From Natronoflexus pectinivorans (GTDB taxonomy: Bacteria > Bacteroidota > Bacteroidia > Bacteroidales > Marinilabiliaceae): a DNA stretch of 64,000 bases. Numbering within the stretch: the first letter of the stretch is position 1; each line of letters begins with the position of its first letter. The DNA lies in the NCBI RefSeq assembly GCF_004345615.1, contig NZ_SLWK01000005.1, positions 62,001 through 126,000 of the forward strand, written 5' to 3'. Made by a program: the position numbers and the translations under genes. The notes below the pieces were generated by a model. It ran no database searches, was not told the origin of the DNA, and worked only from the letters and a program-made list of their open reading frames with translations. This document shows, piece after piece, positions 1-64,000 of this stretch.

Positions 1-106
1 GGTAGATCAAAAATAGCACGGTGACCACTCCGGCTGCAAACAACAGAAAGTTTTTTCGTCGATGAATAAAATCCCAAAGGGATTTTTCTATTTGACCCAA
101 ATTCAT
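1..106 (-). CDS. Partial membrane protein, N-terminus only
   Basis: Only the first 35 codons lie in the window; the gene runs off the left edge. The start is an ATG at 106-104. About 22 mostly polar residues (start MNLGQIEK, then a basic HRRK stretch) are followed by a hydrophobic run beginning LLFAAGVVTVLFLIY, so the protein enters the membrane early with a cytoplasmic N-terminus (inference from the positive-inside rule). The family cannot be recognised from this fragment. It lies downstream of, and on the same strand as, the membrane-anchored regulator at 437-3031, which makes it a candidate target of that regulator, but nothing in the sequence proves this. Confidence 0.5.
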   Translation of the reverse strand, partial: MNLGQIEKSLWDFIHRRKNFLLFAAGVVTVLFLIY

Positions 107-436
107 AATCAAACGTGTTAATCAAATTATTTTACACTGCCAATTACAAATTTATCTTTGTCAGCATGCTTTTTTGTTAAAAAATGCTTACAGTACCCTT
201 ATGGTGATATTAATGAGATATTAATATTAGAAAACTACGCACTGTAACAACCAGATATTCAATCAAAATCACACAGACGTCTTTGTTGTTTAGATTCTAT
301 CTAAATTAAGAAATTGGAATGATTAGCATTATGAATAGATAAACTGTTCCGCTATCAAAAAAGGGATGCTGGTGTTATCTTTTGCATCAAAGTGAGCTCT
401 AACTTATAAATTGATTTGAATTATTTATAGTTGGAC
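107..436. other. Intergenic, AT-rich, presumed promoter region
   Basis: This stretch of 330 bases separates the regulator at 437-3031 from the partial gene at 1-106, both on the minus strand. It is AT-rich, has no convincing ORF or strong terminator hairpin, and should hold the promoter of the partial gene. I see no clear operator repeat in it. Confidence 0.4.
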
Positions 437-3031
437 TTATTTCTCAACAAATGATTCAAATGCAAGAGAAAAAGGTTCCCCCAAGCTTTTCTCATAATTA
501 TCAGAAAACCATTGATAGGTATACTTCGCCTGATTAAAATGACGCTGTTTAATCAGTGCATTAATTTTAAGTTTAAGAGCTTCCTCACTATACGGATCTC
601 CGATAAACACGCGGTCGCAAATCTTAATAATCATATCATGGTTTCCGGTAAGGAATGGCTGTTGAGCACTCTTTAAAAGAGTATCTACTATTTCTGATGC
701 AGTATGACCTTTGAACTCATCCAGCCACTCTTCTTCCATGTCAATTAGCAGAGCGCCCGTTTCCACCGTTGAAAAGAATTCGACAAACCCTTCAGGATTA
801 TCAATCATAGATCGATTGCGCAACATGGCCTGAACTTCAACATAGTCGCAAAACAACTGTTCTCTGTTAATATTTATCATCCAGTTTTCCATCTGGCTGT
901 CAATGCGAATCCCATCAAGAAACGTTAAAACCTGGCGCAACTTACTCATATTAACACCCCTGTTGTTGGTCGCATTCTTTCTGCTTAGGCCATACCATAA
1001 AATTTGGTTGATGTCATCAGAAGAGATTCCTCTTCGTGGCTTTTGACTGTATAGCAGAAGTAACACAAGCAATTGCCTTATCTTTGGTGTGAATTGCAAG
1101 GAGATATCGTTGCCTTCACGGTCTATTACCTGGAACTCACCAAATAAACATATTGAATTTGGTCTGAATTTCTCCGATGTAGGCATATTTATAACCGGAA
1201 CATCCTGCGCTTCTGTTTTTACAGATGATTTTTGACGATTCTTTCGCGTATAGAGTAAAATAATTAGATAAACCACCAGCAAAATTCCTGCAGTAAGGAA
1301 AACGATCAGATTCCAGTTTGTTTTTTTAGATTGATAAAGAGGCACCACATCCTGATAGAGCTTCCATATTTCCTCGTTTCCCAGCGGTCTGTCCCAGATT
1401 GCCAAATCGTCAATATAACCATTCATGTAGTTATACATTTGTATGGCACGGCCAATGTTAACCGTTCCGCGCCCCATAAAAGAGGGGTGCTTTTGAGATA
1501 TTCCATCGGGTCGTCCATTAACAAAAATGGCCTGTTCTCCTGTTCGTTTCGTGTACCTCCAAACAACATGCACCCATTCATTGGGTCTTATTTCGGTGTT
1601 ACCTGTGATGTCATTTGCAAAAAATCCAAAATAGGGTCGCGCATTTCGGAGTTGCAGGTGAAGTCCCTGACGGTAGGTCGCCTCTTCAGTTCCAAGTATT
1701 GTGATATCCCTTCTCTCCTCTTGCAATGGAGATATCCTTAACCATGCACTAACGGTGAAATCATTGTTGTGTAATCCCAAAGTTTCGGCATCGGGTAGTT
1801 CGATAAAGGTATCATCGGTTAAATATGCAACAGAACCTCGTATGGGATCTTCCGCAAAACGAACACCGTGATTTTTACCGTGATTTCTATTTGCCGAGGC
1901 GTCACGTGTGCTGCTCTCAAAAGGGAAATATGCCTTTAAGCGATGATGCAGATCAAGCGGACTGGCTAAAAAGTTTTGAGTTATATCTTCCCGCACATTG
2001 CTCAGATTTACTCTCTCAGGAGTAAAGCTGTAACCGGGCTTAAATGGTTGCAAAAAAACATCCTCACCGGCAAGAAACGGAAAGGAGTAGTGACCGCTGG
2101 TAAGCGCCTGAGTTGAACCTTCCCAACTCACATCGCTTAGTGGATGGAGGTTGTAGGTTATATTTCCACTTATGGTGTTATGTGAATTTAAATTTTCAAT
2201 AACACCCAAAATGACATAATGATACCTGTTTCGAACAATAAAATTAGGCCTTTTGCCGGTTTTCTTCCATAAATTTATTAAATGGGAAATGAGAAAAGGG
2301 TTCTCGTTAATATTCATCATAAGAAAAGGGATCTCAATTCCTGTTGTATCCCGGGGAAGATTGTAGCCGGTGAAAAACATGAATGGATTGCTGGCTCTTC
2401 CCCTAGCAAAACTACCATGAAACTCAGGCTCCAAAACAGTAGAAAAATGGGGCTCAACAGCATAGTCCCATAGATGATAAAATCCGGGGGGCGTATCTTG
2501 ATTTCGTTGCAGAGTAAAACAGACTAACTGGTATCCCCTCTCTGCCATCATTTTGGTTGAAGGCCATAAATCATCTGTTTCGGATACAAATATTTTATTG
2601 TATAAATGGTGTGCTTTTAAAGCTGTTTCGAGATAGAAAAACGGAAAATTGTAATCAAGAAAAAGAGTTAGAACTTCACCGGGGTTCTGATTTAGAAAGA
2701 TGCTTATTTCATCAAGAAAATATGAAAAAGGTTTCTCATTCTTCTGGGGGGTTATCATTCGGATGATTGCCGAATCGGCATCTACTTCAAGACGGATTTG
2801 AAAACCTCTCACATTCGCCTGAAGCAATTCCCTGATGGTCATTGTTTCAGGCTCCAGATGGTTGTTTAAATCAGAATAATTTGATACAAGAAAAAACTGA
2901 TCAACAAAGGCATTTGAGGCAGCACGTCGTCTTTGCGCATCGGAATGATACACAAAGAGGAACAAAAAGAAGATCATGAGCACAAATTGCAATGATGAAT
3001 GCCCAATACTATTGATTTTCCAGTAATTCAT
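437..3031 (-). CDS. Membrane-anchored regulator: PLC-like, LamG, TM, SARP-like DNA-binding domain
   Basis: An 864-residue protein that appears to carry a sensor outside the membrane and a transcription factor inside. A signal or anchor segment covers residues 1-33. Residues 45-270 resemble the TIM-barrel PLC-like phosphodiesterase fold: the segment ending VRGFQIRLEV and the NPGEVLTLFLD segment match conserved strands. The positions where the two catalytic histidines are expected read SNYSDLNN and MITPQKNE, so catalysis looks lost. Residues 367-560 form a LamG/concanavalin-like domain that ends in GYIDDLAIWDRPL. A transmembrane helix (about 571-595) is followed by a basic stop. Residues 622-717 resemble an OmpR-type winged helix of the SARP kind (CLFGEFQVI, then TPKIRQLLVLLLLYSQ), and 720-864 resemble a helical BTAD-type region. 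Ligand and targets are unknown. It may control the partial gene just downstream. Confidence 0.75.
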   Translation of the reverse strand: MNYWKINSIGHSSLQFVLMIFFLFLFVYHSDAQRRRAASNAFVDQFFLVSNYSDLNNHLEPETMTIRELLQANVRGFQIRLEVDADSAIIRMITPQKNEKPFSYFLDEISIFLNQNPGEVLTLFLDYNFPFFYLETALKAHHLYNKIFVSETDDLWPSTKMMAERGYQLVCFTLQRNQDTPPGFYHLWDYAVEPHFSTVLEPEFHGSFARGRASNPFMFFTGYNLPRDTTGIEIPFLMMNINENPFLISHLINLWKKTGKRPNFIVRNRYHYVILGVIENLNSHNTISGNITYNLHPLSDVSWEGSTQALTSGHYSFPFLAGEDVFLQPFKPGYSFTPERVNLSNVREDITQNFLASPLDLHHRLKAYFPFESSTRDASANRNHGKNHGVRFAEDPIRGSVAYLTDDTFIELPDAETLGLHNNDFTVSAWLRISPLQEERRDITILGTEEATYRQGLHLQLRNARPYFGFFANDITGNTEIRPNEWVHVVWRYTKRTGEQAIFVNGRPDGISQKHPSFMGRGTVNIGRAIQMYNYMNGYIDDLAIWDRPLGNEEIWKLYQDVVPLYQSKKTNWNLIVFLTAGILLVVYLIILLYTRKNRQKSSVKTEAQDVPVINMPTSEKFRPNSICLFGEFQVIDREGNDISLQFTPKIRQLLVLLLLYSQKPRRGISSDDINQILWYGLSRKNATNNRGVNMSKLRQVLTFLDGIRIDSQMENWMININREQLFCDYVEVQAMLRNRSMIDNPEGFVEFFSTVETGALLIDMEEEWLDEFKGHTASEIVDTLLKSAQQPFLTGNHDMIIKICDRVFIGDPYSEEALKLKINALIKQRHFNQAKYTYQWFSDNYEKSLGEPFSLAFESFVEK

Positions 3032-3086
3032 ACCATGAATGTAGTGATTCGTGCCTTATTTTCCAACCCCTTAAAAAGAAAACAAA

Positions 3087-3878
3087 TTACGTTGTTAAGC
3101 TATCCTTTTCAATGTCTTTAAAATATTTATAAGTTCCAACGCGCAATTCGCTCGTTGCATCTTCGTCACATACAATTATCCCTTTCGGATGAAGCTGCAA
3201 CGCACTAATGGTCCACATATGATTAACCCCCTCCTCAACCGCATGTCGTAAGGCTCTGGCTTTATTATGACCATTTACAATAATCACAACTTCCCTGGCA
3301 TCCATAACTGTTCCCACACCAACGGTGATAGCTGTTTTTGGAACTTTGGACAAGTTGTTTCCGAAAAATCGGGAGTTCGCAATGATGGTATCCTGTGTTA
3401 GGGTTTTCACTCGTGTGCGCGAATGCAAGGATGATCCTGGTTCATTAAAAGCAATGTGTCCATCAGGCCCGATTCCTCCCAAAAAAAGATCGATGCCGCC
3501 TGCTTCCTTAATGCGCTCCTCATAATTTGCGCACTCTGCATCGATATCTTGTGCTGAGCCGTTTGGTATATTTACATTCTCAGGGTTTACATCTACATGT
3601 TTAAAAAAATTGTCCCACATAAAAGAATGATAACTCTGGGAGTTATCTTTTGGGAGACCTATATACTCATCCATATTAAATGTAATCACATTTTTAAATG
3701 AGACCTCTCCATTTTGGAACATTTCAATCAGGGCCTTATAAGTACCCAAAGGTGACGATCCTGTTGGCAACCCTAACACAAATGGGCGTTTGCTTTGATG
3801 CTCTTTAATTTTTGAAGCAATATATCTGGCAGTCCAGATTGAAGCTGCCTCATAATCTGAATGAATCAATAATCGCAT
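3087..3878 (-). CDS. nagB: Glucosamine-6-phosphate deaminase
   Basis: Converts glucosamine-6-phosphate to fructose-6-phosphate and ammonia in the cytoplasm, feeding amino sugars into glycolysis. At 263 residues the length is normal for the family. The phosphate-binding [11 protein letters not shown] segment lies at residues 38-47, the proton-transfer aspartate in NMDEYIGLP near residue 70, and the catalytic segment [12 protein letters not shown] at 137-148 holds the expected Asp, His and Glu. It stands alone with no other amino-sugar gene beside it. An AT-rich upstream stretch has a weak match to a Bacteroidota promoter (TATATTTA). Confidence 0.95.
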
Positions 3879-3973
3879 AGTTTACCTGGTTTTTTAAAAA
3901 TTGAATAAATATACTTAAACAATTTATTTTAACAATCAATTTTTCGCATGCGATTAGGTAGAAACAGCACTAA

Positions 3974-3992
3974 AATTTGCCTCAGGCAAATT
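3974..3992. repeat. Short perfect inverted repeat upstream of nagB
   Basis: AATTTGCC and GGCAAATT are separated by three bases (TCA) about 95 bases upstream of the nagB start. It could be an operator or simply a small hairpin. There is no flanking T tract in either direction. Confidence 0.3.
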
Positions 3993-4057
3993 CCAACTAA
4001 TTGGAGCAATGATCATGAATAAGATTTATTGACTTAAATAAAATCATGTCAAACAAA

Positions 4058-4095
4058 ACGGGCAAAAGCATTTTTACAAGAATGCTTTTGCCCGT
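4058..4095 (-). terminator. Rho-independent terminator after the DUF4270 gene
   Basis: A perfect 15-bp stem (ACGGGCAAAAGCATT and its complement) with an 8-base loop lies 70 bases past the stop codon of the DUF4270 gene and is followed on the minus strand by TTTGTTTG. Confidence 0.8.
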
Positions 4096-4165
4096 TAAGC
4101 TTTTCTTTATTTGATTACTGCCCTATAACAATGCTCTTTTATAGCAGATCAGCAATCAATAACGG

Positions 4166-5596
4166 CTATTTATATTTTATATATCGAACTTTCATTTGCG
4201 GTGCAAACTCATCATGCTGATTGAATAGAACCGTTCTTCTGAAATTGAATTGTGGAGATGGGATAGTGAGAAACAATGACTCCAATTCTACATCGCCCTT
4301 TGCTACATCCATAAAGAAATCAGGATGCATTCTAAACCTGAAATGATTCTGGGTGCTGTTATAATCTGACACACTTCTGGTAAAAGCCTCAACGGTTTGC
4401 CCTCGTTTATCTGTAAATAACAAAGGAACGAACCTCCCATTGGCATCTTTCTTAACCAATGATATGATTTGATTCATAGGCATATACAAATTGCCCCATC
4501 CATTCATCAGCGCAGTATCGGGGAAAAAGAAGAAATCCACACCACTGATGCTGTAATTGACATCTCTCTGTGAACTAACAGTAAGAGAATCGCTCCATTG
4601 CTTGATGATATCTGAGAACGTAATTTCGGGATATAATCCGGCCATTCCTTGCAGATACAAATGATCAGTTCCTACATCATTCTTAATTACATCCTCATTA
4701 TAATCATGCTGATACCTGTTGAAAAATCTTGTTTCCGTTGTAATCGGAAAAACATAGTTTTTCCGATCGGTTTGAAGTATTTCATCGTTATTCTCTGCAT
4801 CATATATGACATGTCTGTACAACATTTCAAGGTTTGTTTTCTCATTCCAGATATCAAATTTCAAGAGAGACCCAATGGCCTCCGGGTTATTCGGCTGTTT
4901 TACTGTGACATATAACCCATTCAACACCTCTTTGAAAGCATCTCGATTCTCCATCTCAGCTGCAGTTAAATTAATCAGTCTGTTAGCCAGCTCATCGCTC
5001 AACCTGACACTGATCTGATGAACGTAGTTTTGTTGCTGCCACACCGAGTCAGCAACATTATCTTTAATTGTAAATGTAGTTTCTCCAATGGGGTCTGGAT
5101 ATATGAAACTTGTAATATCTTCATCGTTATAATAAACTTGCAATGGCGCCGGTAGAAGGGTTTCACTCAACTCATACACCTGTATTGTGAATGGCTCATT
5201 TACATCTCCATACCAATTTTGATATCTGTAGGCAATATTCAAAACAACAGAATCGACAAAAACATCTCCAACCAGCATATAAAAACTGTCCATTTGAGTC
5301 GAATAAGTAACCTCAGTAACTACATCAGCCCTTGTGACTCCCAGAACAGGATCGTTAAAATAACCTAATATTCCGGCTGCATTGGCAAAACTTGACTGCC
5401 CATCTGTTCTGATTCTTTCAGGCTGAAGATTTTTCCCATAAAAACTTTGGGCAACTGTCCCGGCGTTTAATAAGTCTGACTCGGGCAAAGTTTCAACACC
5501 AATTGTCAGGGGGTCATTGTCACAACTTAACAAAAGTCCGGATAGCAAAACCGCTGCTGTAAAAAAAAGTGATGCTTTCGTTTTAAATAAATGCAT
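4166..5596 (-). CDS. DUF4270 family lipoprotein
   Basis: A 476-residue exported protein with a lipoprotein signal peptide ending LLLSCDNDP, placing it on a membrane facing the periplasm or the surface. The segment after the lipobox (LTIGVETLPESDLL) and overall length match the Bacteroidota family DUF4270, whose function is not established. The body is rich in beta strands and aromatic residues. It follows the GlgA-like gene at 5689-6489 by 92 bases on the same strand, and this gene pair beside panC-panD is a recurring arrangement in Bacteroidota (from memory). A strong terminator follows it. Confidence 0.85.
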   Translation of the reverse strand: MHLFKTKASLFFTAAVLLSGLLLSCDNDPLTIGVETLPESDLLNAGTVAQSFYGKNLQPERIRTDGQSSFANAAGILGYFNDPVLGVTRADVVTEVTYSTQMDSFYMLVGDVFVDSVVLNIAYRYQNWYGDVNEPFTIQVYELSETLLPAPLQVYYNDEDITSFIYPDPIGETTFTIKDNVADSVWQQQNYVHQISVRLSDELANRLINLTAAEMENRDAFKEVLNGLYVTVKQPNNPEAIGSLLKFDIWNEKTNLEMLYRHVIYDAENNDEILQTDRKNYVFPITTETRFFNRYQHDYNEDVIKNDVGTDHLYLQGMAGLYPEITFSDIIKQWSDSLTVSSQRDVNYSISGVDFFFFPDTALMNGWGNLYMPMNQIISLVKKDANGRFVPLLFTDKRGQTVEAFTRSVSDYNSTQNHFRFRMHPDFFMDVAKGDVELESLFLTIPSPQFNFRRTVLFNQHDEFAPQMKVRYIKYK

Positions 5597-5688
5597 ATTG
5601 CAATATTAATTGAATGATTGATTTCCTAATATTTTTTGGCATGACTCGCTGCAAAAACCCTGCCGACTTTTAATTTTACCTTCTGGTA

Positions 5689-6489
5689 TTACAACGATTC
5701 ATAAAACTCGTTATAAGCATCAATGTATTCATCCTCGTTTTTGTAGTCGAGGAAAGGTTTTCCTGAATCTTGTGCATACTTCTTAACCTCTTCATTAATG
5801 GTTGGGCTTCCTTGAATAACGGCATCAGACATGTTTATTGCCAATTTGGTCAGGTTTTCCCATGTTGGGTCTTCAAGATTTTTTATTTCATTCTCACTTA
5901 TACCCAATGCCTTTAATTTTTGTATTACTTTCGTATCAAGTGGGTTCTGAAACTCGTCATCGTATATGGTGTAAACGACCTTTGCATTGGCGAAAAATGG
6001 ATCATCGTTCATGATTTTTTTAATCAGCAATGGAGCCAAAGCTGTAAACCATCCCTGACAATGAACCACATCCGGAGCCCATCGCAGTTTTTTGGTGGTT
6101 TCTAAAACACCTCTTGCAAAGAAAATGGCACGCTCATCATTATCCGGGAATTCTGTTCCATCATCATCGGCCACAGTCGCTTTCCTCGAAAAATAATCCT
6201 CGTTATCAATAAAATAAACCTGCATACGAGCAGCTTGGATAGAAGCCACTTTAATGATTAAAGGGTGGTCGGTATCATTAATGATTAAATTCATCCCTGA
6301 TAAACGAATGACTTCGTGCAACTGATTACGACGTTCGTTTATGGTTCCAAACCTTGGCATGAAAGTTCTGATTTCTCTGCCACGTTCCTGGATTCCCTGA
6401 GGCAAATTCCGGGCAATAATTGACATTTCACTTTCGGGAAGATAAGGTGTTATTTCCTGAGAGATAAACAAGACTTTGGTATTTTCCAT
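5689..6489 (-). CDS. Short glycogen/starch-synthase-like protein (GT5 N-terminal half)
   Basis: The 266 residues match the N-terminal Rossmann half of GT5 glycogen synthases: VLFISQEITPYLPESEMS near the start, a MPRFGTINERRNQL segment, DNEDYFSR, and PDVVHCQGWFTALAP around residue 140. Full glycogen synthases are about 480 residues, and the C-terminal GT-B domain with the nucleotide-sugar site is missing here. The remaining C-terminal part is acidic. The upstream Lys-Thr-Gly-Gly loop of active synthases is not present; PESEMS stands in its place. It is therefore unlikely to make glycogen alone. It probably forms an operon with the DUF4270 gene. It is not an obvious truncation, because start, stop and spacing are clean and similar short proteins occur in relatives (from memory). 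Confidence 0.8.
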   Translation of the reverse strand: MENTKVLFISQEITPYLPESEMSIIARNLPQGIQERGREIRTFMPRFGTINERRNQLHEVIRLSGMNLIINDTDHPLIIKVASIQAARMQVYFIDNEDYFSRKATVADDDGTEFPDNDERAIFFARGVLETTKKLRWAPDVVHCQGWFTALAPLLIKKIMNDDPFFANAKVVYTIYDDEFQNPLDTKVIQKLKALGISENEIKNLEDPTWENLTKLAINMSDAVIQGSPTINEEVKKYAQDSGKPFLDYKNEDEYIDAYNEFYESL

Positions 6490-6953
6490 TTTTCTTGAAA
6501 AATTTGAAATTAATTTACAACCAAGTGATGATATACGCTTGGCTGAAATGTATGTGAGCCTTAGCTCACAAAATTGAATATATTCTTAGCTCATTCAAAT
6601 CACATCTTGTCAAAGACTTTAACATGTATAAAGATGAATATGAAGAGTAGTTTATTTTGATATATCCTGGTTGCTTTTGGGTGATACATTTCCTGACATT
6701 GCAAATCAGGACTTGTAAACGCCATGCAAAATTACAAAAAATATGGTTCTAAAACAAAGTTACTTAACAGTCAAAAACCAAGAAGCATGGGATAACGATC
6801 GTAAACATCATAACTTCTGATCAAAGAATCCGTAATAAATTAAAAACATTGATCCAATCTGCATTTAACGTGTCAATAAGTTTTTTTTAGGAAATTCTTT
6901 TTTATTGTTTGATTTTATTTCCTTTAATTTGCCGCGTTTTTTATTTTTAAACA
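6490..6953. other. Divergent intergenic region between GlgA-like gene and panC
   Basis: These 464 AT-rich bases must carry promoters for both the minus-strand GlgA-like/DUF4270 pair and the plus-strand panC-panD pair. There is no convincing ORF. I find no exact TAnnTTTG box; TTAATTTG at 6924-6931 comes close for panC but lacks a properly spaced upstream element. Confidence 0.4.
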
Positions 6954-7811
6954 ATGATGGAAATTGTTGAATCGTCGGAGCATCTGTCCGGAATTATTAA
7001 CAATGCGAAAGCCCAGGGTAAAACTATAGGCTTTGTGCCAACTATGGGAGCCTTGCATCAGGGACACATATCGCTGGTGAATAAAGCCGCTGAAACTTGC
7101 GACTTTGTATTGGTCAGCGTATTCGTTAATCCAACGCAGTTCAATAATCCGGATGATTTGGAACGCTATCCGCGTGATTTGGCAAAGGATTTGCACCTAC
7201 TTAAGAACACAGGCTGTGAACTTGTTTTCGCACCAACTGTTAAAGAGATATATCCCGAACCCGATACCCGGATCTTTGATTTTGGAAGTCTGGATAAAGT
7301 CATGGAAGGGGAACATCGACCCGGACATTTTAATGGAGTAGCGCAGGTTGTAAGCCGGCTTTTTGATATTACGCAACCCGATTTTGCTTTTTTTGGAGAA
7401 AAAGATTTTCAGCAATTGGCTGTTATCCGGGCAATGGTTCGTCAGGAGAAATATGATGTAAAAATTGTGTCTTGCCCCACCATCCGTGAGGAAGACGGCC
7501 TTGCAATGAGCTCAAGAAACCTGCTGTTAACCACGCAACAACGAAAAAAAGCACCAATTATAGCACGTACATTGTTTGAATCTTGTAATTTTGTCAACGC
7601 AAAGAGTATTGACAAAACCATAGAATATGTCATAAATTCCATTAACAGAGAAGAAGAGCTGAAGGTGGAATACTTTGAAATAGCCGATGCAGATTCGCTG
7701 CAACCCATAAAAAACTGGAAGGAGAGTGAACACATCGTTGGGTGCATTGCAGTTTTTGCCGGTGAAATACGATTGATTGATAATGTGATTTACAAAAAGA
7801 GTATATCATGA
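6954..7811 (+). CDS. panC: Pantoate--beta-alanine ligase (pantothenate synthetase)
   Basis: Joins pantoate and beta-alanine with ATP to give pantothenate, the coenzyme A precursor. The protein has 285 residues, normal for the family. The nucleotidyl-transferase loop [14 protein letters not shown] lies near residue 28, [16 protein letters not shown] follows, [15 protein letters not shown] lies around residue 150, and MSSRN is the second ATP-binding motif. It overlaps panD by four bases (ATGA), so the ligase and the enzyme that makes its beta-alanine are translationally coupled. A second ATG three bases downstream is an equally possible start. Confidence 0.96.
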
Positions 7812-8158
7812 ACATTCATGTTGTGAAGTCGAAGTTACACAACGTAACGGTTACAGAAGCCAACCTGAACTATGTGGGAAGCATCACCATTGACGAAGAA
7901 TTAATGGAGGCGGCCAATATTATGGAGAACGAGAAAGTTCAGGTGGTTAACAACAACAACGGAGAGCGAATTGAAACCTATGTTATTACTGGTGAAAGAG
8001 GCTCCGGTGTTATTTGTCTGAATGGAGCGGCTGCCCGAAAAGTAGCCGTTGGTGATGTGGTCATCATCATCACTTACGCCATCATGTCCCAGGAAGAGGC
8101 AAAAAGTTTTAAACCGATTTTTATTTTTCCGGATACCGAAACAAACAAGCTGGTATAG
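7808..8158 (+). CDS. panD: Aspartate 1-decarboxylase proenzyme
   Basis: Makes beta-alanine from aspartate for pantothenate synthesis. It is a pyruvoyl enzyme that cleaves itself between Gly24 and Ser25, and the sequence NYVGSITID places exactly G24-S25 there. At 116 residues the length is typical. The later NGAAARKV segment and the VVIIITYA strand are conserved in the family. The start codon overlaps the stop of panC, and a strong terminator follows 26 bases after its stop codon. Confidence 0.96.
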
Positions 8159-8183
8159 GTAAATTAAAATCATAAACCGAAAC

Positions 8184-8220
8184 AAAAACCAGACTTTGTG
8201 ATTACAAAGTCTGGTTTTTT
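8184..8220 (+). terminator. Rho-independent terminator after panC-panD
   Basis: An 11-bp stem (CCAGACTTTGT with ACAAAGTCTGG, arms 8189-8199 and 8204-8214) has a 4-base loop and is followed by a run of T. It separates panD from radA. Confidence 0.85.
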
Positions 8221-8267
8221 CTTATCCATTTTCCCATTTTTGTATCCTCAGCAGTTAATTTCAAAAT

Positions 8268-9641
8268 ATGGCCAAAACCAAATCAGTTTTTGTTTGCCAG
8301 AATTGTGGCAGCGAATCACCCAAATGGATTGGGAAATGCTATTCGTGTGGCGAATGGAACACTTTCGTGGAAGAGAAAGTGATGACAGGTAAGCCCAAAG
8401 GAAAATCGGCTGTTTTCGTTTCCGAAAACAGCCTGAAACAAAAACCTCAGCCGGTAAATTCGGTGAACGTGGAACAACTACCCCGCATCAATACAAATAT
8501 TGATGAGTTTAACCGTGTGCTGGGAGGTGGTATGGTTCCGGGCTCCATTGTTCTCCTGGGAGGCGAACCGGGAATTGGAAAATCCACCTTGGTGCTTCAG
8601 ATGGCATTAAAACTCACATCTCAAAAAATCCTTTATGTTTCGGGCGAAGAGAGCGCCCAGCAAATAAAACTGCGTGCCGACCGGCTTGCCCCGGGCGAGG
8701 GTGATCATTGCCTGGTGGTAAATGAGACAGCCCTGGAAAGAATTGTTAACCACATAGACAATACTGCACCCGAGTTGGTGATTATTGATTCGGTACAAAC
8801 CATGGAACGCGAAGACATTGAATCTGCCCCGGGTAGTGTTTCACAAATTCGGGAGTGCACCGCAACCATTCTCCGCATTGCCAAGGAGCGTTCCTTACCT
8901 GTTCTGTTAATTGGCCACATTAACAAAGAGGGCAGTCTGGCCGGCCCAAAGGTGCTGGAGCACATGGTGGACGTAGTTCTTCAGTTTGAGGGCGACCGCC
9001 ACTATATGTACCGGATTCTTCGCTCCATAAAAAACCGGTTTGGTTCTACTTCCGAAATAGGGATTTTTGAAATGCTTTCTAACGGTCTTCGTGAAGTTTC
9101 CAACCCCAGCGAACTGCTCCTTGCTCACCAAAATGAAGAGATGAGCGGCATTTCCATTGCCGCTGCCATTGAAGGAATGCGACCATTTCTGATTGAAGTG
9201 CAGGCATTGGCCAGCACGGCGGCCTACGGCACGCCTCAACGCTCATCCACCGGATTTGATTTGCGAAGACTTAACATGTTGCTAGCTGTTTTGGAAAAAC
9301 GAGCCGGTTTCAAACTGGCCGCTAAAGATGTCTTTCTCAACATTGCAGGAGGACTCAAAGTGAGCGATCCGGCCATTGATTTGGCCGTGGTGAGTGCCGT
9401 TTTGTCATCCAATACCGATTTGGCCATCCCAAAAACCATTTGCGTAACCGGCGAAGTAGGACTATCAGGCGAAATCCGTCCGGTAACTAGAATAGAACAA
9501 CGCATCAGTGAGGCAGAGAAACTGGGTTTTAAGACCATTGTAGTACCCCGGTACAACAAAGGCATTGACTTGTCAAAATTTAACATTAATGTATTCCAGG
9601 CAGGGAAAATTGAAGAAGCATTCAGGCAACTGTTTTCATGA
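8268..9641 (+). CDS. radA: DNA repair protein RadA
   Basis: A RecA-like ATPase that promotes branch migration in recombinational repair. The 457 residues show the N-terminal zinc finger (Cys10, Cys13, Cys24, Cys27), a Walker A GGEPGIGKST around residue 97, the RadA-specific KNRFG motif (around residue 255), and a C-terminal Lon-like S16 domain (AAKDVFLNIAGGLKVSDPAIDLAV). It has its own short upstream region after the panD terminator and converges on the PBP gene at 9644, with two bases between the stop codons and no hairpin between them. Confidence 0.96.
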   Translation: MAKTKSVFVCQNCGSESPKWIGKCYSCGEWNTFVEEKVMTGKPKGKSAVFVSENSLKQKPQPVNSVNVEQLPRINTNIDEFNRVLGGGMVPGSIVLLGGEPGIGKSTLVLQMALKLTSQKILYVSGEESAQQIKLRADRLAPGEGDHCLVVNETALERIVNHIDNTAPELVIIDSVQTMEREDIESAPGSVSQIRECTATILRIAKERSLPVLLIGHINKEGSLAGPKVLEHMVDVVLQFEGDRHYMYRILRSIKNRFGSTSEIGIFEMLSNGLREVSNPSELLLAHQNEEMSGISIAAAIEGMRPFLIEVQALASTAAYGTPQRSSTGFDLRRLNMLLAVLEKRAGFKLAAKDVFLNIAGGLKVSDPAIDLAVVSAVLSSNTDLAIPKTICVTGEVGLSGEIRPVTRIEQRISEAEKLGFKTIVVPRYNKGIDLSKFNINVFQAGKIEEAFRQLFS

Positions 9642-9643
9642 CA

Positions 9644-11998
9644 CTAAAACAATTCATCCCGTTGCCATCTTCCCCAGCCCACTTCAATTTCATCGGCCGA
9701 ATCAGGAGCAACCTCGTCGGGACATGTCAAATCCAAATCAAAATTCAATGGCTTTTCAAACAGATCCTCTTCAGTAACACCTGTCTCTGGATGATCATAA
9801 ACACCTTGCATATAGAGTGCCCAAATGGGCAATCCTGTATTTGCTCCCTGACCGTGATACAGATTATCAAAATGAATATCCCTCACTTCTCCTCCAACCC
9901 ACACTCCTGAAACCAGGTTTGGAGTCACACCAATATACCATCCATCAGAATTATTTTGAGTTGTTCCCGTTTTACCTCCCATTTGTCCTTTAAACCCGTA
10001 TCTGAATCGCAATCGGTATCCACTACCGGTATTTACGACACCTTCCAGTAGGTTCAACATTAAATATGCACTCTCTTCATTGATGGCTTCATTACGTCGT
10101 GGACTAAACGTAGATATGACGTTTCCATACCTATCTTCAATTCTTGTAACAAATAAAGGCTGTGTATGCACACCCTTATTAGCATATGTCGAATATGCAG
10201 CAACCATCTCACTGAGGGAAAAATCCGGTGTGCCCAATGACAAAGCCGGAACCGGATCCATGGGACTTCTGATGCCCAGGGTGCGAATCATTCTTGCCAC
10301 CGCTTCCGGATTAAACTGTCGCATAATCCAAGCGGTTATGTTGTTGTTTGATTGTGCCAGCCCCCACTTTAATGAGACCATTTCTCCTGCTCTTCTTTCA
10401 CTTGTGGTACGGGGTGTCCAGGTTTGCCCGGTTGGCAGGTAAAATGTTTGTGGTATATTAGGTACCATATCACAGGGAGTGAGCCCTTCCTGCATTGCCA
10501 AGGTATAGACAAAAGGCTTGATGGTTGAACCCACCTGACGTTTCCCTTGCACAGCCATGTCATATTTGAAATGACGGTAACTTGGCCCTCCCACATAGGC
10601 TTTAACATGGCCTGACTGGGGATCCATTGAAAACAGACTAGCACGTAAAATTGATTTGTAATAGTGAATAGAATCCATCGGGGTCATGATGGTATCCACA
10701 TCTCCCTCGTAGGTAAAAACCCTCATTGAGAAAGGTTGGTTAAAAATTTTTCTGATGCTATCGGCCGAAACACCAGCATTGCTTAATGCCCGGTATCTTT
10801 CAGTCTGGCGCATGGCCCGATGAATGATGGTTTCATATTGTTCCTGCGTGATATTTCTTGAAAACGGAGCTCTCGGACGCCCTCTCTTTTCTCTCCAGAA
10901 TTGAGGTTGTAAAGTCTCTCCAAGATGCTTTGTCAAGGCAGCTTCTGCAGAGCGTTGCATTCTCGAATCAATGGTCGTATATATTTTCAATCCATCATTA
11001 TAGATGCTGTAGCGACTTCCATCTGCCTTCAGGTTTTTATGTACCCATCCATACAATGGATTGGTATTCCATTCAATACTATCTTCAATAAATCGCTGAG
11101 TATCCCAGGAAGCATAATTCTCTCTTAGGGGCTGGCGTGCTGTTAATGTGGTTCTTAAATATTCTCTGAAATATGGAGCCAATCCTCCAATATGATCAGT
11201 CCTGTTGAATTCCAAATTTAACGGGAAATGACGCAAAGAGTCAAACTCCTCTCTGGTAATATATTTTGCCTTCAGCATCTGCCCCAGCACAACATTCCGG
11301 CGCGACGTTACCAATTCCGGACGACGAACCGGATTAAATAATGAGGGATTCTTAAGCATACCAACAAGAACGGCTGCCTCTTCAACCTTTAAAGAATCTT
11401 GAGTCGTACTAAAAAAAGTAGCGGCAGCAGATCTGATCCCATAAGCATCATAAATAAACGGTGCTTTATTCAAATACATGGTCAGTATTTCTTCTTTGGT
11501 ATAGCTTCTCTCAAGCTTTACGGCAATGATCCACTCCTTTAATTTCTGAGCACTTCTGTCCCAAATATTTCTTGCAGGATCATGAAAAAGTAGTTTGGCC
11601 AACTGTTGGGTAATGGTACTTCCTCCACCTGCTCCCTGATCGCGCATCAGGATGGTGCGCACTAAAACCCGGGCCAAGCCCCGCGCATCTATACCGGAGT
11701 GATCATAAAAACGGACATCTTCGGTTGCTACCAAAGCGTTTATTACATTTGGAGATATCTCATGAAATTCAACAGGCGTTCTGTTCTCAAGAAAGAAATT
11801 ACTTAACAATACATTGTCTGCTGAATATATTTCTGTAGCAAGGTTGCTGTGTGGATTCTCCAACTCCTCAAACCCAGGCATAAACCCAAGAGCTCCGGAA
11901 GAAAGCAAAGAAAACAAAAGTACTATAAGCAAAATAGCCCCGGCAAAGATGCCGTACATCCACAATACAATTTTTTTTATCGTTGTTTTTTGTTCCAT
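9644..11998 (-). CDS. Class A penicillin-binding protein (PBP1A-like)
   Basis: A bifunctional peptidoglycan polymerase and crosslinker of 784 residues. A short cytoplasmic tail and one membrane helix (about residues 10-32) are followed by a GT51 glycosyltransferase domain with EDVRFYDHSGID and GGSTITQQLAK. The transpeptidase domain has the nucleophile motif STIK (in VGSTIKPF, around residue 489), SNN in LAQSNNN, and KTGTTQ around residue 676. The C-terminal 30 residues are acidic. A second class A PBP lies at 30341-32689. The gene stands alone, transcribed away from the histidine kinase at 12501. Confidence 0.93.
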   Translation of the reverse strand: MEQKTTIKKIVLWMYGIFAGAILLIVLLFSLLSSGALGFMPGFEELENPHSNLATEIYSADNVLLSNFFLENRTPVEFHEISPNVINALVATEDVRFYDHSGIDARGLARVLVRTILMRDQGAGGGSTITQQLAKLLFHDPARNIWDRSAQKLKEWIIAVKLERSYTKEEILTMYLNKAPFIYDAYGIRSAAATFFSTTQDSLKVEEAAVLVGMLKNPSLFNPVRRPELVTSRRNVVLGQMLKAKYITREEFDSLRHFPLNLEFNRTDHIGGLAPYFREYLRTTLTARQPLRENYASWDTQRFIEDSIEWNTNPLYGWVHKNLKADGSRYSIYNDGLKIYTTIDSRMQRSAEAALTKHLGETLQPQFWREKRGRPRAPFSRNITQEQYETIIHRAMRQTERYRALSNAGVSADSIRKIFNQPFSMRVFTYEGDVDTIMTPMDSIHYYKSILRASLFSMDPQSGHVKAYVGGPSYRHFKYDMAVQGKRQVGSTIKPFVYTLAMQEGLTPCDMVPNIPQTFYLPTGQTWTPRTTSERRAGEMVSLKWGLAQSNNNITAWIMRQFNPEAVARMIRTLGIRSPMDPVPALSLGTPDFSLSEMVAAYSTYANKGVHTQPLFVTRIEDRYGNVISTFSPRRNEAINEESAYLMLNLLEGVVNTGSGYRLRFRYGFKGQMGGKTGTTQNNSDGWYIGVTPNLVSGVWVGGEVRDIHFDNLYHGQGANTGLPIWALYMQGVYDHPETGVTEEDLFEKPLNFDLDLTCPDEVAPDSADEIEVGWGRWQRDELF

Positions 11999-12500
11999 TT
12001 CTTAAAATATCAAGATCTCATTGCCGGGTAAAATTAGAAAAAAAATACCGCTCTACCTTCAAAATAGACATAATATCAAAAAACATTCCATAAAATAGAA
12101 AACTTCAATTATTCTAAACCCTATGATTTTCCTATAATGCTGATTATTTATAGCATAGCTACAGATATTAATCACCAGAAACCTTTATCAAAATTAAATC
12201 TGATTGATGTAATATAGCCAAATTGCTATGAAAGCAATTCTTTAGTTATAAAGTAATTCAGAAACAAAACGGGGCATCCCTGTTTTGTTTATCCCATTTT
12301 GAATAAGTTTTATCAACTTTTTTAATCATATTATCAAAAAAACGCAACATTGTTTAACGTACTCATCCAAAGAATTACTAATTTTAGGTTTTAGACAAAT
12401 AGATAAAGACTTTAAACCCTTAAAATGTAACCTATTATCGTCAATAATAAACCATAGTTAATGTAAACCTAAAGAACTGATAACCACCCAAAACAACCTA
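11999..12500. other. Divergent intergenic region with a hairpin
   Basis: This AT-rich 502-base region lies between the start of the PBP gene and the start of the large histidine kinase and must hold both promoters. A stem of 13 pairs with one G.T pair and a CAT loop lies at 12262-12290 (AAACAAAACGGGG with CCCTGTTTTGTTT). No T tract follows it, so a terminator role is doubtful. No ORF of note is present. Confidence 0.4.
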
Positions 12501-15500
12501 ATGAATTTTAAGGAGATAGTAAATAGATTCCTTCCCGATCATACTTCTGCACGCAGTGGGAGGTCGATAGAGACTACAAATACTGTAAGTGCATACAAAA
12601 CTGCTCATTCTGAAATGTCAGGCAATTCAGTACCAGGTCACCTACCTCTTACCATCTCAAATATTCTCTCTTCTTCAGGCTCTTTTGATGCAAAATTACA
12701 GAAAGTTGTTAATTATCTTGGGTTATACACAAACGTATGCCGGGTGTACATATTTGAGAATTCATCCGATGGTGAAACCTGTAGCAACCGTTATGAATGG
12801 TGCAACGAAGATGTGATTTCGCAAAAAGAAAATTTACAAAACGTCTCATTCAAATCTGTTCCTTCATGGATGAAGTTACTTAAAGAAGAAGGTCAGATTG
12901 AAGCGGTAAACGTTGCAAGAGAGTTACCGGCAGATATTTCATCTCTTTTAACCCAACAAGATATTAAATCGATATTGGTTTTCCCAATTCAGATTGGGAA
13001 AAAAATCATTGGCTTTGCTGGTTACGATGAGTGCAAACAACATCGTCACTGGAGCAATTTGGACAAATCTCTCTTAGCCACCGTTTCAAAACTTCTGAGT
13101 AACGCATACCAACAAGAGCACTCCATTAGATTCATCAGAGAGAGTCTTCATAAACAGCAATTTCTTTTTGATATTGCGTCTTTGATAAATCAAGCTAAAA
13201 CCCTTGATGAACCCTTTGGGAAAATTGCTGAGAAAATTTCAACAACCTGGGGACTGTCCGGATTTGCTTTATATTCAGTTAGCGAACAGAATTCAAAACA
13301 ATTTCGATTGAATACCGCTTACTCTGATACAAGCCAGGACATCAGCTTTCCGGAACAGGTATTACTGCCTGACTCAGGTTCAATTATCACAATCCCGAGT
13401 CTCAGAGATGAATCACCAATTAAACAGGAATACTCCGCAATAACGAAGGAATTAGGGTTTCCCACCACTCTAAACACATTTATTCGTGGCGTCAGAACTT
13501 TTAACGGGGCTAATGGAATTATCTTCTTATGCTGGACTGAAGCTAATAAGGAATGCCCAATTGAGCACTCAGTACTTGAGACTCTTGCAGGAATGCTGGC
13601 AAGGCAGATTGATCATATTAAAACAGAAGAGAAGATTCTTCAAAATCATCAACACATCATCAGGATAAACGAGCAGTTGCAAGAAAAGGAGTCGTTTTTG
13701 AACAACATCATTTTGGCAGCACCTGTTGGGGTAATTCTGGTTAAGGATTATCTTATAAAATATGTAAATCAGCAGGTTTGCGAATCGTTGGGTTACAGTA
13801 GAGAGGAATTGCTGGAAAAATCAATTGCCGAATTCTACACAAATAATGAAGAGGTTGAAAAATTAACCAGAAAATTTTTTCGGGAAATTGAGGTTAAGGG
13901 AATTTCTTCAATTGATTTGCATTTAAGAAAGAAAGACGGATCTCCACTTTTCTATCAAATTACCGGAACGCCCGGCCCTGAAACTAAAAACGAAGATCTT
14001 TTCCTGTTAATAGGACAAGACCTCACAGAGATAAAAACAATCGAAAACAGCCTAATTGAGAGTGAACAACGCAATAGTAGAATTATTGAGGCTAATATTG
14101 ATGGCATTTTTATAATGAGTGAACCCGGGAAGCTCGTATATGTCAACAAATCTGCGTGCGATCAAACTGGATACAATAAGGAAGAATTGACAAAACTAAG
14201 CCTTAGCGAATTGTTCCCAGATAAAAACGGAATAAGGGATTATCTTAAAATCATCAATCAGTTGCGCCAGGGTTTTGATTACCGGGGAGACAGTCAAATC
14301 AGACATAAAAATGGCTCAACTCTATACGTAGAAATACATGGTACCAGCATCACCCTTGCCGGAGAACCGCATTTTTATTTTAGCATACACGATATTACCA
14401 AACGAAAACAAAACGAAGCAGCTTTAAGGCTTAGCGAAAAAAAATTTCGAAGTCTCTCTGAAAATATTCCTGACTGTGTTGTTAGAATTAACAAAAACGG
14501 TCTTATTTTATTTGGAAACACCTTATTCCTTGACTTATATAAATTGTCGGAGAAAATCACAAAAGAATCCTTGTTTCTTTCGGAAGCCCTTCCTGAAGAT
14601 TTTTCTGACTATTTTGCACCTGCTGTTAATTATGTTTTCAAACAAAAAAAGATTGTTCAACTGGAAATTGATCTTTCACGCAATGGAGAGAAGCAAACAT
14701 TTGACTGGTCATTGTCTCCCGAGATGGATGATCATGGAAATTGCATTTCTGTATTAGGGATTGGCCGGAATATTACCCCCCGAAAGAAAGTAGAAAAGGA
14801 ACTCCTTCTGGCTAAAGAGAAGGCAGAAGCAGCAGACAAATTGAAATCGGCATTTCTGGCAAATATGAGCCATGAAATACGCACCCCGTTAAATGCCATT
14901 GTCGGGTTTTCCAATTTGCTTGAACAAACAGACCCTGAAAGCAGTGACAGAGACGAGTTCATTAAATTAATAAATGATAATGCAGATCAGCTTATGTCTC
15001 TTATCACAGATATTGTTGATATTGCCAAACTGGAAAGTGGTCATCTGGAGATAAAACGCGAGCCGGTTGAAGTTGATCAATATCTTGAATCAATTTATCG
15101 TACTTATTTAAAACGAATTTCACTTCAGTTTAAAGAAAAGGTGAATCTGAAATATTCTCCTCCTGTTCAACCAAAAGTTAAAACTGCTATTATTGCCGAT
15201 CCAAACCGGTTTATTCAAACCGTAAATAATCTGCTTGACAATGCCATAAAATTCACTCACCAAGGGACTATTGAATTTGGATACAACATAGAAGATAAAA
15301 AAGTTCGGTTTTTTATCAGAGACACCGGAATAGGCATATCCAAAGAGCACCAACATGTTGTTTTCGATGCTTTTAGGCAAGAGGACGAAACCAATGCTCG
15401 GAAATATGGCGGAACAGGACTAGGCTTAACGTTATGCCGAAAATTAATTGAGTCCATGAATGGACAAATCGGACTCATCTCTGAAAAGGGAAAAGGATCT

Positions 15501-15956
15501 GAATTCTATTTCTACCTCGACAGATTTAAAGAGGAAAATTTCAAATCAAAAACCAAAAATGATCTCCAGATAGAGCAATTTAGAAACGAGCCACCTTACT
15601 GGGAAGGCAAAATATTGCTTTTAGTCAGTTTTAACAGCAATACACATATCCGAGCCAAGAACATCCTTAATAAAACGGGAATAACAATCCTTTCCGCCCG
15701 TTCACTAGCTGCTCTCTATAAACTTATGGATATAAGAGAAGATATAGACATTGTTCTTATTGATGAAGAGTTTGAATTAAATAAGGACATTGTGAAACCA
15801 CACGATGATTTCAGTCTGCTACTACTGAGACACGGCAATAAACACCATACCAACCTTGTTCCGGAGAAGTTTGACGGAAGCGTTATGTTAAACGGGAATG
15901 AAGCAGAATTTATTAATCGCTTGAAGATTTTTCTTAATCCGGTTATTACTCCCTGA
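12501..15956 (+). CDS. Multi-PAS/GAF sensor histidine kinase with degenerate receiver domain
   Basis: A cytoplasmic-looking 1151-residue kinase with no transmembrane segment. Two GAF-like domains (about 50-215 and 235-375) are followed by three PAS domains (about 395-515, 520-640 and 645-760). The HisKA domain has FLANMSHEIRTPLNAIVGF with the phospho-accepting His near residue 791. The ATPase domain has NNLLDNAIKFT, DTGIGI and GGTGLGL (about 890-1005). Residues 1030-1145 resemble a receiver fold (ILLLVSFNSN, later IDIVLIDEEFEL), but the paired acidic residues of the first motif are replaced by SFNSN, so phosphorylation there is doubtful. No response regulator lies beside it; it is an orphan kinase. 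The first 45 residues are unrecognised. Its last 11 bases overlap the end of dxs on the other strand. Confidence 0.9.
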   Translation: MNFKEIVNRFLPDHTSARSGRSIETTNTVSAYKTAHSEMSGNSVPGHLPLTISNILSSSGSFDAKLQKVVNYLGLYTNVCRVYIFENSSDGETCSNRYEWCNEDVISQKENLQNVSFKSVPSWMKLLKEEGQIEAVNVARELPADISSLLTQQDIKSILVFPIQIGKKIIGFAGYDECKQHRHWSNLDKSLLATVSKLLSNAYQQEHSIRFIRESLHKQQFLFDIASLINQAKTLDEPFGKIAEKISTTWGLSGFALYSVSEQNSKQFRLNTAYSDTSQDISFPEQVLLPDSGSIITIPSLRDESPIKQEYSAITKELGFPTTLNTFIRGVRTFNGANGIIFLCWTEANKECPIEHSVLETLAGMLARQIDHIKTEEKILQNHQHIIRINEQLQEKESFLNNIILAAPVGVILVKDYLIKYVNQQVCESLGYSREELLEKSIAEFYTNNEEVEKLTRKFFREIEVKGISSIDLHLRKKDGSPLFYQITGTPGPETKNEDLFLLIGQDLTEIKTIENSLIESEQRNSRIIEANIDGIFIMSEPGKLVYVNKSACDQTGYNKEELTKLSLSELFPDKNGIRDYLKIINQLRQGFDYRGDSQIRHKNGSTLYVEIHGTSITLAGEPHFYFSIHDITKRKQNEAALRLSEKKFRSLSENIPDCVVRINKNGLILFGNTLFLDLYKLSEKITKESLFLSEALPEDFSDYFAPAVNYVFKQKKIVQLEIDLSRNGEKQTFDWSLSPEMDDHGNCISVLGIGRNITPRKKVEKELLLAKEKAEAADKLKSAFLANMSHEIRTPLNAIVGFSNLLEQTDPESSDRDEFIKLINDNADQLMSLITDIVDIAKLESGHLEIKREPVEVDQYLESIYRTYLKRISLQFKEKVNLKYSPPVQPKVKTAIIADPNRFIQTVNNLLDNAIKFTHQGTIEFGYNIEDKKVRFFIRDTGIGISKEHQHVVFDAFRQEDETNARKYGGTGLGLTLCRKLIESMNGQIGLISEKGKGSEFYFYLDRFKEENFKSKTKNDLQIEQFRNEPPYWEGKILLLVSFNSNTHIRAKNILNKTGITILSARSLAALYKLMDIREDIDIVLIDEEFELNKDIVKPHDDFSLLLLRHGNKHHTNLVPEKFDGSVMLNGNEAEFINRLKIFLNPVITP

Positions 15957-17880
15957 TGCAACGCAAAACACACTGCTCATTCAGCAAGTTAGCTTGTCGG
16001 CGCATATTTTCCATATCGAGTCCGATCTCACGATAAAGTTCAATTTGAGAGCCATGTTCAACAAACCGATCTGGCACTCCAAGTCGCTTAACAAGGATGT
16101 TATTATAACCCTCCTCGGCCATGAACTCCAAAACAGCACTCCCTAATCCTCCAATAATGGCACCGTCCTCTATCGTGATTAAACCCTTATATCTTTGACA
16201 GATTGATTTCAAAAGCTCTTCATCAAGTGGTTTTATGAAGCGCATATCGTAATGCCCTACTAACAGTCCTTCTTTTTCAAGCTGATTGCAAACCCTCGCC
16301 ACTTTAGCTCCAATGGGGCCAGTTGAAATAAATGCGATCTGGTCACCTTCTTTCAGCATTCGACCACTTCCAATCTTTATCTCTTCAAATGGCTTTTGCC
16401 ACTCAACAATAGAACCAATTCCCCTTGGATAGCGGATGGCAAATGGCCCCTGATTTGGCAACTGGGCTGTGTACATCAGATTTCTTAATTCCACCTCATC
16501 CATAGGCGATGCTAGAATAAGGTTTGGCACAGACCTTAGAAAGGACAAATCATAAACTCCGTGATGCGTCGCTCCGTCTGCACCAACAAGACCTCCTCTG
16601 TCCAGACAAAAAACTACATTTAGATTTTGAAGTGCCACATCATGAATCACCTGATCAAATGCCCGTTGCATAAATGAAGAATAGATATTGCAAAACGGAA
16701 CCATCCCGGAAATGGCCAAGCCTGCAGAGAAGGTTACGGCATGCTGTTCGGCAATTCCCACATCGAAAGCACGGTCAGGCATCTGTTCCATCATGATATT
16801 CAAGCTGCATCCGGTTGGCATCGCCGGGGTGATGCCAACAATTTTTTCATTAAGGCGTGCTAGCTCCACAATGGTATGTCCAAACACATCCTGAAACCGG
16901 GGTGGTTTTGGATGAAGAGAGGGAATATCAATCATCTGACCTGTGGTTTTGTCAAACTTACCTCCCGGAGCATGCCAGGCTGTTTGATTCTCTTCGGCCA
17001 GTTTAAATCCTTTTCCCTTTTTAGTAATCACGTGAAGCACTTTGGGACCGGGAAGTTCTTTAAGGTCTGATAGAATTGAGGTGAGATGCATCACATCATG
17101 CCCATCCACCGGACCAAAATAACGTACATTAAGACCTTCAAAAATGTTGGTTTGTCGTGTAAGAAGCGCTTTAATGCTGTTGTTAATCTTCACAATCATC
17201 TCTCGCGAGCGTGGACCGGTAATTTTAAGTTTGCCTAATCCCTTAAGCAATTCCCGGCGCACTTTATTGTATGTTTTGCTTGTGGCAATATCCACCAGGT
17301 ACTCACTTAAACCTCCCACATTTGGATCGATGGCCATGTTGTTATCGTTAAGGATAACCAAAACATTGGCCTGTGAAGCAGCCAGATTATTTAATCCTTC
17401 GAAAGCCAATCCTGCTGTCATGGCTCCATCACCGATTATTGCCACCGCATGGCGATGCTGCAATCTTTGCTTTTTAAAAGCAATGGCCATCCCTAAAGCG
17501 GCGGAAATGGAAGTGGAGGAGTGCCCAACAGTAAAGGCATCGTATTCACTTTCAAAAATATTGGGAAATCCGCTTATGCCTTTGTATTTTCGATTGGTAT
17601 GAAAATTGTCCCGACGTCCGGTCAATATTTTGTGTCCGTAGGCCTGATGGCCTACATCCCACACCAGTTTGTCATCAGGCGTACTAAAGATATAATGAAG
17701 AGCTACGGTAAGTTCCACAACCCCCAAACTGGCACCAAAATGTGCAGGATTACATGACACTGCGTCAATAATAAAATCACGCAATTCCTGACATATCTGC
17801 GTCAGTTCACTTTCACTTAACCGGCGCAAATCATGCGGTGAATTTATTTTACTCAAAAGGGGGTATGCGGCCTCTTCCAT
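15946..17880 (-). CDS. dxs: 1-deoxy-D-xylulose-5-phosphate synthase
   Basis: First enzyme of the non-mevalonate isoprenoid pathway: condenses pyruvate and glyceraldehyde-3-phosphate using thiamine diphosphate. The 644-residue length is normal. Visible family features are HFGASLGVVELTVALHY near residue 47, the thiamine-diphosphate motif GDGAMTAGLAFEGLNN with a following NDN near residue 150, the transketolase pyrimidine-domain segment EQHAVTFSAGLA, and DRGGLVGADGATHHG. The gene converges with the histidine kinase at 12501 (11-base overlap) and diverges from the radical SAM gene. A TATCTTTG box lies 23 bases upstream of the ATG. Confidence 0.96.
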   Translation of the reverse strand: MEEAAYPLLSKINSPHDLRRLSESELTQICQELRDFIIDAVSCNPAHFGASLGVVELTVALHYIFSTPDDKLVWDVGHQAYGHKILTGRRDNFHTNRKYKGISGFPNIFESEYDAFTVGHSSTSISAALGMAIAFKKQRLQHRHAVAIIGDGAMTAGLAFEGLNNLAASQANVLVILNDNNMAIDPNVGGLSEYLVDIATSKTYNKVRRELLKGLGKLKITGPRSREMIVKINNSIKALLTRQTNIFEGLNVRYFGPVDGHDVMHLTSILSDLKELPGPKVLHVITKKGKGFKLAEENQTAWHAPGGKFDKTTGQMIDIPSLHPKPPRFQDVFGHTIVELARLNEKIVGITPAMPTGCSLNIMMEQMPDRAFDVGIAEQHAVTFSAGLAISGMVPFCNIYSSFMQRAFDQVIHDVALQNLNVVFCLDRGGLVGADGATHHGVYDLSFLRSVPNLILASPMDEVELRNLMYTAQLPNQGPFAIRYPRGIGSIVEWQKPFEEIKIGSGRMLKEGDQIAFISTGPIGAKVARVCNQLEKEGLLVGHYDMRFIKPLDEELLKSICQRYKGLITIEDGAIIGGLGSAVLEFMAEEGYNNILVKRLGVPDRFVEHGSQIELYREIGLDMENMRRQANLLNEQCVLRCIRE

Positions 17881-17902
17881 TCCTGATTGTTAACTTATGC
17901 TG

Positions 17903-17910
17903 CAAAGATA
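17903..17910 (-). promoter_or_regulatory. Probable -7 box of the dxs promoter
   Basis: On the minus strand this reads TATCTTTG, an exact match to the Bacteroidota TAnnTTTG consensus, 23 bases before the dxs ATG. The region where the -33 element should lie is AT-rich but has no clear TTTG. Confidence 0.45.
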
Positions 17911-17972
17911 ACACTTTGTTAATATTTATCTTAACTTTCAGTGCAATTGAGAATGATTTTAACTTTATTACA

Positions 17973-19007
17973 ATGTGGCTGAATATCAATCGTAAAATAT
18001 CACACGGGTTATATTTTTTGAATCTGCTTTCCATTAAACGAATTGTTAACTTATTAAAGCTAACAACCTCCTTTTTTTTGTCAAGATTAACCAGGAAACC
18101 TATGGTTAAAGGAAAACCATGGACCATCTCTGTGGAACCTTCGGGACAATGTAATTTACAGTGTCCTGAATGTCCGGTAGGAGCGGCTGTTTTAAACCGG
18201 AAAGGAGGATTTATGACAACCGAACTGTTTCAAAAAACAGTTCAACAAGCTGGAGAATCTTTATTTTATATCAATTTCTTCTTTCAGGGCGAACCAACCC
18301 TGAATCCGCATTTATCTGAAATGATAAAAATTGCTACGCAAAATCGCATTTATTCTAACATGAGTACCAACGGGCATTTACTTACTCCCGAAAGAAGTCG
18401 TACATTGGTTCAATCCGGTTTGAGCCGGGTAATTGTTTCAATAGATGGATTAACCGATGAAACCTATGCCATGTATAGGCGAGGAGGATCTCTTTCAAAA
18501 GCAGAAGCAGGCATTCGCAATTTGCTAGTTGCCCGTAAAAGTTTGAAATCAAAAACCCCATTTGTGACTGTTCAGTTTTTAGTATTCAGGCACAATGAAC
18601 ACGAAATCCCACTGCTTAAGAATTGGGTCAAAAAGATTAATGCTGATCAACTGGAAATTAAAACTGCTCAATTTAACGATTATGGAGATGGGAGTATTAA
18701 ACCTCCGGTTAATTCGAAATATTCACGTTACACTTTGGCTGATGATGATTCGCTTCAACATAAAGGACGAATGTATAACCACTGTTTTAAACAGTGGGGA
18801 GGAATGGTGGTTTCCTGGGATGGTCAATCGGCACCCTGTTGTTACGATAAAAATCTGGATTATTCGGCAGGAAATATCAAGAATGTCTCTTTCAACGGAA
18901 TTTGGGACAGTGATAAAATGAATGATTTCCGGAAACAAATAATGACCAGCAGGAAAGCTATTGACATGTGCAGAAATTGCCCCGAAGGAAGAAATTCATT
19001 GCTTTAA
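17973..19007 (+). CDS. Radical SAM/SPASM domain protein
   Basis: A 344-residue radical S-adenosylmethionine enzyme. The iron-sulfur motif CNLQCPECP (Cys-x3-Cys-x2-Cys) lies around residues 60-67, preceded by WTISVEPSG. A GEPTLNP loop and SIDGLTDETY are typical core segments. The C-terminus has a SPASM-like cluster region: CCYDKNLDY, GNIKNVSFNGIW and MCRNCPEG. The substrate is unknown; SPASM proteins mature peptides or act in cofactor and lipid pathways. The ATG at 17973 is preferred over the upstream one at 17838, since the longer N-terminus would overlap dxs and its promoter. The stop overlaps the antiporter gene on the other strand by four bases. Confidence 0.87.
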   Translation: MWLNINRKISHGLYFLNLLSIKRIVNLLKLTTSFFLSRLTRKPMVKGKPWTISVEPSGQCNLQCPECPVGAAVLNRKGGFMTTELFQKTVQQAGESLFYINFFFQGEPTLNPHLSEMIKIATQNRIYSNMSTNGHLLTPERSRTLVQSGLSRVIVSIDGLTDETYAMYRRGGSLSKAEAGIRNLLVARKSLKSKTPFVTVQFLVFRHNEHEIPLLKNWVKKINADQLEIKTAQFNDYGDGSIKPPVNSKYSRYTLADDDSLQHKGRMYNHCFKQWGGMVVSWDGQSAPCCYDKNLDYSAGNIKNVSFNGIWDSDKMNDFRKQIMTSRKAIDMCRNCPEGRNSLL

Positions 19008-20485
19008 TTAGGTTCAGTAGATGGATAAGGACATACCAGTTCCAGCGCTTTGGAAAGACTGTCAGACGTTTCGGCCAACACCATGAGTTTGTCTCCAGGA
19101 TAAATAATCGTGTTCCCATTGGGCGTAAGGAACTTATTGTGTCTTTTAATCATTACAATAAGTGCCGTTTTCGGGAACCCAAGATCAACTATTTTTCTCC
19201 CTACTGCGGGGCTATCATCCTCTACATCAACTTCTATCAGTTCGGATTTAACAGTATCTGATAGTTCAATATCGGCAGGAGTCCTTCGCCTGAGTTTGTG
19301 CGGCAAGGCCACACGAAGCAACTTAGAAACCATTGGCAATGATGTTCCCTGAACCAGCACAGATATAATAGTGATAAAGAATACCAGGTTAAAAATAATA
19401 TGAGCCTTATCCAACCCGATTAGGGTTGGATAGGTGGCAAAAACAATGGGAACAGCTCCCCGTAATCCAACCCATGAGATAAAAAGCCTGTCCCGCATAT
19501 GCATTTTAAAGACACTAAGTGACAACATCACTGCCATAGGTCGTGCTACAAAAATCAAGAACAACGAGATTAAAACTCCCGGAATAATAAGTGGAACCAT
19601 TTGCGATGGATAAACCAATAGCCCCAGGGTAAGGAACAGGATGATTTGCATGAGCCATGCAACACCGTCAAAGAACCTTATTAATGACCTCTTGTGCATC
19701 AGTTCTTTATTCCCTAAAAACACTCCACAGATGTAAACCGCCAGAAAACCATTCCCGTTAAGAAATTGTGTGGCTGAGAATGTCAGGATAACCAACGCCA
19801 GCATCAATACAGGATAGAGTCCTTCATAATCGAGTTTGATACGGTTTATGACCAGTTGCCCCAATTTCCCCAATCCAAATCCCATTACTGCACCAATGGA
19901 AAACTGCATAAAAAAGAGGGGGATAATACTCAACAATGTTTTATCGGGAGCCTGAATGATGGATATAAGTGATACGGTGAGGAAATAAGCCATGGGGTCA
20001 TTGCTCCCGCTCTCAAGTTCCAGCGTAGGACGTAATTGCCCTTTTAAACTTACACTTTTGGAACGAAGGATTGAAAAAACAGCAGCAGCATCGGTTGAGG
20101 AGACAATTGCCCCCAACAACAGAGACTCCAAAAAAGAGAATGATGTAAAATGCCACACAGGCAGAGCCACCAATAAAGCTGTAAACACAACCCCAAAAGT
20201 TGAAAGCATCACCCCCTTCCCGATAACCGGGCGGATACTTTTCCAACTGGTATCAAAACCCCCTGAAAAAAGTATGTAATTCAGTGCAATAATCCCAATG
20301 ACCTTTGCTGTTCCCGGATCATCAAATGGGATTCCACCCAAACCCTCGGAACCTGCCAGCATGCCTATCAGCAAAAACAACAACAGAGTTGGAATTCCTA
20401 ACCGGTATGATGTTTTACCTGCCAGAATACTTATAAATAGAAGTAATGAAATTACCAATAAAATTTGTTCAATGGGAATATTCAT
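19004..20485 (-). CDS. K+/H+ antiporter of the CPA1 type with TrkA-C domain
   Basis: An inner-membrane cation/proton antiporter of 493 residues that resembles NhaP2/CvrA. About 12 hydrophobic segments fill residues 1-395, including GAIVSSTDAAAVFSIL and ELESGSNDPMAYFLT, which carry the conserved aspartates of the transport core. Residues 405-485 are a cytoplasmic TrkA-C/RCK-C ligand-binding domain (IEVDVEDDSPAVGRKIVDLG, then GDKLMVLAE). Loss of potassium in exchange for protons is the known role of close relatives; sodium use cannot be ruled out. The gene stands alone. Confidence 0.9.
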   Translation of the reverse strand: MNIPIEQILLVISLLLFISILAGKTSYRLGIPTLLLFLLIGMLAGSEGLGGIPFDDPGTAKVIGIIALNYILFSGGFDTSWKSIRPVIGKGVMLSTFGVVFTALLVALPVWHFTSFSFLESLLLGAIVSSTDAAAVFSILRSKSVSLKGQLRPTLELESGSNDPMAYFLTVSLISIIQAPDKTLLSIIPLFFMQFSIGAVMGFGLGKLGQLVINRIKLDYEGLYPVLMLALVILTFSATQFLNGNGFLAVYICGVFLGNKELMHKRSLIRFFDGVAWLMQIILFLTLGLLVYPSQMVPLIIPGVLISLFLIFVARPMAVMLSLSVFKMHMRDRLFISWVGLRGAVPIVFATYPTLIGLDKAHIIFNLVFFITIISVLVQGTSLPMVSKLLRVALPHKLRRRTPADIELSDTVKSELIEVDVEDDSPAVGRKIVDLGFPKTALIVMIKRHNKFLTPNGNTIIYPGDKLMVLAETSDSLSKALELVCPYPSTEPN

Positions 20486-20568
20486 AGGTATGAAATGGCA
20501 TGAATCTTAGACACAAATATAATGATAATGCCTGTTAAATAAACAATAAAACCTGACAACGGTTCAAA

Positions 20569-20595
20569 AAAATGCCGGCTTGTGGCCGGCATTTT
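20569..20595 (-). terminator. Rho-independent terminator after glyS
   Basis: An 11-bp stem AAAATGCCGGC with its complement and a 5-base loop lies just past the glyS stop codon on the minus strand, followed by a T-rich stretch. It also sits between glyS and the promoter of the antiporter gene. Confidence 0.8.
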
Positions 20596-20599
20596 GAAA

Positions 20600-22150
20600 T
20601 TATAGTTTTTTAAACAGTTCAGTCATACTGACCTTTTCGGAAATAATTCCTTTTAATTCGGAAATACTGACACGTTCCTGCTTCATGGTGTCCCGATGGC
20701 GTATGGTCACTGTTTTATCCTCCAGCGACTGATGGTCGATGGTGATACAAAACGGCGTGCCAATGGCATCCTGTCGGCGATAACGCTTTCCGATGGAATC
20801 TTTTTCATCGTATTGGCAGTTGAAATGGAATTTAAGATCGTTCACAATTCCTTTAGCCATTTCAGGAAGACCATCTTTTTTAACCAGTGGTAAAACGGCA
20901 AGTTTTACCGGTGCAATTACCGGTGGCAGTTTTAGTACTACGCGAGACTCTTTTTTCCCGTCTTTTCCTTCCACCTCTTCTTCGCAATATGCTCCTGCCA
21001 ACATACTCAAAAACATCCTGTCCACCCCGATTGAAGTTTCTACAACGTAAGGCACATAGCTTTCCCCTTTTTCGGGATCGTAATAGGTGATTTTTCGACC
21101 GGAGTACTCCTGATGTTGCGACAGGTCAAAGTCGGTGCGGGAGTGAATCCCCTCAACTTCTTTGAACCCAAATGGCATTTCATACTCAATATCGGTGGCA
21201 GCGTTGGCATAGTGAGCCAGTTTGTCGTGATCGTGGAAACGGTATTTGTGTTCACCCATACCCAGAGATTGGTGCCATTTCATGCGTATATCTTTCCACT
21301 TTTCAAACCATTTTAGTTCCTCACCCGGAGCCACAAAAAATTGCATCTCCATCTGCTCAAATTCCCGCATGCGGAAAATGAATTGACGAGCTACGATCTC
21401 ATTTCGGAAGGCTTTTCCGATTTGAGCTATCCCGAATGGGATTTTCATACGTCCGGTTTTCTGAACATTCAGGAAATTAACAAAAATTCCCTGAGCCGTT
21501 TCGGGACGCAGAAAAACTTTTAAAGCCCCATCGGCAGTGGAGCCCATTTCGGTAGAGAACATCAGATTGAACTGACGAACATCGGTCCAGTTTTTTGTGC
21601 CTGAAATGGGGCAAACCACATCGTAATCTTCTATGATTTTTTTCAGCTCAGCAAGGTCATTGTCGTGAAGAGCTTTTACAAAACGGCTGTGTATTTCTTC
21701 TTTCTTTTTGAGGTTTTCCTGCACCCGTGGATTGGTTTCGCGAAACATGGCCTCGTCGAAACTATCGCCAAACCTTTTGGCAGCTTTTTCAACCTCTTTA
21801 TCCATTTTCGCGTCAAACTTGGCCATTAAATCTTCAATCAACACATCGGCACGGTAACGCTTTTTGCTGTCCTTGTTATCAATCAACGGATCGTTAAAAG
21901 CATCCACATGGCCTGATGCTTTCCACACAGTAGGATGCATAAAAATGGCAGAATCAAGTCCCACCACGTTGTCGTTCAACAACACCATGGAGTCCCACCA
22001 ATATTTTTTAATGTTGTTTTTCAGTTCAACCCCGTACTGGCCGTAATCATAAACCGCAGCCAATCCATCGTATATCTCGCTGCTTTGAAATACAAATCCA
22101 TACTCTTTACAGTGTGCAACCAACTTCTTAAACACATCTTCCTGAGCCAT
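20600..22150 (-). CDS. glyS: Glycyl-tRNA synthetase (single-chain, class II)
   Basis: Charges tRNA-Gly. This is the alpha2-type single-chain enzyme, 516 residues, not the alpha2-beta2 type. Residues 1-60 (SSEIYDGLAAVYDYGQYG) are the class II core start; SRFVKALHDNDLAELKKII is an inserted helix; GTKNWTDVRQFNLMF, FLRPETAQGIFVNF and FRNEIVARQFIFRMREFEQM are class II motif 1 and 2 regions; YVVETSIGVDRMF is near motif 3; and a C-terminal anticodon-binding domain begins at PPVIAPVKLAVLPL. A 256-base upstream region holds a small inverted repeat. Confidence 0.96.
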   Translation of the reverse strand: MAQEDVFKKLVAHCKEYGFVFQSSEIYDGLAAVYDYGQYGVELKNNIKKYWWDSMVLLNDNVVGLDSAIFMHPTVWKASGHVDAFNDPLIDNKDSKKRYRADVLIEDLMAKFDAKMDKEVEKAAKRFGDSFDEAMFRETNPRVQENLKKKEEIHSRFVKALHDNDLAELKKIIEDYDVVCPISGTKNWTDVRQFNLMFSTEMGSTADGALKVFLRPETAQGIFVNFLNVQKTGRMKIPFGIAQIGKAFRNEIVARQFIFRMREFEQMEMQFFVAPGEELKWFEKWKDIRMKWHQSLGMGEHKYRFHDHDKLAHYANAATDIEYEMPFGFKEVEGIHSRTDFDLSQHQEYSGRKITYYDPEKGESYVPYVVETSIGVDRMFLSMLAGAYCEEEVEGKDGKKESRVVLKLPPVIAPVKLAVLPLVKKDGLPEMAKGIVNDLKFHFNCQYDEKDSIGKRYRRQDAIGTPFCITIDHQSLEDKTVTIRHRDTMKQERVSISELKGIISEKVSMTELFKKL

Positions 22151-22204
22151 AATAAAAACTTTAAGCTGTTATTTTAATAATTTATTGTTTCCAAAACATA
22201 TAAA

Positions 22205-22223
22205 ATTCCGTCATACGGAATTA
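22205..22223. repeat. Small inverted repeat upstream of glyS
   Basis: AATTCCGT and ACGGAATT are separated by three bases, 55-73 bases upstream of the glyS ATG. It could be an operator or a hairpin in the leader. Nothing else in the region resembles a T-box leader. Confidence 0.3.
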
Positions 22224-22394
22224 TCAGGCATTACTTTGACAAATAAAGCACAAAAATAACTCAAAATTTGAGTTTTACAGCATTTTAGGGAGAATTAACT
22301 CATAACAGATTGCTGGTATTGATTATTAAGATGCAAATTGTCTCCAGCCATTGTTAACTAAAACTAAATGGGTTAATAGTGCCTCAAAAACCAG

Positions 22395-22402
22395 TAACTT
22401 TG
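22395..22402 (+). promoter_or_regulatory. Probable -7 box right before an MFS gene
   Basis: TAACTTTG matches the Bacteroidota -7 consensus, and the first ATG of the MFS gene begins only five bases after it. If used, the transcript would have almost no leader. No TTTG is found at the expected distance upstream. Confidence 0.35.
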
Positions 22403-22406
22403 CAGA

Positions 22407-23720
22407 ATGATGAAAAAAAGCAGATTTGAGATCATAAATCCTTCTCGTTTTCCATTCTTTTATGGCTATGTGGTAATGGTGGTGGGTACACTGGGAGTTT
22501 GGGCCAGTTTGCCGGGGCAAACTGTGGGGGTTTCAATTTTCACAGATCCGGTTAAAGATGCTGTAGGCTTAAGCCGCGACCAGTTCAGCACAGCCTATAT
22601 GATTGGAACGCTGATGAGTTCGTTCTTCATTAGTGCAGCGGGTAGGTGGTTTGACAGATACGGAGCAAGAATTGTGGCTGCGGCATCGGCTTTGGTTCTT
22701 GCTTTTTCCCTCTTTCTGGCATCCATAGCGCATAAACTGACTGCGGGCGTGGTCTCCTTGGTTACTTTTGACCATTGGGTTATCCCATTTACTGTAATGG
22801 TTTTGCTCTTTTTTATGTTTCGATTCTCGGGGCAAGGTGTCCTGACCATGTCTTCCAGAAACATGGTAATGAAGTGGTTTGAACGATTTAGAGGAAGGGT
22901 TAATGCATTTAGTGCATTAAGTATTTCTCTGGGCTTTTCGGTGGCACCAGTAATTGTGGACAAGCTGATTACATCTTACCAATGGGATGGAGCCTGGCGT
23001 ATAATGGGGGTTTTCTTGCTGCTGATGACCCTCCTCATTATTCTTACTTTTCGGGATAATCCCGAAAAATACGGACTCATTCCCGATGGAAAGAAATGCA
23101 AGGAAGGCAGTAAAGCCATAGAAAGCAAACCATTGAGAAGTTTTGAGCCATCAGAGGCGTTTCGCACACGGGCATTCTGGATGTACGCCCTGATGTTATC
23201 CTTCAACTCTTTCTTTATTACCGGTTTTACATTCCACGTCATTTCAATTTTTGAAACTTCGGGCTATGCTCGAAGTGAAGCAGTTGCCATATTTATTCCC
23301 ATCGCGGTGGTGTCTGTTGCAACATCGCTCATATTTAATTTCATTTCTGACTGGATTAGGTTAAAAGTGTTACTCTACATAATGATCGCCGGAGGATTGC
23401 TGGCCTCGTTTGGCATGGGATTAATCTCCTCTACTAATGGCGTATATATGGTCATTGCCGGACAAGGTATTATGGGAGGCATGTTTTCAGTGCTGAACGC
23501 AGTTACCTGGCCTCGTCTGTTTGGTCGAAAATATATTGGCACCATTTCGGGAAAGGCCATGTCAATGATTGTGTTGGCCAGCGCACTTGCACCGGTACTA
23601 TTCAGCCTCTCGCATACTCGGCTCGGAAATTACGAGTATATTGCCATTCCATCGGTTCTGTTCGTTATTTTTGTCGGTTTGGCATCAATAAAAGCCAACA
23701 ATCCAAGATTACCCGCCTGA
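22407..23720 (+). CDS. MFS transporter, OFA-like
   Basis: A 437-residue inner-membrane carrier with 12 predicted helices. The start FPFFYGYVVMVVGTLGVWAS, the loop GRWFDRYGAR between helices 2 and 3, and MVMKWFERFRGRVNAFSALS are typical of the oxalate/formate antiporter (OFA) or monocarboxylate-like branch. The central loop (about residues 215-245, DNPEKYGLIPDGKK) is hydrophilic. The substrate is unknown; a small organic acid is an inference. A second OFA-type carrier lies at 53693-54892. The next gene (CAP protein) follows by 32 bases on the same strand, so the two may be cotranscribed. An ATG three bases downstream is an alternative start. Confidence 0.85.
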   Translation: MMKKSRFEIINPSRFPFFYGYVVMVVGTLGVWASLPGQTVGVSIFTDPVKDAVGLSRDQFSTAYMIGTLMSSFFISAAGRWFDRYGARIVAAASALVLAFSLFLASIAHKLTAGVVSLVTFDHWVIPFTVMVLLFFMFRFSGQGVLTMSSRNMVMKWFERFRGRVNAFSALSISLGFSVAPVIVDKLITSYQWDGAWRIMGVFLLLMTLLIILTFRDNPEKYGLIPDGKKCKEGSKAIESKPLRSFEPSEAFRTRAFWMYALMLSFNSFFITGFTFHVISIFETSGYARSEAVAIFIPIAVVSVATSLIFNFISDWIRLKVLLYIMIAGGLLASFGMGLISSTNGVYMVIAGQGIMGGMFSVLNAVTWPRLFGRKYIGTISGKAMSMIVLASALAPVLFSLSHTRLGNYEYIAIPSVLFVIFVGLASIKANNPRLPA

Positions 23721-23752
23721 AACTTTGGCACTGAAATTGAATTAGAAAAAAT

Positions 23753-24232
23753 ATGATAAAATCAATTTTGATAATGGTACTACTGATAATGGGATTATCA
23801 GTGACCGCGCAGGGACGGATGGATAGTGATGAAATGTTGCGACACGTAAATGAGGCACGAGCCAATGACTGCTTGTGTGGCGATGAGGAGATGGCAGCTG
23901 TTGAACCACTCCAGTGGGATGATAAACTGGCAAGAGCGGCACAAAGACATGCAAACGATATGTCGCGCCGCAACTTTTTTAGTCACACCGGCTCCGACAG
24001 GTCATCGGTAAGCGATCGGGTAGATAGGCAACGATTCGATTGGCAAAGGGTTGGAGAAAATTTGGCGATGGGATTTCATGATGAAAAGACGGTTGTAGAG
24101 GGGTGGATGAATAGTCCCGGGCACTGTAAAAATATTATGAACGGGGATTTTACCCATATAGGAGTGGCTGTTAGTCGCGATGGAAAATACTGGGTTCAGG
24201 TATTTGCTACACCAATGCCGGGGAAGGAATAA
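23753..24232 (+). CDS. Secreted CAP (SCP/PR1) domain protein
   Basis: A 159-residue exported protein. A signal peptide (about residues 1-20, ending SVTAQG) is followed by a CAP domain over most of the rest: LQWDDKLARAAQRHANDMS, the NFFSHTGSD segment, RVGENLAMG, and VEGWMNSPGHCKNIMN hold the conserved His and Glu residues of the family. CAP proteins of bacteria have varied, mostly unproven functions. It follows the MFS carrier closely. There are cysteines at DCLCGDEE and in GHCKN that could pair. Confidence 0.88.
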   Translation: MIKSILIMVLLIMGLSVTAQGRMDSDEMLRHVNEARANDCLCGDEEMAAVEPLQWDDKLARAAQRHANDMSRRNFFSHTGSDRSSVSDRVDRQRFDWQRVGENLAMGFHDEKTVVEGWMNSPGHCKNIMNGDFTHIGVAVSRDGKYWVQVFATPMPGKE

Positions 24233-24294
24233 ATGTGCTTATTCTGCTCGCTCAGAGACATTTCTCGTGGGTTTAATTATTCATTTTAAAATAT

Positions 24295-24342
24295 AAGGAG
24301 TCATAAACCTAGGGCTTGTTGACTCCTTTTTTCATGAATGTG
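24295..24342 (+). terminator. Likely terminator after the CAP gene
   Basis: AAGGAGTCA pairs with TGACTCCTT (9 bp) across a 26-base loop that includes CCTAGG, followed by a run of T. The long loop makes it weaker than the others. Confidence 0.5.
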
Positions 24343-24523
24343 ATTTTCATTAATGGAATAAAAACATCAATCCGTCAAGTATTATATCCTGGACTGATCG
24401 TTTTTACTATTTTCAGATTCGAAAATAATGCACTATAAAAGGATGTTTGGAGACCAGAAACCAAATTAAAAACGGGGCGAAGACCGAAAAGCCAGAAGAG
24501 TAGGTAAACTTAAACTCAGGATT

Positions 24524-24886
24524 ATGAAAGGTTATCTTATTTTATTGATTACATCACTGTTCATTCTGTCTAGTTGTGGAATCCATCAAGGTTTAACTAC
24601 CAATGCAAATCTTAATTCAACCGAGGTTGTATTGGCAAAAAACAATTACAAAGTAATATCTAGCGTTGAAGGTCAATCTGAAGCCATGTTCATCTTTGGA
24701 ATAGGTGGTTTGTCAAAAAATGCAATGATTGCAGAAGCCAGAAATCAAATGCTTTCCAGAGCTGAATTGGTGGGTAATTCAAGAGCAGTAATAAACGAAA
24801 CAGTTGAGATAAAACACTCCATTTTTCCGATCATAAGGATGTATAAAGTTATGGTATCCGGGTACGTGGTTGAGTTTATTGATTAA
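24524..24886 (+). CDS. Small lipoprotein, DUF6567-like
   Basis: A 120-residue lipoprotein with a signal peptide ending LFILSSCGIH. The mature part has VEVLAKNNYKVI-like strands followed by FIFGIGGLSKNAMIAEARNQML and a basic-hydrophobic end. This resembles small Bacteroidota lipoproteins annotated as DUF6567, a tentative match from memory. Function unknown. It stands alone between two terminators. Confidence 0.7.
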   Translation: MKGYLILLITSLFILSSCGIHQGLTTNANLNSTEVVLAKNNYKVISSVEGQSEAMFIFGIGGLSKNAMIAEARNQMLSRAELVGNSRAVINETVEIKHSIFPIIRMYKVMVSGYVVEFID

Positions 24887-24907
24887 TACAATCTAATGGT
24901 GCATTAT

Positions 24908-24955
24908 AAACAGGCCTCAATAAAAAACTTTTTAGTTTTTTATTGAGGCCTGTTT
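24908..24955. terminator. Bidirectional terminator between convergent genes
   Basis: A perfect 22-bp stem (arms 24908-24929 and 24934-24955) with a 4-base T loop is AT-rich at the tip and GC-rich at its base (AGGCCT). It lies between the lipoprotein gene and the FAS1 gene and can serve both strands. Confidence 0.85.
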
Positions 24956-24969
24956 CAGATTCTAATTTC

Positions 24970-26304
24970 TCACGGCAAAATAACACCGTCAATCACATGA
25001 ATAACTCCATTGGAAGTTTGAACATCCGCCAAAACTACGTTGATATCTCCATCAATTGTAACCCCTCCATTTACAGCAATGTCGAGAGATTTTTCATCAT
25101 TTAATGTTGATACACTTCCACTTGACAGGTCACCGGAAAGCACATTTCCTCCTACCACGTGAGCCAAAAGAACAGACGTAAGTAACTCAACATCTATATC
25201 GTCAATTCCATCAACCTCAAGAGCTGCAAAAAGAGCTTCAAAAGCTGCATTGGTGGGAGCAAAAACGGTAAGAGGCCCTTCGCCGGATAATGCTTCTACA
25301 AGTTCGGCTTTTACGACTGCTTCAACCAAGTATGAGAAGAGTGGATTGCTCAACGCTGCATCAACAATGTTTGGTTGAGTCAGCACCTGGTCAATGGCAT
25401 GAATGACGCCGTTGGTGGCAACAACATCAACCACCACCACATTTGAGGAACCATTTAACACCACACCGTTGTCAACTGCAATACCAAGTGAAACATTATT
25501 GTCAAAAGCGGTTGCCAGAGTTGGGAAATAGCCACTTGTTACTGCACTTGAAGGTACAATTCCGTCTAAAACATGGTAAAGTAGGATTGGCGTTAAATCT
25601 TCAGCTGTTAAATCAGCCAGGGTAACTCCTAAATCACTCAACAATTGACTAAAAGCTGCGTTTACAGGTGCAAAAACAGTGAGCGATACCTCATCAGAGT
25701 CCAATGTTCCGGCCAGTTCTGCCTTTTCAACGGCAGCAACCAGTGAACTAAATGCATCATTTGCAACAGCATGTCCTGTAATCGATAGAGGTAGAATTAC
25801 CTTATCAATTACATGAATTACTCCGTTATCGGCCATAATATTTGTAGCAGTGATGTTTGCGCGATTATTTAATTTTGTTCCACTCTTATACAGAGAAAGA
25901 TTCAGATTCTCAGCCGGGCCGGCAGAAAGAGTACTATAATAGCCATCGTTTAGTTGAGCAGCTGTTTTTTGCTCTCCCAATACATGGTAAAGCAGAACCG
26001 ATGTCAGCAAATCATTCGGAATATCATCGAGAGAAGAAGCGCCAAGCTCCTCTAAAAGAGACGCAAAAGCTGCATTTGTGGGGGCAAACACCGTTAGTGA
26101 AGCATTTCTGTCTGCTAATGCATTAGCCAATCCCGCTTTTGTAACAGCTTCCACTAAGATGGAAAAATCTTCATTTTCTACAGCCACATCAACGATGGTT
26201 TTTGAAGTAGCCATTTGTTCGTCTTTGTCGTCATCACTACAGGCATAAAATAAAAATCCTGATAACAGAATGGCTAGAACCGGAAATCTCAAATACTTTT
26301 TCAT
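24970..26304 (-). CDS. Lipoprotein with three fasciclin (FAS1) domains
   Basis: A 444-residue lipoprotein (signal peptide ending FLFYACSDDDKDEQ) followed by three FAS1 repeats, about residues 35-170, 175-305 and 306-444. Each repeat has the FAS1 H1 motif (SLTVFAPTNAAF, SLTVFAPVNAAF, PLTVFAPTNAAF) and ends in a GVIHVIDKV-like H2 motif. FAS1 domains are adhesion modules; a role in cell-surface attachment is an inference. Composition is acidic. It stands alone; its upstream side is the long repeat-bearing region at 26305-27019. Confidence 0.92.
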   Translation of the reverse strand: MKKYLRFPVLAILLSGFLFYACSDDDKDEQMATSKTIVDVAVENEDFSILVEAVTKAGLANALADRNASLTVFAPTNAAFASLLEELGASSLDDIPNDLLTSVLLYHVLGEQKTAAQLNDGYYSTLSAGPAENLNLSLYKSGTKLNNRANITATNIMADNGVIHVIDKVILPLSITGHAVANDAFSSLVAAVEKAELAGTLDSDEVSLTVFAPVNAAFSQLLSDLGVTLADLTAEDLTPILLYHVLDGIVPSSAVTSGYFPTLATAFDNNVSLGIAVDNGVVLNGSSNVVVVDVVATNGVIHAIDQVLTQPNIVDAALSNPLFSYLVEAVVKAELVEALSGEGPLTVFAPTNAAFEALFAALEVDGIDDIDVELLTSVLLAHVVGGNVLSGDLSSGSVSTLNDEKSLDIAVNGGVTIDGDINVVLADVQTSNGVIHVIDGVILP

Positions 26305-26590
26305 AATTGTAAGTTTTAAATAAATTTTTGGTTAATTCTTTTTTAATTTTAGTAATACATTCTTCTTTTTAATTAATTCTTATAAACATATGCTATCTAT
26401 GCTTTCAATATTTAAAGGTTAAACAGACGATATTTATTTTTGTTTAATCTTTTGCTTTTTTTGTTGCACATTTATTCATTCCTGCTTCGCCATAATTAGT
26501 ATTTACAACTGTTCTCACAAATAGAAAAAAAGAGATATTTTTAGCGGCTAATCATTTGAGGCGTTTTTCAACTTATTATAAATAGTGACT

Positions 26591-26831
26591 GCGCGAAAAC
26601 ACCCAGAAACAGCAATCAACCTTCTTCCCCCCTTAATCCCCGTTCGGCTGAGCTCACGTCGAAGCCAAGGGGGAAGCCCCTAACAGAAAATGCGTTAAAA
26701 CCCTCCCCTTTAGGCTTCGGCGTGAGACTTCGGTATGAGCGTTCGACTGAGCTCACGCCGAAGTCTCAGTCGAACACTCAGTCGAACGGGGAGTTAGAGG
26801 GGCGAGCGTGGAATTAGAGGAGTTTTCGCGC
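26591..26831. repeat. Imperfect palindromic, MITE-like intergenic element
   Basis: The outer ends are inverted repeats (GCGCGAAAAC at 26591-26600 and GTTTTCGCGC at 26822-26831). Further in, CCCCGTTCGGCTGAG and CTCAGTCGAACGGGG form a second imperfect pair, and TGAGCTCACGTCGAAGCC and TGAGCTCACGCCGAAG are repeats of the same unit. There is no ORF. Similar TTCGACTGAGCTCACGCCGAAG-like units are common between genes in Bacteroidota (from memory). The element is either a non-autonomous mobile element or a structured RNA/terminator-like repeat. Confidence 0.6.
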
Positions 26832-26978
26832 AAGCTCTAAATAAGCGAACTTGACCTGCTTGTTTCAACGAATAGAAAAAAAGGATACTGGTCTTCATAA
26901 TTTTAAAGAGAGCTAATAATGAAAACCAGCACGAAGGAGTATTTTGATAGAGTTTTTAAAAGGAAATGGAGTGATTTG

Positions 26979-27015
26979 AAAAAAGCCCGGGAGCTATATG
27001 CTTCCGGGCTTTTTT
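26979..27015 (-). terminator. Rho-independent terminator after the OsmC gene
   Basis: A 12-bp stem AAAAAAGCCCGG with its complement (arms 26979-26990 and 27004-27015) and a 13-base loop lies just after the stop codon on the minus strand, with U tract supplied by the stem base. Confidence 0.8.
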
Positions 27016-27019
27016 CTTT

Positions 27020-27454
27020 TTATGCCAAAACCACCTTTACAGGGGTTGTATTCTGAATATTGTCACTTACCGGACAACGAGCCTCCACTTCGTGGAGCCA
27101 TTTTTTAAGAGTATCTTCATCAGCATCGCAATCGGGTTGCATTGAAACCGTAATTTCTTTATATCCGGCACGTTCATCATTGCTCTTTCCAAAAAGCTTA
27201 TCTGGATTCAGCGTACCTTCAATATCAATTTTGAGCCCTCGCAATTCAAAACCCATCTCGTTTGCAATCAAATGCCCCATTACATTCAGACATCCAGAAA
27301 AAGCAGCCAAGACATACTCTACAGGATTTGCTGCCTGATTGGTTCCCCCAAGCTCCTGAGGCTCATCAACAATAATCTCAAAATTTCGGGCCTGAACTTT
27401 GGTTCTGGCCGCAGTTTCGCTTTGTGCGCTAATCTTAAATTTTAAGTCTGCCAT
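27020..27454 (-). CDS. OsmC family hydroperoxide reductase-like protein
   Basis: A 144-residue cytoplasmic protein. The two catalytic cysteines of the OsmC/Ohr family are present in FSGCLNVMG (around residue 55) and EARCPVSDNI (around residue 128). The family reduces organic hydroperoxides with thiols. The NPVEYVLAAFSGC stretch is the usual first-helix motif. It is close in size to YhfA/OsmC-type proteins rather than Ohr. It has its own terminator. Confidence 0.9.
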   Translation of the reverse strand: MADLKFKISAQSETAARTKVQARNFEIIVDEPQELGGTNQAANPVEYVLAAFSGCLNVMGHLIANEMGFELRGLKIDIEGTLNPDKLFGKSNDERAGYKEITVSMQPDCDADEDTLKKWLHEVEARCPVSDNIQNTTPVKVVLA

Positions 27455-27597
27455 TTCTATATAATTTTTAAATGTTTAAATCATATAGTAACGCTCAAAA
27501 AGCAGGCCACAAAGCGATAACTCGACAATACCAGGAGAAGAGAAACTACGAACAGGGAAAGCTTCCAATCCAAACATCAAATTCATGGATTAAATCG

Positions 27598-28206
27598 TTA
27601 TGCTTCTTTTAAAGCCATCATCTTGCTGATATACTTTCCAATAATGTCGAACTCCAAATTGACTATGGTTCCCGGTTTAATCTGGTGAAAATTGGTATAT
27701 TCGTAGGTATAAGGTATAATGGCCACTGAGAAGCGATCGTCACGGCTATTCACAACTGTCAGACTTACTCCGTTTACGCAAACCGAGCCTTTTTCAACAG
27801 TCATATATCCCTGTGCCGCCATTTTTTTGTCAATGTCGTAACGGAATGTGAAGTACCAACTGCCATCTGACTCTTTCACCTCAACGCACTCTGCCGTCTG
27901 ATCCACATGACCCTGAACAATGTGGCCGTCCAAACGGCCATTCATCAGCATGCTGCGCTCCAGATTGACCTTATCTCCAATCTTTAGCAGACCAAGGTTC
28001 GACTTTTCAAGCGTTTCCTGGATGGCAGTAACGGTATAGGTGTCACCATCTTTTTTCACCACAGTAAGACAAACCCCGTTGTGCGAAATGCTTTGGTCAA
28101 CCTTCAATTCATTGGTGAATGAGCACTTCATGGTGATGTGCACATTGCTTTTTTCCTTTTCAACAGCCACTACAGTGGCGGCTTCTTCTACAATACCTGA
28201 AAACAT
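27598..28206 (-). CDS. ribE: Riboflavin synthase alpha subunit
   Basis: Makes riboflavin from two lumazine molecules. At 202 residues it shows the two tandem lumazine-binding domains: first MFSGIVEE with SISHNGVCLTVV, second HIVQGHVDQTAECV with GSVCVNGVSLTVV. The starting MFSGIVEE is a family hallmark and fixes the start. No other riboflavin gene is nearby. It lies 32 bases downstream of the toxin-antitoxin pair on the same strand. Confidence 0.95.
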   Translation of the reverse strand: MFSGIVEEAATVVAVEKEKSNVHITMKCSFTNELKVDQSISHNGVCLTVVKKDGDTYTVTAIQETLEKSNLGLLKIGDKVNLERSMLMNGRLDGHIVQGHVDQTAECVEVKESDGSWYFTFRYDIDKKMAAQGYMTVEKGSVCVNGVSLTVVNSRDDRFSVAIIPYTYEYTNFHQIKPGTIVNLEFDIIGKYISKMMALKEA

Positions 28207-28238
28207 ATATTTTATATTAAGGTTATCGGATAATATAA

Positions 28239-28724
28239 TTAATCCTCTCCTACAGTTTTGAGAACTTCTCGTTTTAATTTCTCACTAATCCAAACTTCTT
28301 TATCAGTCAATTCGTCTAGCAAAGGTTTCAATTCTTGGATTAGTCCTTTATTTTTTGCCTTTATCAAAACTCCAAGCGTTCCTGTAACCTTTAATTCTGC
28401 ATGCTTGGCATAATACCTGCCAAGTTTTTCATCGAGAATAATTAAGTCAGACCCTATTTCTGTGGCTAATACGATTGCTTCAGCTTCTCCTGCATCTAAA
28501 TCAAGAAAATACTTAACAGCCTGTCTATCTGTTATATTTAAAATTTCAATCCAGTCAAATTCAGATAAATCCTTATAATATGGTTTAGCTTTTCCTGCTT
28601 CAATTTCTTGGTATACAGCAAAGGGTATATGTATTTGGGAGTAAAGCTTGTGGAGTAAATCAAGACGATTGATTTTCAACAACGATATTATCGGAGTTGT
28701 ATTTGATACTACTGTTCTAGGCAT
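28239..28724 (-). CDS. DUF3368 PIN-like toxin
   Basis: About 161 residues of PIN-domain-like fold. VVSNTTPIISLLKINRL near the start, DAGEAEAIVLATEIGSDLIILDE in the middle, and LGVLIKAKNKGL are typical of DUF3368. The aspartates and glutamates of the PIN active site are mostly visible (DAGEAEA, LDEKLGR). Such proteins are usually RNases of type II toxin-antitoxin pairs. Its start lies within the antitoxin-like gene upstream (8-base overlap from this ATG; an ATG nine bases earlier gives 17). It is the downstream member of the pair. Confidence 0.85.
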   Translation of the reverse strand: MPRTVVSNTTPIISLLKINRLDLLHKLYSQIHIPFAVYQEIEAGKAKPYYKDLSEFDWIEILNITDRQAVKYFLDLDAGEAEAIVLATEIGSDLIILDEKLGRYYAKHAELKVTGTLGVLIKAKNKGLIQELKPLLDELTDKEVWISEKLKREVLKTVGED

Positions 28725-28974
28725 TTTCAACATCCTCTTTTAAGTCATCAGCATCATATAACCCAAGAACTGACACCTTATACTTCCCAAGTAAATCGTA
28801 AAAATCAACTCTTGACAACCCTAAAACTTTTGCCGCAACTCCGGAAGAGATTTTTCCAAGTTCATATAGCTTTACTAACGAACTTGTTTTTATTTCATTT
28901 TGAAATTCTTTTTCATTTAGCTTTAATGAATTAGCTAAAAATTCCGGATATTCTATGCTTATCATACCTTTCAT
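28717..28974 (-). CDS. UPF0175 family antitoxin
   Basis: An 85-residue protein: the segment EFQNEIKTSSLVKLYELGKISSG is the conserved UPF0175 helix region, followed by a helix-turn-helix-like AAKVLGLSRVDFYDLL. UPF0175 proteins are the antitoxin partners of DUF3368 PIN-like toxins (established for the pair type). It is directly upstream of and overlaps the toxin. A second ATG nine bases downstream is a possible start, preceded by AAAGGT. Confidence 0.85.
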   Translation of the reverse strand: MKGMISIEYPEFLANSLKLNEKEFQNEIKTSSLVKLYELGKISSGVAAKVLGLSRVDFYDLLGKYKVSVLGLYDADDLKEDVENA

Positions 28975-29328
28975 ACATATTTGCTTTTAAAATTCCCGGC
29001 TCTGAAGGATTCGAATAGAACTCATGAAAAACCAGTTAAAAAGTTTGTTTCATATACTCTATAATTTGCTTTTCAGTTGGCACATGGAACTCGTCCCGAA
29101 GCCTCGGGACTCGTTTCAGATACTCTACAATTGTTTTTTTAGTTGCACCCAATGCATCTAAAAAATATCGCTTCAAAATCTAAGTCTCTATACAAATATA
29201 ACTTAAACAACTGACATCTCAATAAGCCATCTATTATAGCCCCAATATTTAAAATATCATAATCAATTCTCCGTTATTTCTATGAATGTGCTAATTTAGT
29301 AACATTTTCTATTCAATAAAACCAGATT
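28975..29328. other. Intergenic region carrying a dispersed-repeat copy
   Basis: This 354-base stretch lies between the divergent antitoxin and SDR genes. Bases 29041-29140 hold a copy of the repeat described at 49599-49774 and 59560-59815: TTTCATATACTCTATAATTTG followed by GTCCCGA/TCGGGAC arms (29093-29099 and 29104-29110) and TCGTTTCA. No ORF is visible. Confidence 0.5.
29041..29140 (+). repeat. Dispersed CTCGGGACTCGTTTCA repeat, copy A
   Basis: The copy contains a palindrome (GTCCCGA, 4-base loop, TCGGGAC) followed by TCGTTTCAGATACTCTACAA, and an earlier TTTCATATACTCTATAATTT. Two related copies occur at 59560-59815 and, inverted, at 49599-49774. Confidence 0.6.
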
Positions 29329-30366
29329 ATGATTTTAGTTACAGGCGGCACGGGGCTGGTCGGTTCACATTTACTATATCACCTTACCAATGAAGGGTTG
29401 CAGGTTAAAGCCATTTACCGGAAACAAAGCAATCTTGAGGAGGTAAAACAAATTTTCGCTTACTATAACCAGAACTGGGAACAACTCTTCAATCGTATCC
29501 AGTGGGTTGAGGCCGACCTTTCGGATTACTATGCTCTTGAAGACGCACTGCAGGGTGTTAAACAGGTTTATCATGCAGGAGCCAAGGTGTCGTTCAATCC
29601 CGGCGAGTCGGATAAAATGCTTAAAACAAACACAGAAGGCACTGCCAATCTGATGAATGCCTGTTTGAAACAAAATGTGGAAAAAGTGTGCTATGTCAGT
29701 TCCATATCGTCTCTGGGCAAACAAATAGACGGTGGCCTTATTACCGAAGAAGTTGAGTGGCAGCCGGATGATTACCGTTCGGCCTATTCGTACAGTAAGT
29801 TTCGGGCTGAAATGGAAGTGTGGCGCGCATCTAAAGAAGGATTGAACGTGGTCATTGTTAACCCATCTGTCATTATCGGACCGGTTAACTGGTTGCGCAG
29901 CAGTGGTCGCCTATTCTATTCGGTAAAAAGAGGTATGCCGTTTTACACATACGGGGCAACTGGATTTGTGGATGTTAGAGATGTTGCCAAAGCCATACAT
30001 TTGCTCATGAACAGCGATGCGGTGAATGAACGCTTTATTCTGAATGGTGAAAATTTACCTTTTAGCGATTTCTTTAAAATGGTGGCCAAAGAGATGAACA
30101 AAAAACCTCCATTTATTAAGGTATCAAAATGCATTACAGAAATCGGTTGGAGAGTAAATCTTATGCTCTGTTTTCTTGTCGGAAAATCACCTGCTATAAC
30201 CAAGGATTCAGCACGTGCAGCCCAATCGGTTTCCAAATATTCTGCCGACAAATTCTCAAACAGATTTAACTACACCTTCATGCCCATCGAAGAGTCGGTG
30301 AAAAATGCTGCTGAATGGTTTAAAATAATTGAAGCAAACGATGGCAAAATCCCAAAAATCTGCTAA
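29329..30366 (+). CDS. NAD(P)-dependent epimerase/reductase of the extended SDR family
   Basis: A 345-residue Rossmann-fold protein. The dinucleotide motif TGGTGLVGSHL lies at residues 5-15 and the catalytic tetrad is in AYSYSKFRAE (Tyr-x3-Lys) near residue 150. The sequence resembles dihydroflavonol-4-reductase-like and 3-beta-hydroxysteroid dehydrogenase-like members (VYHAGAKVSF, YVSSISSLG). The substrate is unknown. The stop codon overlaps the start of the PBP gene at 30341, so the two are probably translated from one message. Confidence 0.87.
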   Translation: MILVTGGTGLVGSHLLYHLTNEGLQVKAIYRKQSNLEEVKQIFAYYNQNWEQLFNRIQWVEADLSDYYALEDALQGVKQVYHAGAKVSFNPGESDKMLKTNTEGTANLMNACLKQNVEKVCYVSSISSLGKQIDGGLITEEVEWQPDDYRSAYSYSKFRAEMEVWRASKEGLNVVIVNPSVIIGPVNWLRSSGRLFYSVKRGMPFYTYGATGFVDVRDVAKAIHLLMNSDAVNERFILNGENLPFSDFFKMVAKEMNKKPPFIKVSKCITEIGWRVNLMLCFLVGKSPAITKDSARAAQSVSKYSADKFSNRFNYTFMPIEESVKNAAEWFKIIEANDGKIPKIC

Positions 30367-32689
30367 TAACAATACGTCTAAGCCAACTAACGGGAAAAAG
30401 ATTTTTCTGTGGGGACTAAGAATTTCCGGCTTCTTTCTGAGTTTTGTCCTGATATTTATCATGCTGATTTATGCCGGACTATTCGGCAGACTTCCATCTA
30501 AAACCGACATTGGCAACATTAAAAACCATACCGCATCGGTGGTTTACTCTGCCGATGGGCAAATGATTGGAACATATTTTCTGCAAAACCGCTTAACCAT
30601 TGACAACGAAAACATATCAGAGCATGTTAAAAATGCCCTGATATCAACCGAAGACAGTCGTTTCTTTGAACATAAAGGACTCGATTTGAAGAGCATGGGA
30701 CGTGTTTTATTCAAAAACATCATTCTTGGCGACAGGAGTCAGGGAGGAGGGAGTACCATCAGCCAGCAATTGGCTAAAAATCTATATCCACGCTCTTCAA
30801 AAGGAATTTTCGGACTCTTCATAGACAAAACCAGGGAGATGATTATTGCTCATCGTCTGGAATCGGTTTTTTCGAAAAATGAAATTCTAAACCTTTACCT
30901 CAACACCGTTCCCTTTGGAGAAGAGGTTTTTGGAATTGAAGTGGCTGCGCGTCGTTTCTTTGGAAAATCATCGTCGGCTCTGACTCTGCCTGAATCGGCT
31001 ACTTTAGTGGGGATGTTGGCGGCTAACACCGCTTTTAATCCTCGTCGTAATCCCGAAAGGTCAATGGCAAGACGAAATATTGTTATTGACAGGATGTGTT
31101 CTAATGGATACATTTCTGCCGAAGAGGCAGAAAAACACAAAGCCGTTCCTTTAAGAACATCCTATTCCCGCATTGACTATAACCATGGCCCCGCTCCCTG
31201 GTTTATCGAACATGTAAGAACCGAGGCGGCCAACATCCTTAAACAGGAGTACGGTAACGAGTACAATATTTTTACAGATGGGCTGAAAATTCATACCACT
31301 CTGGACGCTTCACTACAAATACATGCCGTGGCAGCTGTAAAAAGCCACATGGCTTATCTTCAAAGAACATTCGATAATCATTGGGGGAACCGCGACCCAT
31401 GGCATCAAAATCCATCAATTTTTGACAATGCACTGACACGCACAGAGCGATACAGAGCTCTGGAGCGAAAAGGGTTGGATAAAGCCGCCATCCTAAAAGA
31501 GTTGGAAAAGCCGGTTAACATGACCATTTTTACCCATGAAGGAGAAAAAAATGTCCAAATATCGCCCATCGACTCTGTGAAACACTCGCTTCGGACTTTG
31601 CATTCTGGTTTTTTGGCGATGAATCCCACCACAGGGCATGTTTTGGCATGGGTAGGAGGTGTGGATTTTAAATTTTACAGATACGACCATGTGAAAGCAC
31701 GTCGTCAGGCAGGTTCAACATTCAAACCCTTTGTTTATGCTTCAGCCATTCACAAGGGTTTTAACCCTTGTGAATTCATCTCCAACGAGCAAAAAACCTA
31801 TGCCCGGCATAACGACTGGACTCCGGCCAACGCCGATGGCAACCACGAAGGATATTACTCCATGAAAGGAGGCCTGATTCACTCCGCAAACACCATTGCG
31901 GCTGATGTGATTCACAGAAGTGGCATCAATGAAACCATACAATTGGCCAGAAAACTAGGGATTGAATCTGATATTCCAAATGTGCCATCCATCGCACTGG
32001 GAACAGCCGAAATTTCTCTTCTGGAAATGGTTTCGGCATATACCGCCTTCCCAAATTACGGACGTGCCATAAAACCCGTTTCGGTGTTGCGCATTGAAAA
32101 CAACCGGGGTGAAATATTATATGAAGCTCCTCGTCAATTCATGCTTGATGAAGCATTCAATGAAGAAACTGCCCGAATCATGATTCAGGTGATGAAAGAG
32201 GTCATTGAAAAAGGAACCGGACGTGCCCTATATAACCGTTACCAGTTACGAGGGGAGTATGGAGGAAAAACCGGAACGACCCAAAACAATGCCGACGGCT
32301 GGTTTATTGGTTTCACCCCTACCATGGTGGCAGGAGCATGGGTTGGAGCCGAAAATCCGGGCATCAGTTTCAGGACTCTCGCTTTGGGACAGGGAGCGCA
32401 TACGGCGCTTCCCATTTTTGGGCGGTTCATGCAACAGGCAGAGCAGCATTCTGATTATGCTCATGTCCGAACTTCCAGGTTCTACCCGCTTCCCAACGAT
32501 TTAGTAGCTTATCTCGATTGTGATGATTTCGTAGAGCATTTGCATCAGGACGATGACAGGAATTTTTTCCAGAGACTATTTGGCGGATCATCATCCCGTG
32601 AACGGGATGATGAAAAAGAACCGGATGAAGAGGTAAAAGACAAAAATCTGATTAACCGGATGCGGGGCATTTTCAGAAGAGATGATTAA
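30341..32689 (+). CDS. Second class A penicillin-binding protein
   Basis: A 782-residue bifunctional peptidoglycan polymerase. A charged N-terminus with lysines and one helix (about residues 24-46) precede a GT51 domain with EDSRFFEHKGLD and GGSTISQQLAK, and a transpeptidase domain with STFK (in AGSTFKPFVY, around residue 458), SAN in IHSANT, and KTGTTQ (around residue 642). The C-terminal 45 residues are acidic and lysine-rich. The ATG at 30341 is chosen; a TTG 12 bases upstream also gives an open frame. It overlaps the SDR gene by 26 bases, unusual for cell-wall genes. It differs clearly from the PBP at 9644-11998. Confidence 0.92.
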   Translation: MAKSQKSANNNTSKPTNGKKIFLWGLRISGFFLSFVLIFIMLIYAGLFGRLPSKTDIGNIKNHTASVVYSADGQMIGTYFLQNRLTIDNENISEHVKNALISTEDSRFFEHKGLDLKSMGRVLFKNIILGDRSQGGGSTISQQLAKNLYPRSSKGIFGLFIDKTREMIIAHRLESVFSKNEILNLYLNTVPFGEEVFGIEVAARRFFGKSSSALTLPESATLVGMLAANTAFNPRRNPERSMARRNIVIDRMCSNGYISAEEAEKHKAVPLRTSYSRIDYNHGPAPWFIEHVRTEAANILKQEYGNEYNIFTDGLKIHTTLDASLQIHAVAAVKSHMAYLQRTFDNHWGNRDPWHQNPSIFDNALTRTERYRALERKGLDKAAILKELEKPVNMTIFTHEGEKNVQISPIDSVKHSLRTLHSGFLAMNPTTGHVLAWVGGVDFKFYRYDHVKARRQAGSTFKPFVYASAIHKGFNPCEFISNEQKTYARHNDWTPANADGNHEGYYSMKGGLIHSANTIAADVIHRSGINETIQLARKLGIESDIPNVPSIALGTAEISLLEMVSAYTAFPNYGRAIKPVSVLRIENNRGEILYEAPRQFMLDEAFNEETARIMIQVMKEVIEKGTGRALYNRYQLRGEYGGKTGTTQNNADGWFIGFTPTMVAGAWVGAENPGISFRTLALGQGAHTALPIFGRFMQQAEQHSDYAHVRTSRFYPLPNDLVAYLDCDDFVEHLHQDDDRNFFQRLFGGSSSRERDDEKEPDEEVKDKNLINRMRGIFRRDD

Positions 32690-32696
32690 TGATGGT

Positions 32697-34160
32697 CTAT
32701 CTGACCATCACTTTTCCTGAAACATTAAAAGTGTCACCTATAACATTTACGATATAAAGACCTTTCGAAATATTCTCCGGAAGTTGAATGGTTGTCTCCA
32801 GCGCAGAAATCTTCTTTTGAAGAATAATCTGTCCATCTATTCCAACGACAGAAACAACTGCACTATTAAAATCTCTTTCTGCCAGTTGTAATTCAAAAGC
32901 TCCATAACGAACAGGGTTTGGTGAGATTAATAATTTTGCAGTATGTAAATCGTTGCTATTAATCATTGAAGCCTCAAGAGGGGTAAGCTTGATCCAATCG
33001 AGATAATAACTTCCTGATGCGGAATTAAACCCAAAATAATAGGTTGCCGCATTTAAATCAACCTCACTGCTGATGATGGTCCACCCATCAGCACCGCCAG
33101 TATTGGGAACATCAAGTATGTCAAAGAGAATAACTCCAGAGTTGGCTTCCAGTCTGATTTGTCCTCCCTCCTGCTCCGAAGCAACCCGAAGTTCCATAAG
33201 ATATTTTCCTGCCTGGGTAATGTTGAACGGCGGGTACGCCGCCCAACTTCCACTACCATTAAATCTTATATATTGACCATCAGCTTCCTGAAAATCAAAA
33301 ACTGAAGTATTGTTTTCGTAGGAGTAATCTTCGGCCTCAATGACAAAAGGGTCCATGGGAACTTCAGGATCTTCCATTTCATCATACCCTGGGATTTGAT
33401 AAACCCTCACATAATCTACCACCATCCTTGCAGGGAAAGCAGTATCATCAACATCAAATCCAGGCCAATTACCCCCAATTGCCATATTAAGAATGATGAA
33501 ATGGGGCTTATGAAAAGCATGGGTGTTGTTTATTCCGTTTGTGATGTTAATGGAGTAAAATTCCTGATCGTTTACAAACCATGTGATGGAATTTCTGTCC
33601 CACTCAATGGCATAAACATTAAAATCAGTCACATCAACTTCAAAGCCAGTTGAGCTCCCTTGGTAATGATGACCGCTACCTGCATTCCAGTGTAGAGTTC
33701 CATGGGTATCCATGTCGGTGTTAACCTGCTCCATAATGTCTATTTCTCCGCACTCCGGCCAACCAACTGATGTGATGTTTTCACCTAGCATCCAAAATGC
33801 AGGCCATGATCCTTGAAAAGCCGGAAGTTTTATTCGCGCTTCAACCCGGCCATACCGAAAAAAAGCATTCCCTCTCGTAATCATACGCGCAGATGTATAC
33901 TCGCGATTGTCGTAATTCTCCTTTTTCGCAGTTATCACCAGCATGCCATCTTCAACTGTGGCATTTTCTCTTTTGTAGGACTGTAGCTCATTGTTACCCC
34001 ATCCGCATAAGTTTGGACAACCATTTCCTGTCTCAAATATCCAGTCATCACTGATTTCTGTTTCAAACTCATCGGACCAGACCAACTCCCATTCTGGCTC
34101 TTCCTGAGAAAAAACACTTATTGAAAACATGATGGCAATGATCAATATAACTATCTTCAT
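32697..34160 (-). CDS. Secreted GH16 beta-glucanase with CBM6-like and T9SS sorting domains
   Basis: A 487-residue exported enzyme. After a signal peptide (residues 1-18) comes a GH16 catalytic domain (residues 22-255) with WSDEFET, the catalytic ECGEIDIMEQ (nucleophile, Asp and acid/base around residues 138-143), and laminarinase-like WPAFWMLG. A carbohydrate-binding region of the CBM6/35 type (residues 270-395; EAEDYSYE, then YLDWIKL) follows. The last 80 residues are a type IX secretion signal domain (LLISPNPVRYGAFELQL, then SKGLYIVNV). It probably cleaves beta-1,3- or mixed-link glucans (inference). Confidence 0.92.
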   Translation of the reverse strand: MKIVILIIAIMFSISVFSQEEPEWELVWSDEFETEISDDWIFETGNGCPNLCGWGNNELQSYKRENATVEDGMLVITAKKENYDNREYTSARMITRGNAFFRYGRVEARIKLPAFQGSWPAFWMLGENITSVGWPECGEIDIMEQVNTDMDTHGTLHWNAGSGHHYQGSSTGFEVDVTDFNVYAIEWDRNSITWFVNDQEFYSINITNGINNTHAFHKPHFIILNMAIGGNWPGFDVDDTAFPARMVVDYVRVYQIPGYDEMEDPEVPMDPFVIEAEDYSYENNTSVFDFQEADGQYIRFNGSGSWAAYPPFNITQAGKYLMELRVASEQEGGQIRLEANSGVILFDILDVPNTGGADGWTIISSEVDLNAATYYFGFNSASGSYYLDWIKLTPLEASMINSNDLHTAKLLISPNPVRYGAFELQLAERDFNSAVVSVVGIDGQIILQKKISALETTIQLPENISKGLYIVNVIGDTFNVSGKVMVR

Positions 34161-34231
34161 TTTATAGCAAATTTAATGAAACCATTTTTTATGTGATACA
34201 AAGATAGTTGATAACAAAAGGGAGCAAAATA

Positions 34232-34284
34232 AAACACCTCACAATTAACTCACTCCATAGAAGGGAGTTAATTGTGAGGTGTTT
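34232..34284 (-). terminator. Terminator between GH50-like and GH16 genes
   Basis: A perfect 20-bp stem (arms 34232-34251 and 34265-34284) with a 13-base loop lies just downstream of the GH50-like gene and upstream of the GH16 gene on the minus strand. It suggests the two genes are separately transcribed or that readthrough is regulated. Confidence 0.8.
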
Positions 34285-34314
34285 GCCAGGTATGTGATTT
34301 TTTGTCTTTTGGCT

Positions 34315-36255
34315 TTATTCATTCCACAGATCAGGGATACGCTCGTATCCTCTTGCTCTCTCAACTATTGTATTAAAAGGAGCTTTCTCACCTTTATGAA
34401 CCTGATATAATCTTTTTGATGTTTCTGAAATGGCATTCACCAGGTGTTGATATGGACGATCAGTTACATCTATAATTCCGCAGTTAAGATTTTCTCCGTC
34501 GTACCCACGACCGGTTAAATCCTGATCACCCCATTGAAAATATCCCGTTCCAATAAGTGCAGGATGAGAAAAAGCTTGTTCAGTGTAGTAACGATATGCT
34601 ATTCCGCGCTCCTCTTGTGTGTCAACCTGCCATAAGGATTGTGACATGCCTCTGTCAACAGTTCCAAAATGATATTCTCCAATCAGCAGAGGCATCCCCG
34701 TTCCTTTTACAAGGGAATCCATCATCGCATGCTCTGGTGTTAAGGTATAGGAGTTGAAACTGAACACATCAAAAATCCCTTTACATAAATCCAAAATTTC
34801 TGTCCTGAAATTCCCTCCTCCAAACCTGATTCCTAGATTTAAATGGCCAGGGCTATGGCGTTTCAGCGAAGTGTCAACAGTCCTAATGAAGGTTCTGAAT
34901 GTTTCATGTACAAACTTCACTCTTCGTTCAGGAGAATCATTTTCGGATAAATATTCAACCAACGCCTTTTTAATTGGACGATCGTCCTCCAGTTCAAGAA
35001 TAATATCCACCACTCTTAATTCCAACCCTTGCCATGAAGGTTCATTTCCGGTAAAGTATCCAATCAGCCAGGGGTTCCCGGCAAAAGGAGCAGTAGAGCG
35101 TTTTACCGCTTCATCAATCTTTTGATTGAAGTCCGGATCATAAACATCAACCAATCCCATTAAAGTTCCATCTATGCCTAATCCGCTAAGTTGAGTCATA
35201 AATGGGACTCTGTTTTGTAACATCACTTCACGATCAGACCAGTTGGCAATTGTGTTAAGTCCCCACCTGTTCATTCTTTTGAAAATGTTCTCTATGGCGG
35301 GCTCCATAAAGTCTTCTCCATATCGCCGAACCAGATTCCAAGTTCCAAATGAGGCAAAATCTGGTTGATCCGAACTAAACCCTTTCCCTTCGGGGGGAAG
35401 CTCTTTATATAAATTGGGTCTGTGATTTATTCTGACGGCATTCCCTCCAGCACCTGGGGTTACACAATCCACTCCATGCGAAAGAAATAAATAACCTTCA
35501 GGATCTACAAACCACCAACGTCCATCGGTCTCCACAACCCTAAAAAAACCTGTTCCATTGTCATATCGTGCATTTAAATACCCTCCATATTTGGAGTAGT
35601 TGTACTCTTCAACATTTGTTGCAAGAAGGTCTTCTGCTTTCCACTCCTCACGAAGCTGTTCCAAAGAGTATATTTTATCATCCCAGTCTCCCATATTCCA
35701 TTGTCCAAACTCGTCAACAACCGGCGTTTCGCCTAAATAAACATCACCCGGGTCATCAACAGCTAATGAAACCGACCGGATTTTAATTACCGGATCACCA
35801 ATTGGAACGCGCATTCTGATGCCAATGGAATCTACACCCTGTAACGAACCACGATCACCCTCCCCAAGGTTAATCCATCCTGTATATCTGGGTTGATTAT
35901 ACATCCCGGCTAAATCATGCCAGGCTCCGGGCAGTTCCCTGTAAAATTTTAAAGGGATGGCAAGTCTGTTCCAGCCGTTGGGTGTATAACTCATAACCCG
36001 CAATTCGTTATACCCGCTGTTAGTTGTGAACCCCACATTAAATCGTTGCGGTGTGGTAATCATAAATTCCAGAATAACATAATTATACTCATCCCAGTTT
36101 TTAGGTAAATTGGGAGAGATGTCCTTTAACGCAAACATCTTTCCGGAAACCTCTTTACTGCTATCGAATCTGATTTCATGATAGCCTTTTTCACAACAGG
36201 AAAAAAGGAGGAGTCCGCCTCCGCAAACAGAAAAAAGCAAACTTTTCAATTTCAT
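34315..36255 (-). CDS. Lipoprotein glycoside hydrolase, clan GH-A, GH50 (beta-agarase)-like
   Basis: A 646-residue lipoprotein. The ATG at 36255 gives a compact signal peptide ending LLLFSCCEK; the upstream ATG adds 12 residues without benefit. Residues 20-190 are a beta-sandwich-like region. The catalytic part (about 215-640) has RWWFVDPEGYLFLSHGVDC, the acid/base glutamate in GYFTGNEPSW (around residue 404), the nucleophile in LLIGEYHFG (around residue 524), and the GH50-type QWGDQDLTGRGYDGEN segment. Agar- or galactan-type beta-linked substrates are the family precedent; the actual substrate is unproven. It is next to the GH16 gene. Confidence 0.82.
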   Translation of the reverse strand: MKLKSLLFSVCGGGLLLFSCCEKGYHEIRFDSSKEVSGKMFALKDISPNLPKNWDEYNYVILEFMITTPQRFNVGFTTNSGYNELRVMSYTPNGWNRLAIPLKFYRELPGAWHDLAGMYNQPRYTGWINLGEGDRGSLQGVDSIGIRMRVPIGDPVIKIRSVSLAVDDPGDVYLGETPVVDEFGQWNMGDWDDKIYSLEQLREEWKAEDLLATNVEEYNYSKYGGYLNARYDNGTGFFRVVETDGRWWFVDPEGYLFLSHGVDCVTPGAGGNAVRINHRPNLYKELPPEGKGFSSDQPDFASFGTWNLVRRYGEDFMEPAIENIFKRMNRWGLNTIANWSDREVMLQNRVPFMTQLSGLGIDGTLMGLVDVYDPDFNQKIDEAVKRSTAPFAGNPWLIGYFTGNEPSWQGLELRVVDIILELEDDRPIKKALVEYLSENDSPERRVKFVHETFRTFIRTVDTSLKRHSPGHLNLGIRFGGGNFRTEILDLCKGIFDVFSFNSYTLTPEHAMMDSLVKGTGMPLLIGEYHFGTVDRGMSQSLWQVDTQEERGIAYRYYTEQAFSHPALIGTGYFQWGDQDLTGRGYDGENLNCGIIDVTDRPYQHLVNAISETSKRLYQVHKGEKAPFNTIVERARGYERIPDLWNE

Positions 36256-36271
36256 AGATAGAAATTTTGAT

Positions 36272-36318
36272 AAAAAAAAGGTTGTAATCAAATTTCTACA
36301 AAAAAATGATTACAACCT
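36272..36318 (-). terminator. Rho-independent terminator after asd
   Basis: A 12-bp stem AGGTTGTAATCA and its complement with a 16-base loop is followed on the minus strand by a run of T (36272-36278 are A on the plus strand). It ends asd and lies just before the GH50-like start. Confidence 0.8.
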
Positions 36319-36352
36319 AAATATGTTTTAAAAAGTCTATGTAAAAAAGGGC

Positions 36353-37363
36353 TTATTTTATCAACCCTGCCTTAATCATATATTCCGCAATTTGAACCGC
36401 ATTAAGGGCAGCTCCCTTTTTAATCTGGTCAGAAACTGTCCAGAAGGTTAACCCGTTGGGGTTTGATAAGTCCTTACGAATACGTCCAACAAAAACCTCA
36501 TCTTTGCCGGCTAAAAACATTGGCATGGGATATTCATTGGCCGATGGGTTATCAATCACCTTAACACCTTCAGCTTTGTTAAAGGCATCACGAGCCTGCT
36601 CCACACTGATTGGCAATTCTGTTTCAACCCAAATCGATTCTGAGTGGGCTCTCATTACAGGAATGCGCACACATGTAGCACTCACTTGCAAGTCGGTTCC
36701 CATAATTTTACGGCTCTCGTTGTACATTTTCATCTCCTCTTTGGTGTAGCCGTTATCGGTAAATACATCCACGTGAGGAATGATGTTCATGGCCAACTGA
36801 TGCTGAAATTTCTTAACAGTGGGCTTTTCTCCTTTAACCACCTGGTGAACCTGCGCTTCAAGTTCTTCCATTCCACTGGCTCCGGCTCCGCTGGCAGCCT
36901 GATAAGTGGACACATGAACACGTTTGATGTGCGATAAATCCTGGATGGGCTTTAACGCCACAACCATCTGGATGGTTGTACAGTTGGGATTGGCAATGAT
37001 ATTCCGCGGCAGATTTTCACACGCTTTGGCATTCACTTCAGGCACCACCAACGGAACGTCGTCGTCCATTCTGAATGCACTGGAATTATCAATCATTACG
37101 GCACCATATTTTGTAATGGTTTCGGCATACTCCTTTGATGTGGATGCACCTGCCGATGTAAATGCTATATCTATACCTTTAAAATCGTCGTTGTGTTGAA
37201 GTTCCTTAACGGTTAGTTCCTTCCCTTTAAACTGATATTTATTTCCGGCACTTCTGGATGACCCAAAAAGAACCAATTCATCCATCGGGAAATCTCTCTC
37301 TTCCAAAATTCGCAGGAACTCCTGGCCAACAGCACCACTGGTTCCAACAATTGCTACTTTCAT
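36353..37363 (-). CDS. asd: Aspartate-semialdehyde dehydrogenase
   Basis: Makes aspartate semialdehyde from aspartyl phosphate with NADPH, the branch point to lysine/diaminopimelate, threonine and methionine. At 336 residues it is a normal-length enzyme with [21 protein letters not shown] at the start, the catalytic cysteine in NPNCTTIQ (around residue 128), and conserved [10 protein letters not shown] and [10 protein letters not shown] segments. Its cytoplasmic role includes supplying the peptidoglycan precursor diaminopimelate. The gene stands alone with its own terminator. Confidence 0.95.
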
Positions 37364-37546
37364 TTTCCAGTTTTATTAATTCTACATTCCAAAAACAGTG
37401 ACATCTCTCATATTGCCGAAAACAATTCTCCGGCACTTTACTTTTTTTAAAATTCTGTGTAATTTGAGACACAAATCATTTTGGTCTGACAAACAGTTTG
37501 TTTTTCAGACGAAAAACAAAAATAACCATTTAATCCTAACATCACA

Positions 37547-40414
37547 ATGGCACGCCTGTTTATTTTATTTCTGCTCCCGCTGCATGTTATAAATGCTCAA
37601 TTCGCAGATGATTTTTCCGATGGCGATTTCACTTCCAACCCCGAATGGACAGGGCTTACCTCCCGGTTTAGAATAGACCCGCAAAGAGAATCACTCCAAC
37701 TTAATGCACCTGCCGAACCAGGTGCAGCATGGTTGTTTACAAGTTCTGCAGCAATTGAAGAAGCTTCATGGCAATTCAATTTCAGATTTGGGTTTAATCC
37801 ATCATCATCCAATTATGCGGAAGTTTTCCTAGCTTCCGACTCAAACAGTCCGGAAAATATCAGCATCGCCTATTACCTTGTAATAGGCACCACTGCCGAC
37901 AACATTTCACTTTGGGAAAGGCGCGGAGGAAGAAATACCAGGCTCATTGAAGGTCAACACAAGCGGATAGATTTTAATGTGGTTGAAGCTGCCATTAGGG
38001 TCACGAGGGAAAAAGGCGGCAAATTTATTCTTGAAGTAAAATTAGAGGATGAATGGATTGAAGAGGGACGTACTCTGGAATCCCAAGGTTTCAGTTCGGA
38101 ATGGTTTGGTGTTGTGTGCCGCTATACGGCCACGCGAAGCACGCTCTTTTGGTTTGATGATTTTGTTGTTACCGGAGAACCTTTCAGGGATACCATCCCC
38201 ATCGTTGTGGAAAATTTTATACCTGTTAACAGATATAAAATTGAAGTTGATTTTAACAAACCCATCGAAACCTTGCACTTTGCTCCGCAAAATTTTGTTG
38301 CCCACCCGGGCAACAAAATCCCTGAATCCATAACACCCGGGAGTCATTCAAATTCCATCGAGCTCCATTTCCCAACCGGAATACCTGTTGACGGGGGGCC
38401 AAACCTGCACATCTCATCCATTTCCGACCTAAATAATAACATCATCAACGATACCACCATATTTTATGAATACGAACCAGCATCGATTCAATCATTCATG
38501 ATGACGAGTCCGAAGCAGGCAAAACTTTGCATCAACAAGCCGCTTGACGCTGACTTGAATGCTGTTTCATTTCACTGGTCAACATCGGGTCCGGCTTTGC
38601 AGAATCTGGAGTTGGATGGCAACAGCTGTCTGTTGCTTACATTTTCTGAAGCTCTTCCCGATGGAGAGACACTGGAGATTTTTGTTTATAATTTATTGTC
38701 GCACAACGGCGACACCATTTATTCCGGCTCCTATACTCTGCTTTACTACCTCACAAAGCGTAATGACATCGTCATCACGGAAATTATGAACAACCCCTCT
38801 CCGGTTGTTCATTTGCCGGATTCAGAATACATAGAATTATACAACAGGGGCGACTTCCCAATAGAACTCAACGATTTCAGGGTTACGGTGGGCTCCAGAA
38901 CAGGCCGGCTATCTTCACGTTTGATTTTTCCGGGCGAATACTTATTGCTTGTTCCTTCAACAAGAGTGCAGTTTTGGGAGGACATTCCAAACAAAATGGC
39001 GGTTACAAGCTGGCCACTTTTACCTGTAACAGGCGGGCAAATTGTTCTTACCGACAAATACAACCGCGTTATCACGTCGGTTCAATACAGCAGAGATATG
39101 GGTGAAGCGGGATACAAACAAAACGGTGGATGGGCGTTGGAAGTTAAGGACCCTGACAACCTCTCATTTGGTTTTGAGAATTGGGATTTTTCAGTGCACC
39201 CCGACGGGGGCACACCCGGCGAGGAGAATTCCGTCAACCAAAAACTTGCAGATAACGAAATGTCTGAAATTACAGGCCTTTATCTCTTGTCCGATTCCTG
39301 CATTGCCATTGAGTATTCAAAACCCATGGAGCCAAACCATCTCATTTCGACTGACAATCTGATGATTACTCCTCCAATGGCTGTCGGCTTGGATTCCATC
39401 TATCAGGAACCTCTGTTTTTGAGGGAAACACACATTTGCTTTTTAGGGAAAATTCCAGCACTGCAGGAATTTGAAGTGGGCTTTTTGAATGCTCCCGTAG
39501 ATTTATCCGGTAATCAATTGCAACAAACTGCCGGGATTCGGTTTGGTTTACCAGTTGCTGCCAATCCAAACGACATCGTTATCAACGAATTGCTCTATGA
39601 CCCTCCCACCGGGGGGCAAGACTTTGTAGAACTTTACAACCGCTCAGAAAGAATCATTGACATCAGCTCATTGTATTCAGCAAGGGACAATGCCGAAGGC
39701 ATCCCCGACAGGCTAATCAGGCTTGACAACAAACGGAGACCATTTTTCCCGGGCGAGTACCTCGTCTTCACAGCGGACAGAGAGTGGCTGGTAAATTACT
39801 ACCAGGTAAAGAACCCATTAAATATCCGGGAGGTCAGCAATCTCCCAAACTATGTGAACGATGGAGGTGTAGTTTATCTGACCAATGTACAAGGTGAACC
39901 CATCGACAGGTTTGATTATCATCCCAGATTCCATTTTGCGCTGCTCACTTCCACCAAAGGGGTTTCCCTTGAAAGAATCAACACTGAAATACCTGCCAAT
40001 GATGCTTCCAACTGGCATTCAGCTTCGGCCAACGATGGCTATGCCACTCCTGGGCGAAAGAATTCTCAGGCTGTTACTCAAACGGAAAATACTCCCAAAA
40101 GTCGCATCCATCTTGAACCGGAAATATTCATCCCCAACCAAAATGGGATGGATGATTATTTATTGATTCATTACGCTTTTGATGAACCGGGTTACACCTG
40201 CAGCATCACCATCTATAACCGTGCAGGACATCCTGTTCGCCACCTTGTAAACAACCAACTTGCCGGAACCAACGGTTTCTACAAGTGGGACGGAACCAAC
40301 GACAATGGTCGTTTATGCAACACCGGAATTTACATCGTAGCCATCCGTTACTTTAACCTGCAAGGCAAAGTAACAGCGGAGAAGAAAACAGTGGTTTTGG
40401 GGGCTGGGAGGTAA
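37547..40414 (+). CDS. Exported lamin-tail-domain protein with FlgD-like C-terminus
   Basis: A 955-residue exported protein, signal peptide about residues 1-18 (FILFLLPLHVINAQ). Residues 20-210 look like a beta-sandwich sugar-binding or LamG-like region (FADDFSDGDF, then FGFNPSSSNYAEVFLAS). Two lamin-tail-domain copies begin at NDIVITEIMNNPSPV and NDIVINELLYDPPTGGQDF, about 270 residues apart, each following an Ig-like SbsA-type region. The last 95 residues, EIFIPNQNGMDDYLLIHY onward to GIYIVAIRYF, resemble the FlgD Ig-like region or type IX sorting tail of Bacteroidota surface proteins. Function unknown; surface or secreted nucleic-acid or polymer binding is possible. It ends one base short of the pnp stop on the other strand. 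Confidence 0.85.
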   Translation: MARLFILFLLPLHVINAQFADDFSDGDFTSNPEWTGLTSRFRIDPQRESLQLNAPAEPGAAWLFTSSAAIEEASWQFNFRFGFNPSSSNYAEVFLASDSNSPENISIAYYLVIGTTADNISLWERRGGRNTRLIEGQHKRIDFNVVEAAIRVTREKGGKFILEVKLEDEWIEEGRTLESQGFSSEWFGVVCRYTATRSTLFWFDDFVVTGEPFRDTIPIVVENFIPVNRYKIEVDFNKPIETLHFAPQNFVAHPGNKIPESITPGSHSNSIELHFPTGIPVDGGPNLHISSISDLNNNIINDTTIFYEYEPASIQSFMMTSPKQAKLCINKPLDADLNAVSFHWSTSGPALQNLELDGNSCLLLTFSEALPDGETLEIFVYNLLSHNGDTIYSGSYTLLYYLTKRNDIVITEIMNNPSPVVHLPDSEYIELYNRGDFPIELNDFRVTVGSRTGRLSSRLIFPGEYLLLVPSTRVQFWEDIPNKMAVTSWPLLPVTGGQIVLTDKYNRVITSVQYSRDMGEAGYKQNGGWALEVKDPDNLSFGFENWDFSVHPDGGTPGEENSVNQKLADNEMSEITGLYLLSDSCIAIEYSKPMEPNHLISTDNLMITPPMAVGLDSIYQEPLFLRETHICFLGKIPALQEFEVGFLNAPVDLSGNQLQQTAGIRFGLPVAANPNDIVINELLYDPPTGGQDFVELYNRSERIIDISSLYSARDNAEGIPDRLIRLDNKRRPFFPGEYLVFTADREWLVNYYQVKNPLNIREVSNLPNYVNDGGVVYLTNVQGEPIDRFDYHPRFHFALLTSTKGVSLERINTEIPANDASNWHSASANDGYATPGRKNSQAVTQTENTPKSRIHLEPEIFIPNQNGMDDYLLIHYAFDEPGYTCSITIYNRAGHPVRHLVNNQLAGTNGFYKWDGTNDNGRLCNTGIYIVAIRYFNLQGKVTAEKKTVVLGAGR

Positions 40415-40415
40415 A

Positions 40416-41228
40416 TTATATCTCCTTAATCAACTCAGTTATAAGTTTGGTCATTTTAGGTTCTGCTTCTGCTGCAACTTGCTGAACTTCTTCGTGACTT
40501 ATTTCAACTATTTTGCCGGGAACTCCCAGGTCGGTGATGATGGAGAAACCAAAACAGGTCATTCCCATGTGGCGGGCTACTATCACCTCAGGCACGGTGG
40601 ACATTCCAACGGTATCTCCCCCAATGGCTCTGAAATATTTATACTCAGCAGGCGTTTCAAAAGTTGGACCTGAAGTTCCTACGTAAACTCCCTGCTTTAC
40701 CCGGATGCCGGCATCTGCGGCAATTTTCTTGGCTTTTTCAATCAACTCAAGACTGTATGGCTGGCTCATATCGGGGAAACGGGGACCAAGTTCGTCAATG
40801 TTTTTTCCGAGCAACGGGTTGTCGCCAAACAGGTTGATGTGGTCATCAATAATCATAATCTCTCCCAGTTCGTACTCCGGATTCATTCCCCCACTTGCAT
40901 TTGATACTATCAGATGGGTTATGCCCATAAGCTTCATCACTCTGATGGGAAAAGTAACCTCCTGCATGGAATATCCTTCATAATAATGAAAACGCCCCTG
41001 CATAGCCAATACCGGAACATCTTTAATGGTCCCAAATATCAATCGTCCCTGGTGTCCCTCCACCGTCGAAACCGGGAAATTGGGTATTTCTGCATAGGGA
41101 ATGCTCTTTTCCACCTTAATCTCCTTAACCAGACCACCCAGTCCGGTTCCTAAAATAATCGCAATGCGAGGATTTAGGGTTTGTAAATTGCTAAGGTATT
41201 CTGCCGTCTCTTTAATTTTTTCCAACAT
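40416..41228 (-). CDS. Purine nucleoside phosphorylase
   Basis: Splits guanosine and inosine with phosphate, releasing the base and ribose-1-phosphate for salvage. It is the trimeric PNP type (270 residues from the chosen ATG): ILGTGLGGLV, VEGHQGRLIFG, SNASGGMNPEY, HINLFGDNPL, and the base-binding FETPAEYKYFRAIGGDTVGMS. The start at 41228 lies inside the end of lpxK (17-base overlap). An upstream frame extension to 41285 exists but overlaps lpxK further. It is the last gene of the sppA-lpxK-pnp block. Confidence 0.94.
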   Translation of the reverse strand: MLEKIKETAEYLSNLQTLNPRIAIILGTGLGGLVKEIKVEKSIPYAEIPNFPVSTVEGHQGRLIFGTIKDVPVLAMQGRFHYYEGYSMQEVTFPIRVMKLMGITHLIVSNASGGMNPEYELGEIMIIDDHINLFGDNPLLGKNIDELGPRFPDMSQPYSLELIEKAKKIAADAGIRVKQGVYVGTSGPTFETPAEYKYFRAIGGDTVGMSTVPEVIVARHMGMTCFGFSIITDLGVPGKIVEISHEEVQQVAAEAEPKMTKLITELIKEI

Positions 41229-42282
41229 AATCTTTAATCTTTTTATCGAATATAACTTGTTCACCAAATAAAAACTCCAATTCAATGGGAATGTACCATA
41301 TTCTGGATTTCATCTGCTCACTTACATGTTTATTTGAGTCCAGCCTTATGGCATCTTTTTCGGTCGTTAATATCATTGGGTTCGGGAAGCCTATTCTCTT
41401 CCCCTCTTCATCAATTTTTCGGATGTCGTTCTCAGAAAAATCATGGTGGTCGGGAAATCTGATGGTCGAAACAGGAACCCCGAACTCCCGAGCCATTTTA
41501 AAAAATGGCTCCGGATTTCCAATTCCTGCCATGGCTACCAAAGGTGTGTTTTTCTCACTTAAAATCTCCTGAAAAGATTTATCCTGTGCATTGTTCTTCA
41601 GTAAAGGTGCCGGATTCTTATAAACTACAGTGGTGAAGAACATCTGTTGCGAATCGCATTTTCTCAGTTTTTTGCGAATGGCGTCTGCTTCAACTAAAGA
41701 GAGATTGCCTGGAACTTTGTTAACCACAATCAAATTGGCTCTTTTAATGCCGCTTAACGGCTCTCTGAGGTTTCCTGCCGGAAAACAAAAATCCTTCCAC
41801 ATGGGGCGGTGATAATCTGTTACCAGTATTGAAAACCCGGGCTTTACATATCGATGTTGGTATGCATCATCCAAAACAACCACATTGGGGGATGATGATT
41901 TACTGAGCAGTAATTCCATACCGGCCTGTCGCTTTTCAGCCACCACCACCGTAAGTTCTTTGAACTTACGATGCATTTGCATGGGTTCATCTCCTATGGT
42001 TTTATAGTCAGATGCAGCATCAGCAAGAAAAACCCCACGGGTTTTTCTTCCGTAACCTCTGCTCAGCATGGCACAACTATGATGGGGTAAAAGCAGCCTG
42101 ATTACGTGTTCGGCAAGTGGCGTTTTACCTGTTCCCCCCACCGTAATATTTCCAATTGAAATAACCGGAACGTTGTAGCTTTGGGATGATAGAATTCCTT
42201 TATCGAACATAAAATTTCGCGCATGCATGATGAATGCATACAACCATGTAAAAGGGAGCAACAACTTTCGCAAAAACATCAT
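41212..42282 (-). CDS. lpxK: Tetraacyldisaccharide 4'-kinase
   Basis: Phosphorylates the 4' position of the lipid A precursor at the inner membrane. It has 356 residues from the chosen ATG, with an N-terminal membrane-binding helix (FLRKLLLPFTWLYAFIMHA), the Walker A site ISIGNITVGGTGKTPLAEHV around residue 45, SRGYGRK, and DDAYQHRYVKPGFSILV. The upstream ATG at 42330 would add 16 residues of dubious sequence (MIQFWFLCLFKTQCFG). It follows sppA by 86 bases and overlaps pnp by 17 bases. Confidence 0.92.
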   Translation of the reverse strand: MMFLRKLLLPFTWLYAFIMHARNFMFDKGILSSQSYNVPVISIGNITVGGTGKTPLAEHVIRLLLPHHSCAMLSRGYGRKTRGVFLADAASDYKTIGDEPMQMHRKFKELTVVVAEKRQAGMELLLSKSSSPNVVVLDDAYQHRYVKPGFSILVTDYHRPMWKDFCFPAGNLREPLSGIKRANLIVVNKVPGNLSLVEADAIRKKLRKCDSQQMFFTTVVYKNPAPLLKNNAQDKSFQEILSEKNTPLVAMAGIGNPEPFFKMAREFGVPVSTIRFPDHHDFSENDIRKIDEEGKRIGFPNPMILTTEKDAIRLDSNKHVSEQMKSRIWYIPIELEFLFGEQVIFDKKIKDYVGKN

Positions 42283-42368
42283 ACCGAAACACTGAGTTTT
42301 AAAAAGGCACAAAAACCAGAACTGAATCATGGCTTTTGTGCCAAATTACATTTTCCTTTTCAGGATTT

Positions 42369-44129
42369 TTAGTTGACACTTATCTCGTAAGGAATACGAG
42401 CCTGTACCGGATAGGCGGTTTTCAAATCCTGAATGGTTTGAAATATCTGGTATTCCTCACCAAAAAAGAATTTACCAACACGGGCTCTGGCATCACCCCC
42501 TAATCCCTTCATGATTTGCTCAATGGGCGAAAGAACTTCGGGAAGTTCAACCACACGGTAAGTTTCAATATCGGCCATGCGGGCAGCCACTGCCACGGCA
42601 TCACTCACGCCTCCAAGTTTGTCCACCAGGTCAATCCCTAGAGCGTTTTCACCACTCCACACCCGACCTTCCCCAACGATGTTGATGGCATCGGTTGTGG
42701 TGTCGCGACCATCGGCGCAACGTTGTAAAAACACATAGTAAAAGCGTTCAATGTATCCCTGCATCAGTTCTTTTTCTTCTCGTGTAAAAGGACGGTCGAG
42801 AGACGGCATGTCGGCAAACGTGTTGGTTTTAACACGGTCGGTAGTAATTCCCATTTTGCGTAACAACTCCTGTGTATTTGGAATCAGGCCAAAGACGCCG
42901 ATACTTCCGGTTAGCGTTGTGGGATGTGCAATAATGGTATCGGCTGCACATGCGATGTAGTAACCGCCGGATGCTGCCAAATCACCCATGGATACCACCA
43001 CCGGTTTTACTTCCTGAGCCAATTTAACTTCGCGCCAGATGATTTCAGAGCCAAGACCTGAACCTCCGGGTGAGTTGATGCGTAGCACAATGGCTTTGAT
43101 GGTGCTGTCGCGTCGCGCCTGACGAATGGTTCGTGAAAGTTTCTCTGAATTAATGCCGCCTGATGTGCCATCAATTTCACCTATGGCATAGACAACCGCA
43201 ATTTTATTTTTTTCCAGACCTTTGCGTTTTCCGGGCAGATATACATCTGCGTACTTCATCACACCAATGGCATTCAGGTCTTTCTCTTCTTCAATGCCGG
43301 TTAATTTCTTGAGTTCACTAAGCACCTCATCCTTGTATCGAAACCCGTCAATTAACCCGGAGGAAATCAGCAACGTATCCTCTCTGAAAGTAGGGAATAG
43401 TTCAGCTGTTGCTATCACTGATTCAACATCAAGATTGCGCGATTCAGCAATTTTTGTTGTGATGTGCTCCCACATGGAATTAAGATAAGTCTCAGTCTGA
43501 AGTCTGGCTTCGTCACTCATAGACTCAAGAATGAAAGGCTCCACGGCCGATTTGAACTCTCCATGCTTAAACACCTGCATTTCAACACCCAGTTTTTCCA
43601 GGGTACCTTTAAAAAAGGTGTATGCCGAACTCAGACCTTTAAACTCCAGCATACCTGTTGGGTTTAGATAAACCCGATCTGCAGCGGATGCAAGGTAATA
43701 TGCTCTTTGCGAATAAATAGGCGCATAGCTGTGTACGAATTTTCCCGATTCACGAAAATCAATCAACGCATTGCGAATCTCCTCAATAGAAGCATACCCG
43801 GTAGATATCATTCCGGCTTCCATATAAATACCCCTGATGCGATCATCCTCTTTCGCCTTTTTTATTGAAGCCAGTATTTGGTTGAGACCTTTGGGAGATT
43901 TTTGTCCGGATAATTGAGACAACATCATGTCAAACGGATCGCTGGTCGTTCTCTCAACCACCGGGCCATTTAAATCGAGTACCAAAATGGAATCATCTTT
44001 AACAGTGACATCCTTAGATGCCGTTGAGGCAAGAATTGTGATAAACATCACAATTCCCAAAATAAAGAAAAAGGCTGAAACCATGGATCCCAGCACTACG
44101 GCGAGAAAATACTTAAAAAACTTGTTCAT
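42369..44129 (-). CDS. sppA: Signal peptide peptidase SppA, 67K type
   Basis: A 586-residue inner-membrane serine protease that degrades leftover signal peptides. One N-terminal helix (about residues 5-32), then two tandem SppA/ClpP-like domains. The first holds the catalytic lysine in GEFKSAVEPF (around residue 194), the second the nucleophile serine in LAASGGYYIACAAD (around residue 386). The length and two-domain layout match the tetrameric E. coli type. It leads a minus-strand block with lpxK and pnp. Confidence 0.94.
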   Translation of the reverse strand: MNKFFKYFLAVVLGSMVSAFFFILGIVMFITILASTASKDVTVKDDSILVLDLNGPVVERTTSDPFDMMLSQLSGQKSPKGLNQILASIKKAKEDDRIRGIYMEAGMISTGYASIEEIRNALIDFRESGKFVHSYAPIYSQRAYYLASAADRVYLNPTGMLEFKGLSSAYTFFKGTLEKLGVEMQVFKHGEFKSAVEPFILESMSDEARLQTETYLNSMWEHITTKIAESRNLDVESVIATAELFPTFREDTLLISSGLIDGFRYKDEVLSELKKLTGIEEEKDLNAIGVMKYADVYLPGKRKGLEKNKIAVVYAIGEIDGTSGGINSEKLSRTIRQARRDSTIKAIVLRINSPGGSGLGSEIIWREVKLAQEVKPVVVSMGDLAASGGYYIACAADTIIAHPTTLTGSIGVFGLIPNTQELLRKMGITTDRVKTNTFADMPSLDRPFTREEKELMQGYIERFYYVFLQRCADGRDTTTDAINIVGEGRVWSGENALGIDLVDKLGGVSDAVAVAARMADIETYRVVELPEVLSPIEQIMKGLGGDARARVGKFFFGEEYQIFQTIQDLKTAYPVQARIPYEISVN

Positions 44130-44344
44130 AATTTACTTTTTGTCAGAGTTAATAACTTAAGAGATGACAGTATTTTAATAATATCAGAATATTCAGACTC
44201 CATATGCTAAAAAGGCCATAACTGTAGTGATCGACAGATCTCCATACAATTATTTGAAAGCCCAGAATAGCATGAGGCAAGTTAAATAATAATGTTTGGC
44301 TAATTTATAAAAATTAATGATGAGGCATGTCTCAATTATTCAAT

Positions 44345-44352
44345 TAATTTTG
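44345..44352 (+). promoter_or_regulatory. Possible -7 box upstream of folK
   Basis: TAATTTTG matches TAnnTTTG 30 bases before the folK ATG. No clear TTTG lies at the expected upstream distance. Confidence 0.35.
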
Positions 44353-44382
44353 TGAGATTAATCATTTCAGTTCATTAGATAA

Positions 44383-44892
44383 ATGTCGAATCATAAAGCC
44401 ATTCTTCTATTAGGTGGAAATAAAGCAGATACCCGGGGACTTATAACACAAGCTTTAAAACAGATTAAGAATCTCGCCGGAGAGGTCATTTGTCACTCCT
44501 TTGGTTATGAGAGTCCGGCGTGGGGGTTTCAGTCCAACCACCATTTTACCAATTTGGTGATAGAAATATCTACTGCCAAAAACCCAGAGGAGCTTCTGAT
44601 CACAACGCAACAAATCGAGAAAAGCCTTGGCCGAATTCGAAAATCCGACACAGGTTACACCGACAGGGGGATAGATATCGACATCCTGTTTTTTGACGAT
44701 GTTTCAATAACATCTCCCACATTGACGATTCCGCACCCCAGGCTCCATTTACGAAGGTTCACTCTAATTCCACTATGCGAAGGTTGGGGAGAGTTAATCC
44801 ATCCCGTTTTCAAAAAAACAATGAACGAGCTGCTAAGCGAGTGTCCTGACGAGGGAATCTGTAAAAAAACAGATTACAGCTTTGAGCCATAA
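44383..44892 (+). CDS. folK: 2-amino-4-hydroxy-6-hydroxymethyldihydropteridine pyrophosphokinase
   Basis: Transfers pyrophosphate from ATP to the pterin in folate synthesis. At 169 residues the length is right. Visible are the LLLGGNKADTRG start, YESPAWGFQSNHHFTN, and the signature TDRGIDIDILFFDD followed by IPHPRLHLRRFTLIPLCE. The gene converges on upp with a 19-base overlap of the stop ends. No other folate gene is nearby. Confidence 0.95.
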   Translation: MSNHKAILLLGGNKADTRGLITQALKQIKNLAGEVICHSFGYESPAWGFQSNHHFTNLVIEISTAKNPEELLITTQQIEKSLGRIRKSDTGYTDRGIDIDILFFDDVSITSPTLTIPHPRLHLRRFTLIPLCEGWGELIHPVFKKTMNELLSECPDEGICKKTDYSFEP

Positions 44893-45527
44893 GCAAGATC
44901 TCCCGCATCACCCAAACCCGGGATAATATATGATTTGGCGTTAAGTTCTTCATCCACAACCCCTAGCCAAAGGGTAACAGGTTCTCCTGCTAGCATGTTT
45001 CTGACATAATCAACACCGGCCTGACTGGCAATAATACTTACGATATGAATGTGTGATGGCTTTCCGTTCTTTTGCAATGCTTTATAAGATAATTCTACGG
45101 AGGATCCTGTGGCGAGCATGGGATCTGTCAGAATCAGAACCTTATTATTTAAATCTGGTGCTGAAATATATTCTATGTGAATATCGAATTCTCCATCCTC
45201 GGTGTATTTTCGGTATGCAGATATGAAAGCATTTTCTGCTCGGTCGAAATAATTCAACAATCCGTTATGCATTGGTATCCCAGCTCTCAAAATGGAAGCC
45301 AACACAATCTCCTCTTCATGTAAATATTCCGTGGCCACTCCAAGTGGTGTCTTTACCTCCTGTTCTTTGAAGGTGAATGTTTTGCTTATTTCATAAGCAA
45401 AAATTTCGCCGATGCGTTCAAGGTTTCGTCTGAACCTTAAAGGATCTTTTTGTATGTGAATATCCCGAAGCTCAGCAATATAACGGTTTAGGATTGTAGG
45501 TGGATGATTGATGTGTTTAATTTCCAT
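44874..45527 (-). CDS. upp: Uracil phosphoribosyltransferase
   Basis: Salvages uracil to UMP with PRPP. The 217 residues show the phosphoribosyltransferase core: SILRAGIPMHNGLLNYFD, SAYRKYTEDGEF, and the PRPP motif LILTDPMLATGSSVELSYKAL, followed by VVDEELNAKSYIIPGLGDAGD near the C-terminus, where the uracil site lies. It overlaps folK's end by 19 bases on the other strand and stands 33 bases downstream of the FemAB-like gene. Confidence 0.95.
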   Translation of the reverse strand: MEIKHINHPPTILNRYIAELRDIHIQKDPLRFRRNLERIGEIFAYEISKTFTFKEQEVKTPLGVATEYLHEEEIVLASILRAGIPMHNGLLNYFDRAENAFISAYRKYTEDGEFDIHIEYISAPDLNNKVLILTDPMLATGSSVELSYKALQKNGKPSHIHIVSIIASQAGVDYVRNMLAGEPVTLWLGVVDEELNAKSYIIPGLGDAGDLAYGSKL

Positions 45528-45560
45528 ATGTTATTTTTCAGAAGTTGGCCGGACTCACAA

Positions 45561-46466
45561 TCACATAAATTTAAGAAAAAATCGTAACAAAAATTGCTCA
45601 TAGGCAAAATATGGTTCGCATTTACTCCCAAATCCCTTATAGAACCTTGCCACATTTCTGTTCTCAGAACCTTCAAAATCCAATATCAGATTACTATAGG
45701 CAAATTTCCGAATCACCTCATCCATCAATAAGAACATACTTTTCTTTTGAAACCCTTCTGCTGAGGATGCACCGGATAAGAATGTAACTGAATGATTAGT
45801 TTTAACAAAAAACCCGACTGCAAGCAGATTGCCTTCACTGTTACATACGGTTTCAATGAATGCTTTTCCTGTATCGATAGTTTCAGTAACAATCCTTTTA
45901 ATTGTTTCTCGATAACCTTTCTCAAAGGGATAGTGGGAGTTTTTAAATAGAAAATCGAGAAACTCATTCACCGTGATTTGTCGGCCTCCAGTCATCTGAT
46001 CTTCTCTTAAAGCCTGTTTAATATTTCTTTTGCAATTGGAATTGTAAAGACTATAAAGATCGGCATAATCATGCCTGAGATTTAAAATGTAATTATCTTT
46101 TTTTTTCATTAGGAATCTTACCGGAATATCTTCACAACCTGGATGTGTGTTCATAGTAAGAACCAATGCCGGGATGGCTCTAAATATCAATCCTACCTCC
46201 TCTTTGGACAATTCGGATTTCCGAAACAGACCCAATTGTTGACAATAGGGAGGTTGCATCACATAGCGAACTCCCATTTTCGTTTTTATATAAAGCGGTA
46301 ATACCGCTTTATAGTCCCCTAAAATAATGGCAGACCAATCCGGAGAAACCAAATCAAGATACCAACTGTAACCATACACCAATGGATTTTGAGAATTGCT
46401 TATGCAATCGTCCCATTTTTTGCGATTAATATCTTGTTTTTTAATATAATAAGGTTGTTCCGGCAT
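45561..46466 (-). CDS. GNAT/FemAB-like acyltransferase, unassigned
   Basis: A 301-residue cytoplasmic protein. The middle SNCKRNIKQALREDQMTGG and the later LLAVGFFVKTNHSVTFLSGASSAEGFQKKS with LDFEGSENRNVARFYKGFGSK resemble the FemAB/BioF2-like GNAT acetyltransferase fold (GNAT type 6), in which a Gly-Ser-rich loop binds the acyl donor. N-terminal ISNSQNPLVYGYSWYLD is also like that family. The substrate is unknown. It has no clear transmembrane segment. It precedes upp by 33 bases on the same strand but shares no obvious pathway. Confidence 0.7.
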   Translation of the reverse strand: MPEQPYYIKKQDINRKKWDDCISNSQNPLVYGYSWYLDLVSPDWSAIILGDYKAVLPLYIKTKMGVRYVMQPPYCQQLGLFRKSELSKEEVGLIFRAIPALVLTMNTHPGCEDIPVRFLMKKKDNYILNLRHDYADLYSLYNSNCKRNIKQALREDQMTGGRQITVNEFLDFLFKNSHYPFEKGYRETIKRIVTETIDTGKAFIETVCNSEGNLLAVGFFVKTNHSVTFLSGASSAEGFQKKSMFLLMDEVIRKFAYSNLILDFEGSENRNVARFYKGFGSKCEPYFAYEQFLLRFFLKFM

Positions 46467-46510
46467 AAAACAAAATGATTAAGCTCCACATTCCCCGTTA
46501 CAATGTCGCA

Positions 46511-47209
46511 TTACATGCAACCTTCATCAGCGAAGCTAAAATAACCATTATCTGTTACAATAACATGATCCAGAACGGGAATATCCAGAATTTTCCCGGC
46601 ATCGTGAAGTTTTCCGGTGATGTTTTTGTCGGCCTCGCTTGGATGAATGTTTCCTGATGGATGATTGTGACAGAGGATAATGGAGGCAGCGCGGGTTTCC
46701 AGAGCTTTCTTCATGATCAAACGAACATCAATGACGGTACCTGTAAGGCCGCCTTTGCTTAAATGATATCGATGAATGACTTTATTTGATCGACTCAGCA
46801 TTAAAACCCAAAACTCTTCATGAGGCAAATCTCCAATCACTGGTTGCATCAACCGGTACACATCCGAACTTGATTTGATGGAAGGATATTCCGGAACTTC
46901 ATGAAGCAATCGTCTTCGGCCTAATTCCATAGCCGCAACAATGGTAATGGCTTTTGCTTCGCCAACACCGTGGAAGTTGCTTTTTAATTGGTTTATGTCG
47001 GCTTTACCAAGTTCCTTGAGGTTGTTTTGGAATCCGGCCATGATTTTTCTGGCCAACTCTACTGCCGACTCTTTTGTGCTTCCGGAACCAATAAGTATGG
47101 CGATGAGTTCGGCATCGGAAAGGGATGCCATCCCCTTTTGAAGAAGTTTCTCTCTGGGACGATCTTCTGCCGCCAACTGTTTAATGCCAAGTTTTGGGTA
47201 TTGGGTCAT
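46511..47209 (-). CDS. radC: RadC-family JAB/MPN protein
   Basis: A 232-residue protein with an N-terminal helix-hairpin-helix-like UPF0758 segment (LSDAELIAILIGSGS) and a C-terminal metalloprotease-like JAMM domain with HNHPSGNIHPSEAD (His-x-His, then Ser and Asp). The metal ligands are intact. The family was once linked to DNA repair, but its function is unproven. The ATG at 47209 is the natural start. It lies downstream of a tRNA-Glu terminator. Confidence 0.93.
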   Translation of the reverse strand: MTQYPKLGIKQLAAEDRPREKLLQKGMASLSDAELIAILIGSGSTKESAVELARKIMAGFQNNLKELGKADINQLKSNFHGVGEAKAITIVAAMELGRRRLLHEVPEYPSIKSSSDVYRLMQPVIGDLPHEEFWVLMLSRSNKVIHRYHLSKGGLTGTVIDVRLIMKKALETRAASIILCHNHPSGNIHPSEADKNITGKLHDAGKILDIPVLDHVIVTDNGYFSFADEGCM

Positions 47210-47261
47210 ATATCCTTTTTGAACGGAAACTACAAAAAGATTTCGAAAAAGTAAAGCAAAA

Positions 47262-47288
47262 AAACCTCTTCGCGTTGCGAAGAGGTTT
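47262..47288 (-). terminator. Rho-independent terminator after tRNA-Glu
   Basis: A perfect 12-bp stem AAACCTCTTCGC with a GTT loop lies immediately beyond the 3' end of the tRNA gene on the minus strand and is followed by TTTTT. It ends the tRNA-Glu/rpsT/tRNA-Glu unit. Confidence 0.85.
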
Positions 47289-47291
47289 CAG

Positions 47292-47363
47292 CAGTCCCTA
47301 GGGGAATCGAACCCCTGTTTCCAGAATGAAAATCTGGCGTCCTAACCCCTAGACGAAGGGACC
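47292..47363 (-). tRNA. tRNA-Glu (anticodon TTC)
   Basis: A 72-base cloverleaf read from the minus strand, starting GGTCCCTTCG. Anticodon stem CCAGA/TCTGG encloses loop TTTTCAT with anticodon TTC. The T-arm is GGGGTTCGATTCCCC. CCA is not encoded; the discriminator is G. The sequence is the same as the tRNA at 47665-47736. It is followed by a terminator and lies 11 bases downstream of rpsT. Confidence 0.97.
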
Positions 47364-47374
47364 GTATTTAATCT

Positions 47375-47629
47375 TTATGAAAGATTATTAATGTGCAGTG
47401 CAAGGCTTGACTTCAAGTTTGAAGCCTTGTTCTTATGAATGATATTCTTTTTTGCCAGTTTATCAATCATAGAAACCACCTTGGGATAAAGAGCTGTTGC
47501 TGCTTCTTTATCTGTTGCATGACGCAAAGACTTAATTGCATTACGGGTAGTTTTTGCATAATACTTGTTATGCTCTTTTTTCGCCGCGTCTTGTCTTGCT
47601 CTCTTCTTTGCTGACTGATGATTTGCCAT
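47375..47629 (-). CDS. rpsT: 30S ribosomal protein S20
   Basis: An 84-residue, lysine-rich, helical protein that binds 16S rRNA. The start [20 protein letters not shown] and the end are typical of S20. The open frame extends upstream to 47749, but those 40 codons read through the second tRNA-Glu gene and are not protein-coding, so the ATG at 47629 is the start. It sits between two identical tRNA-Glu genes, 35 and 11 bases from each, and is probably cotranscribed with them. Confidence 0.95.
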
Positions 47630-47664
47630 CTTAGTATAAATATAAGTTCTTAATTCCGTTTTAG

Positions 47665-47736
47665 CAGTCCCTAGGGGAATCGAACCCCTGTTTCCAGAAT
47701 GAAAATCTGGCGTCCTAACCCCTAGACGAAGGGACC
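47665..47736 (-). tRNA. tRNA-Glu (anticodon TTC), second copy
   Basis: Identical in sequence over all 72 bases to the tRNA at 47292-47363. It lies 35 bases upstream of rpsT on the same strand. CCA is not encoded. Confidence 0.97.
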
Positions 47737-47923
47737 GTGATATTTGCAATGAATTTTTCTTTCATTTGCGGATGCAAAGATATACCAATTTTATATTCTT
47801 CCAAATATCTATATTGAAAAAAATGCTAAAAGTTTAAATTCACATTTTTAATTTGATGATGAATAGATTGATCCTCTACGTAAATACTTATAAGATCAAG
47901 CATTGTGAATTTTTACTGAGTCA

Positions 47924-48934
47924 CTATTCATTTAATTTGGTGGCAACTCTTTCAACCCGTTTCAGTTCGGAACGAACTGAAGAGATTGTGTCGTAATAGG
48001 CACCGGTTACTTCATCAACTGTAAGTCTGGATGCCTCCATCTTTTGAAACGATTTCTGAAGCATTTCCATGGTATTGGTAATTTTTGACGCATGCCGCCT
48101 GGTCTCTTCTGAGAAGTTTATGATCTCGCCGGAGATTACCCGAAAACCGTTACTTTTCACCATGCTGCCATTAGTGCCTACAAAATTGGATGCTTCTATC
48201 GAAGCATTCAACCCTAGAATTTTAACCTGATAGGAGATGTCATTGATAAATTTGATAACCTGTCCGGAGTCGTCCAAAAGTTTGCCTGCTTCTATGATGC
48301 TTTCCATCATGGCTGCAGTTTGGGTCTTCATCAGCGACTCTTTATGCGAAAGGCTGCTAATGCGTGCGGAAAGATTATGTATGGCATCCACCAACTCATC
48401 GCCGGCTTCTCTTCTTCTGGAGATATCGGAATCAATTGCCGCAAGATATGTTAGTTCTTGATTATCATTGTAAATGGGTGTGAGTGAAGTGTGGGTCCAC
48501 AATCTCTCTCCATTTCTTGTAATATTAAGCGCTTCATAGGTGACAGACTCCCCCAATTTTGTACATTTGTACAAGCGCTCTTCAATTTCATTGCTAAAAC
48601 TGGTTTGTCGAATATTACTTCCCAGTGTACTTACAAACTCCTCATAAGTATATCCATACATTCTGGTAAAACCATCGTTAACCCACTCTATATTCCCATC
48701 CGGATCCATAATCATGATGGCATTTTCAGTTTGTCGGGCTACGATGGAGAGACGCTCCATCTCCTTTGAAACTCCGTTTGCAGCATTTCTGTCAATGTGT
48801 GTATTTTTATTTAAGACATAAATTGTCTCCTCATATTTATGGGATATGTCCTTAAGCTTCTTTCTTTCAAATAAAAACAGAAACCAACCTGCGAAAAACA
48901 AAACCAATAGGAGGGCTAAAATTCCAATCATCAT
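47924..48934 (-). CDS. Membrane PAS-domain protein with MCP-like signalling end
   Basis: A 336-residue protein. One N-terminal helix (about residues 3-22) is followed by a linker, a PAS domain (about 65-185; MDPDGNIEWVNDGFTRMYGYT, later TSLTPIYNDNQELTYLAAIDSDIS), and a coiled-coil C-terminus that resembles a methyl-accepting chemotaxis signalling domain (QVKILGLNASIEAS, then GFRVISGEIINFSEE). The hairpin tip has an insertion-like SNFVGTNGSMVKSN in place of the usual RAGEAGRG. No cheA or cheW is nearby, so coupling to a motor is unproven. There is no HAMP domain. Confidence 0.8.
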   Translation of the reverse strand: MMIGILALLLVLFFAGWFLFLFERKKLKDISHKYEETIYVLNKNTHIDRNAANGVSKEMERLSIVARQTENAIMIMDPDGNIEWVNDGFTRMYGYTYEEFVSTLGSNIRQTSFSNEIEERLYKCTKLGESVTYEALNITRNGERLWTHTSLTPIYNDNQELTYLAAIDSDISRRREAGDELVDAIHNLSARISSLSHKESLMKTQTAAMMESIIEAGKLLDDSGQVIKFINDISYQVKILGLNASIEASNFVGTNGSMVKSNGFRVISGEIINFSEETRRHASKITNTMEMLQKSFQKMEASRLTVDEVTGAYYDTISSVRSELKRVERVATKLNE

Positions 48935-49110
48935 AAAATACCTGTTTGTAATTCATTCGTCGCAAATATAATCATTTTGATATTATTCCAGGTGTTATAT
49001 CGCAATTTAATAGCTATAAAAGCGATTTTAATTACGTTTATTAATCTGGTGTTTGAATTTGAAATTTCACCAAAAAAATATTTATGATACCAAAATTGAT
49101 TGTTTTATCC

Positions 49111-49142
49111 AAAAAAAAAGCTGTCCCCATGGACAGCTTTTT
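49111..49142 (-). terminator. Rho-independent terminator after the Cys-rich protein gene
   Basis: A 12-bp stem AAAAAGCTGTCC with its complement, loop CCAT, and flanking A/T tracts lies 28 bases past the stop codon on the minus strand. Confidence 0.85.
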
Positions 49143-49169
49143 AATTCGAGATTTTGGATTGCTTCAAAA

Positions 49170-49373
49170 TTATTTCTTATCGCATCCTGATTTCTTTTCT
49201 TTGCACTCAGCCTTTTTCTCTTTACACTCGGCTTTCTTTTCTTTGCACTCAGCTTTTTTAGCTTCGCAATTTTCCTTTTTTTCAGCTTCTTGTGGTGCTG
49301 CATTAGAGAAAACAGGGGCTGCCATTGCAAAAGTAAAAGCAAACATACATGCTAAAGCAATTCTTCTTTTCAT
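49170..49373 (-). CDS. Small secreted Cys/Lys/Glu heptad-repeat protein
   Basis: A 67-residue protein with a signal peptide (about 1-25, ending VFSNAA) and a mature part of only about 40 residues. That part holds the repeat AECKEKK three times in a row, each seven residues, with one cysteine per heptad; flanking cysteines extend the spacing (NCEAKK before, SGCDKK after). The pattern would put cysteines on one face of a helix. It has its own terminator. No family match is recognised. It is on the opposite strand from the nearby two-component system (49800-51860). Confidence 0.7.
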   Translation of the reverse strand: MKRRIALACMFAFTFAMAAPVFSNAAPQEAEKKENCEAKKAECKEKKAECKEKKAECKEKKSGCDKK

Positions 49374-49799
49374 AACTTTATTCGTTTAGTGATTAATTTT
49401 AATAACAACACAAATTTAGAATCTTTCCAGATTAAAGCAAGTTATATTGCTGTTAAAGGCCGTTAATGTAATGTTAACGTTGTTATTGTGGATGTTCTTT
49501 TGGTTAAATTTGCCGTAAACACAAGACATTGTAGACAACAGATCACGTTAAAATTTATATATTTAATCTGTCTGCTATTCAGGAAGCCTTTTTATATACC
49601 AGTTCATGAAACGAGTCCGAGATCTTGGGAACCAATTGAAACAAATTAAAGCCACATGAAACGAGCCATGAGAATCGTCAGATCAACGAAGTCAAAAACT
49701 CTCAGACTCAGGCGATGCACTGAGCCCCGTCGAAGTAATTATGATTATTGGCAGTTCTCCCGAGGCCTCGGGAGCCTATAAAGACCAAACTATAAACAG
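49374..49799. other. Intergenic region with an inverted repeat copy
   Basis: This 426-base region lies between the divergent Cys-rich gene and the histidine kinase. Bases 49599-49774 carry the inverted copy of the dispersed repeat. No ORF is visible. The kinase promoter must lie in or near it. Confidence 0.5.
49599..49774 (-). repeat. Dispersed CTCGGGACTCGTTTCA repeat, inverted copy C
   Basis: On the minus strand this includes CTCATGGCTCGTTTCAT (17 bases, identical to 59647-59663) and a variant CTCGGACTCGTTTCATG. On the plus strand, CTCCCGAGGCCTCGGGAG at 49757-49774 is a perfect palindrome of 18 bases. It also has a CACTGAGCCCCGTCGAAG segment related to the element at 26591-26831. Confidence 0.6.
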
Positions 49800-51050
49800 A
49801 TGAATAAAAACAAAGCAGAATTTGACAAACAAACCATTCTGGCTGTTATTACGTTCTCCCTTCTGACCTTCCTGATAATAATTCAGGTAAGTTGGATATA
49901 TCGGGCGGCGCTGTTAGAGGAACAAAACTTCAATCATCGTGTGGCAATGGCATTAAAATATGCCAAAATTGAATTGGGTAACAGGGCTCCATATTGTGAA
50001 GAGATGACCAATTTCCTTTGCGGCAGAGGACATGAAGAAAAAAAACATGTGAAAAAGTATTGGGAAGTTGACAGCATCATACGTTCAAGTCTGAATGCGC
50101 ATAAAATTGAACTTCCGTTTACATTTGAACTCACAGATACTCTATTACATTACAGCAAAGGACGCTTGTTTACCCCGCCATCATATACTCAGAATCTAAA
50201 CGGATTAACTGATCAAAGCGGATTCCAGATTAAAGTAGAGTTCCCTACCCGAAATCAATTCCTGATAGGACAGATAATGAGTCAATTGGGGCTCTCCATT
50301 GTTTTTATCCTTTTTGTGATGTATGCTTTTCTGGCATCCAGAAATCTTTACAAACGGGAAAAAGCTCTGTTGTTGCGAACAACAGACTTTATAAACAACA
50401 TGGTTCATGAATTTCAAACCCCCATCGCCAATGTTCGTTTTGCCACGAATCTTATTAAAAAACAAAAAGATATATCGGTAAAAACCAATGAATATTCTGA
50501 AGTAATTCTGGAAGAAACTAAACGGCTTCAGCATCATGTAGAAGAAATCCTTCGTGTAGGGTGCTCAGAACACAATGACTGCGACCTGGATGATCTGGAT
50601 ATGCATGAGTTGATAGAAAACGTAATACAATCATTCAAAGTAAGGCTTACACATTCAAATGCTACCATCAGATTTAAACCAGATGCTGAAAACGCTCTCA
50701 TTAAGGGAGAATACGGACCTGTATCGCTCGTCATTTCAAACCTGATTGACAATGCTTTGAAATATGTTGCAAAAAAGCCAATCATTGAAATCAATACCAC
50801 CAATATGGATTCCAATTTAATTATAAAGATTACTGATAACGGTATTGGTATAAAAAAAGAAGATCAACAACAGGTTTTTGAAAAGTTCTATAGAGTTTCC
50901 ACAGGAAATGTGCACAATGTTAAAGGATTTGGAATGGGTCTTACCTATGCAAAAAAAGTTACTGATGATTGTGGTGGTAGCATTGAACTGGAAAGTAACC
51001 CTGGAAAAGGAAGTGTTTTCACTTTAATATTTCCTGTAACCAGACTTTAA
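49800..51050 (+). CDS. Transmembrane sensor histidine kinase
   Basis: A 416-residue kinase with two membrane helices (about residues 13-35 and 160-180) around a small periplasmic region of 120 residues. That region has the segment APYCEEMTNFLCGRGHEEKKH, two cysteines and two histidines close together, which may bind a metal or form a disulfide (inference). The H-box is MVHEFQTPIANVRF (His around residue 203), with NLIDNALKY, DNGIGI and GFGMGL for ATP. There is no HAMP domain. It is followed 114 bases later by its likely partner regulator. Confidence 0.92.
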   Translation: MNKNKAEFDKQTILAVITFSLLTFLIIIQVSWIYRAALLEEQNFNHRVAMALKYAKIELGNRAPYCEEMTNFLCGRGHEEKKHVKKYWEVDSIIRSSLNAHKIELPFTFELTDTLLHYSKGRLFTPPSYTQNLNGLTDQSGFQIKVEFPTRNQFLIGQIMSQLGLSIVFILFVMYAFLASRNLYKREKALLLRTTDFINNMVHEFQTPIANVRFATNLIKKQKDISVKTNEYSEVILEETKRLQHHVEEILRVGCSEHNDCDLDDLDMHELIENVIQSFKVRLTHSNATIRFKPDAENALIKGEYGPVSLVISNLIDNALKYVAKKPIIEINTTNMDSNLIIKITDNGIGIKKEDQQQVFEKFYRVSTGNVHNVKGFGMGLTYAKKVTDDCGGSIELESNPGKGSVFTLIFPVTRL

Positions 51051-51164
51051 CTTTTTAATTGTGTCATATGCTTTAGCTCTACAAAATATTTGATAAATTT
51101 CACGAAGCACTAGAGGAAAATCATAGATTTAACTTTTGATTCGCACCATATAAATAAACACCAC

Positions 51165-51860
51165 ATGACCAATCAGAAAAAAATACTGATCATTGAGGAC
51201 GATGCCAACATGGGCTTTCTTTTGAAAGAATTTCTGACCACTTCAGGTTTTCTGGTTGAACTGGCAACAGATGGAGATGCAGGGTTGAAAGCTTTTCTTA
51301 AAAACGGTGCTGATTTTTGCATCATTGATGTAATGCTTCCCGGTATAGATGGGTTCACTTTAATGGAGCGAATCAGAAAGGAAGACCCGGAAATTCCTGT
51401 GATCTTCCTGACAGCTAGATCTATGAAGCAGGACAAAATCAAAGGATTTAACCTGGGCGGTGACGACTACATAACTAAGCCGTTCGACGAAGATGAACTT
51501 CTTTGCCGCATCAATGCCATCCTTAATCGTTATCAGAAAAATGATTTCACAGAAAGCGAACCTGAAATCAGTTGTAATATAGGAAAATACCTCTTTGAAA
51601 CACAAAACCAGGCACTAACCTTTGAAAATGAGACTCAAAGGTTAACATACAGAGAGTGTGATGTGTTACGAATGTTATGTTCTAATAAAAACAATATTGT
51701 TCGTCGCAGCGACTTGCTCAATGCATATTGGGGTAGAGATGACTACTTTAACGGGCGAAGTCTGGATGTTTTTATTACACGATTGAGAAAACGTCTTGCA
51801 AACGACCCCAATGTATCAATTGAGAACATCCCTAAGGTGGGATATGTTCTTAAAGATTAG
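51165..51860 (+). CDS. OmpR-family response regulator
   Basis: A 231-residue two-domain regulator. The receiver (1-120) has IIEDDANMG with the acidic pair, the phospho-acceptor Asp in CIIDVMLPGIDGF (near residue 54), and the conserved Lys in YITKPFDEDELL. The winged helix (130-230) has TYRECDVLRMLCSNKN and the recognition-helix region RSLDVFITRLRKRLA. It should be phosphorylated by the kinase just upstream. Targets are unknown. The last four bases overlap the end of the outer-membrane-like gene. Confidence 0.95.
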   Translation: MTNQKKILIIEDDANMGFLLKEFLTTSGFLVELATDGDAGLKAFLKNGADFCIIDVMLPGIDGFTLMERIRKEDPEIPVIFLTARSMKQDKIKGFNLGGDDYITKPFDEDELLCRINAILNRYQKNDFTESEPEISCNIGKYLFETQNQALTFENETQRLTYRECDVLRMLCSNKNNIVRRSDLLNAYWGRDDYFNGRSLDVFITRLRKRLANDPNVSIENIPKVGYVLKD

Positions 51861-52513
51861 TTGATGTACAAAGAAACTCCAAAAGAGAGATTCCATATTT
51901 TATCAATGGTAACATACTTCGTTCGAATGAATTCGAGAACGTAATTATCCAAAGTGCTCATTTCGGTATATAAACCCACCGCATTAAAGAATCCATCGCC
52001 AGGCAAATCAATTTTCCATTCGCCTCCAAAAAATGGCGCCACATGAATCCGGTTCTGGAAATAATAATTATTGGGATAATGAGCAGGCAGTCTGTGAAAA
52101 GTATTATTGGTAAATCCCAGATTTACCGAAAAACCGGCTTTGGGGGTTATATCTCCGAGCAATCCGGGTCGAAAGAGCTTCCAGCTGTTTTTAAGCGATA
52201 TGGTATGAACAGTAACTGAACTCCCGCCAAAGTTTTGAGTCAATAATCCGTAATACAATGTTGGTTCATACCGATCTGTAACTTCATAACCTGCACCAAC
52301 CGACATAAATCCAATCAAACCGGCATACTGTACCTTTATGTGATCTGGGATGTACCAGCCTTTCCTAATAAGGATGGTATCGTACTGAATTGATGACTTT
52401 TCATCTATTGAAACTTGGGTTTTGTTCTGACTGGAGTTGGTTTGAGCGAATCCTTTAGGGACAATCAACAGCAAGATCAGCCATGCAAATATTAAATTGA
52501 ATTTATATCTCAT
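51857..52513 (-). CDS. Outer-membrane beta-barrel-like protein, unassigned
   Basis: A 218-residue exported protein. The ATG at 52513 gives a signal peptide (residues 1-26, FNLIFAWLILLLIVPKGFAQ); a TTG further upstream is not needed. The mature part has many aromatic, alternating hydrophobic segments (YAGLIGFMSVGAGYEV, SVNLGFTNNTF, IWNLSFGVSLYIN at the end), as in small outer-membrane barrels. The family is not recognised. It converges on the response regulator (four-base overlap). Confidence 0.6.
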   Translation of the reverse strand: MRYKFNLIFAWLILLLIVPKGFAQTNSSQNKTQVSIDEKSSIQYDTILIRKGWYIPDHIKVQYAGLIGFMSVGAGYEVTDRYEPTLYYGLLTQNFGGSSVTVHTISLKNSWKLFRPGLLGDITPKAGFSVNLGFTNNTFHRLPAHYPNNYYFQNRIHVAPFFGGEWKIDLPGDGFFNAVGLYTEMSTLDNYVLEFIRTKYVTIDKIWNLSFGVSLYIN

Positions 52514-52625
52514 TCCGAAACTTTTCAAGATTTACATTTTCTTTAATTTCGATACTTCGGTGTTCTTAAAAAACCTGTTACCTGTAATGAATTTAACAAA
52601 CAGAATTTTTCTCAAATCTGTCAAC

Positions 52626-53456
52626 CTAATAATCCTCTCTTCCCGGATAGAAGCCGTCTTCATCTACATGTAAAAAAAAGATTTCTCCTTTTTGGCTGCT
52701 TGAAACCACCAGATATGGAGGGCCGGTTTCATAAGGCTGTTTATACCTGTAGTTATGGGTATGTCCGTGAATCGATAAATCAACATTGTATTTATCCATC
52801 AACATATTGAAATAATATTCATTACCGATGTTAAACTGGTCGCTCCAAGGTGGTATGTGTGAAAACACAAAGCGATAACGGTAGTCTTCCCCATCTTTTA
52901 AAACAGATTCCAGCCACTCAAAATCGGGGTCTTCCACGTTCTTTTCCCAAATAACATTGTCGAAAAACACAAGCAAGCAGTCGTTGTATACCATTGAAAA
53001 ATTGAGAGGGCCAAACATCTCCTGATACATGTACTCGCCGTTCGATAAATAATCATGGTTTCCGATGATGGTAATCATCGGGTGCTTTAACTTCGCAGTG
53101 ATATCTCTGAACCAAATAAACTCACGATAAATGCCGCTGAGGGTGATGTCGCCCAAATGAACCACAAAGTCGATGTCATCGTGCTTATTCATTTGGCGAA
53201 TTTGCTTTTCATAATAGTCGTAATAGGTGTGGCTATCGCCCACCAACCCTAATTTGAAAGGCCGGAATTCATCCTCACTATATTCAGAGATACGATTTAT
53301 TGCTTTGATGTTCAGATCTTCATCAGGTGATCTCACCCCTGCTTTGTACGGACTGTATTCTATGATTTCATTACAACCAACCATCAGAAAAATCAATCCG
53401 GCAAATAAATGAACCTTCTTTTTGAAAAACCACATAGCATAAGAATTTAGATTCAT
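52626..53456 (-). CDS. Calcineurin-like metallophosphoesterase lipoprotein
   Basis: A 276-residue lipoprotein, lipobox LMVGC. All metallophosphoesterase motifs are present: GLVGDSHTY, VVHLGDITLSG, IIGNHDY, FSHIPPW and HGHTHNY, so the two-metal site is complete. Substrate unknown: nucleotides, phosphate monoesters or phosphodiesters are possible. An ATG seven codons downstream (at 53435) gives a tighter signal peptide. It stands alone. Confidence 0.88.
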   Translation of the reverse strand: MNLNSYAMWFFKKKVHLFAGLIFLMVGCNEIIEYSPYKAGVRSPDEDLNIKAINRISEYSEDEFRPFKLGLVGDSHTYYDYYEKQIRQMNKHDDIDFVVHLGDITLSGIYREFIWFRDITAKLKHPMITIIGNHDYLSNGEYMYQEMFGPLNFSMVYNDCLLVFFDNVIWEKNVEDPDFEWLESVLKDGEDYRYRFVFSHIPPWSDQFNIGNEYYFNMLMDKYNVDLSIHGHTHNYRYKQPYETGPPYLVVSSSQKGEIFFLHVDEDGFYPGREDY

Positions 53457-53692
53457 TATATATTATTTAAAATCATTGTTTTGATTGTAGAAGGATTGTA
53501 TCAGGAAAAAGTTGTGCAAAGTTAGAAAAATTAAGGTGATTACACCTTAATTTTATTGAAACACAAAAGCTCCAGTCAGTGCCTTGTCCATTTTAACATG
53601 CCATCTTTCATCGAATCATTAAAAAAGTTAAAAAAATATCGGTATTTTCACCGCCGAAAAATTTAAATCCATCTATCTAAAACAAGATTTCG

Positions 53693-54892
53693 ATGAGTAC
53701 ACAACAAAACTCAACCGGCTGGATTGTTACCATTGCAGCCACAGGTATTAACCTTATTCTGGGTTTGCTATACTCCTGGAGTGTAATTGCCGCTGAATTA
53801 ATCGAAAAATGGGACTGGACCAACACGCAGGCTGCTTTGCCTTACACTGTTTGTGTTGCACTTCTTTCGTTTATGACCATTTTCGGGGGGCGTTTACAGG
53901 ATAAATACGGGCCTCGCATTATCGCTCTGATTGGGGGTTCTCTATTTGGCCTGGGTATTTTCCTCTCTGCATTTGCCACAACACCTGCATTAATGGTAGG
54001 TACGTTTGGTATTATCAGTGGAGTGGGTATGGGCTTTGGATATGCAAGCGCAACGCCATCTGCAATTAAATGGTTCGAACCTCGAAAAAAGGGTCTGATT
54101 GCGGGAATTGTTGTTGCGGGAATAGGTCTCTCATCGGTGTATATGGCTCCTTTAGCCACTCGTTTATTAAGGCTTTACTCCATTGAAAGCACATTTATGA
54201 TTCTTGGTATCATTGCCATTGTTGCATTGGTATCGTTTGCTCTCATTTTAAAAAACCCTCCAGCTGGATATGTCCCCAAAGCCAAAGCCGGACGCCCGGT
54301 GGTTGCGAACGCAGAAGATATGCCCTGGAATAAAATGATAAAAACCCCAGCATTTGCGCTTCTTTGGTTAACCTACTTGCTGAGTGCAACGGCAGGGTTG
54401 ATGCTGATTGGGCACATTGTGAGAATAGTGAGGGTACAGACCGATTCAACCGAAGGATTCTACATCGTTATGGTGATGGCCATATTTAACACCTTGGGAC
54501 GTGTCATTGGTGGATATTTATCCGACAGCATGGGAAGAACCACGGCTCTTTTAATTGTGTTTCTGATTCAGGCCGGAGTCATGTTCTCTTTCTCGTTTCT
54601 TGACACCATTTTCCTGATTGGTGCGGGGATAGCGGTTGCCGGATTGGCCTACGGTGCTTTGTTTTCATTGTATCCTGCAACCACCGCCGACTTCTTTGGT
54701 CTTAAAAATCTCGGCGTAAACTATGGGCTGATATTTACAAGCTGGGGTGTGGCTGGTATCATTGGACCAATTCTGGCCGGACGTGTTGTTGACTTAACAG
54801 GAACTTACACTTGGTCATATGTCGTTGCTGGTTCCATGTTGTTGTTGGGAGCTCTTTTAATTAAATTTGTTAAAGCTCCAACTACGAAGTAA
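53693..54892 (+). CDS. OFA-type MFS transporter
   Basis: A 399-residue inner-membrane carrier with 12 predicted helices. NLILGLLYSWSVIAAELI in helix 1, GGRLQDKYGPR in the 2-3 loop, GFGYASATPSAIKWFEPRKKGL after helix 4, and the mirrored GGYLSDSMGR in the second half identify the oxalate/formate antiporter branch. Oxalate, formate or lactate-like acids are family precedents, with no direct evidence here. It has its own terminator. The first OFA-type carrier (22407-23720) is more divergent. Confidence 0.88.
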   Translation: MSTQQNSTGWIVTIAATGINLILGLLYSWSVIAAELIEKWDWTNTQAALPYTVCVALLSFMTIFGGRLQDKYGPRIIALIGGSLFGLGIFLSAFATTPALMVGTFGIISGVGMGFGYASATPSAIKWFEPRKKGLIAGIVVAGIGLSSVYMAPLATRLLRLYSIESTFMILGIIAIVALVSFALILKNPPAGYVPKAKAGRPVVANAEDMPWNKMIKTPAFALLWLTYLLSATAGLMLIGHIVRIVRVQTDSTEGFYIVMVMAIFNTLGRVIGGYLSDSMGRTTALLIVFLIQAGVMFSFSFLDTIFLIGAGIAVAGLAYGALFSLYPATTADFFGLKNLGVNYGLIFTSWGVAGIIGPILAGRVVDLTGTYTWSYVVAGSMLLLGALLIKFVKAPTTK

Positions 54893-54906
54893 GATATTGA
54901 ATAAAA

Positions 54907-54948
54907 ATAAACATAAAAAGCTGCCTAAAAGCAGCTTTTTATGTTTAT
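54907..54948 (+). terminator. Rho-independent terminator after the MFS gene
   Basis: A perfect 18-bp stem (arms 54907-54924 and 54931-54948) with a 6-base loop contains AAAAAGCTGC and its complement, so its 3' arm is T-rich. Confidence 0.8.
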
Positions 54949-55071
54949 AGTCTTTTAAAATCCAGATGAAAATATTACCTCACACGAGTTTTCCAGAAAT
55001 AAAATGCGATTATTATTTACAGTAGCCCACTGAAAAATTAGAGCGCTTTTCATCTAAACCTTCTACCTTTA

Positions 55072-55079
55072 TATATTTG
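55072..55079 (+). promoter_or_regulatory. Probable -7 box of the FKBP gene
   Basis: TATATTTG matches TAnnTTTG, 10 bases before the first ATG. A TTTT stretch 21 bases upstream could be a weak -33 element. Confidence 0.45.
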
Positions 55080-55089
55080 CAATAAAAAT

Positions 55090-55527
55090 ATGAATATGGC
55101 CAAACGGGACAAAAAACAACGCAGTAAAGGATCTGCAGGAAACAACCGAAAAAGTGGTGACGATTTTCTGCTTCAAAACGCTCAAAAGCCTGGTGTTGTT
55201 GAAACTGAAAGCGGCTTACAATATCTGGTGGTAGAGGAGAGCAGTGGCGAGAAACCTCATCAATTCAGCACCGTAGAGATACACCAACGGGCACTTCTTC
55301 TTAACGGGACTCTGTTGGAAGATACCTACAGAGCGAACCAAACGTCAACCGTCCCACTGAATGAATTAATTGAGGGGCTGCAAGAAGGATTACAGCTGAT
55401 GTCCGTTGGAAGCCGCTGCAAATTCTGGGTTCCTTATGATCTGGCTTGGGGGAAAAAGGGAACAGGAAACAAGATTCCTCCTTTTGCTGTGCTCCATTTT
55501 GATATTCGATTGGTTGGCATAGACTGA
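55090..55527 (+). CDS. Divergent FKBP-type peptidyl-prolyl isomerase
   Basis: A 145-residue protein with a lysine-rich N-terminus (AKRDKKQRSKGSAGN) and no signal peptide, so cytoplasmic. The FKBP region (50-145) has LQYLVVEESSGEKPHQF, the ELIEGLQEGLQLMSVGSRCKFWVPYDLAWG core and IPPFAVLHFDIRLVGI end. The Tyr and Phe-Asp positions that line the active site in typical FKBPs appear as Ala-Leu and Leu-Glu, so activity may be low. An ATG six bases downstream is an alternative start. Confidence 0.82.
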   Translation: MNMAKRDKKQRSKGSAGNNRKSGDDFLLQNAQKPGVVETESGLQYLVVEESSGEKPHQFSTVEIHQRALLLNGTLLEDTYRANQTSTVPLNELIEGLQEGLQLMSVGSRCKFWVPYDLAWGKKGTGNKIPPFAVLHFDIRLVGID

Positions 55528-55679
55528 CTTTTGAAAAACAAGGATTATTTCACTAACGGTTGAATATTGGCATCTGATGCATCATAGTTCGTTATTCATC
55601 GAAAAAATATAGACTGAATTAATTTTTTTGAGGTTATTTGCAGATGTAGAGCAAAAAGTAAATCCAAATTCCAGAAATT

Positions 55680-56918
55680 ATGTCAAACAGTTTTTCCCCA
55701 ACATCCCCCGGACAAAGAATCGAAGTTCTTGATACTTTGCGCGGTTTTGCCATCTTTGGCATTTTAATGGTTAACATGCTATGGATGAATGCTCCGGTTG
55801 GATACGCATTTCTTAGCGAGTCCTACTGGACAAGCCCTTCAGATAAGATTGGTGAATTTTTGATCTATTTCCTGTTTGATGGAAAATTCTATGTGCTGTT
55901 CTCTATGCTTTTTGGATATGGCTTCTGGCTGTTTTTACAAAAGCCCTCGTCGGAAGGCAAATCAGTAGTTCCCACATTCGTTTGGAGACTGACAATCCTG
56001 ATTGCTTTTGGTGCATTACATGTCCTGCTGTTGTGGCCGGGCGACATTCTACTCTTTTACGGAATATTTGGTTTAATATTGATTCTTTTCAGGAAGAAAA
56101 AAGATAAATCATTGATTAAATGGGCCATTGGAATCCTACTCATCCCCATAGTACTCACCACACTTCTGTCTTTGTTTATGTATCTCGGAATGCAGGATCC
56201 GGCATCAAAGGAAGCCATCGAAGGTGCCATGGCTCAGCAAAAATCGGAGACATTGGCACTTGTACAACAAGCATTACAGACCTATTCAAATGGAAGTTTT
56301 TCAGAGATAGTTCAAATAAGATTAAAAGAGTACAGCCTGATTTTACCTGGAGTTTTCTTCTTCTACCCCAACGTCCTGGCCATGTTCCTGGTGGGACAAT
56401 ATGCCGCCCGTAAAAGGTTGTTAGTAAACACCCATGAAAATAAGGTGTTCTTTAAAAAAGGTCTTTTGTTGGGATTTGCCATTGGTCTTCCTGTTTCACT
56501 GGTGTATGCATGGCTGTCGTTGACGATTCCTGCCGATGAGATGTCAGTAGCAGCTGTTATTGTTGTTTTTTTAAGAGGATTTGGGAGTCCACTCCTTACC
56601 TTTGGTTATGTGTCAGGAATAGTACTTATGATTCATTCAGGAATATTAAAAAAACTGACAAAAGGATTTGCCTATGTTGGAAGGATGGCATTGTCAAATT
56701 ATTTAATGCACAGCATCATTGCCGCTTTTCTGTTCCATAGTTATGGATTGGGATTGTTCGGGAAAGTAGATATCTGGCAAGGAATTGCACTCACCTTTAT
56801 CATAATTGCAGTTCAAATCCCATTGAGCAAATTTTGGTTGGAGAGGTTTAATTTCGGCCCATTTGAATGGCTTTGGAGGACTCTGACTTACAGAAAACGA
56901 CAAGTGTTTAGAAAATAA
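55680..56918 (+). CDS. DUF418 family membrane protein
   Basis: A 412-residue polytopic protein with about eight hydrophobic helices. IEVLDTLRGFAIFGILMVNM near the start, LFSMLFGYGFWLF and the C-terminal DUF418 block (GRMALSNYLMHSIIAAFLFHSYGLGLFG, WLERFNFGPFEWLWRTLTY) match the family. DUF418 proteins are membrane proteins of unproven function, related to acyltransferase-3-like and YeiB-type proteins. It stands 162 bases after the FKBP gene. Confidence 0.9.
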   Translation: MSNSFSPTSPGQRIEVLDTLRGFAIFGILMVNMLWMNAPVGYAFLSESYWTSPSDKIGEFLIYFLFDGKFYVLFSMLFGYGFWLFLQKPSSEGKSVVPTFVWRLTILIAFGALHVLLLWPGDILLFYGIFGLILILFRKKKDKSLIKWAIGILLIPIVLTTLLSLFMYLGMQDPASKEAIEGAMAQQKSETLALVQQALQTYSNGSFSEIVQIRLKEYSLILPGVFFFYPNVLAMFLVGQYAARKRLLVNTHENKVFFKKGLLLGFAIGLPVSLVYAWLSLTIPADEMSVAAVIVVFLRGFGSPLLTFGYVSGIVLMIHSGILKKLTKGFAYVGRMALSNYLMHSIIAAFLFHSYGLGLFGKVDIWQGIALTFIIIAVQIPLSKFWLERFNFGPFEWLWRTLTYRKRQVFRK

Positions 56919-56976
56919 GAATTCTGAACAAAAATAAATTTCATATATTTCAGAAAATTTTCTCAATTCGACTCTT

Positions 56977-57117
56977 ATGGAAATCCTAATCTTATTATTG
57001 CTCTTTCTGCTGTTTGATGTCATCTTGCTGATACATTTTTCAAAAAAATATAAAACCAAGCCATGGCATTTAAGAAAAATGCTCAAATTATGGCATAAGG
57101 AGTTTGGAGGGGCATAA
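56977..57117 (+). CDS. Tiny single-helix membrane protein
   Basis: A 46-codon ORF starts with a strongly hydrophobic helix (EILILLLLFLLFDVILLIHF) and ends in a basic, aromatic tail (KPWHLRKMLKLWHKEFGGA). It lies 58 bases after the DUF418 gene. Codon use fits a coding sequence, but it is too short for certainty. No family is known to me. Confidence 0.4.
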   Translation: MEILILLLLFLLFDVILLIHFSKKYKTKPWHLRKMLKLWHKEFGGA

Positions 57118-57252
57118 CATTGATTCGAAAAGGGGAATCATAGTCTCTCAAAAAAAGACTTTCATATTGAATGTTCATTGGGTCTGCTGGAGACTCAACT
57201 ATAACATATTAATTGTCAGAACCCAGAAACTTCACACTTAAAAATATATTCT

Positions 57253-57354
57253 ATGGCTGCAGGACTAATTGCTCTGATCATTTTTTTGCTGGCTGACACC
57301 CTTTTGTTGGTTTATTACTTTCAGCAGAAAAGGAAGAGGAAGAACCAATCTTAG
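57253..57354 (+). CDS. Tiny single-helix membrane protein
   Basis: A 33-codon ORF consists of one hydrophobic helix (LIALIIFLLADTLLLVYYF) and a very basic end (QQKRKRKNQS). It resembles the ORF at 56977-57117 in plan (helix, then basic tail) and lies 135 bases after it. Confidence 0.35.
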   Translation: MAAGLIALIIFLLADTLLLVYYFQQKRKRKNQS

Positions 57355-57362
57355 AATGAGGC

Positions 57363-57599
57363 ATGATAAGCATTCCCAACGAATCAATCCCTATTTTTAT
57401 GAAAACATTTTTTCTCTTCCTATCAATAATATTACCTATTCTAGCTTTAGTTACAATTGTTCTAGGAATTTTTCACTTCAAAAATCCACACATAATTAAT
57501 TTAGGGATATTGTTTATTGTCGCATACCCAATCTTTCATTTTCTTGGTAAGAAAAAGAAAAAAGTTGAGAATAATAAAAGGGATATGGAAACAAATTGA
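57363..57599 (+). CDS. Small membrane protein, possibly the 5' part of a broken gene
   Basis: The 78-residue ORF has two hydrophobic helices (FLFLSIILPILALVTIVLGIF and LGILFIVAYPIFHFLG) and a basic tail. The same frame continues after the TGA at 57597-57599 without further stops until 57762-57764, and that second part encodes an acidic, protein-like sequence (KEADLREIDRDDPVNIFVF), but without a start codon near its beginning. A gene broken by one stop codon is possible, so treat this as a small ORF or a pseudogene fragment. An ATG twelve codons downstream (57399) is another start. Confidence 0.4.
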   Translation: MISIPNESIPIFMKTFFLFLSIILPILALVTIVLGIFHFKNPHIINLGILFIVAYPIFHFLGKKKKKVENNKRDMETN

Positions 57600-57764
57600 A
57601 ACTTGACTTTTCCCCTTTTTGAGAAAAACAAAGAATTAAAAGAAGCAGACCTGAGAGAAATTGATCGTGATGATCCTGTTAACATATTTGTATTTGGGAT
57701 AGCTGCTGATTCAATTTTTGGTGAATTAATGGCAGTAATATTCCAACTTCGCAAAAACGGATGA
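57600..57764 (+). pseudogene. In-frame continuation after a stop codon, possible gene remnant
   Basis: These 55 codons continue the frame of 57363-57599 past its TGA and end at TGA 57762-57764. The translation reads like a real C-terminus (KEADLREIDRDDPVNIFVF, then FGELMAVIFQLRKNG). With no ATG near its beginning, it is most simply the remnant of a longer gene or a sign of a sequencing or real stop-codon change. Confidence 0.3.
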
Positions 57765-58173
57765 TAATGTTAAAATGCTAAATATTAGGAGTGCCTGTAT
57801 AACACTCCTATTATTAAATATTGCAATAAATCATCAAACAAAACAACTATGAACCCAAAGCCATTATGACATTATTTCCTTAAAACTCTAGCAGCCTTAT
57901 TCATTAGTATTGTGGACTAAAGAGTATTTTAAGTTATATACCCAAACAAGCACTTTGCTAACGGGAGATTTCTTGCCTCTTCTGTTTATTTTTATTGCAT
58001 CTGTCATGATATCCTCTCTTTAAACATATCGACGACATAAGCAAAATTCATAAAGCCCCAAAACCTTTGATTTTAATTTCGCACTTAATAAGAGTGCGAA
58101 GGCAATCTATCAGTCGAACATAATACCTTCCATCTAAGATGGCAGTTTAAAAGTATACACCTATTTATGAACC
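57765..58173. other. Intergenic region, mostly unassigned
   Basis: AT-rich. Bases 57786-57810 can form a stem (TAGGAGTG with CACTCCTA, 9-base loop), not followed by a T tract. No ORF of note and no clear promoter. Confidence 0.35.
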
Positions 58174-59553
58174 CTACCTCAACACATTCAAACGTCTGTC
58201 CCCATCTATTTCCATCCCTTCGGGTATTTCGATGGTAACATTCACTCTTTGCTTTCTAAAGCTTGAGTTTTCCTTTAATTCAAAAAAACGACTTATTTCC
58301 AATACCGAATCATTCTGATTCCAGAAATAGTCAATGTTTGATGCATTTTCAAATGCATCGTACTTGTTTCTCCCCCTGGCATGTCTCTCAATGGAGATCA
58401 AAAAGTCAGGTGCATTCTTTCGTAAATAAATATTGGCACGCGCAGACACCCTGATCTGATCGCTGTCTTTATTGACATAGAAATCTTTAAAATATACCGC
58501 ATCTTTCCCTGCTCCCTTATTAGTATGTTTTACATACAAAGTATCTCCATTAAAATCATCCAATAAAAACTCTTCCTGAATCAATTCGTGTGTGCTGAAG
58601 TTTTTCGCTATCCAGCCACCACCAATGGAAAGCACTCCTATGCTCACAAACCATAAAATAAGACCTGTTGCCCCAATATATTTTCCACCTCGTTTAAACC
58701 TGAACACCAGATGTAACCCCAGATAGAAGATCATTATAAACGGAATAGCCAAAAACATAAACAAGGCAGAGGAAAAGAACCAAGGTATTTCGGGAAAGAA
58801 TATAAATGGCAGACCTGCAATCCATTCACCTCCCGGGATGTATTCAGCTAACCCGACAAACGGAAAAATCACCATAGCAATGGTTGTGAGTACCACAAAA
58901 GAGATCAGCATCAGCAAAAAGCCGAAAGCAACACCTAAAATTCTGAAAAACGTATTTGCTCCCGAAGATTTATAAGGTTGCCGACTTTTTGCCATTAACG
59001 GCTCTCCTCCATACATTTGCATTCGTTGCTCAATTGAATAAGCCTTAGGCATAACGATCCACAAAATAAGATAAGGTAAAAATGATATCCAGAAAAATGG
59101 ACCCAGAAAAATGGCCAGAACAAAGAAAAGCCTGAAAAAGATGGGATCAATATTGAAGTAAGCACCTAGGCCACTACATACCCCTCCCAGTATCCGATTG
59201 TGTACATCACGAAACAACCGCTTTTTCACCGGTTTGGGGGCAAAAGCAGCGGAACGGGCAGAAGGTTCTTCTCCTTCGAAGGGTTCGCCGGTCAGTTTGT
59301 AATCATCCGGTGATCCAAGGACTTTTATCACATCATCTACGTTTTCTGAATTGACCGCTCTATCGTTTTCACCTGCCAGCGGGTGAAGAAGCTCTGCAAT
59401 TCTTCCTTCAATATCGTCCAGTGTCTCTTTTTTGCCGGGATCGGAACCCAGAGCTCTATCCACGTCCTTCAGATATTGCTCAAGTTTGGCATATGCATCC
59501 TCCTCAATATGGAATGCCATACCTGCCAGATTAATATGTATTGTCTTTTTCAT
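58174..59553 (-). CDS. PspC-domain membrane protein with long C-terminal region
   Basis: A 459-residue inner-membrane protein. Residues 1-80 are an N-terminal region shared with its neighbour (IHINLAGMAFHIEEDAYAKL, then DIEGRIAELL and DVIKVLGSPDDY). The PspC domain (residues 111-170) has LFRDVHNRILGGVCSGLGAYF followed by a hydrophobic segment. Four or five further helices (about 125-330) lead to a beta-rich C-terminal domain (340-459). PspC-type proteins take part in envelope-stress sensing in other bacteria; here that is an inference. It is the last gene of the PadR operon. Confidence 0.85.
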   Translation of the reverse strand: MKKTIHINLAGMAFHIEEDAYAKLEQYLKDVDRALGSDPGKKETLDDIEGRIAELLHPLAGENDRAVNSENVDDVIKVLGSPDDYKLTGEPFEGEEPSARSAAFAPKPVKKRLFRDVHNRILGGVCSGLGAYFNIDPIFFRLFFVLAIFLGPFFWISFLPYLILWIVMPKAYSIEQRMQMYGGEPLMAKSRQPYKSSGANTFFRILGVAFGFLLMLISFVVLTTIAMVIFPFVGLAEYIPGGEWIAGLPFIFFPEIPWFFSSALFMFLAIPFIMIFYLGLHLVFRFKRGGKYIGATGLILWFVSIGVLSIGGGWIAKNFSTHELIQEEFLLDDFNGDTLYVKHTNKGAGKDAVYFKDFYVNKDSDQIRVSARANIYLRKNAPDFLISIERHARGRNKYDAFENASNIDYFWNQNDSVLEISRFFELKENSSFRKQRVNVTIEIPEGMEIDGDRRLNVLR

Positions 59554-59559
59554 GTGTCT

Positions 59560-59815
59560 AATATTTGTTATTCAATGGTCACATAGAACTCGCCATCATA
59601 GTCATTGGCTACGCCGATCTTCGATTCTCCTGTGTGAGAAGGTTTTCTCATGGCTCGTTTCATATACTATATAATTTGTATTTTAAGGTTCCCGAGTACT
59701 CGGGACTCGTTTCATTTGTCTTCAATTTTTGTTTTAGGCCACATAGGACTCGCCACATAGTCATTTCCCTGTATGTCGAAACGCTTTTTAAGGCTCGCTT
59801 CATTACAATATTAGA
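59560..59815 (+). repeat. Dispersed CTCGGGACTCGTTTCA repeat, copy B
   Basis: In the gap between the two PspC genes. Holds CTCATGGCTCGTTTCAT (59647-59663), ATATACTATATAATTTG, and a perfect palindrome CCCGAGTACTCGGG (59691-59704) followed by ACTCGTTTCATTTG. Related to copies A and C. Confidence 0.6.
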
Positions 59816-59816
59816 C

Positions 59817-60767
59817 TTAACCAAACCATGGAATAAAATGAAACCATCGGAGAAAGCCCAACAGAAAGAAAAATGCAACCAGAATTCCTATTATTATTAA
59901 AAAGCCCTTTAATGCCGTTCTAAACACCAACCCAAGAATTAACAGAACTACCAGAATTGGGATTAAACCAGGAAAAGCGAACCATGCGAATGGGAAGGAA
60001 TGTCCAAAATGAACAAACGGTAAAAAGAACGAGGTAATTTGTCCAAGCAACAACAAACCCACAACCACAGCTATTACTATTAAGACTGTTTGATCGCGCT
60101 TTTCCATCCTATGGATGTACTCCTCTCCTTTTCGGAATGATTCACTTTTTCGAAACTGACTGAACTGCTCCTTGGCCTTTCCGTATTGCTCTTTCATTGC
60201 TCTTTCGATATTGGAGATGGTAATGTTTTCTCCTCGCATCTCAAGTTTCTGAGATAAGGTAATCGCTTCCGGAACCGCAATCCAAAGAACAATATAAACC
60301 ACTAATCCGGTTCCAAAGCTGAAGAAGGTGAGCAAAACAAACAGAATTCTTACTAAAACCGGATCAAGATTAAAGTATGCTGCCAGTCCGGAACAGACGC
60401 CTCCCAATACTTTATCATCTATATCCCTGAACAAACGTTTACTGCCGCGATATGAGGTTCCGGCTTCAGCGTATGTTGATTGTTTACCGGCATCCTCATC
60501 GCCATCGGGGATAAAATCCTCGGGCTGCCCCATAATAGCGATCACTTCATCCACCATGGAAAGTGTAATTACACCAGTTTTAGGATTAATTCTTTCGAGG
60601 AAAAGCTCACGGAAACGATTTTCTATATCGTTGATGATCTCCTGTCCCCCATCCTTTCCGGAAAACCATGATTCCAGTTTGCGTAAGTAATCGTTTAACC
60701 GGCCATATGCATCTTCATCGATAAAAAAGGCCGTTGAAGCTATGTTTATTGAAATGGTACGTTTCAT
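59817..60767 (-). CDS. PspC-domain membrane protein, shorter paralogue
   Basis: A 316-residue protein related to the one at 58174-59553. The shared N-terminus reads ISINIASTAFFIDEDAYGRL, then DIENRFRELFLERI and VDEVIAIMGQPEDF. The PspC domain (about 110-170) has LFRDIDDKVLGGVCSGLAAYFN. A basic cytoplasmic linker (EQYGKAKEQFSQF and HRMEKRDQ, residues 185-225) leads to three more hydrophobic helices. It lacks the long C-terminal beta domain of its neighbour. It is 74 bases downstream of padR on the same strand. Confidence 0.85.
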   Translation of the reverse strand: MKRTISINIASTAFFIDEDAYGRLNDYLRKLESWFSGKDGGQEIINDIENRFRELFLERINPKTGVITLSMVDEVIAIMGQPEDFIPDGDEDAGKQSTYAEAGTSYRGSKRLFRDIDDKVLGGVCSGLAAYFNLDPVLVRILFVLLTFFSFGTGLVVYIVLWIAVPEAITLSQKLEMRGENITISNIERAMKEQYGKAKEQFSQFRKSESFRKGEEYIHRMEKRDQTVLIVIAVVVGLLLLGQITSFFLPFVHFGHSFPFAWFAFPGLIPILVVLLILGLVFRTALKGFLIIIGILVAFFFLLGFLRWFHFIPWFG

Positions 60768-60841
60768 TTGTTTATGTTTGTTTGGCTAAATAAACTCGCC
60801 TGAGTAAAGAACTGAATCTAGGCTTGTTTTATCAATATTAT

Positions 60842-61183
60842 CTAATCTGTTCGTTGTTCATAGTTACGAATAAATGCCACGGCATCGACCAACTCCTTCC
60901 AGGAGTCGTCCAGTTCATTCAGAAACTCTTTGCCTTTTTCCGTAATTTCATAGTATTTCCTGGGTGGCCCCTGTGAAGACTCCTCCCATCTGTAACCCAA
61001 GAGTTCAGAGTTTTTCAACCTGGTTAAGAGCGGGTACAATGTTCCCTCCACCACTATCATCTTTGCCTCCTTTAGTTTATTGATGATGTCCGATGCATAA
61101 GCATCGTGATCTGACAAAACCGAGAGGATGCAATACTCCAAAACCCCCTTGCGCATTTGCGCTTTAGCATTTTCTATTTTCAT
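60842..61183 (-). CDS. PadR-family transcriptional regulator
   Basis: A 113-residue winged-helix repressor. The N-terminal helix-turn-helix has AKAQMRKGVLEYCILSVLSD and DAYASDIINKLKEAK; the wing region follows at VEGTLYPLLTRLKNSELL; the C-terminal helix (ELDDSWKELVDAVAFIRN) should dimerise it. The ATG at 61183 is chosen; the open frame extends upstream only from a TTG codon (61201). It leads the two PspC genes. Two inverted repeats near a promoter at 61463-61525 are candidate operators for it. Confidence 0.9.
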   Translation of the reverse strand: MKIENAKAQMRKGVLEYCILSVLSDHDAYASDIINKLKEAKMIVVEGTLYPLLTRLKNSELLGYRWEESSQGPPRKYYEITEKGKEFLNELDDSWKELVDAVAFIRNYEQRTD

Positions 61184-61207
61184 ATTTAGCTTATTAAACA
61201 ATCCATA

Positions 61208-61435
61208 TTACAATCCATTCATCGTGCCAATAACAATGGCCGGGATCATCCGTACAGAACCTGATTTGAGGTCTCTATTACTAACAGAATCAACAGGTGC
61301 TGTAAATCTGAATGTACTCTCTTCCTGTAGAGATTGCGTATGAGGCAATCTGCAAGTTCCGCTTTGCATAAACCAAAGAAACAGAAACCCCAGGTAGAAA
61401 ACACCTCTTCCGATTTTTGAATTAATTCTATTCAT
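61208..61435 (-). CDS. Small exported or membrane ORF upstream of padR
   Basis: A 75-codon ORF whose N-terminus has a basic start and a hydrophobic stretch (GVFYLGFLFLWFMQSGTC), like a signal or lipoprotein peptide; the rest has no recognised domain. It ends 24 bases before the padR ATG and lies downstream of the promoter at 61482-61513. Both could reflect a real first gene of the operon or a long leader. Not confirmed by any family match. Confidence 0.35.
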   Translation of the reverse strand: MNRINSKIGRGVFYLGFLFLWFMQSGTCRLPHTQSLQEESTFRFTAPVDSVSNRDLKSGSVRMIPAIVIGTMNGL

Positions 61436-61462
61436 GCCAGTTCATTTATCGCATCACGTTAA

Positions 61463-61525
61463 TACCATGTTGTTGGTAATGCAAATATATGATATTTTTA
61501 TAGTACCTTGCAATACATGGTACTA
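61463..61525 (-). promoter_or_regulatory. Candidate PadR operators around the operon promoter
   Basis: TACCA-N6-TGGTA (61463-61478) and TAGTACC-N11-GGTACTA (61501-61525) are inverted repeats. Between them, the minus strand reads TATATTTG at 61489-61482, an exact -7 consensus, with a TTG at 61513-61511 in the right area for the -33 element. Both repeats share TACC/GGTA. PadR proteins bind inverted repeats of this length and often repress their own operon. Confidence 0.6.
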
Positions 61526-61546
61526 TATTTTTTAAAAATAATTATC

Positions 61547-61717
61547 GCGCACCTACAGTGCGCAGGATTTGGGCATTCCATCTCAGCTATCAACATGTGC
61601 CACCTACGGCGACAGGTTAAGATACATCATTTAATCAGTTCAGATTACCGTCCTCGTAGAGGACAAATGTTGATAGAATAGAAACGTCGTGAGAATTATC
61701 GCACCTCGTAGAGGTGC
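61547..61717. repeat. Cluster of short hairpin repeats
   Basis: Three perfect stems with five-base loops: GCGCAC-CTACA-GTGCGC (61547-61563), GTCCT-CGTAG-AGGAC (61650-61664) and GCACCT-CGTAG-AGGTGC (61701-61717). A weaker one (TGCCACCTACGGCGA) lies at 61599-61613. The loops and stems are variants of one core (CACCTCGTAGAGGTG), so this looks like a REP-type repeat cluster. No transposase is nearby. Confidence 0.6.
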
Positions 61718-61838
61718 AATAATTATAATGAAATGCCTGAATTCAATTATTAACCATTGCTCGTCCGATATTGGCTATCAAAATGCCACATTATAACGAA
61801 TCAATCTTTTAAACATCATAAATCCATACAAAAACCCT

Positions 61839-61846
61839 ATTTTTGT
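61839..61846 (+). promoter_or_regulatory. Probable -7 box of the rbfA promoter
   Basis: TATTTTTG matches TAnnTTTG, 52 bases before the rbfA ATG. The -33 region is AT-rich with no clear TTTG. Confidence 0.4.
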
Positions 61847-61898
61847 ACTAATTATGAAACGATGTGCCACAAAAGGTGCAATGGTAAAATAAACCGTC

Positions 61899-62237
61899 AT
61901 GGATTCTACAAGACAGAAAAAAATAGGACGCCTTATCCAGAAAGAGATGAGTGAGATCTTTCAGAAAGAGGTGAGAGATATAACAATGGGGACAATGGTA
62001 AGTGTTACCACTGCCAGGGTGAGTCCCGACATGGGAATGGCGAAAGTCTATTTGAGCATATTCCCTTCAGATAAGAAAGATGAAATTTTTAGCAACATCA
62101 AACAGCAAACTTCTAAACTCAGGTTTCTGCTGGGGCAAAGGGTTGGCAAACAATTGAGGGTCATTCCCGAATTGAGTTTCTTTATTGATGACTCGCTGGA
62201 TTATATTGAGCGAATCGATGACCTGTTAAAAGAATAG
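61899..62237 (+). CDS. rbfA: Ribosome-binding factor A
   Basis: A 112-residue KH-fold protein needed for maturation of 16S rRNA in the small subunit. The sequence has RLIQKEMSEIFQKEVRD, TTARVSPDMGMAKVYLSIFPSD and the C-terminal LGQRVGKQLRVIPELSFFIDDSLDY, all typical. It leads a plus-strand run with the methyltransferase (3-base gap) and the LolC/E-type permease. Confidence 0.95.
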   Translation: MDSTRQKKIGRLIQKEMSEIFQKEVRDITMGTMVSVTTARVSPDMGMAKVYLSIFPSDKKDEIFSNIKQQTSKLRFLLGQRVGKQLRVIPELSFFIDDSLDYIERIDDLLKE

Positions 62238-62240
62238 TTG

Positions 62241-63065
62241 ATGCAATACGATCCAATTAAACGTTCGCTTGGCAAGGTTTTTAACCGGAATCCGTTTTTA
62301 AGAATTCTGTTTTATCGGTTGCTGGATCTTCTTCTTTTACGTTCCTGGTATATCAGGCGCGAACTTCGCCAATGGAAAAAAACGGCTCCCAATAAGGCAA
62401 AAATACTGGATGCGGGAGCAGGGTTCGGCCAATACGTATGGCGACTTTCGCAAATGGGCAGCGATTTCAGAATTACAGGTGTAGATGTAAAACAGGAACA
62501 GATAGAGGATTGCAACCTGTTTTTCAGAAAGAAAAAATTACAGAAGAGGGTGGAATTCAGACAGGCCGACCTCACCAAGTTTGTGGAGCCGAAAACATAT
62601 CACCTGATTCTGTCAGTTGATGTGATGGAGCATATTGCCGAAGATGAAAAAGTGATGGCCAATCTGAATCAGAGCCTGAAAACGGGTGGAATGCTGCTCA
62701 TCTCTACTCCGTCGGATTTGGGAGGATCAGATACCCATCATCACCATGATCAGCCTGATCAGGTAACCGGGTTTATTGATGAACATGTGCGCGACGGCTA
62801 CAATGCCGATGAGATAAAAGACAAACTTAAACGTGCCGGATTTACTTCCGTTAAGGTAGAATATTCCTATGGTAAACCGGGTAATATTGCCTGGAAGCTA
62901 TCCATGAAATATCCAATAATGATGCTGAACAAAAGCAAGTTCTTTTTTGTCTTGCTTCCGTTTTATTATCTTTTAACTTTCCCGGTGGCCTGGATTTTGA
63001 ACCACATGGATGTTCGCAAAACACACAACGCGGGAACCGGTCTTATCGTTAAAGCCATAAAATAG
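62241..63065 (+). CDS. SAM-dependent class I methyltransferase, membrane-associated
   Basis: A 274-residue protein. The SAM motif I ILDAGAGFGQYVWRLS lies around residue 55, then GVDVKQEQIEDC, motif LILSVDVMEHI around residue 130, and a histidine-rich loop SDTHHHHDQPDQ around 170. The C-terminal 60 residues are hydrophobic (FFFVLLPFYYLLTFPVAWI), probably a membrane-associated helix. The substrate is unknown. The ATG at 62241 is the first true ATG after rbfA's stop. It lies between rbfA and the permease gene. Confidence 0.82.
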   Translation: MQYDPIKRSLGKVFNRNPFLRILFYRLLDLLLLRSWYIRRELRQWKKTAPNKAKILDAGAGFGQYVWRLSQMGSDFRITGVDVKQEQIEDCNLFFRKKKLQKRVEFRQADLTKFVEPKTYHLILSVDVMEHIAEDEKVMANLNQSLKTGGMLLISTPSDLGGSDTHHHHDQPDQVTGFIDEHVRDGYNADEIKDKLKRAGFTSVKVEYSYGKPGNIAWKLSMKYPIMMLNKSKFFFVLLPFYYLLTFPVAWILNHMDVRKTHNAGTGLIVKAIK

Positions 63066-63071
63066 AAGGAT

Positions 63072-64000
63072 ATGACATTAGCCATTCGCATAGCCATCAG
63101 GTATCTGTTTGCCAAAAAGAGCCAGAACATCATCAACATCATATCGTGGATCTCTGTGATTGGCATTCTTACCGGTTCGCTCGGATTGCTTCTTGTTTTA
63201 TCTGTATTTAATGGACTTCATGGCCTAATTGGATCATTTTTCAGCACTTTCGACCCCGATTTTAAAATAGAACCCGAAAGGGGCAAAGTTTTCAGCATCG
63301 ACAGCATTGATTATCGCGGATTGGTTGCCATTGACGGTGTGGAGGCCGCCACCATGGTAATGGAAGACCATGTTCTGTTCAGGTTTAGTAACCGACAGGT
63401 GCCGGGGCGGGTTTTAGGAGTTGATGATTCATTCAACCAGGTATCGGCCATTGATACCATTATTGTGGATGGAGAGTTCAGACTGCAATACAACAACATG
63501 CCGGAGGCAGTTGTTGGTTATGCATTGGCCAGCCAATTGGCATTGCGAATGAACTTCGTCACACCGCTTATGATGTACGCGCCTGAACGCACAGGCCGTA
63601 TCAACCCGGCACGTCCCGATCAGGCTTTTCGTTCTCAATATGCACAGCCTTCGGGCATGTTTATGGTCAACCAGATTGACTACGACGCCGGCTATGTCAT
63701 CATCCACATAAATCAGGCACGGGAACTATTGGATTATGATGAAAGTACTGTTTCGTGGATTGGCGTGAGGGTGACAGAAGGCGTTCGTCAGGAGGGAGTG
63801 CGACAAAGATTACAAAATCATTTGGGGGATCACTTCACGGTTAAAAACCGTGAAGAGCAGCACGACACTTTCTTTCGTATGATGAAAGTTGAAAAACTGA
63901 TGTCGTACCTCATCCTCTCATTCATTCTGCTGATTGCCATTTTTAACGTGATTGGAACGCTTTCGATGTTGATTTTTGAAAAAAAGGAGAGCATCACCAC
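63072..64000 (+). CDS. LolC/LolE-type ABC transporter permease, partial
   Basis: The first 309 codons of a protein that runs off the right edge. A membrane helix near residues 20-50 (ISWISVIGILTGSLGLLLVL) precedes a large periplasmic domain (about residues 55-275), then a second helix begins at SYLILSFILLIAIFNVIGTL. The layout, with the FtsX-type family start YLFAKKSQNIINIISWIS, matches the lipoprotein-releasing LolC/E permease family. These extract lipoproteins from the inner membrane for transport to the outer one. In relatives it sits beside rbfA (from memory). It starts six bases after the methyltransferase gene. Confidence 0.88.
   Translation, partial: MTLAIRIAIRYLFAKKSQNIINIISWISVIGILTGSLGLLLVLSVFNGLHGLIGSFFSTFDPDFKIEPERGKVFSIDSIDYRGLVAIDGVEAATMVMEDHVLFRFSNRQVPGRVLGVDDSFNQVSAIDTIIVDGEFRLQYNNMPEAVVGYALASQLALRMNFVTPLMMYAPERTGRINPARPDQAFRSQYAQPSGMFMVNQIDYDAGYVIIHINQARELLDYDESTVSWIGVRVTEGVRQEGVRQRLQNHLGDHFTVKNREEQHDTFFRMMKVEKLMSYLILSFILLIAIFNVIGTLSMLIFEKKESIT

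Follow-up and report, generated by a model that had tools for sequence, protein, structure and literature searches.

A predicted membrane-anchored, SARP-type one-component regulator with a PLC-like sensor beside a NapC-FGE/MocA operon in Natronoflexus pectinivorans

How a signal from outside the cell could reach a promoter without a kinase is the question raised by a gene near the start of the window, i.e. the whole stretch of 64,000 nucleotides of Natronoflexus pectinivorans DNA that was analysed. The gene (437..3031, on the minus strand, as are all the features given below) encodes 864 amino acids and is defined by its open reading frame and its orthologs. The domains of its product were found in the order signal or anchor, PI-PLC-X-like domain, beta-rich block, LamG, membrane helix, putative OmpR-type winged helix and putative BTAD-like helical end. 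The SARPs, to which the cytoplasmic end of this chain was compared, are known from Actinobacteria, where they control antibiotic genes as soluble proteins. In our analysis, the protein is quite probably a kinase-less, membrane-anchored, SARP-type one-component activator of the adjacent NapC-FGE/MocA operon. The domain homology, the loss of the His columns, the linkage to the operon and the repeat array with its period and distance to the -7 element were computed directly. What we infer is that a ligand is bound, that the active protein remains tethered to the membrane, that it binds DNA and that it activates rather than represses.

The reading frame is uninterrupted in its own genome and in independent relatives, and therefore the two halves of the protein are not an assembly join. 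An earlier reading made from the letters and open reading frames (the sequence-only reading) had named separate genes joined by assembly error as one case that would overturn it, and the single frame throughout speaks against that case. In the 4.47-Mb genome the gene is the sole match to itself at 0.001. At that threshold a match was found in 24 of 61 genomes (its own and those of 60 relatives), and in eight of those 24, its own counted, it is near full-length at 35-100% identity. Close relatives are those of Alkalitalea saponilacus (96%) and Alkaliflexus imshenetskii (66%). G022 encodes a paralogue (31%) that also matches over a long stretch, as do three matches in G009 and G005 (26-28%); the remaining ones cover chiefly the LamG, linker or output part. 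Three genomes of another family (G295, G560 and G620) encode the same type of regulator with 36-37% identity by BLASTP.

In the central part of the protein, the LamG domain (residues 407-555, 1367..1813) is a clear Pfam Laminin_G_3 match with an E value of 1.3e-19 and 71.3 bits against a cut-off of 27.6. Before it lies a beta-rich block (about residues 283-362, 1946..2185), which is conserved in alignment A1, has no Pfam match, shows its strands only in a low-confidence model and presumably resembles carboxypeptidase-regulatory-like domains. After it, a transmembrane helix is predicted at residues 575-593 (1253..1309, hydropathy 3.13). A hydrophobic helix precedes the cytoplasmic part in 21 of the 22 members scanned, and in L037 the peak is 1.53, under the threshold of 1.6. 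Neither a kinase nor a receiver domain was found in the Pfam scan of the window protein. The LamG domain, the single membrane helix and the kinase-less architecture proposed in the sequence-only reading were thus all recovered.

The same reading had also claimed a SARP-like DNA-binding end, and this part stands at the level of fold, with no Pfam cut-off passed. The predicted output comprises a winged helix of the OmpR type (about residues 625-720, 872..1159) and a BTAD-like helical domain (about residues 730-864, 440..844). For residues 610-864 of the window protein no Trans_reg_C or BTAD match was obtained, and weak matches occur in its relatives: L049 matches Trans_reg_C (0.011) and BTAD (0.046) at the right places, L042 matches BTAD (0.037), and among 12 long members one matches Trans_reg_C (0.039) and one BTAD (0.14). 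Over the 61 genomes, the BTAD model found five genomes at 0.001, its own genome not among them. An output profile of 22 rows (A4) gave weak matches to SaeR (0.048) and AfsR (E 1.2) in the winged-helix region and, over the helices, to TPR consensus proteins. Taken together, the weak profile and single-sequence matches to SaeR, 3q9v and AfsR chains fall at one and the same place, that of the winged helix. The predicted C-terminal structure is poor in the DNA-binding half (mean pLDDT 53) and usable in the helical half only. With VIA-align, the four best structural matches of these helices are EmbR and AfsR (Z 9.3-9.5), followed by unrelated TPR rows at 8.4; the tool itself cautions that helical repeats with Z below about 13 may share merely a common arrangement. 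A SARP-type output has good, though not conclusive, support, and the assignment would hold only at fold level.

These parts suggest a possible route for the signal. The periplasmic sensor, made of a PLC-like barrel lacking the catalytic histidines, the beta block and LamG, would detect a signal, and the single inner-membrane helix would relay the change to the cytoplasmic SARP-type output. This output may bind head-to-tail, side by side, on TTAAY repeats placed 11 bp, or one helical turn, apart, and just upstream of a TAnnTTTG -7 element it may recruit RNA polymerase in the manner of SARPs. The activator would stay in the membrane and the sensor would set its assembly. An alternative is that regulated proteolysis frees the cytoplasmic part, which then acts as a soluble protein while the membrane part is a mere latch. 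In its favour, the alignment shows a variable linker between the membrane helix and the winged helix, and AfsR, a large SARP, is described in an excerpt of PMC10936776 with NOD and TPR and without a membrane domain. However, the position of the gene next to its target fits a tethered factor, though it is no proof, and we regard release by proteolysis as unlikely.

The target of the tethered activator would be the adjacent operon, which encodes a NapC-type cytochrome/FGE fusion and Gfo/Idh/MocA oxidoreductases. Its 5' end lies at 1..112 of the window; the first gene (514 amino acids, start codon chosen mechanically) continues beyond the window and codes for a fusion of a NapC/NirT cytochrome with an FGE-sulfatase domain. 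The regulator gene is followed on the same strand, in eight genomes, by the gene for this fusion and by those for one or more Gfo/Idh/MocA oxidoreductases, and in several the operon also has a DUF1080, ThuA or xylose-isomerase-like gene. The linkage to NapC-FGE and MocA genes is found for 11 of 11 PLC-type regulators at 35% identity or above, namely the eight initial ones and three hold-outs (G295, G560, G620), although these genomes are not independent (G000 and G001 belong to one genus and the three hold-outs to another). The sequence-only reading had taken the partial downstream gene as a candidate target, which is supported by this linkage and by an operator-like array that is conserved immediately ahead of the operon. 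In G295 two genes lie between regulator and operon, and the array remains with the operon. The more distant PLC-containing members L038 (28%), L039 and L040 (24-25%) do not have this operon in their neighbourhood. NapC-FGE genes also occur elsewhere (27 rows in 23 of the 61 genomes at 1e-60), and several of these genomes are without the regulator, which rules out NapC-FGE as its obligate partner. Where the upstream neighbour of such a regulator-free gene was examined, it is a different gene, such as one for an MscS channel (G010, G034) or a hybrid two-component regulator (G003).

As regards function, the genes of the operon would fit a redox reaction in the periplasm in which a sugar or cyclitol is converted, with coupling to the quinone pool. 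Export of the oxidoreductases may be inferred from their N-termini, which we take to be twin-arginine-like. The neighbours of the regulator resemble sugar or inositol dehydrogenases distantly, all of them far below the equivalog cut-offs, and together with the PLC fold they are the only basis of the idea that the ligand could be inositol or a polysaccharide. Identity with the BT2156-2160 pathway was ruled out, as the closest MocA protein of the operon has only a distant likeness to BT2158 (162 bits, where the cut-off is 750); the BT2158-type gene of the genome sits elsewhere, away from the operon.

Apart from a shared array of direct repeats, the intergenic regions that separate regulator and operon show little conservation. 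In the window, five 11-bp repeats (170..224), with units that start TTAAT, TTAAT, ATAAG, GTAAG and TTAAC, form the predicted operator; the sequence is TTAATATCTCA TTAATATCACC ATAAGGGTACT GTAAGCATTTT TTAACAAAAAA, of which units 3 and 4 (ATAAG, GTAAG) are weak. When the eight linked intergenics were scored for TTAAY, a unit derived from these same eight, a period of 11 was the best of periods 7-16 in all eight, and shuffles reached the observed score in 0, 0, 0, 2, 0, 1, 0 and 0 of 300 cases. A motif-free period score, in which 11 was the sole highest in five of eight and tied in one, with 0 to 46 of 300 shuffles reaching it, was too weak as stand-alone evidence and was dropped. In each of the eight loci (14.5-20 kb), with both strands scored, the best place falls in this intergenic region. 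In all three hold-outs an array with a score of 20 lies just before NapC-FGE and is the best in the 18-19 kb locus. The exact pattern occurs once in the 4.47-Mb genome; with two mismatches five more places are found, against seven for a reversed-pattern control. The contiguous TAACTGA heptamer repeats treated in a portion of PMC4679880 were set aside as a different feature.

The Bacteroides -7 consensus is given as TAnnTTTG in a section of PMC4747536, and the element TAAATTTG (147..154), 70 bp from the array start, matches it. A similar element with at most one mismatch falls at the same phase after the array (4 mod 11) in eight of 11 genomes, exact in four; an in-phase match is absent in G009 and G015, which both have one a single base off phase, and in G031, which has none. 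In 22 arrays of the family scoring at least 13 (nine of PLC type), 12 of 19 -7 matches, defined as at least 5 of 6 bases, lie 15 bp (seven) or 26 bp (five) after the last repeat, the rule for which repeat counts as the last having been set on the same data; any other offset has at most two matches, and the pile-up was reached in 0 of 1000 shuffles. SARP sites are presented in part of PMC10936776 as direct repeats with a spacing of 11 or 22 bp, of which the last lies 8 bp from the -10. A repeat of 7 bp (a length assumed from SARPs) whose start is 15 bp away from the -7 element ends 8 bp short of it. As sequence geometry, the arrays have direct repeats of about 11 bp with the last about 8 bp from the promoter element, and the exact spacing is present in part of them.

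The same geometry bears on the sign of regulation. The regulator could be a repressor whose array covers the promoter until the signal lifts repression; the array adjoins the -7 element, and direct-repeat binders can act either way. This is rather improbable, however, as the spacing from the last repeat to the -7 element fits the activating SARP geometry and the array (170-224) does not overlap the element (147-154).

The array may instead belong to a different factor or be a feature of the NapC-FGE promoter unrelated to the regulator, as protein and array are connected by linkage only and G034, in which no full-length regulator was detected, has a weak partial array that scores 13, the weakest of the linked arrays scoring 14. 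In contrast, among 12 upstream regions of regulator-free NapC-FGE genes (one of 3 nt and two under 90 nt), the one of G034 gave the best period-11 score and the other 11 scored at most 9, whereas the eight linked intergenics score 14 to 22. Moreover, TTAAY arrays are also present beside the Kelch-sensor relatives L045 and L090, and an array unconnected with the regulator seems to us quite improbable.

The sensor of the proposed activator begins after a signal or anchor helix recognized by hydropathy (residues 9-27, 2951..3007). The PI-PLC-X-like domain (about residues 40-282, 2186..2914) was identified by hhalign, HMM, BLASTP and alignment. Single-sequence searches of Pfam, NCBIfam and PDB gave nothing usable for PLC or for the winged helix, LamG being the only return, and the first 280 or so residues have no Pfam match in such a scan. 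AlphaFold, run on three rows, gave an N-terminal model that is unusable (pLDDT 42) and whose Foldseek search returned no match at 0.001. Family profiles of the sensor stretch (9 and 12 rows) matched PI-PLC-X-type domains of other Bacteroidota with hhalign probabilities of 93.6-95.9%, whereas 11 decoy families reached 0.6% at most and reversed sequences 0.1-0.2%. Over 945 open reading frames, the only match from outside this family was to L058, a PI-PLC-X protein (8.8e-6). In 393 genomes of the order, sensor profile A5 found 11 genomes at 0.001, and one of the hits of this genome search was L170/L189 of G063, at 4.0e-30. L189 is a secreted protein of 423 amino acids with a T9SS tail that passes the PF00388 cut-off (37.4 against 23.1 bits), and direct BLASTP aligned it with the window protein over 290 residues at 27% identity (E 2e-18 in a four-sequence comparison). 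The PLC-like module and the absence of its histidines, both noticed in the sequence-only reading, are accordingly confirmed by profile, HMM and BLASTP and by alignment, respectively.

The domain is homologous to that of the PI-PLC-X enzymes, but the two histidines of these enzymes, which we take to be catalytic, are lost from it. The THN and YHG motifs of L189 align with Asn51 (2879-2881) and Met92 (2756-2758) of the window protein. With these residues in the His columns, the term 'dead PLC' appears right for this protein. The first column is Asn in eight of 10 regulators and His in L036 and L037; the second has His in none of the 10, and in L189 both His are retained. Around the second column the alignment is loose: in L037 a His stands two columns further on, and in L190, a stand-alone relative, a single column; L037 and L039 both have a His near this column. 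An enzymatic, substrate-cleaving sensor, for which the first-column His of L036 and L037 and these nearby histidines may be adduced, is highly improbable in view of the column counts. If the assignment is correct, the domain would clearly illustrate how a domain of enzyme type (PI-PLC) can be converted to sensing, and a relative that still bears His persists in the order.

Beyond the PLC-type members, the output is found with other sensors. Surveying Bacteroidota, as the sequence-only reading had proposed, revealed the linked operon in all 11 close relatives and output relatives across the phylum. Within the order, the output profile matched strongly 28 times, in 15 of the 295 genomes searched, and in the phylum 31 of 395 genomes have a match at 1e-6. 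The sensors attached to the output include a Kelch propeller (L042, L045, L090), a double LamG (L049) and others, and many relatives with such other sensors have an array of 11 or 12 bp beside them. In the 600-nt flanks of 57 members, TTAAY arrays scoring at least 14 had a period of 11 in 14 cases, 12 in nine (one period-12 array being counted twice), tied 12 and 14 in two and 14 in one, and the other 31 members scored below 14. With wider flanks, 11 was the sole best period in 15 of 42 members and 12 in seven. In 13 rows (11 loci) from outside the order, 12 was the sole best in eight and 11 in one, and a universal 11-bp rule was ruled out by these loci, which are mostly of 12 bp.

On balance we favour the view that these proteins form an undescribed, Bacteroidota-wide family of mostly membrane-anchored SARP-type activators, in which one output is combined with interchangeable periplasmic sensors, a shared operator code and SARP-like geometry. 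The code proposed as part of it consists of TTAAY heptamer-like repeats that recur every 11 or 12 bp and of which the last lies 15 bp before TAnnTTTG, and with such a shared code the target of a member would often be readable from sequence alone. No description of this regulator family was found in the open-licence PMC literature, an absence that is weak evidence of novelty. If the view is true, membrane-anchored relatives of SARPs with the same promoter geometry across the phylum would represent another kinase-less signal route in Bacteroidota, beside SusR, and the operator rule would allow target prediction.

In comparison with known systems, the regulator appears, from sequence-derived features, to work like a SARP and to be built like a transmembrane transcription regulator. 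With the SARP activators AfsR and EmbR it would share, at fold level, an OmpR-type winged helix followed by BTAD-type helices, and it shares direct repeats one helical turn apart that end about 8 bp from the downstream element of the promoter. It differs from them in having a membrane helix and a large periplasmic sensor, in belonging to Bacteroidota, in its redox or sugar-type operon and in lying below all Pfam cut-offs. Since a helix at residues 575-593 sets it apart from the soluble SARPs and no family cut-off was passed, it was not placed in the SARP family. Transmembrane transcription regulators, of which ToxR and CadC are examples, likewise have a sensor, a membrane helix and a DNA-binding domain in one chain with no kinase. 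The present protein has both the transmembrane region and, by weak homology, the DNA-binding domain, but it differs from them in its SARP-type output including BTAD and its PLC-like/LamG sensor. A large survey of these regulators relied, according to part of PMC10269533, on Pfam DNA-binding models, and because such models miss the window protein, regulators of this kind may have been overlooked there.

The SusR-like regulators (SusR and SusR4, i.e. BT2160) are also membrane regulators with a periplasmic sensor and direct-repeat motifs, and the SusR4 gene lies beside a sugar-oxidoreductase operon (BT2156-2160), a setting similar to the present one. The SusR motifs, however, are separated by a long spacer in an excerpt of PMC3878776, unlike the present array. 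The SusR4-like protein of G095, identified by gene order and containing DUF6377, gave no match to the output profile at E 10, and membership in SusR was ruled out by this lack of an output match, with one SusR4-like protein compared. Hybrid two-component systems differ from the regulator in that it has neither kinase nor receiver. In G003 such a hybrid regulator is found directly upstream of the same NapC-FGE/MocA pair, and therefore both kinds of regulator may do the same job.

At window 1-112 on the minus strand and at positions 7214-10113 of locus L052, an FGE-sulfatase domain is joined in one gene to a NapC/NirT-type cytochrome, and a Gfo/Idh/MocA oxidoreductase adjoins it. This cytochrome/FGE fusion beside a Gfo/Idh/MocA oxidoreductase is an unusual putative redox module. 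Matches to the fusion gene were obtained in 23 of the 61 genomes at a cut-off of 1e-60. In the relative G003, a cytochrome/MocA pair of the same type has a hybrid two-component regulator directly upstream (L148, 6949-12507), an arrangement which may reflect regulator swapping.

The direct repeats of TTAACCC type in the flanks of L181, L183, L180, L182, L179 and L074, which are relatives of the regulator's output domain, were found to have a 12-bp and not an 11-bp period. The intergenic region which holds the TTAAY array also contains a near-palindrome, TTTAGATtctATCTAAA, at window 289-305, and the TTTAGA..TCTAAA element of locus L003 resembles it.

L190, the locus of the stand-alone PLC-like relative, is an entire contig (G071:C23, 10454 bases) in which a segment of about 4.6 kb carrying a PLC-like gene is tandemly repeated; perhaps the assembly has strung copies of a small circular element into a concatemer. 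Elsewhere in the window, two tRNA-Glu (TTC) genes lie on the same strand at 47291-47363 and 47664-47736, with 300 bases between them.
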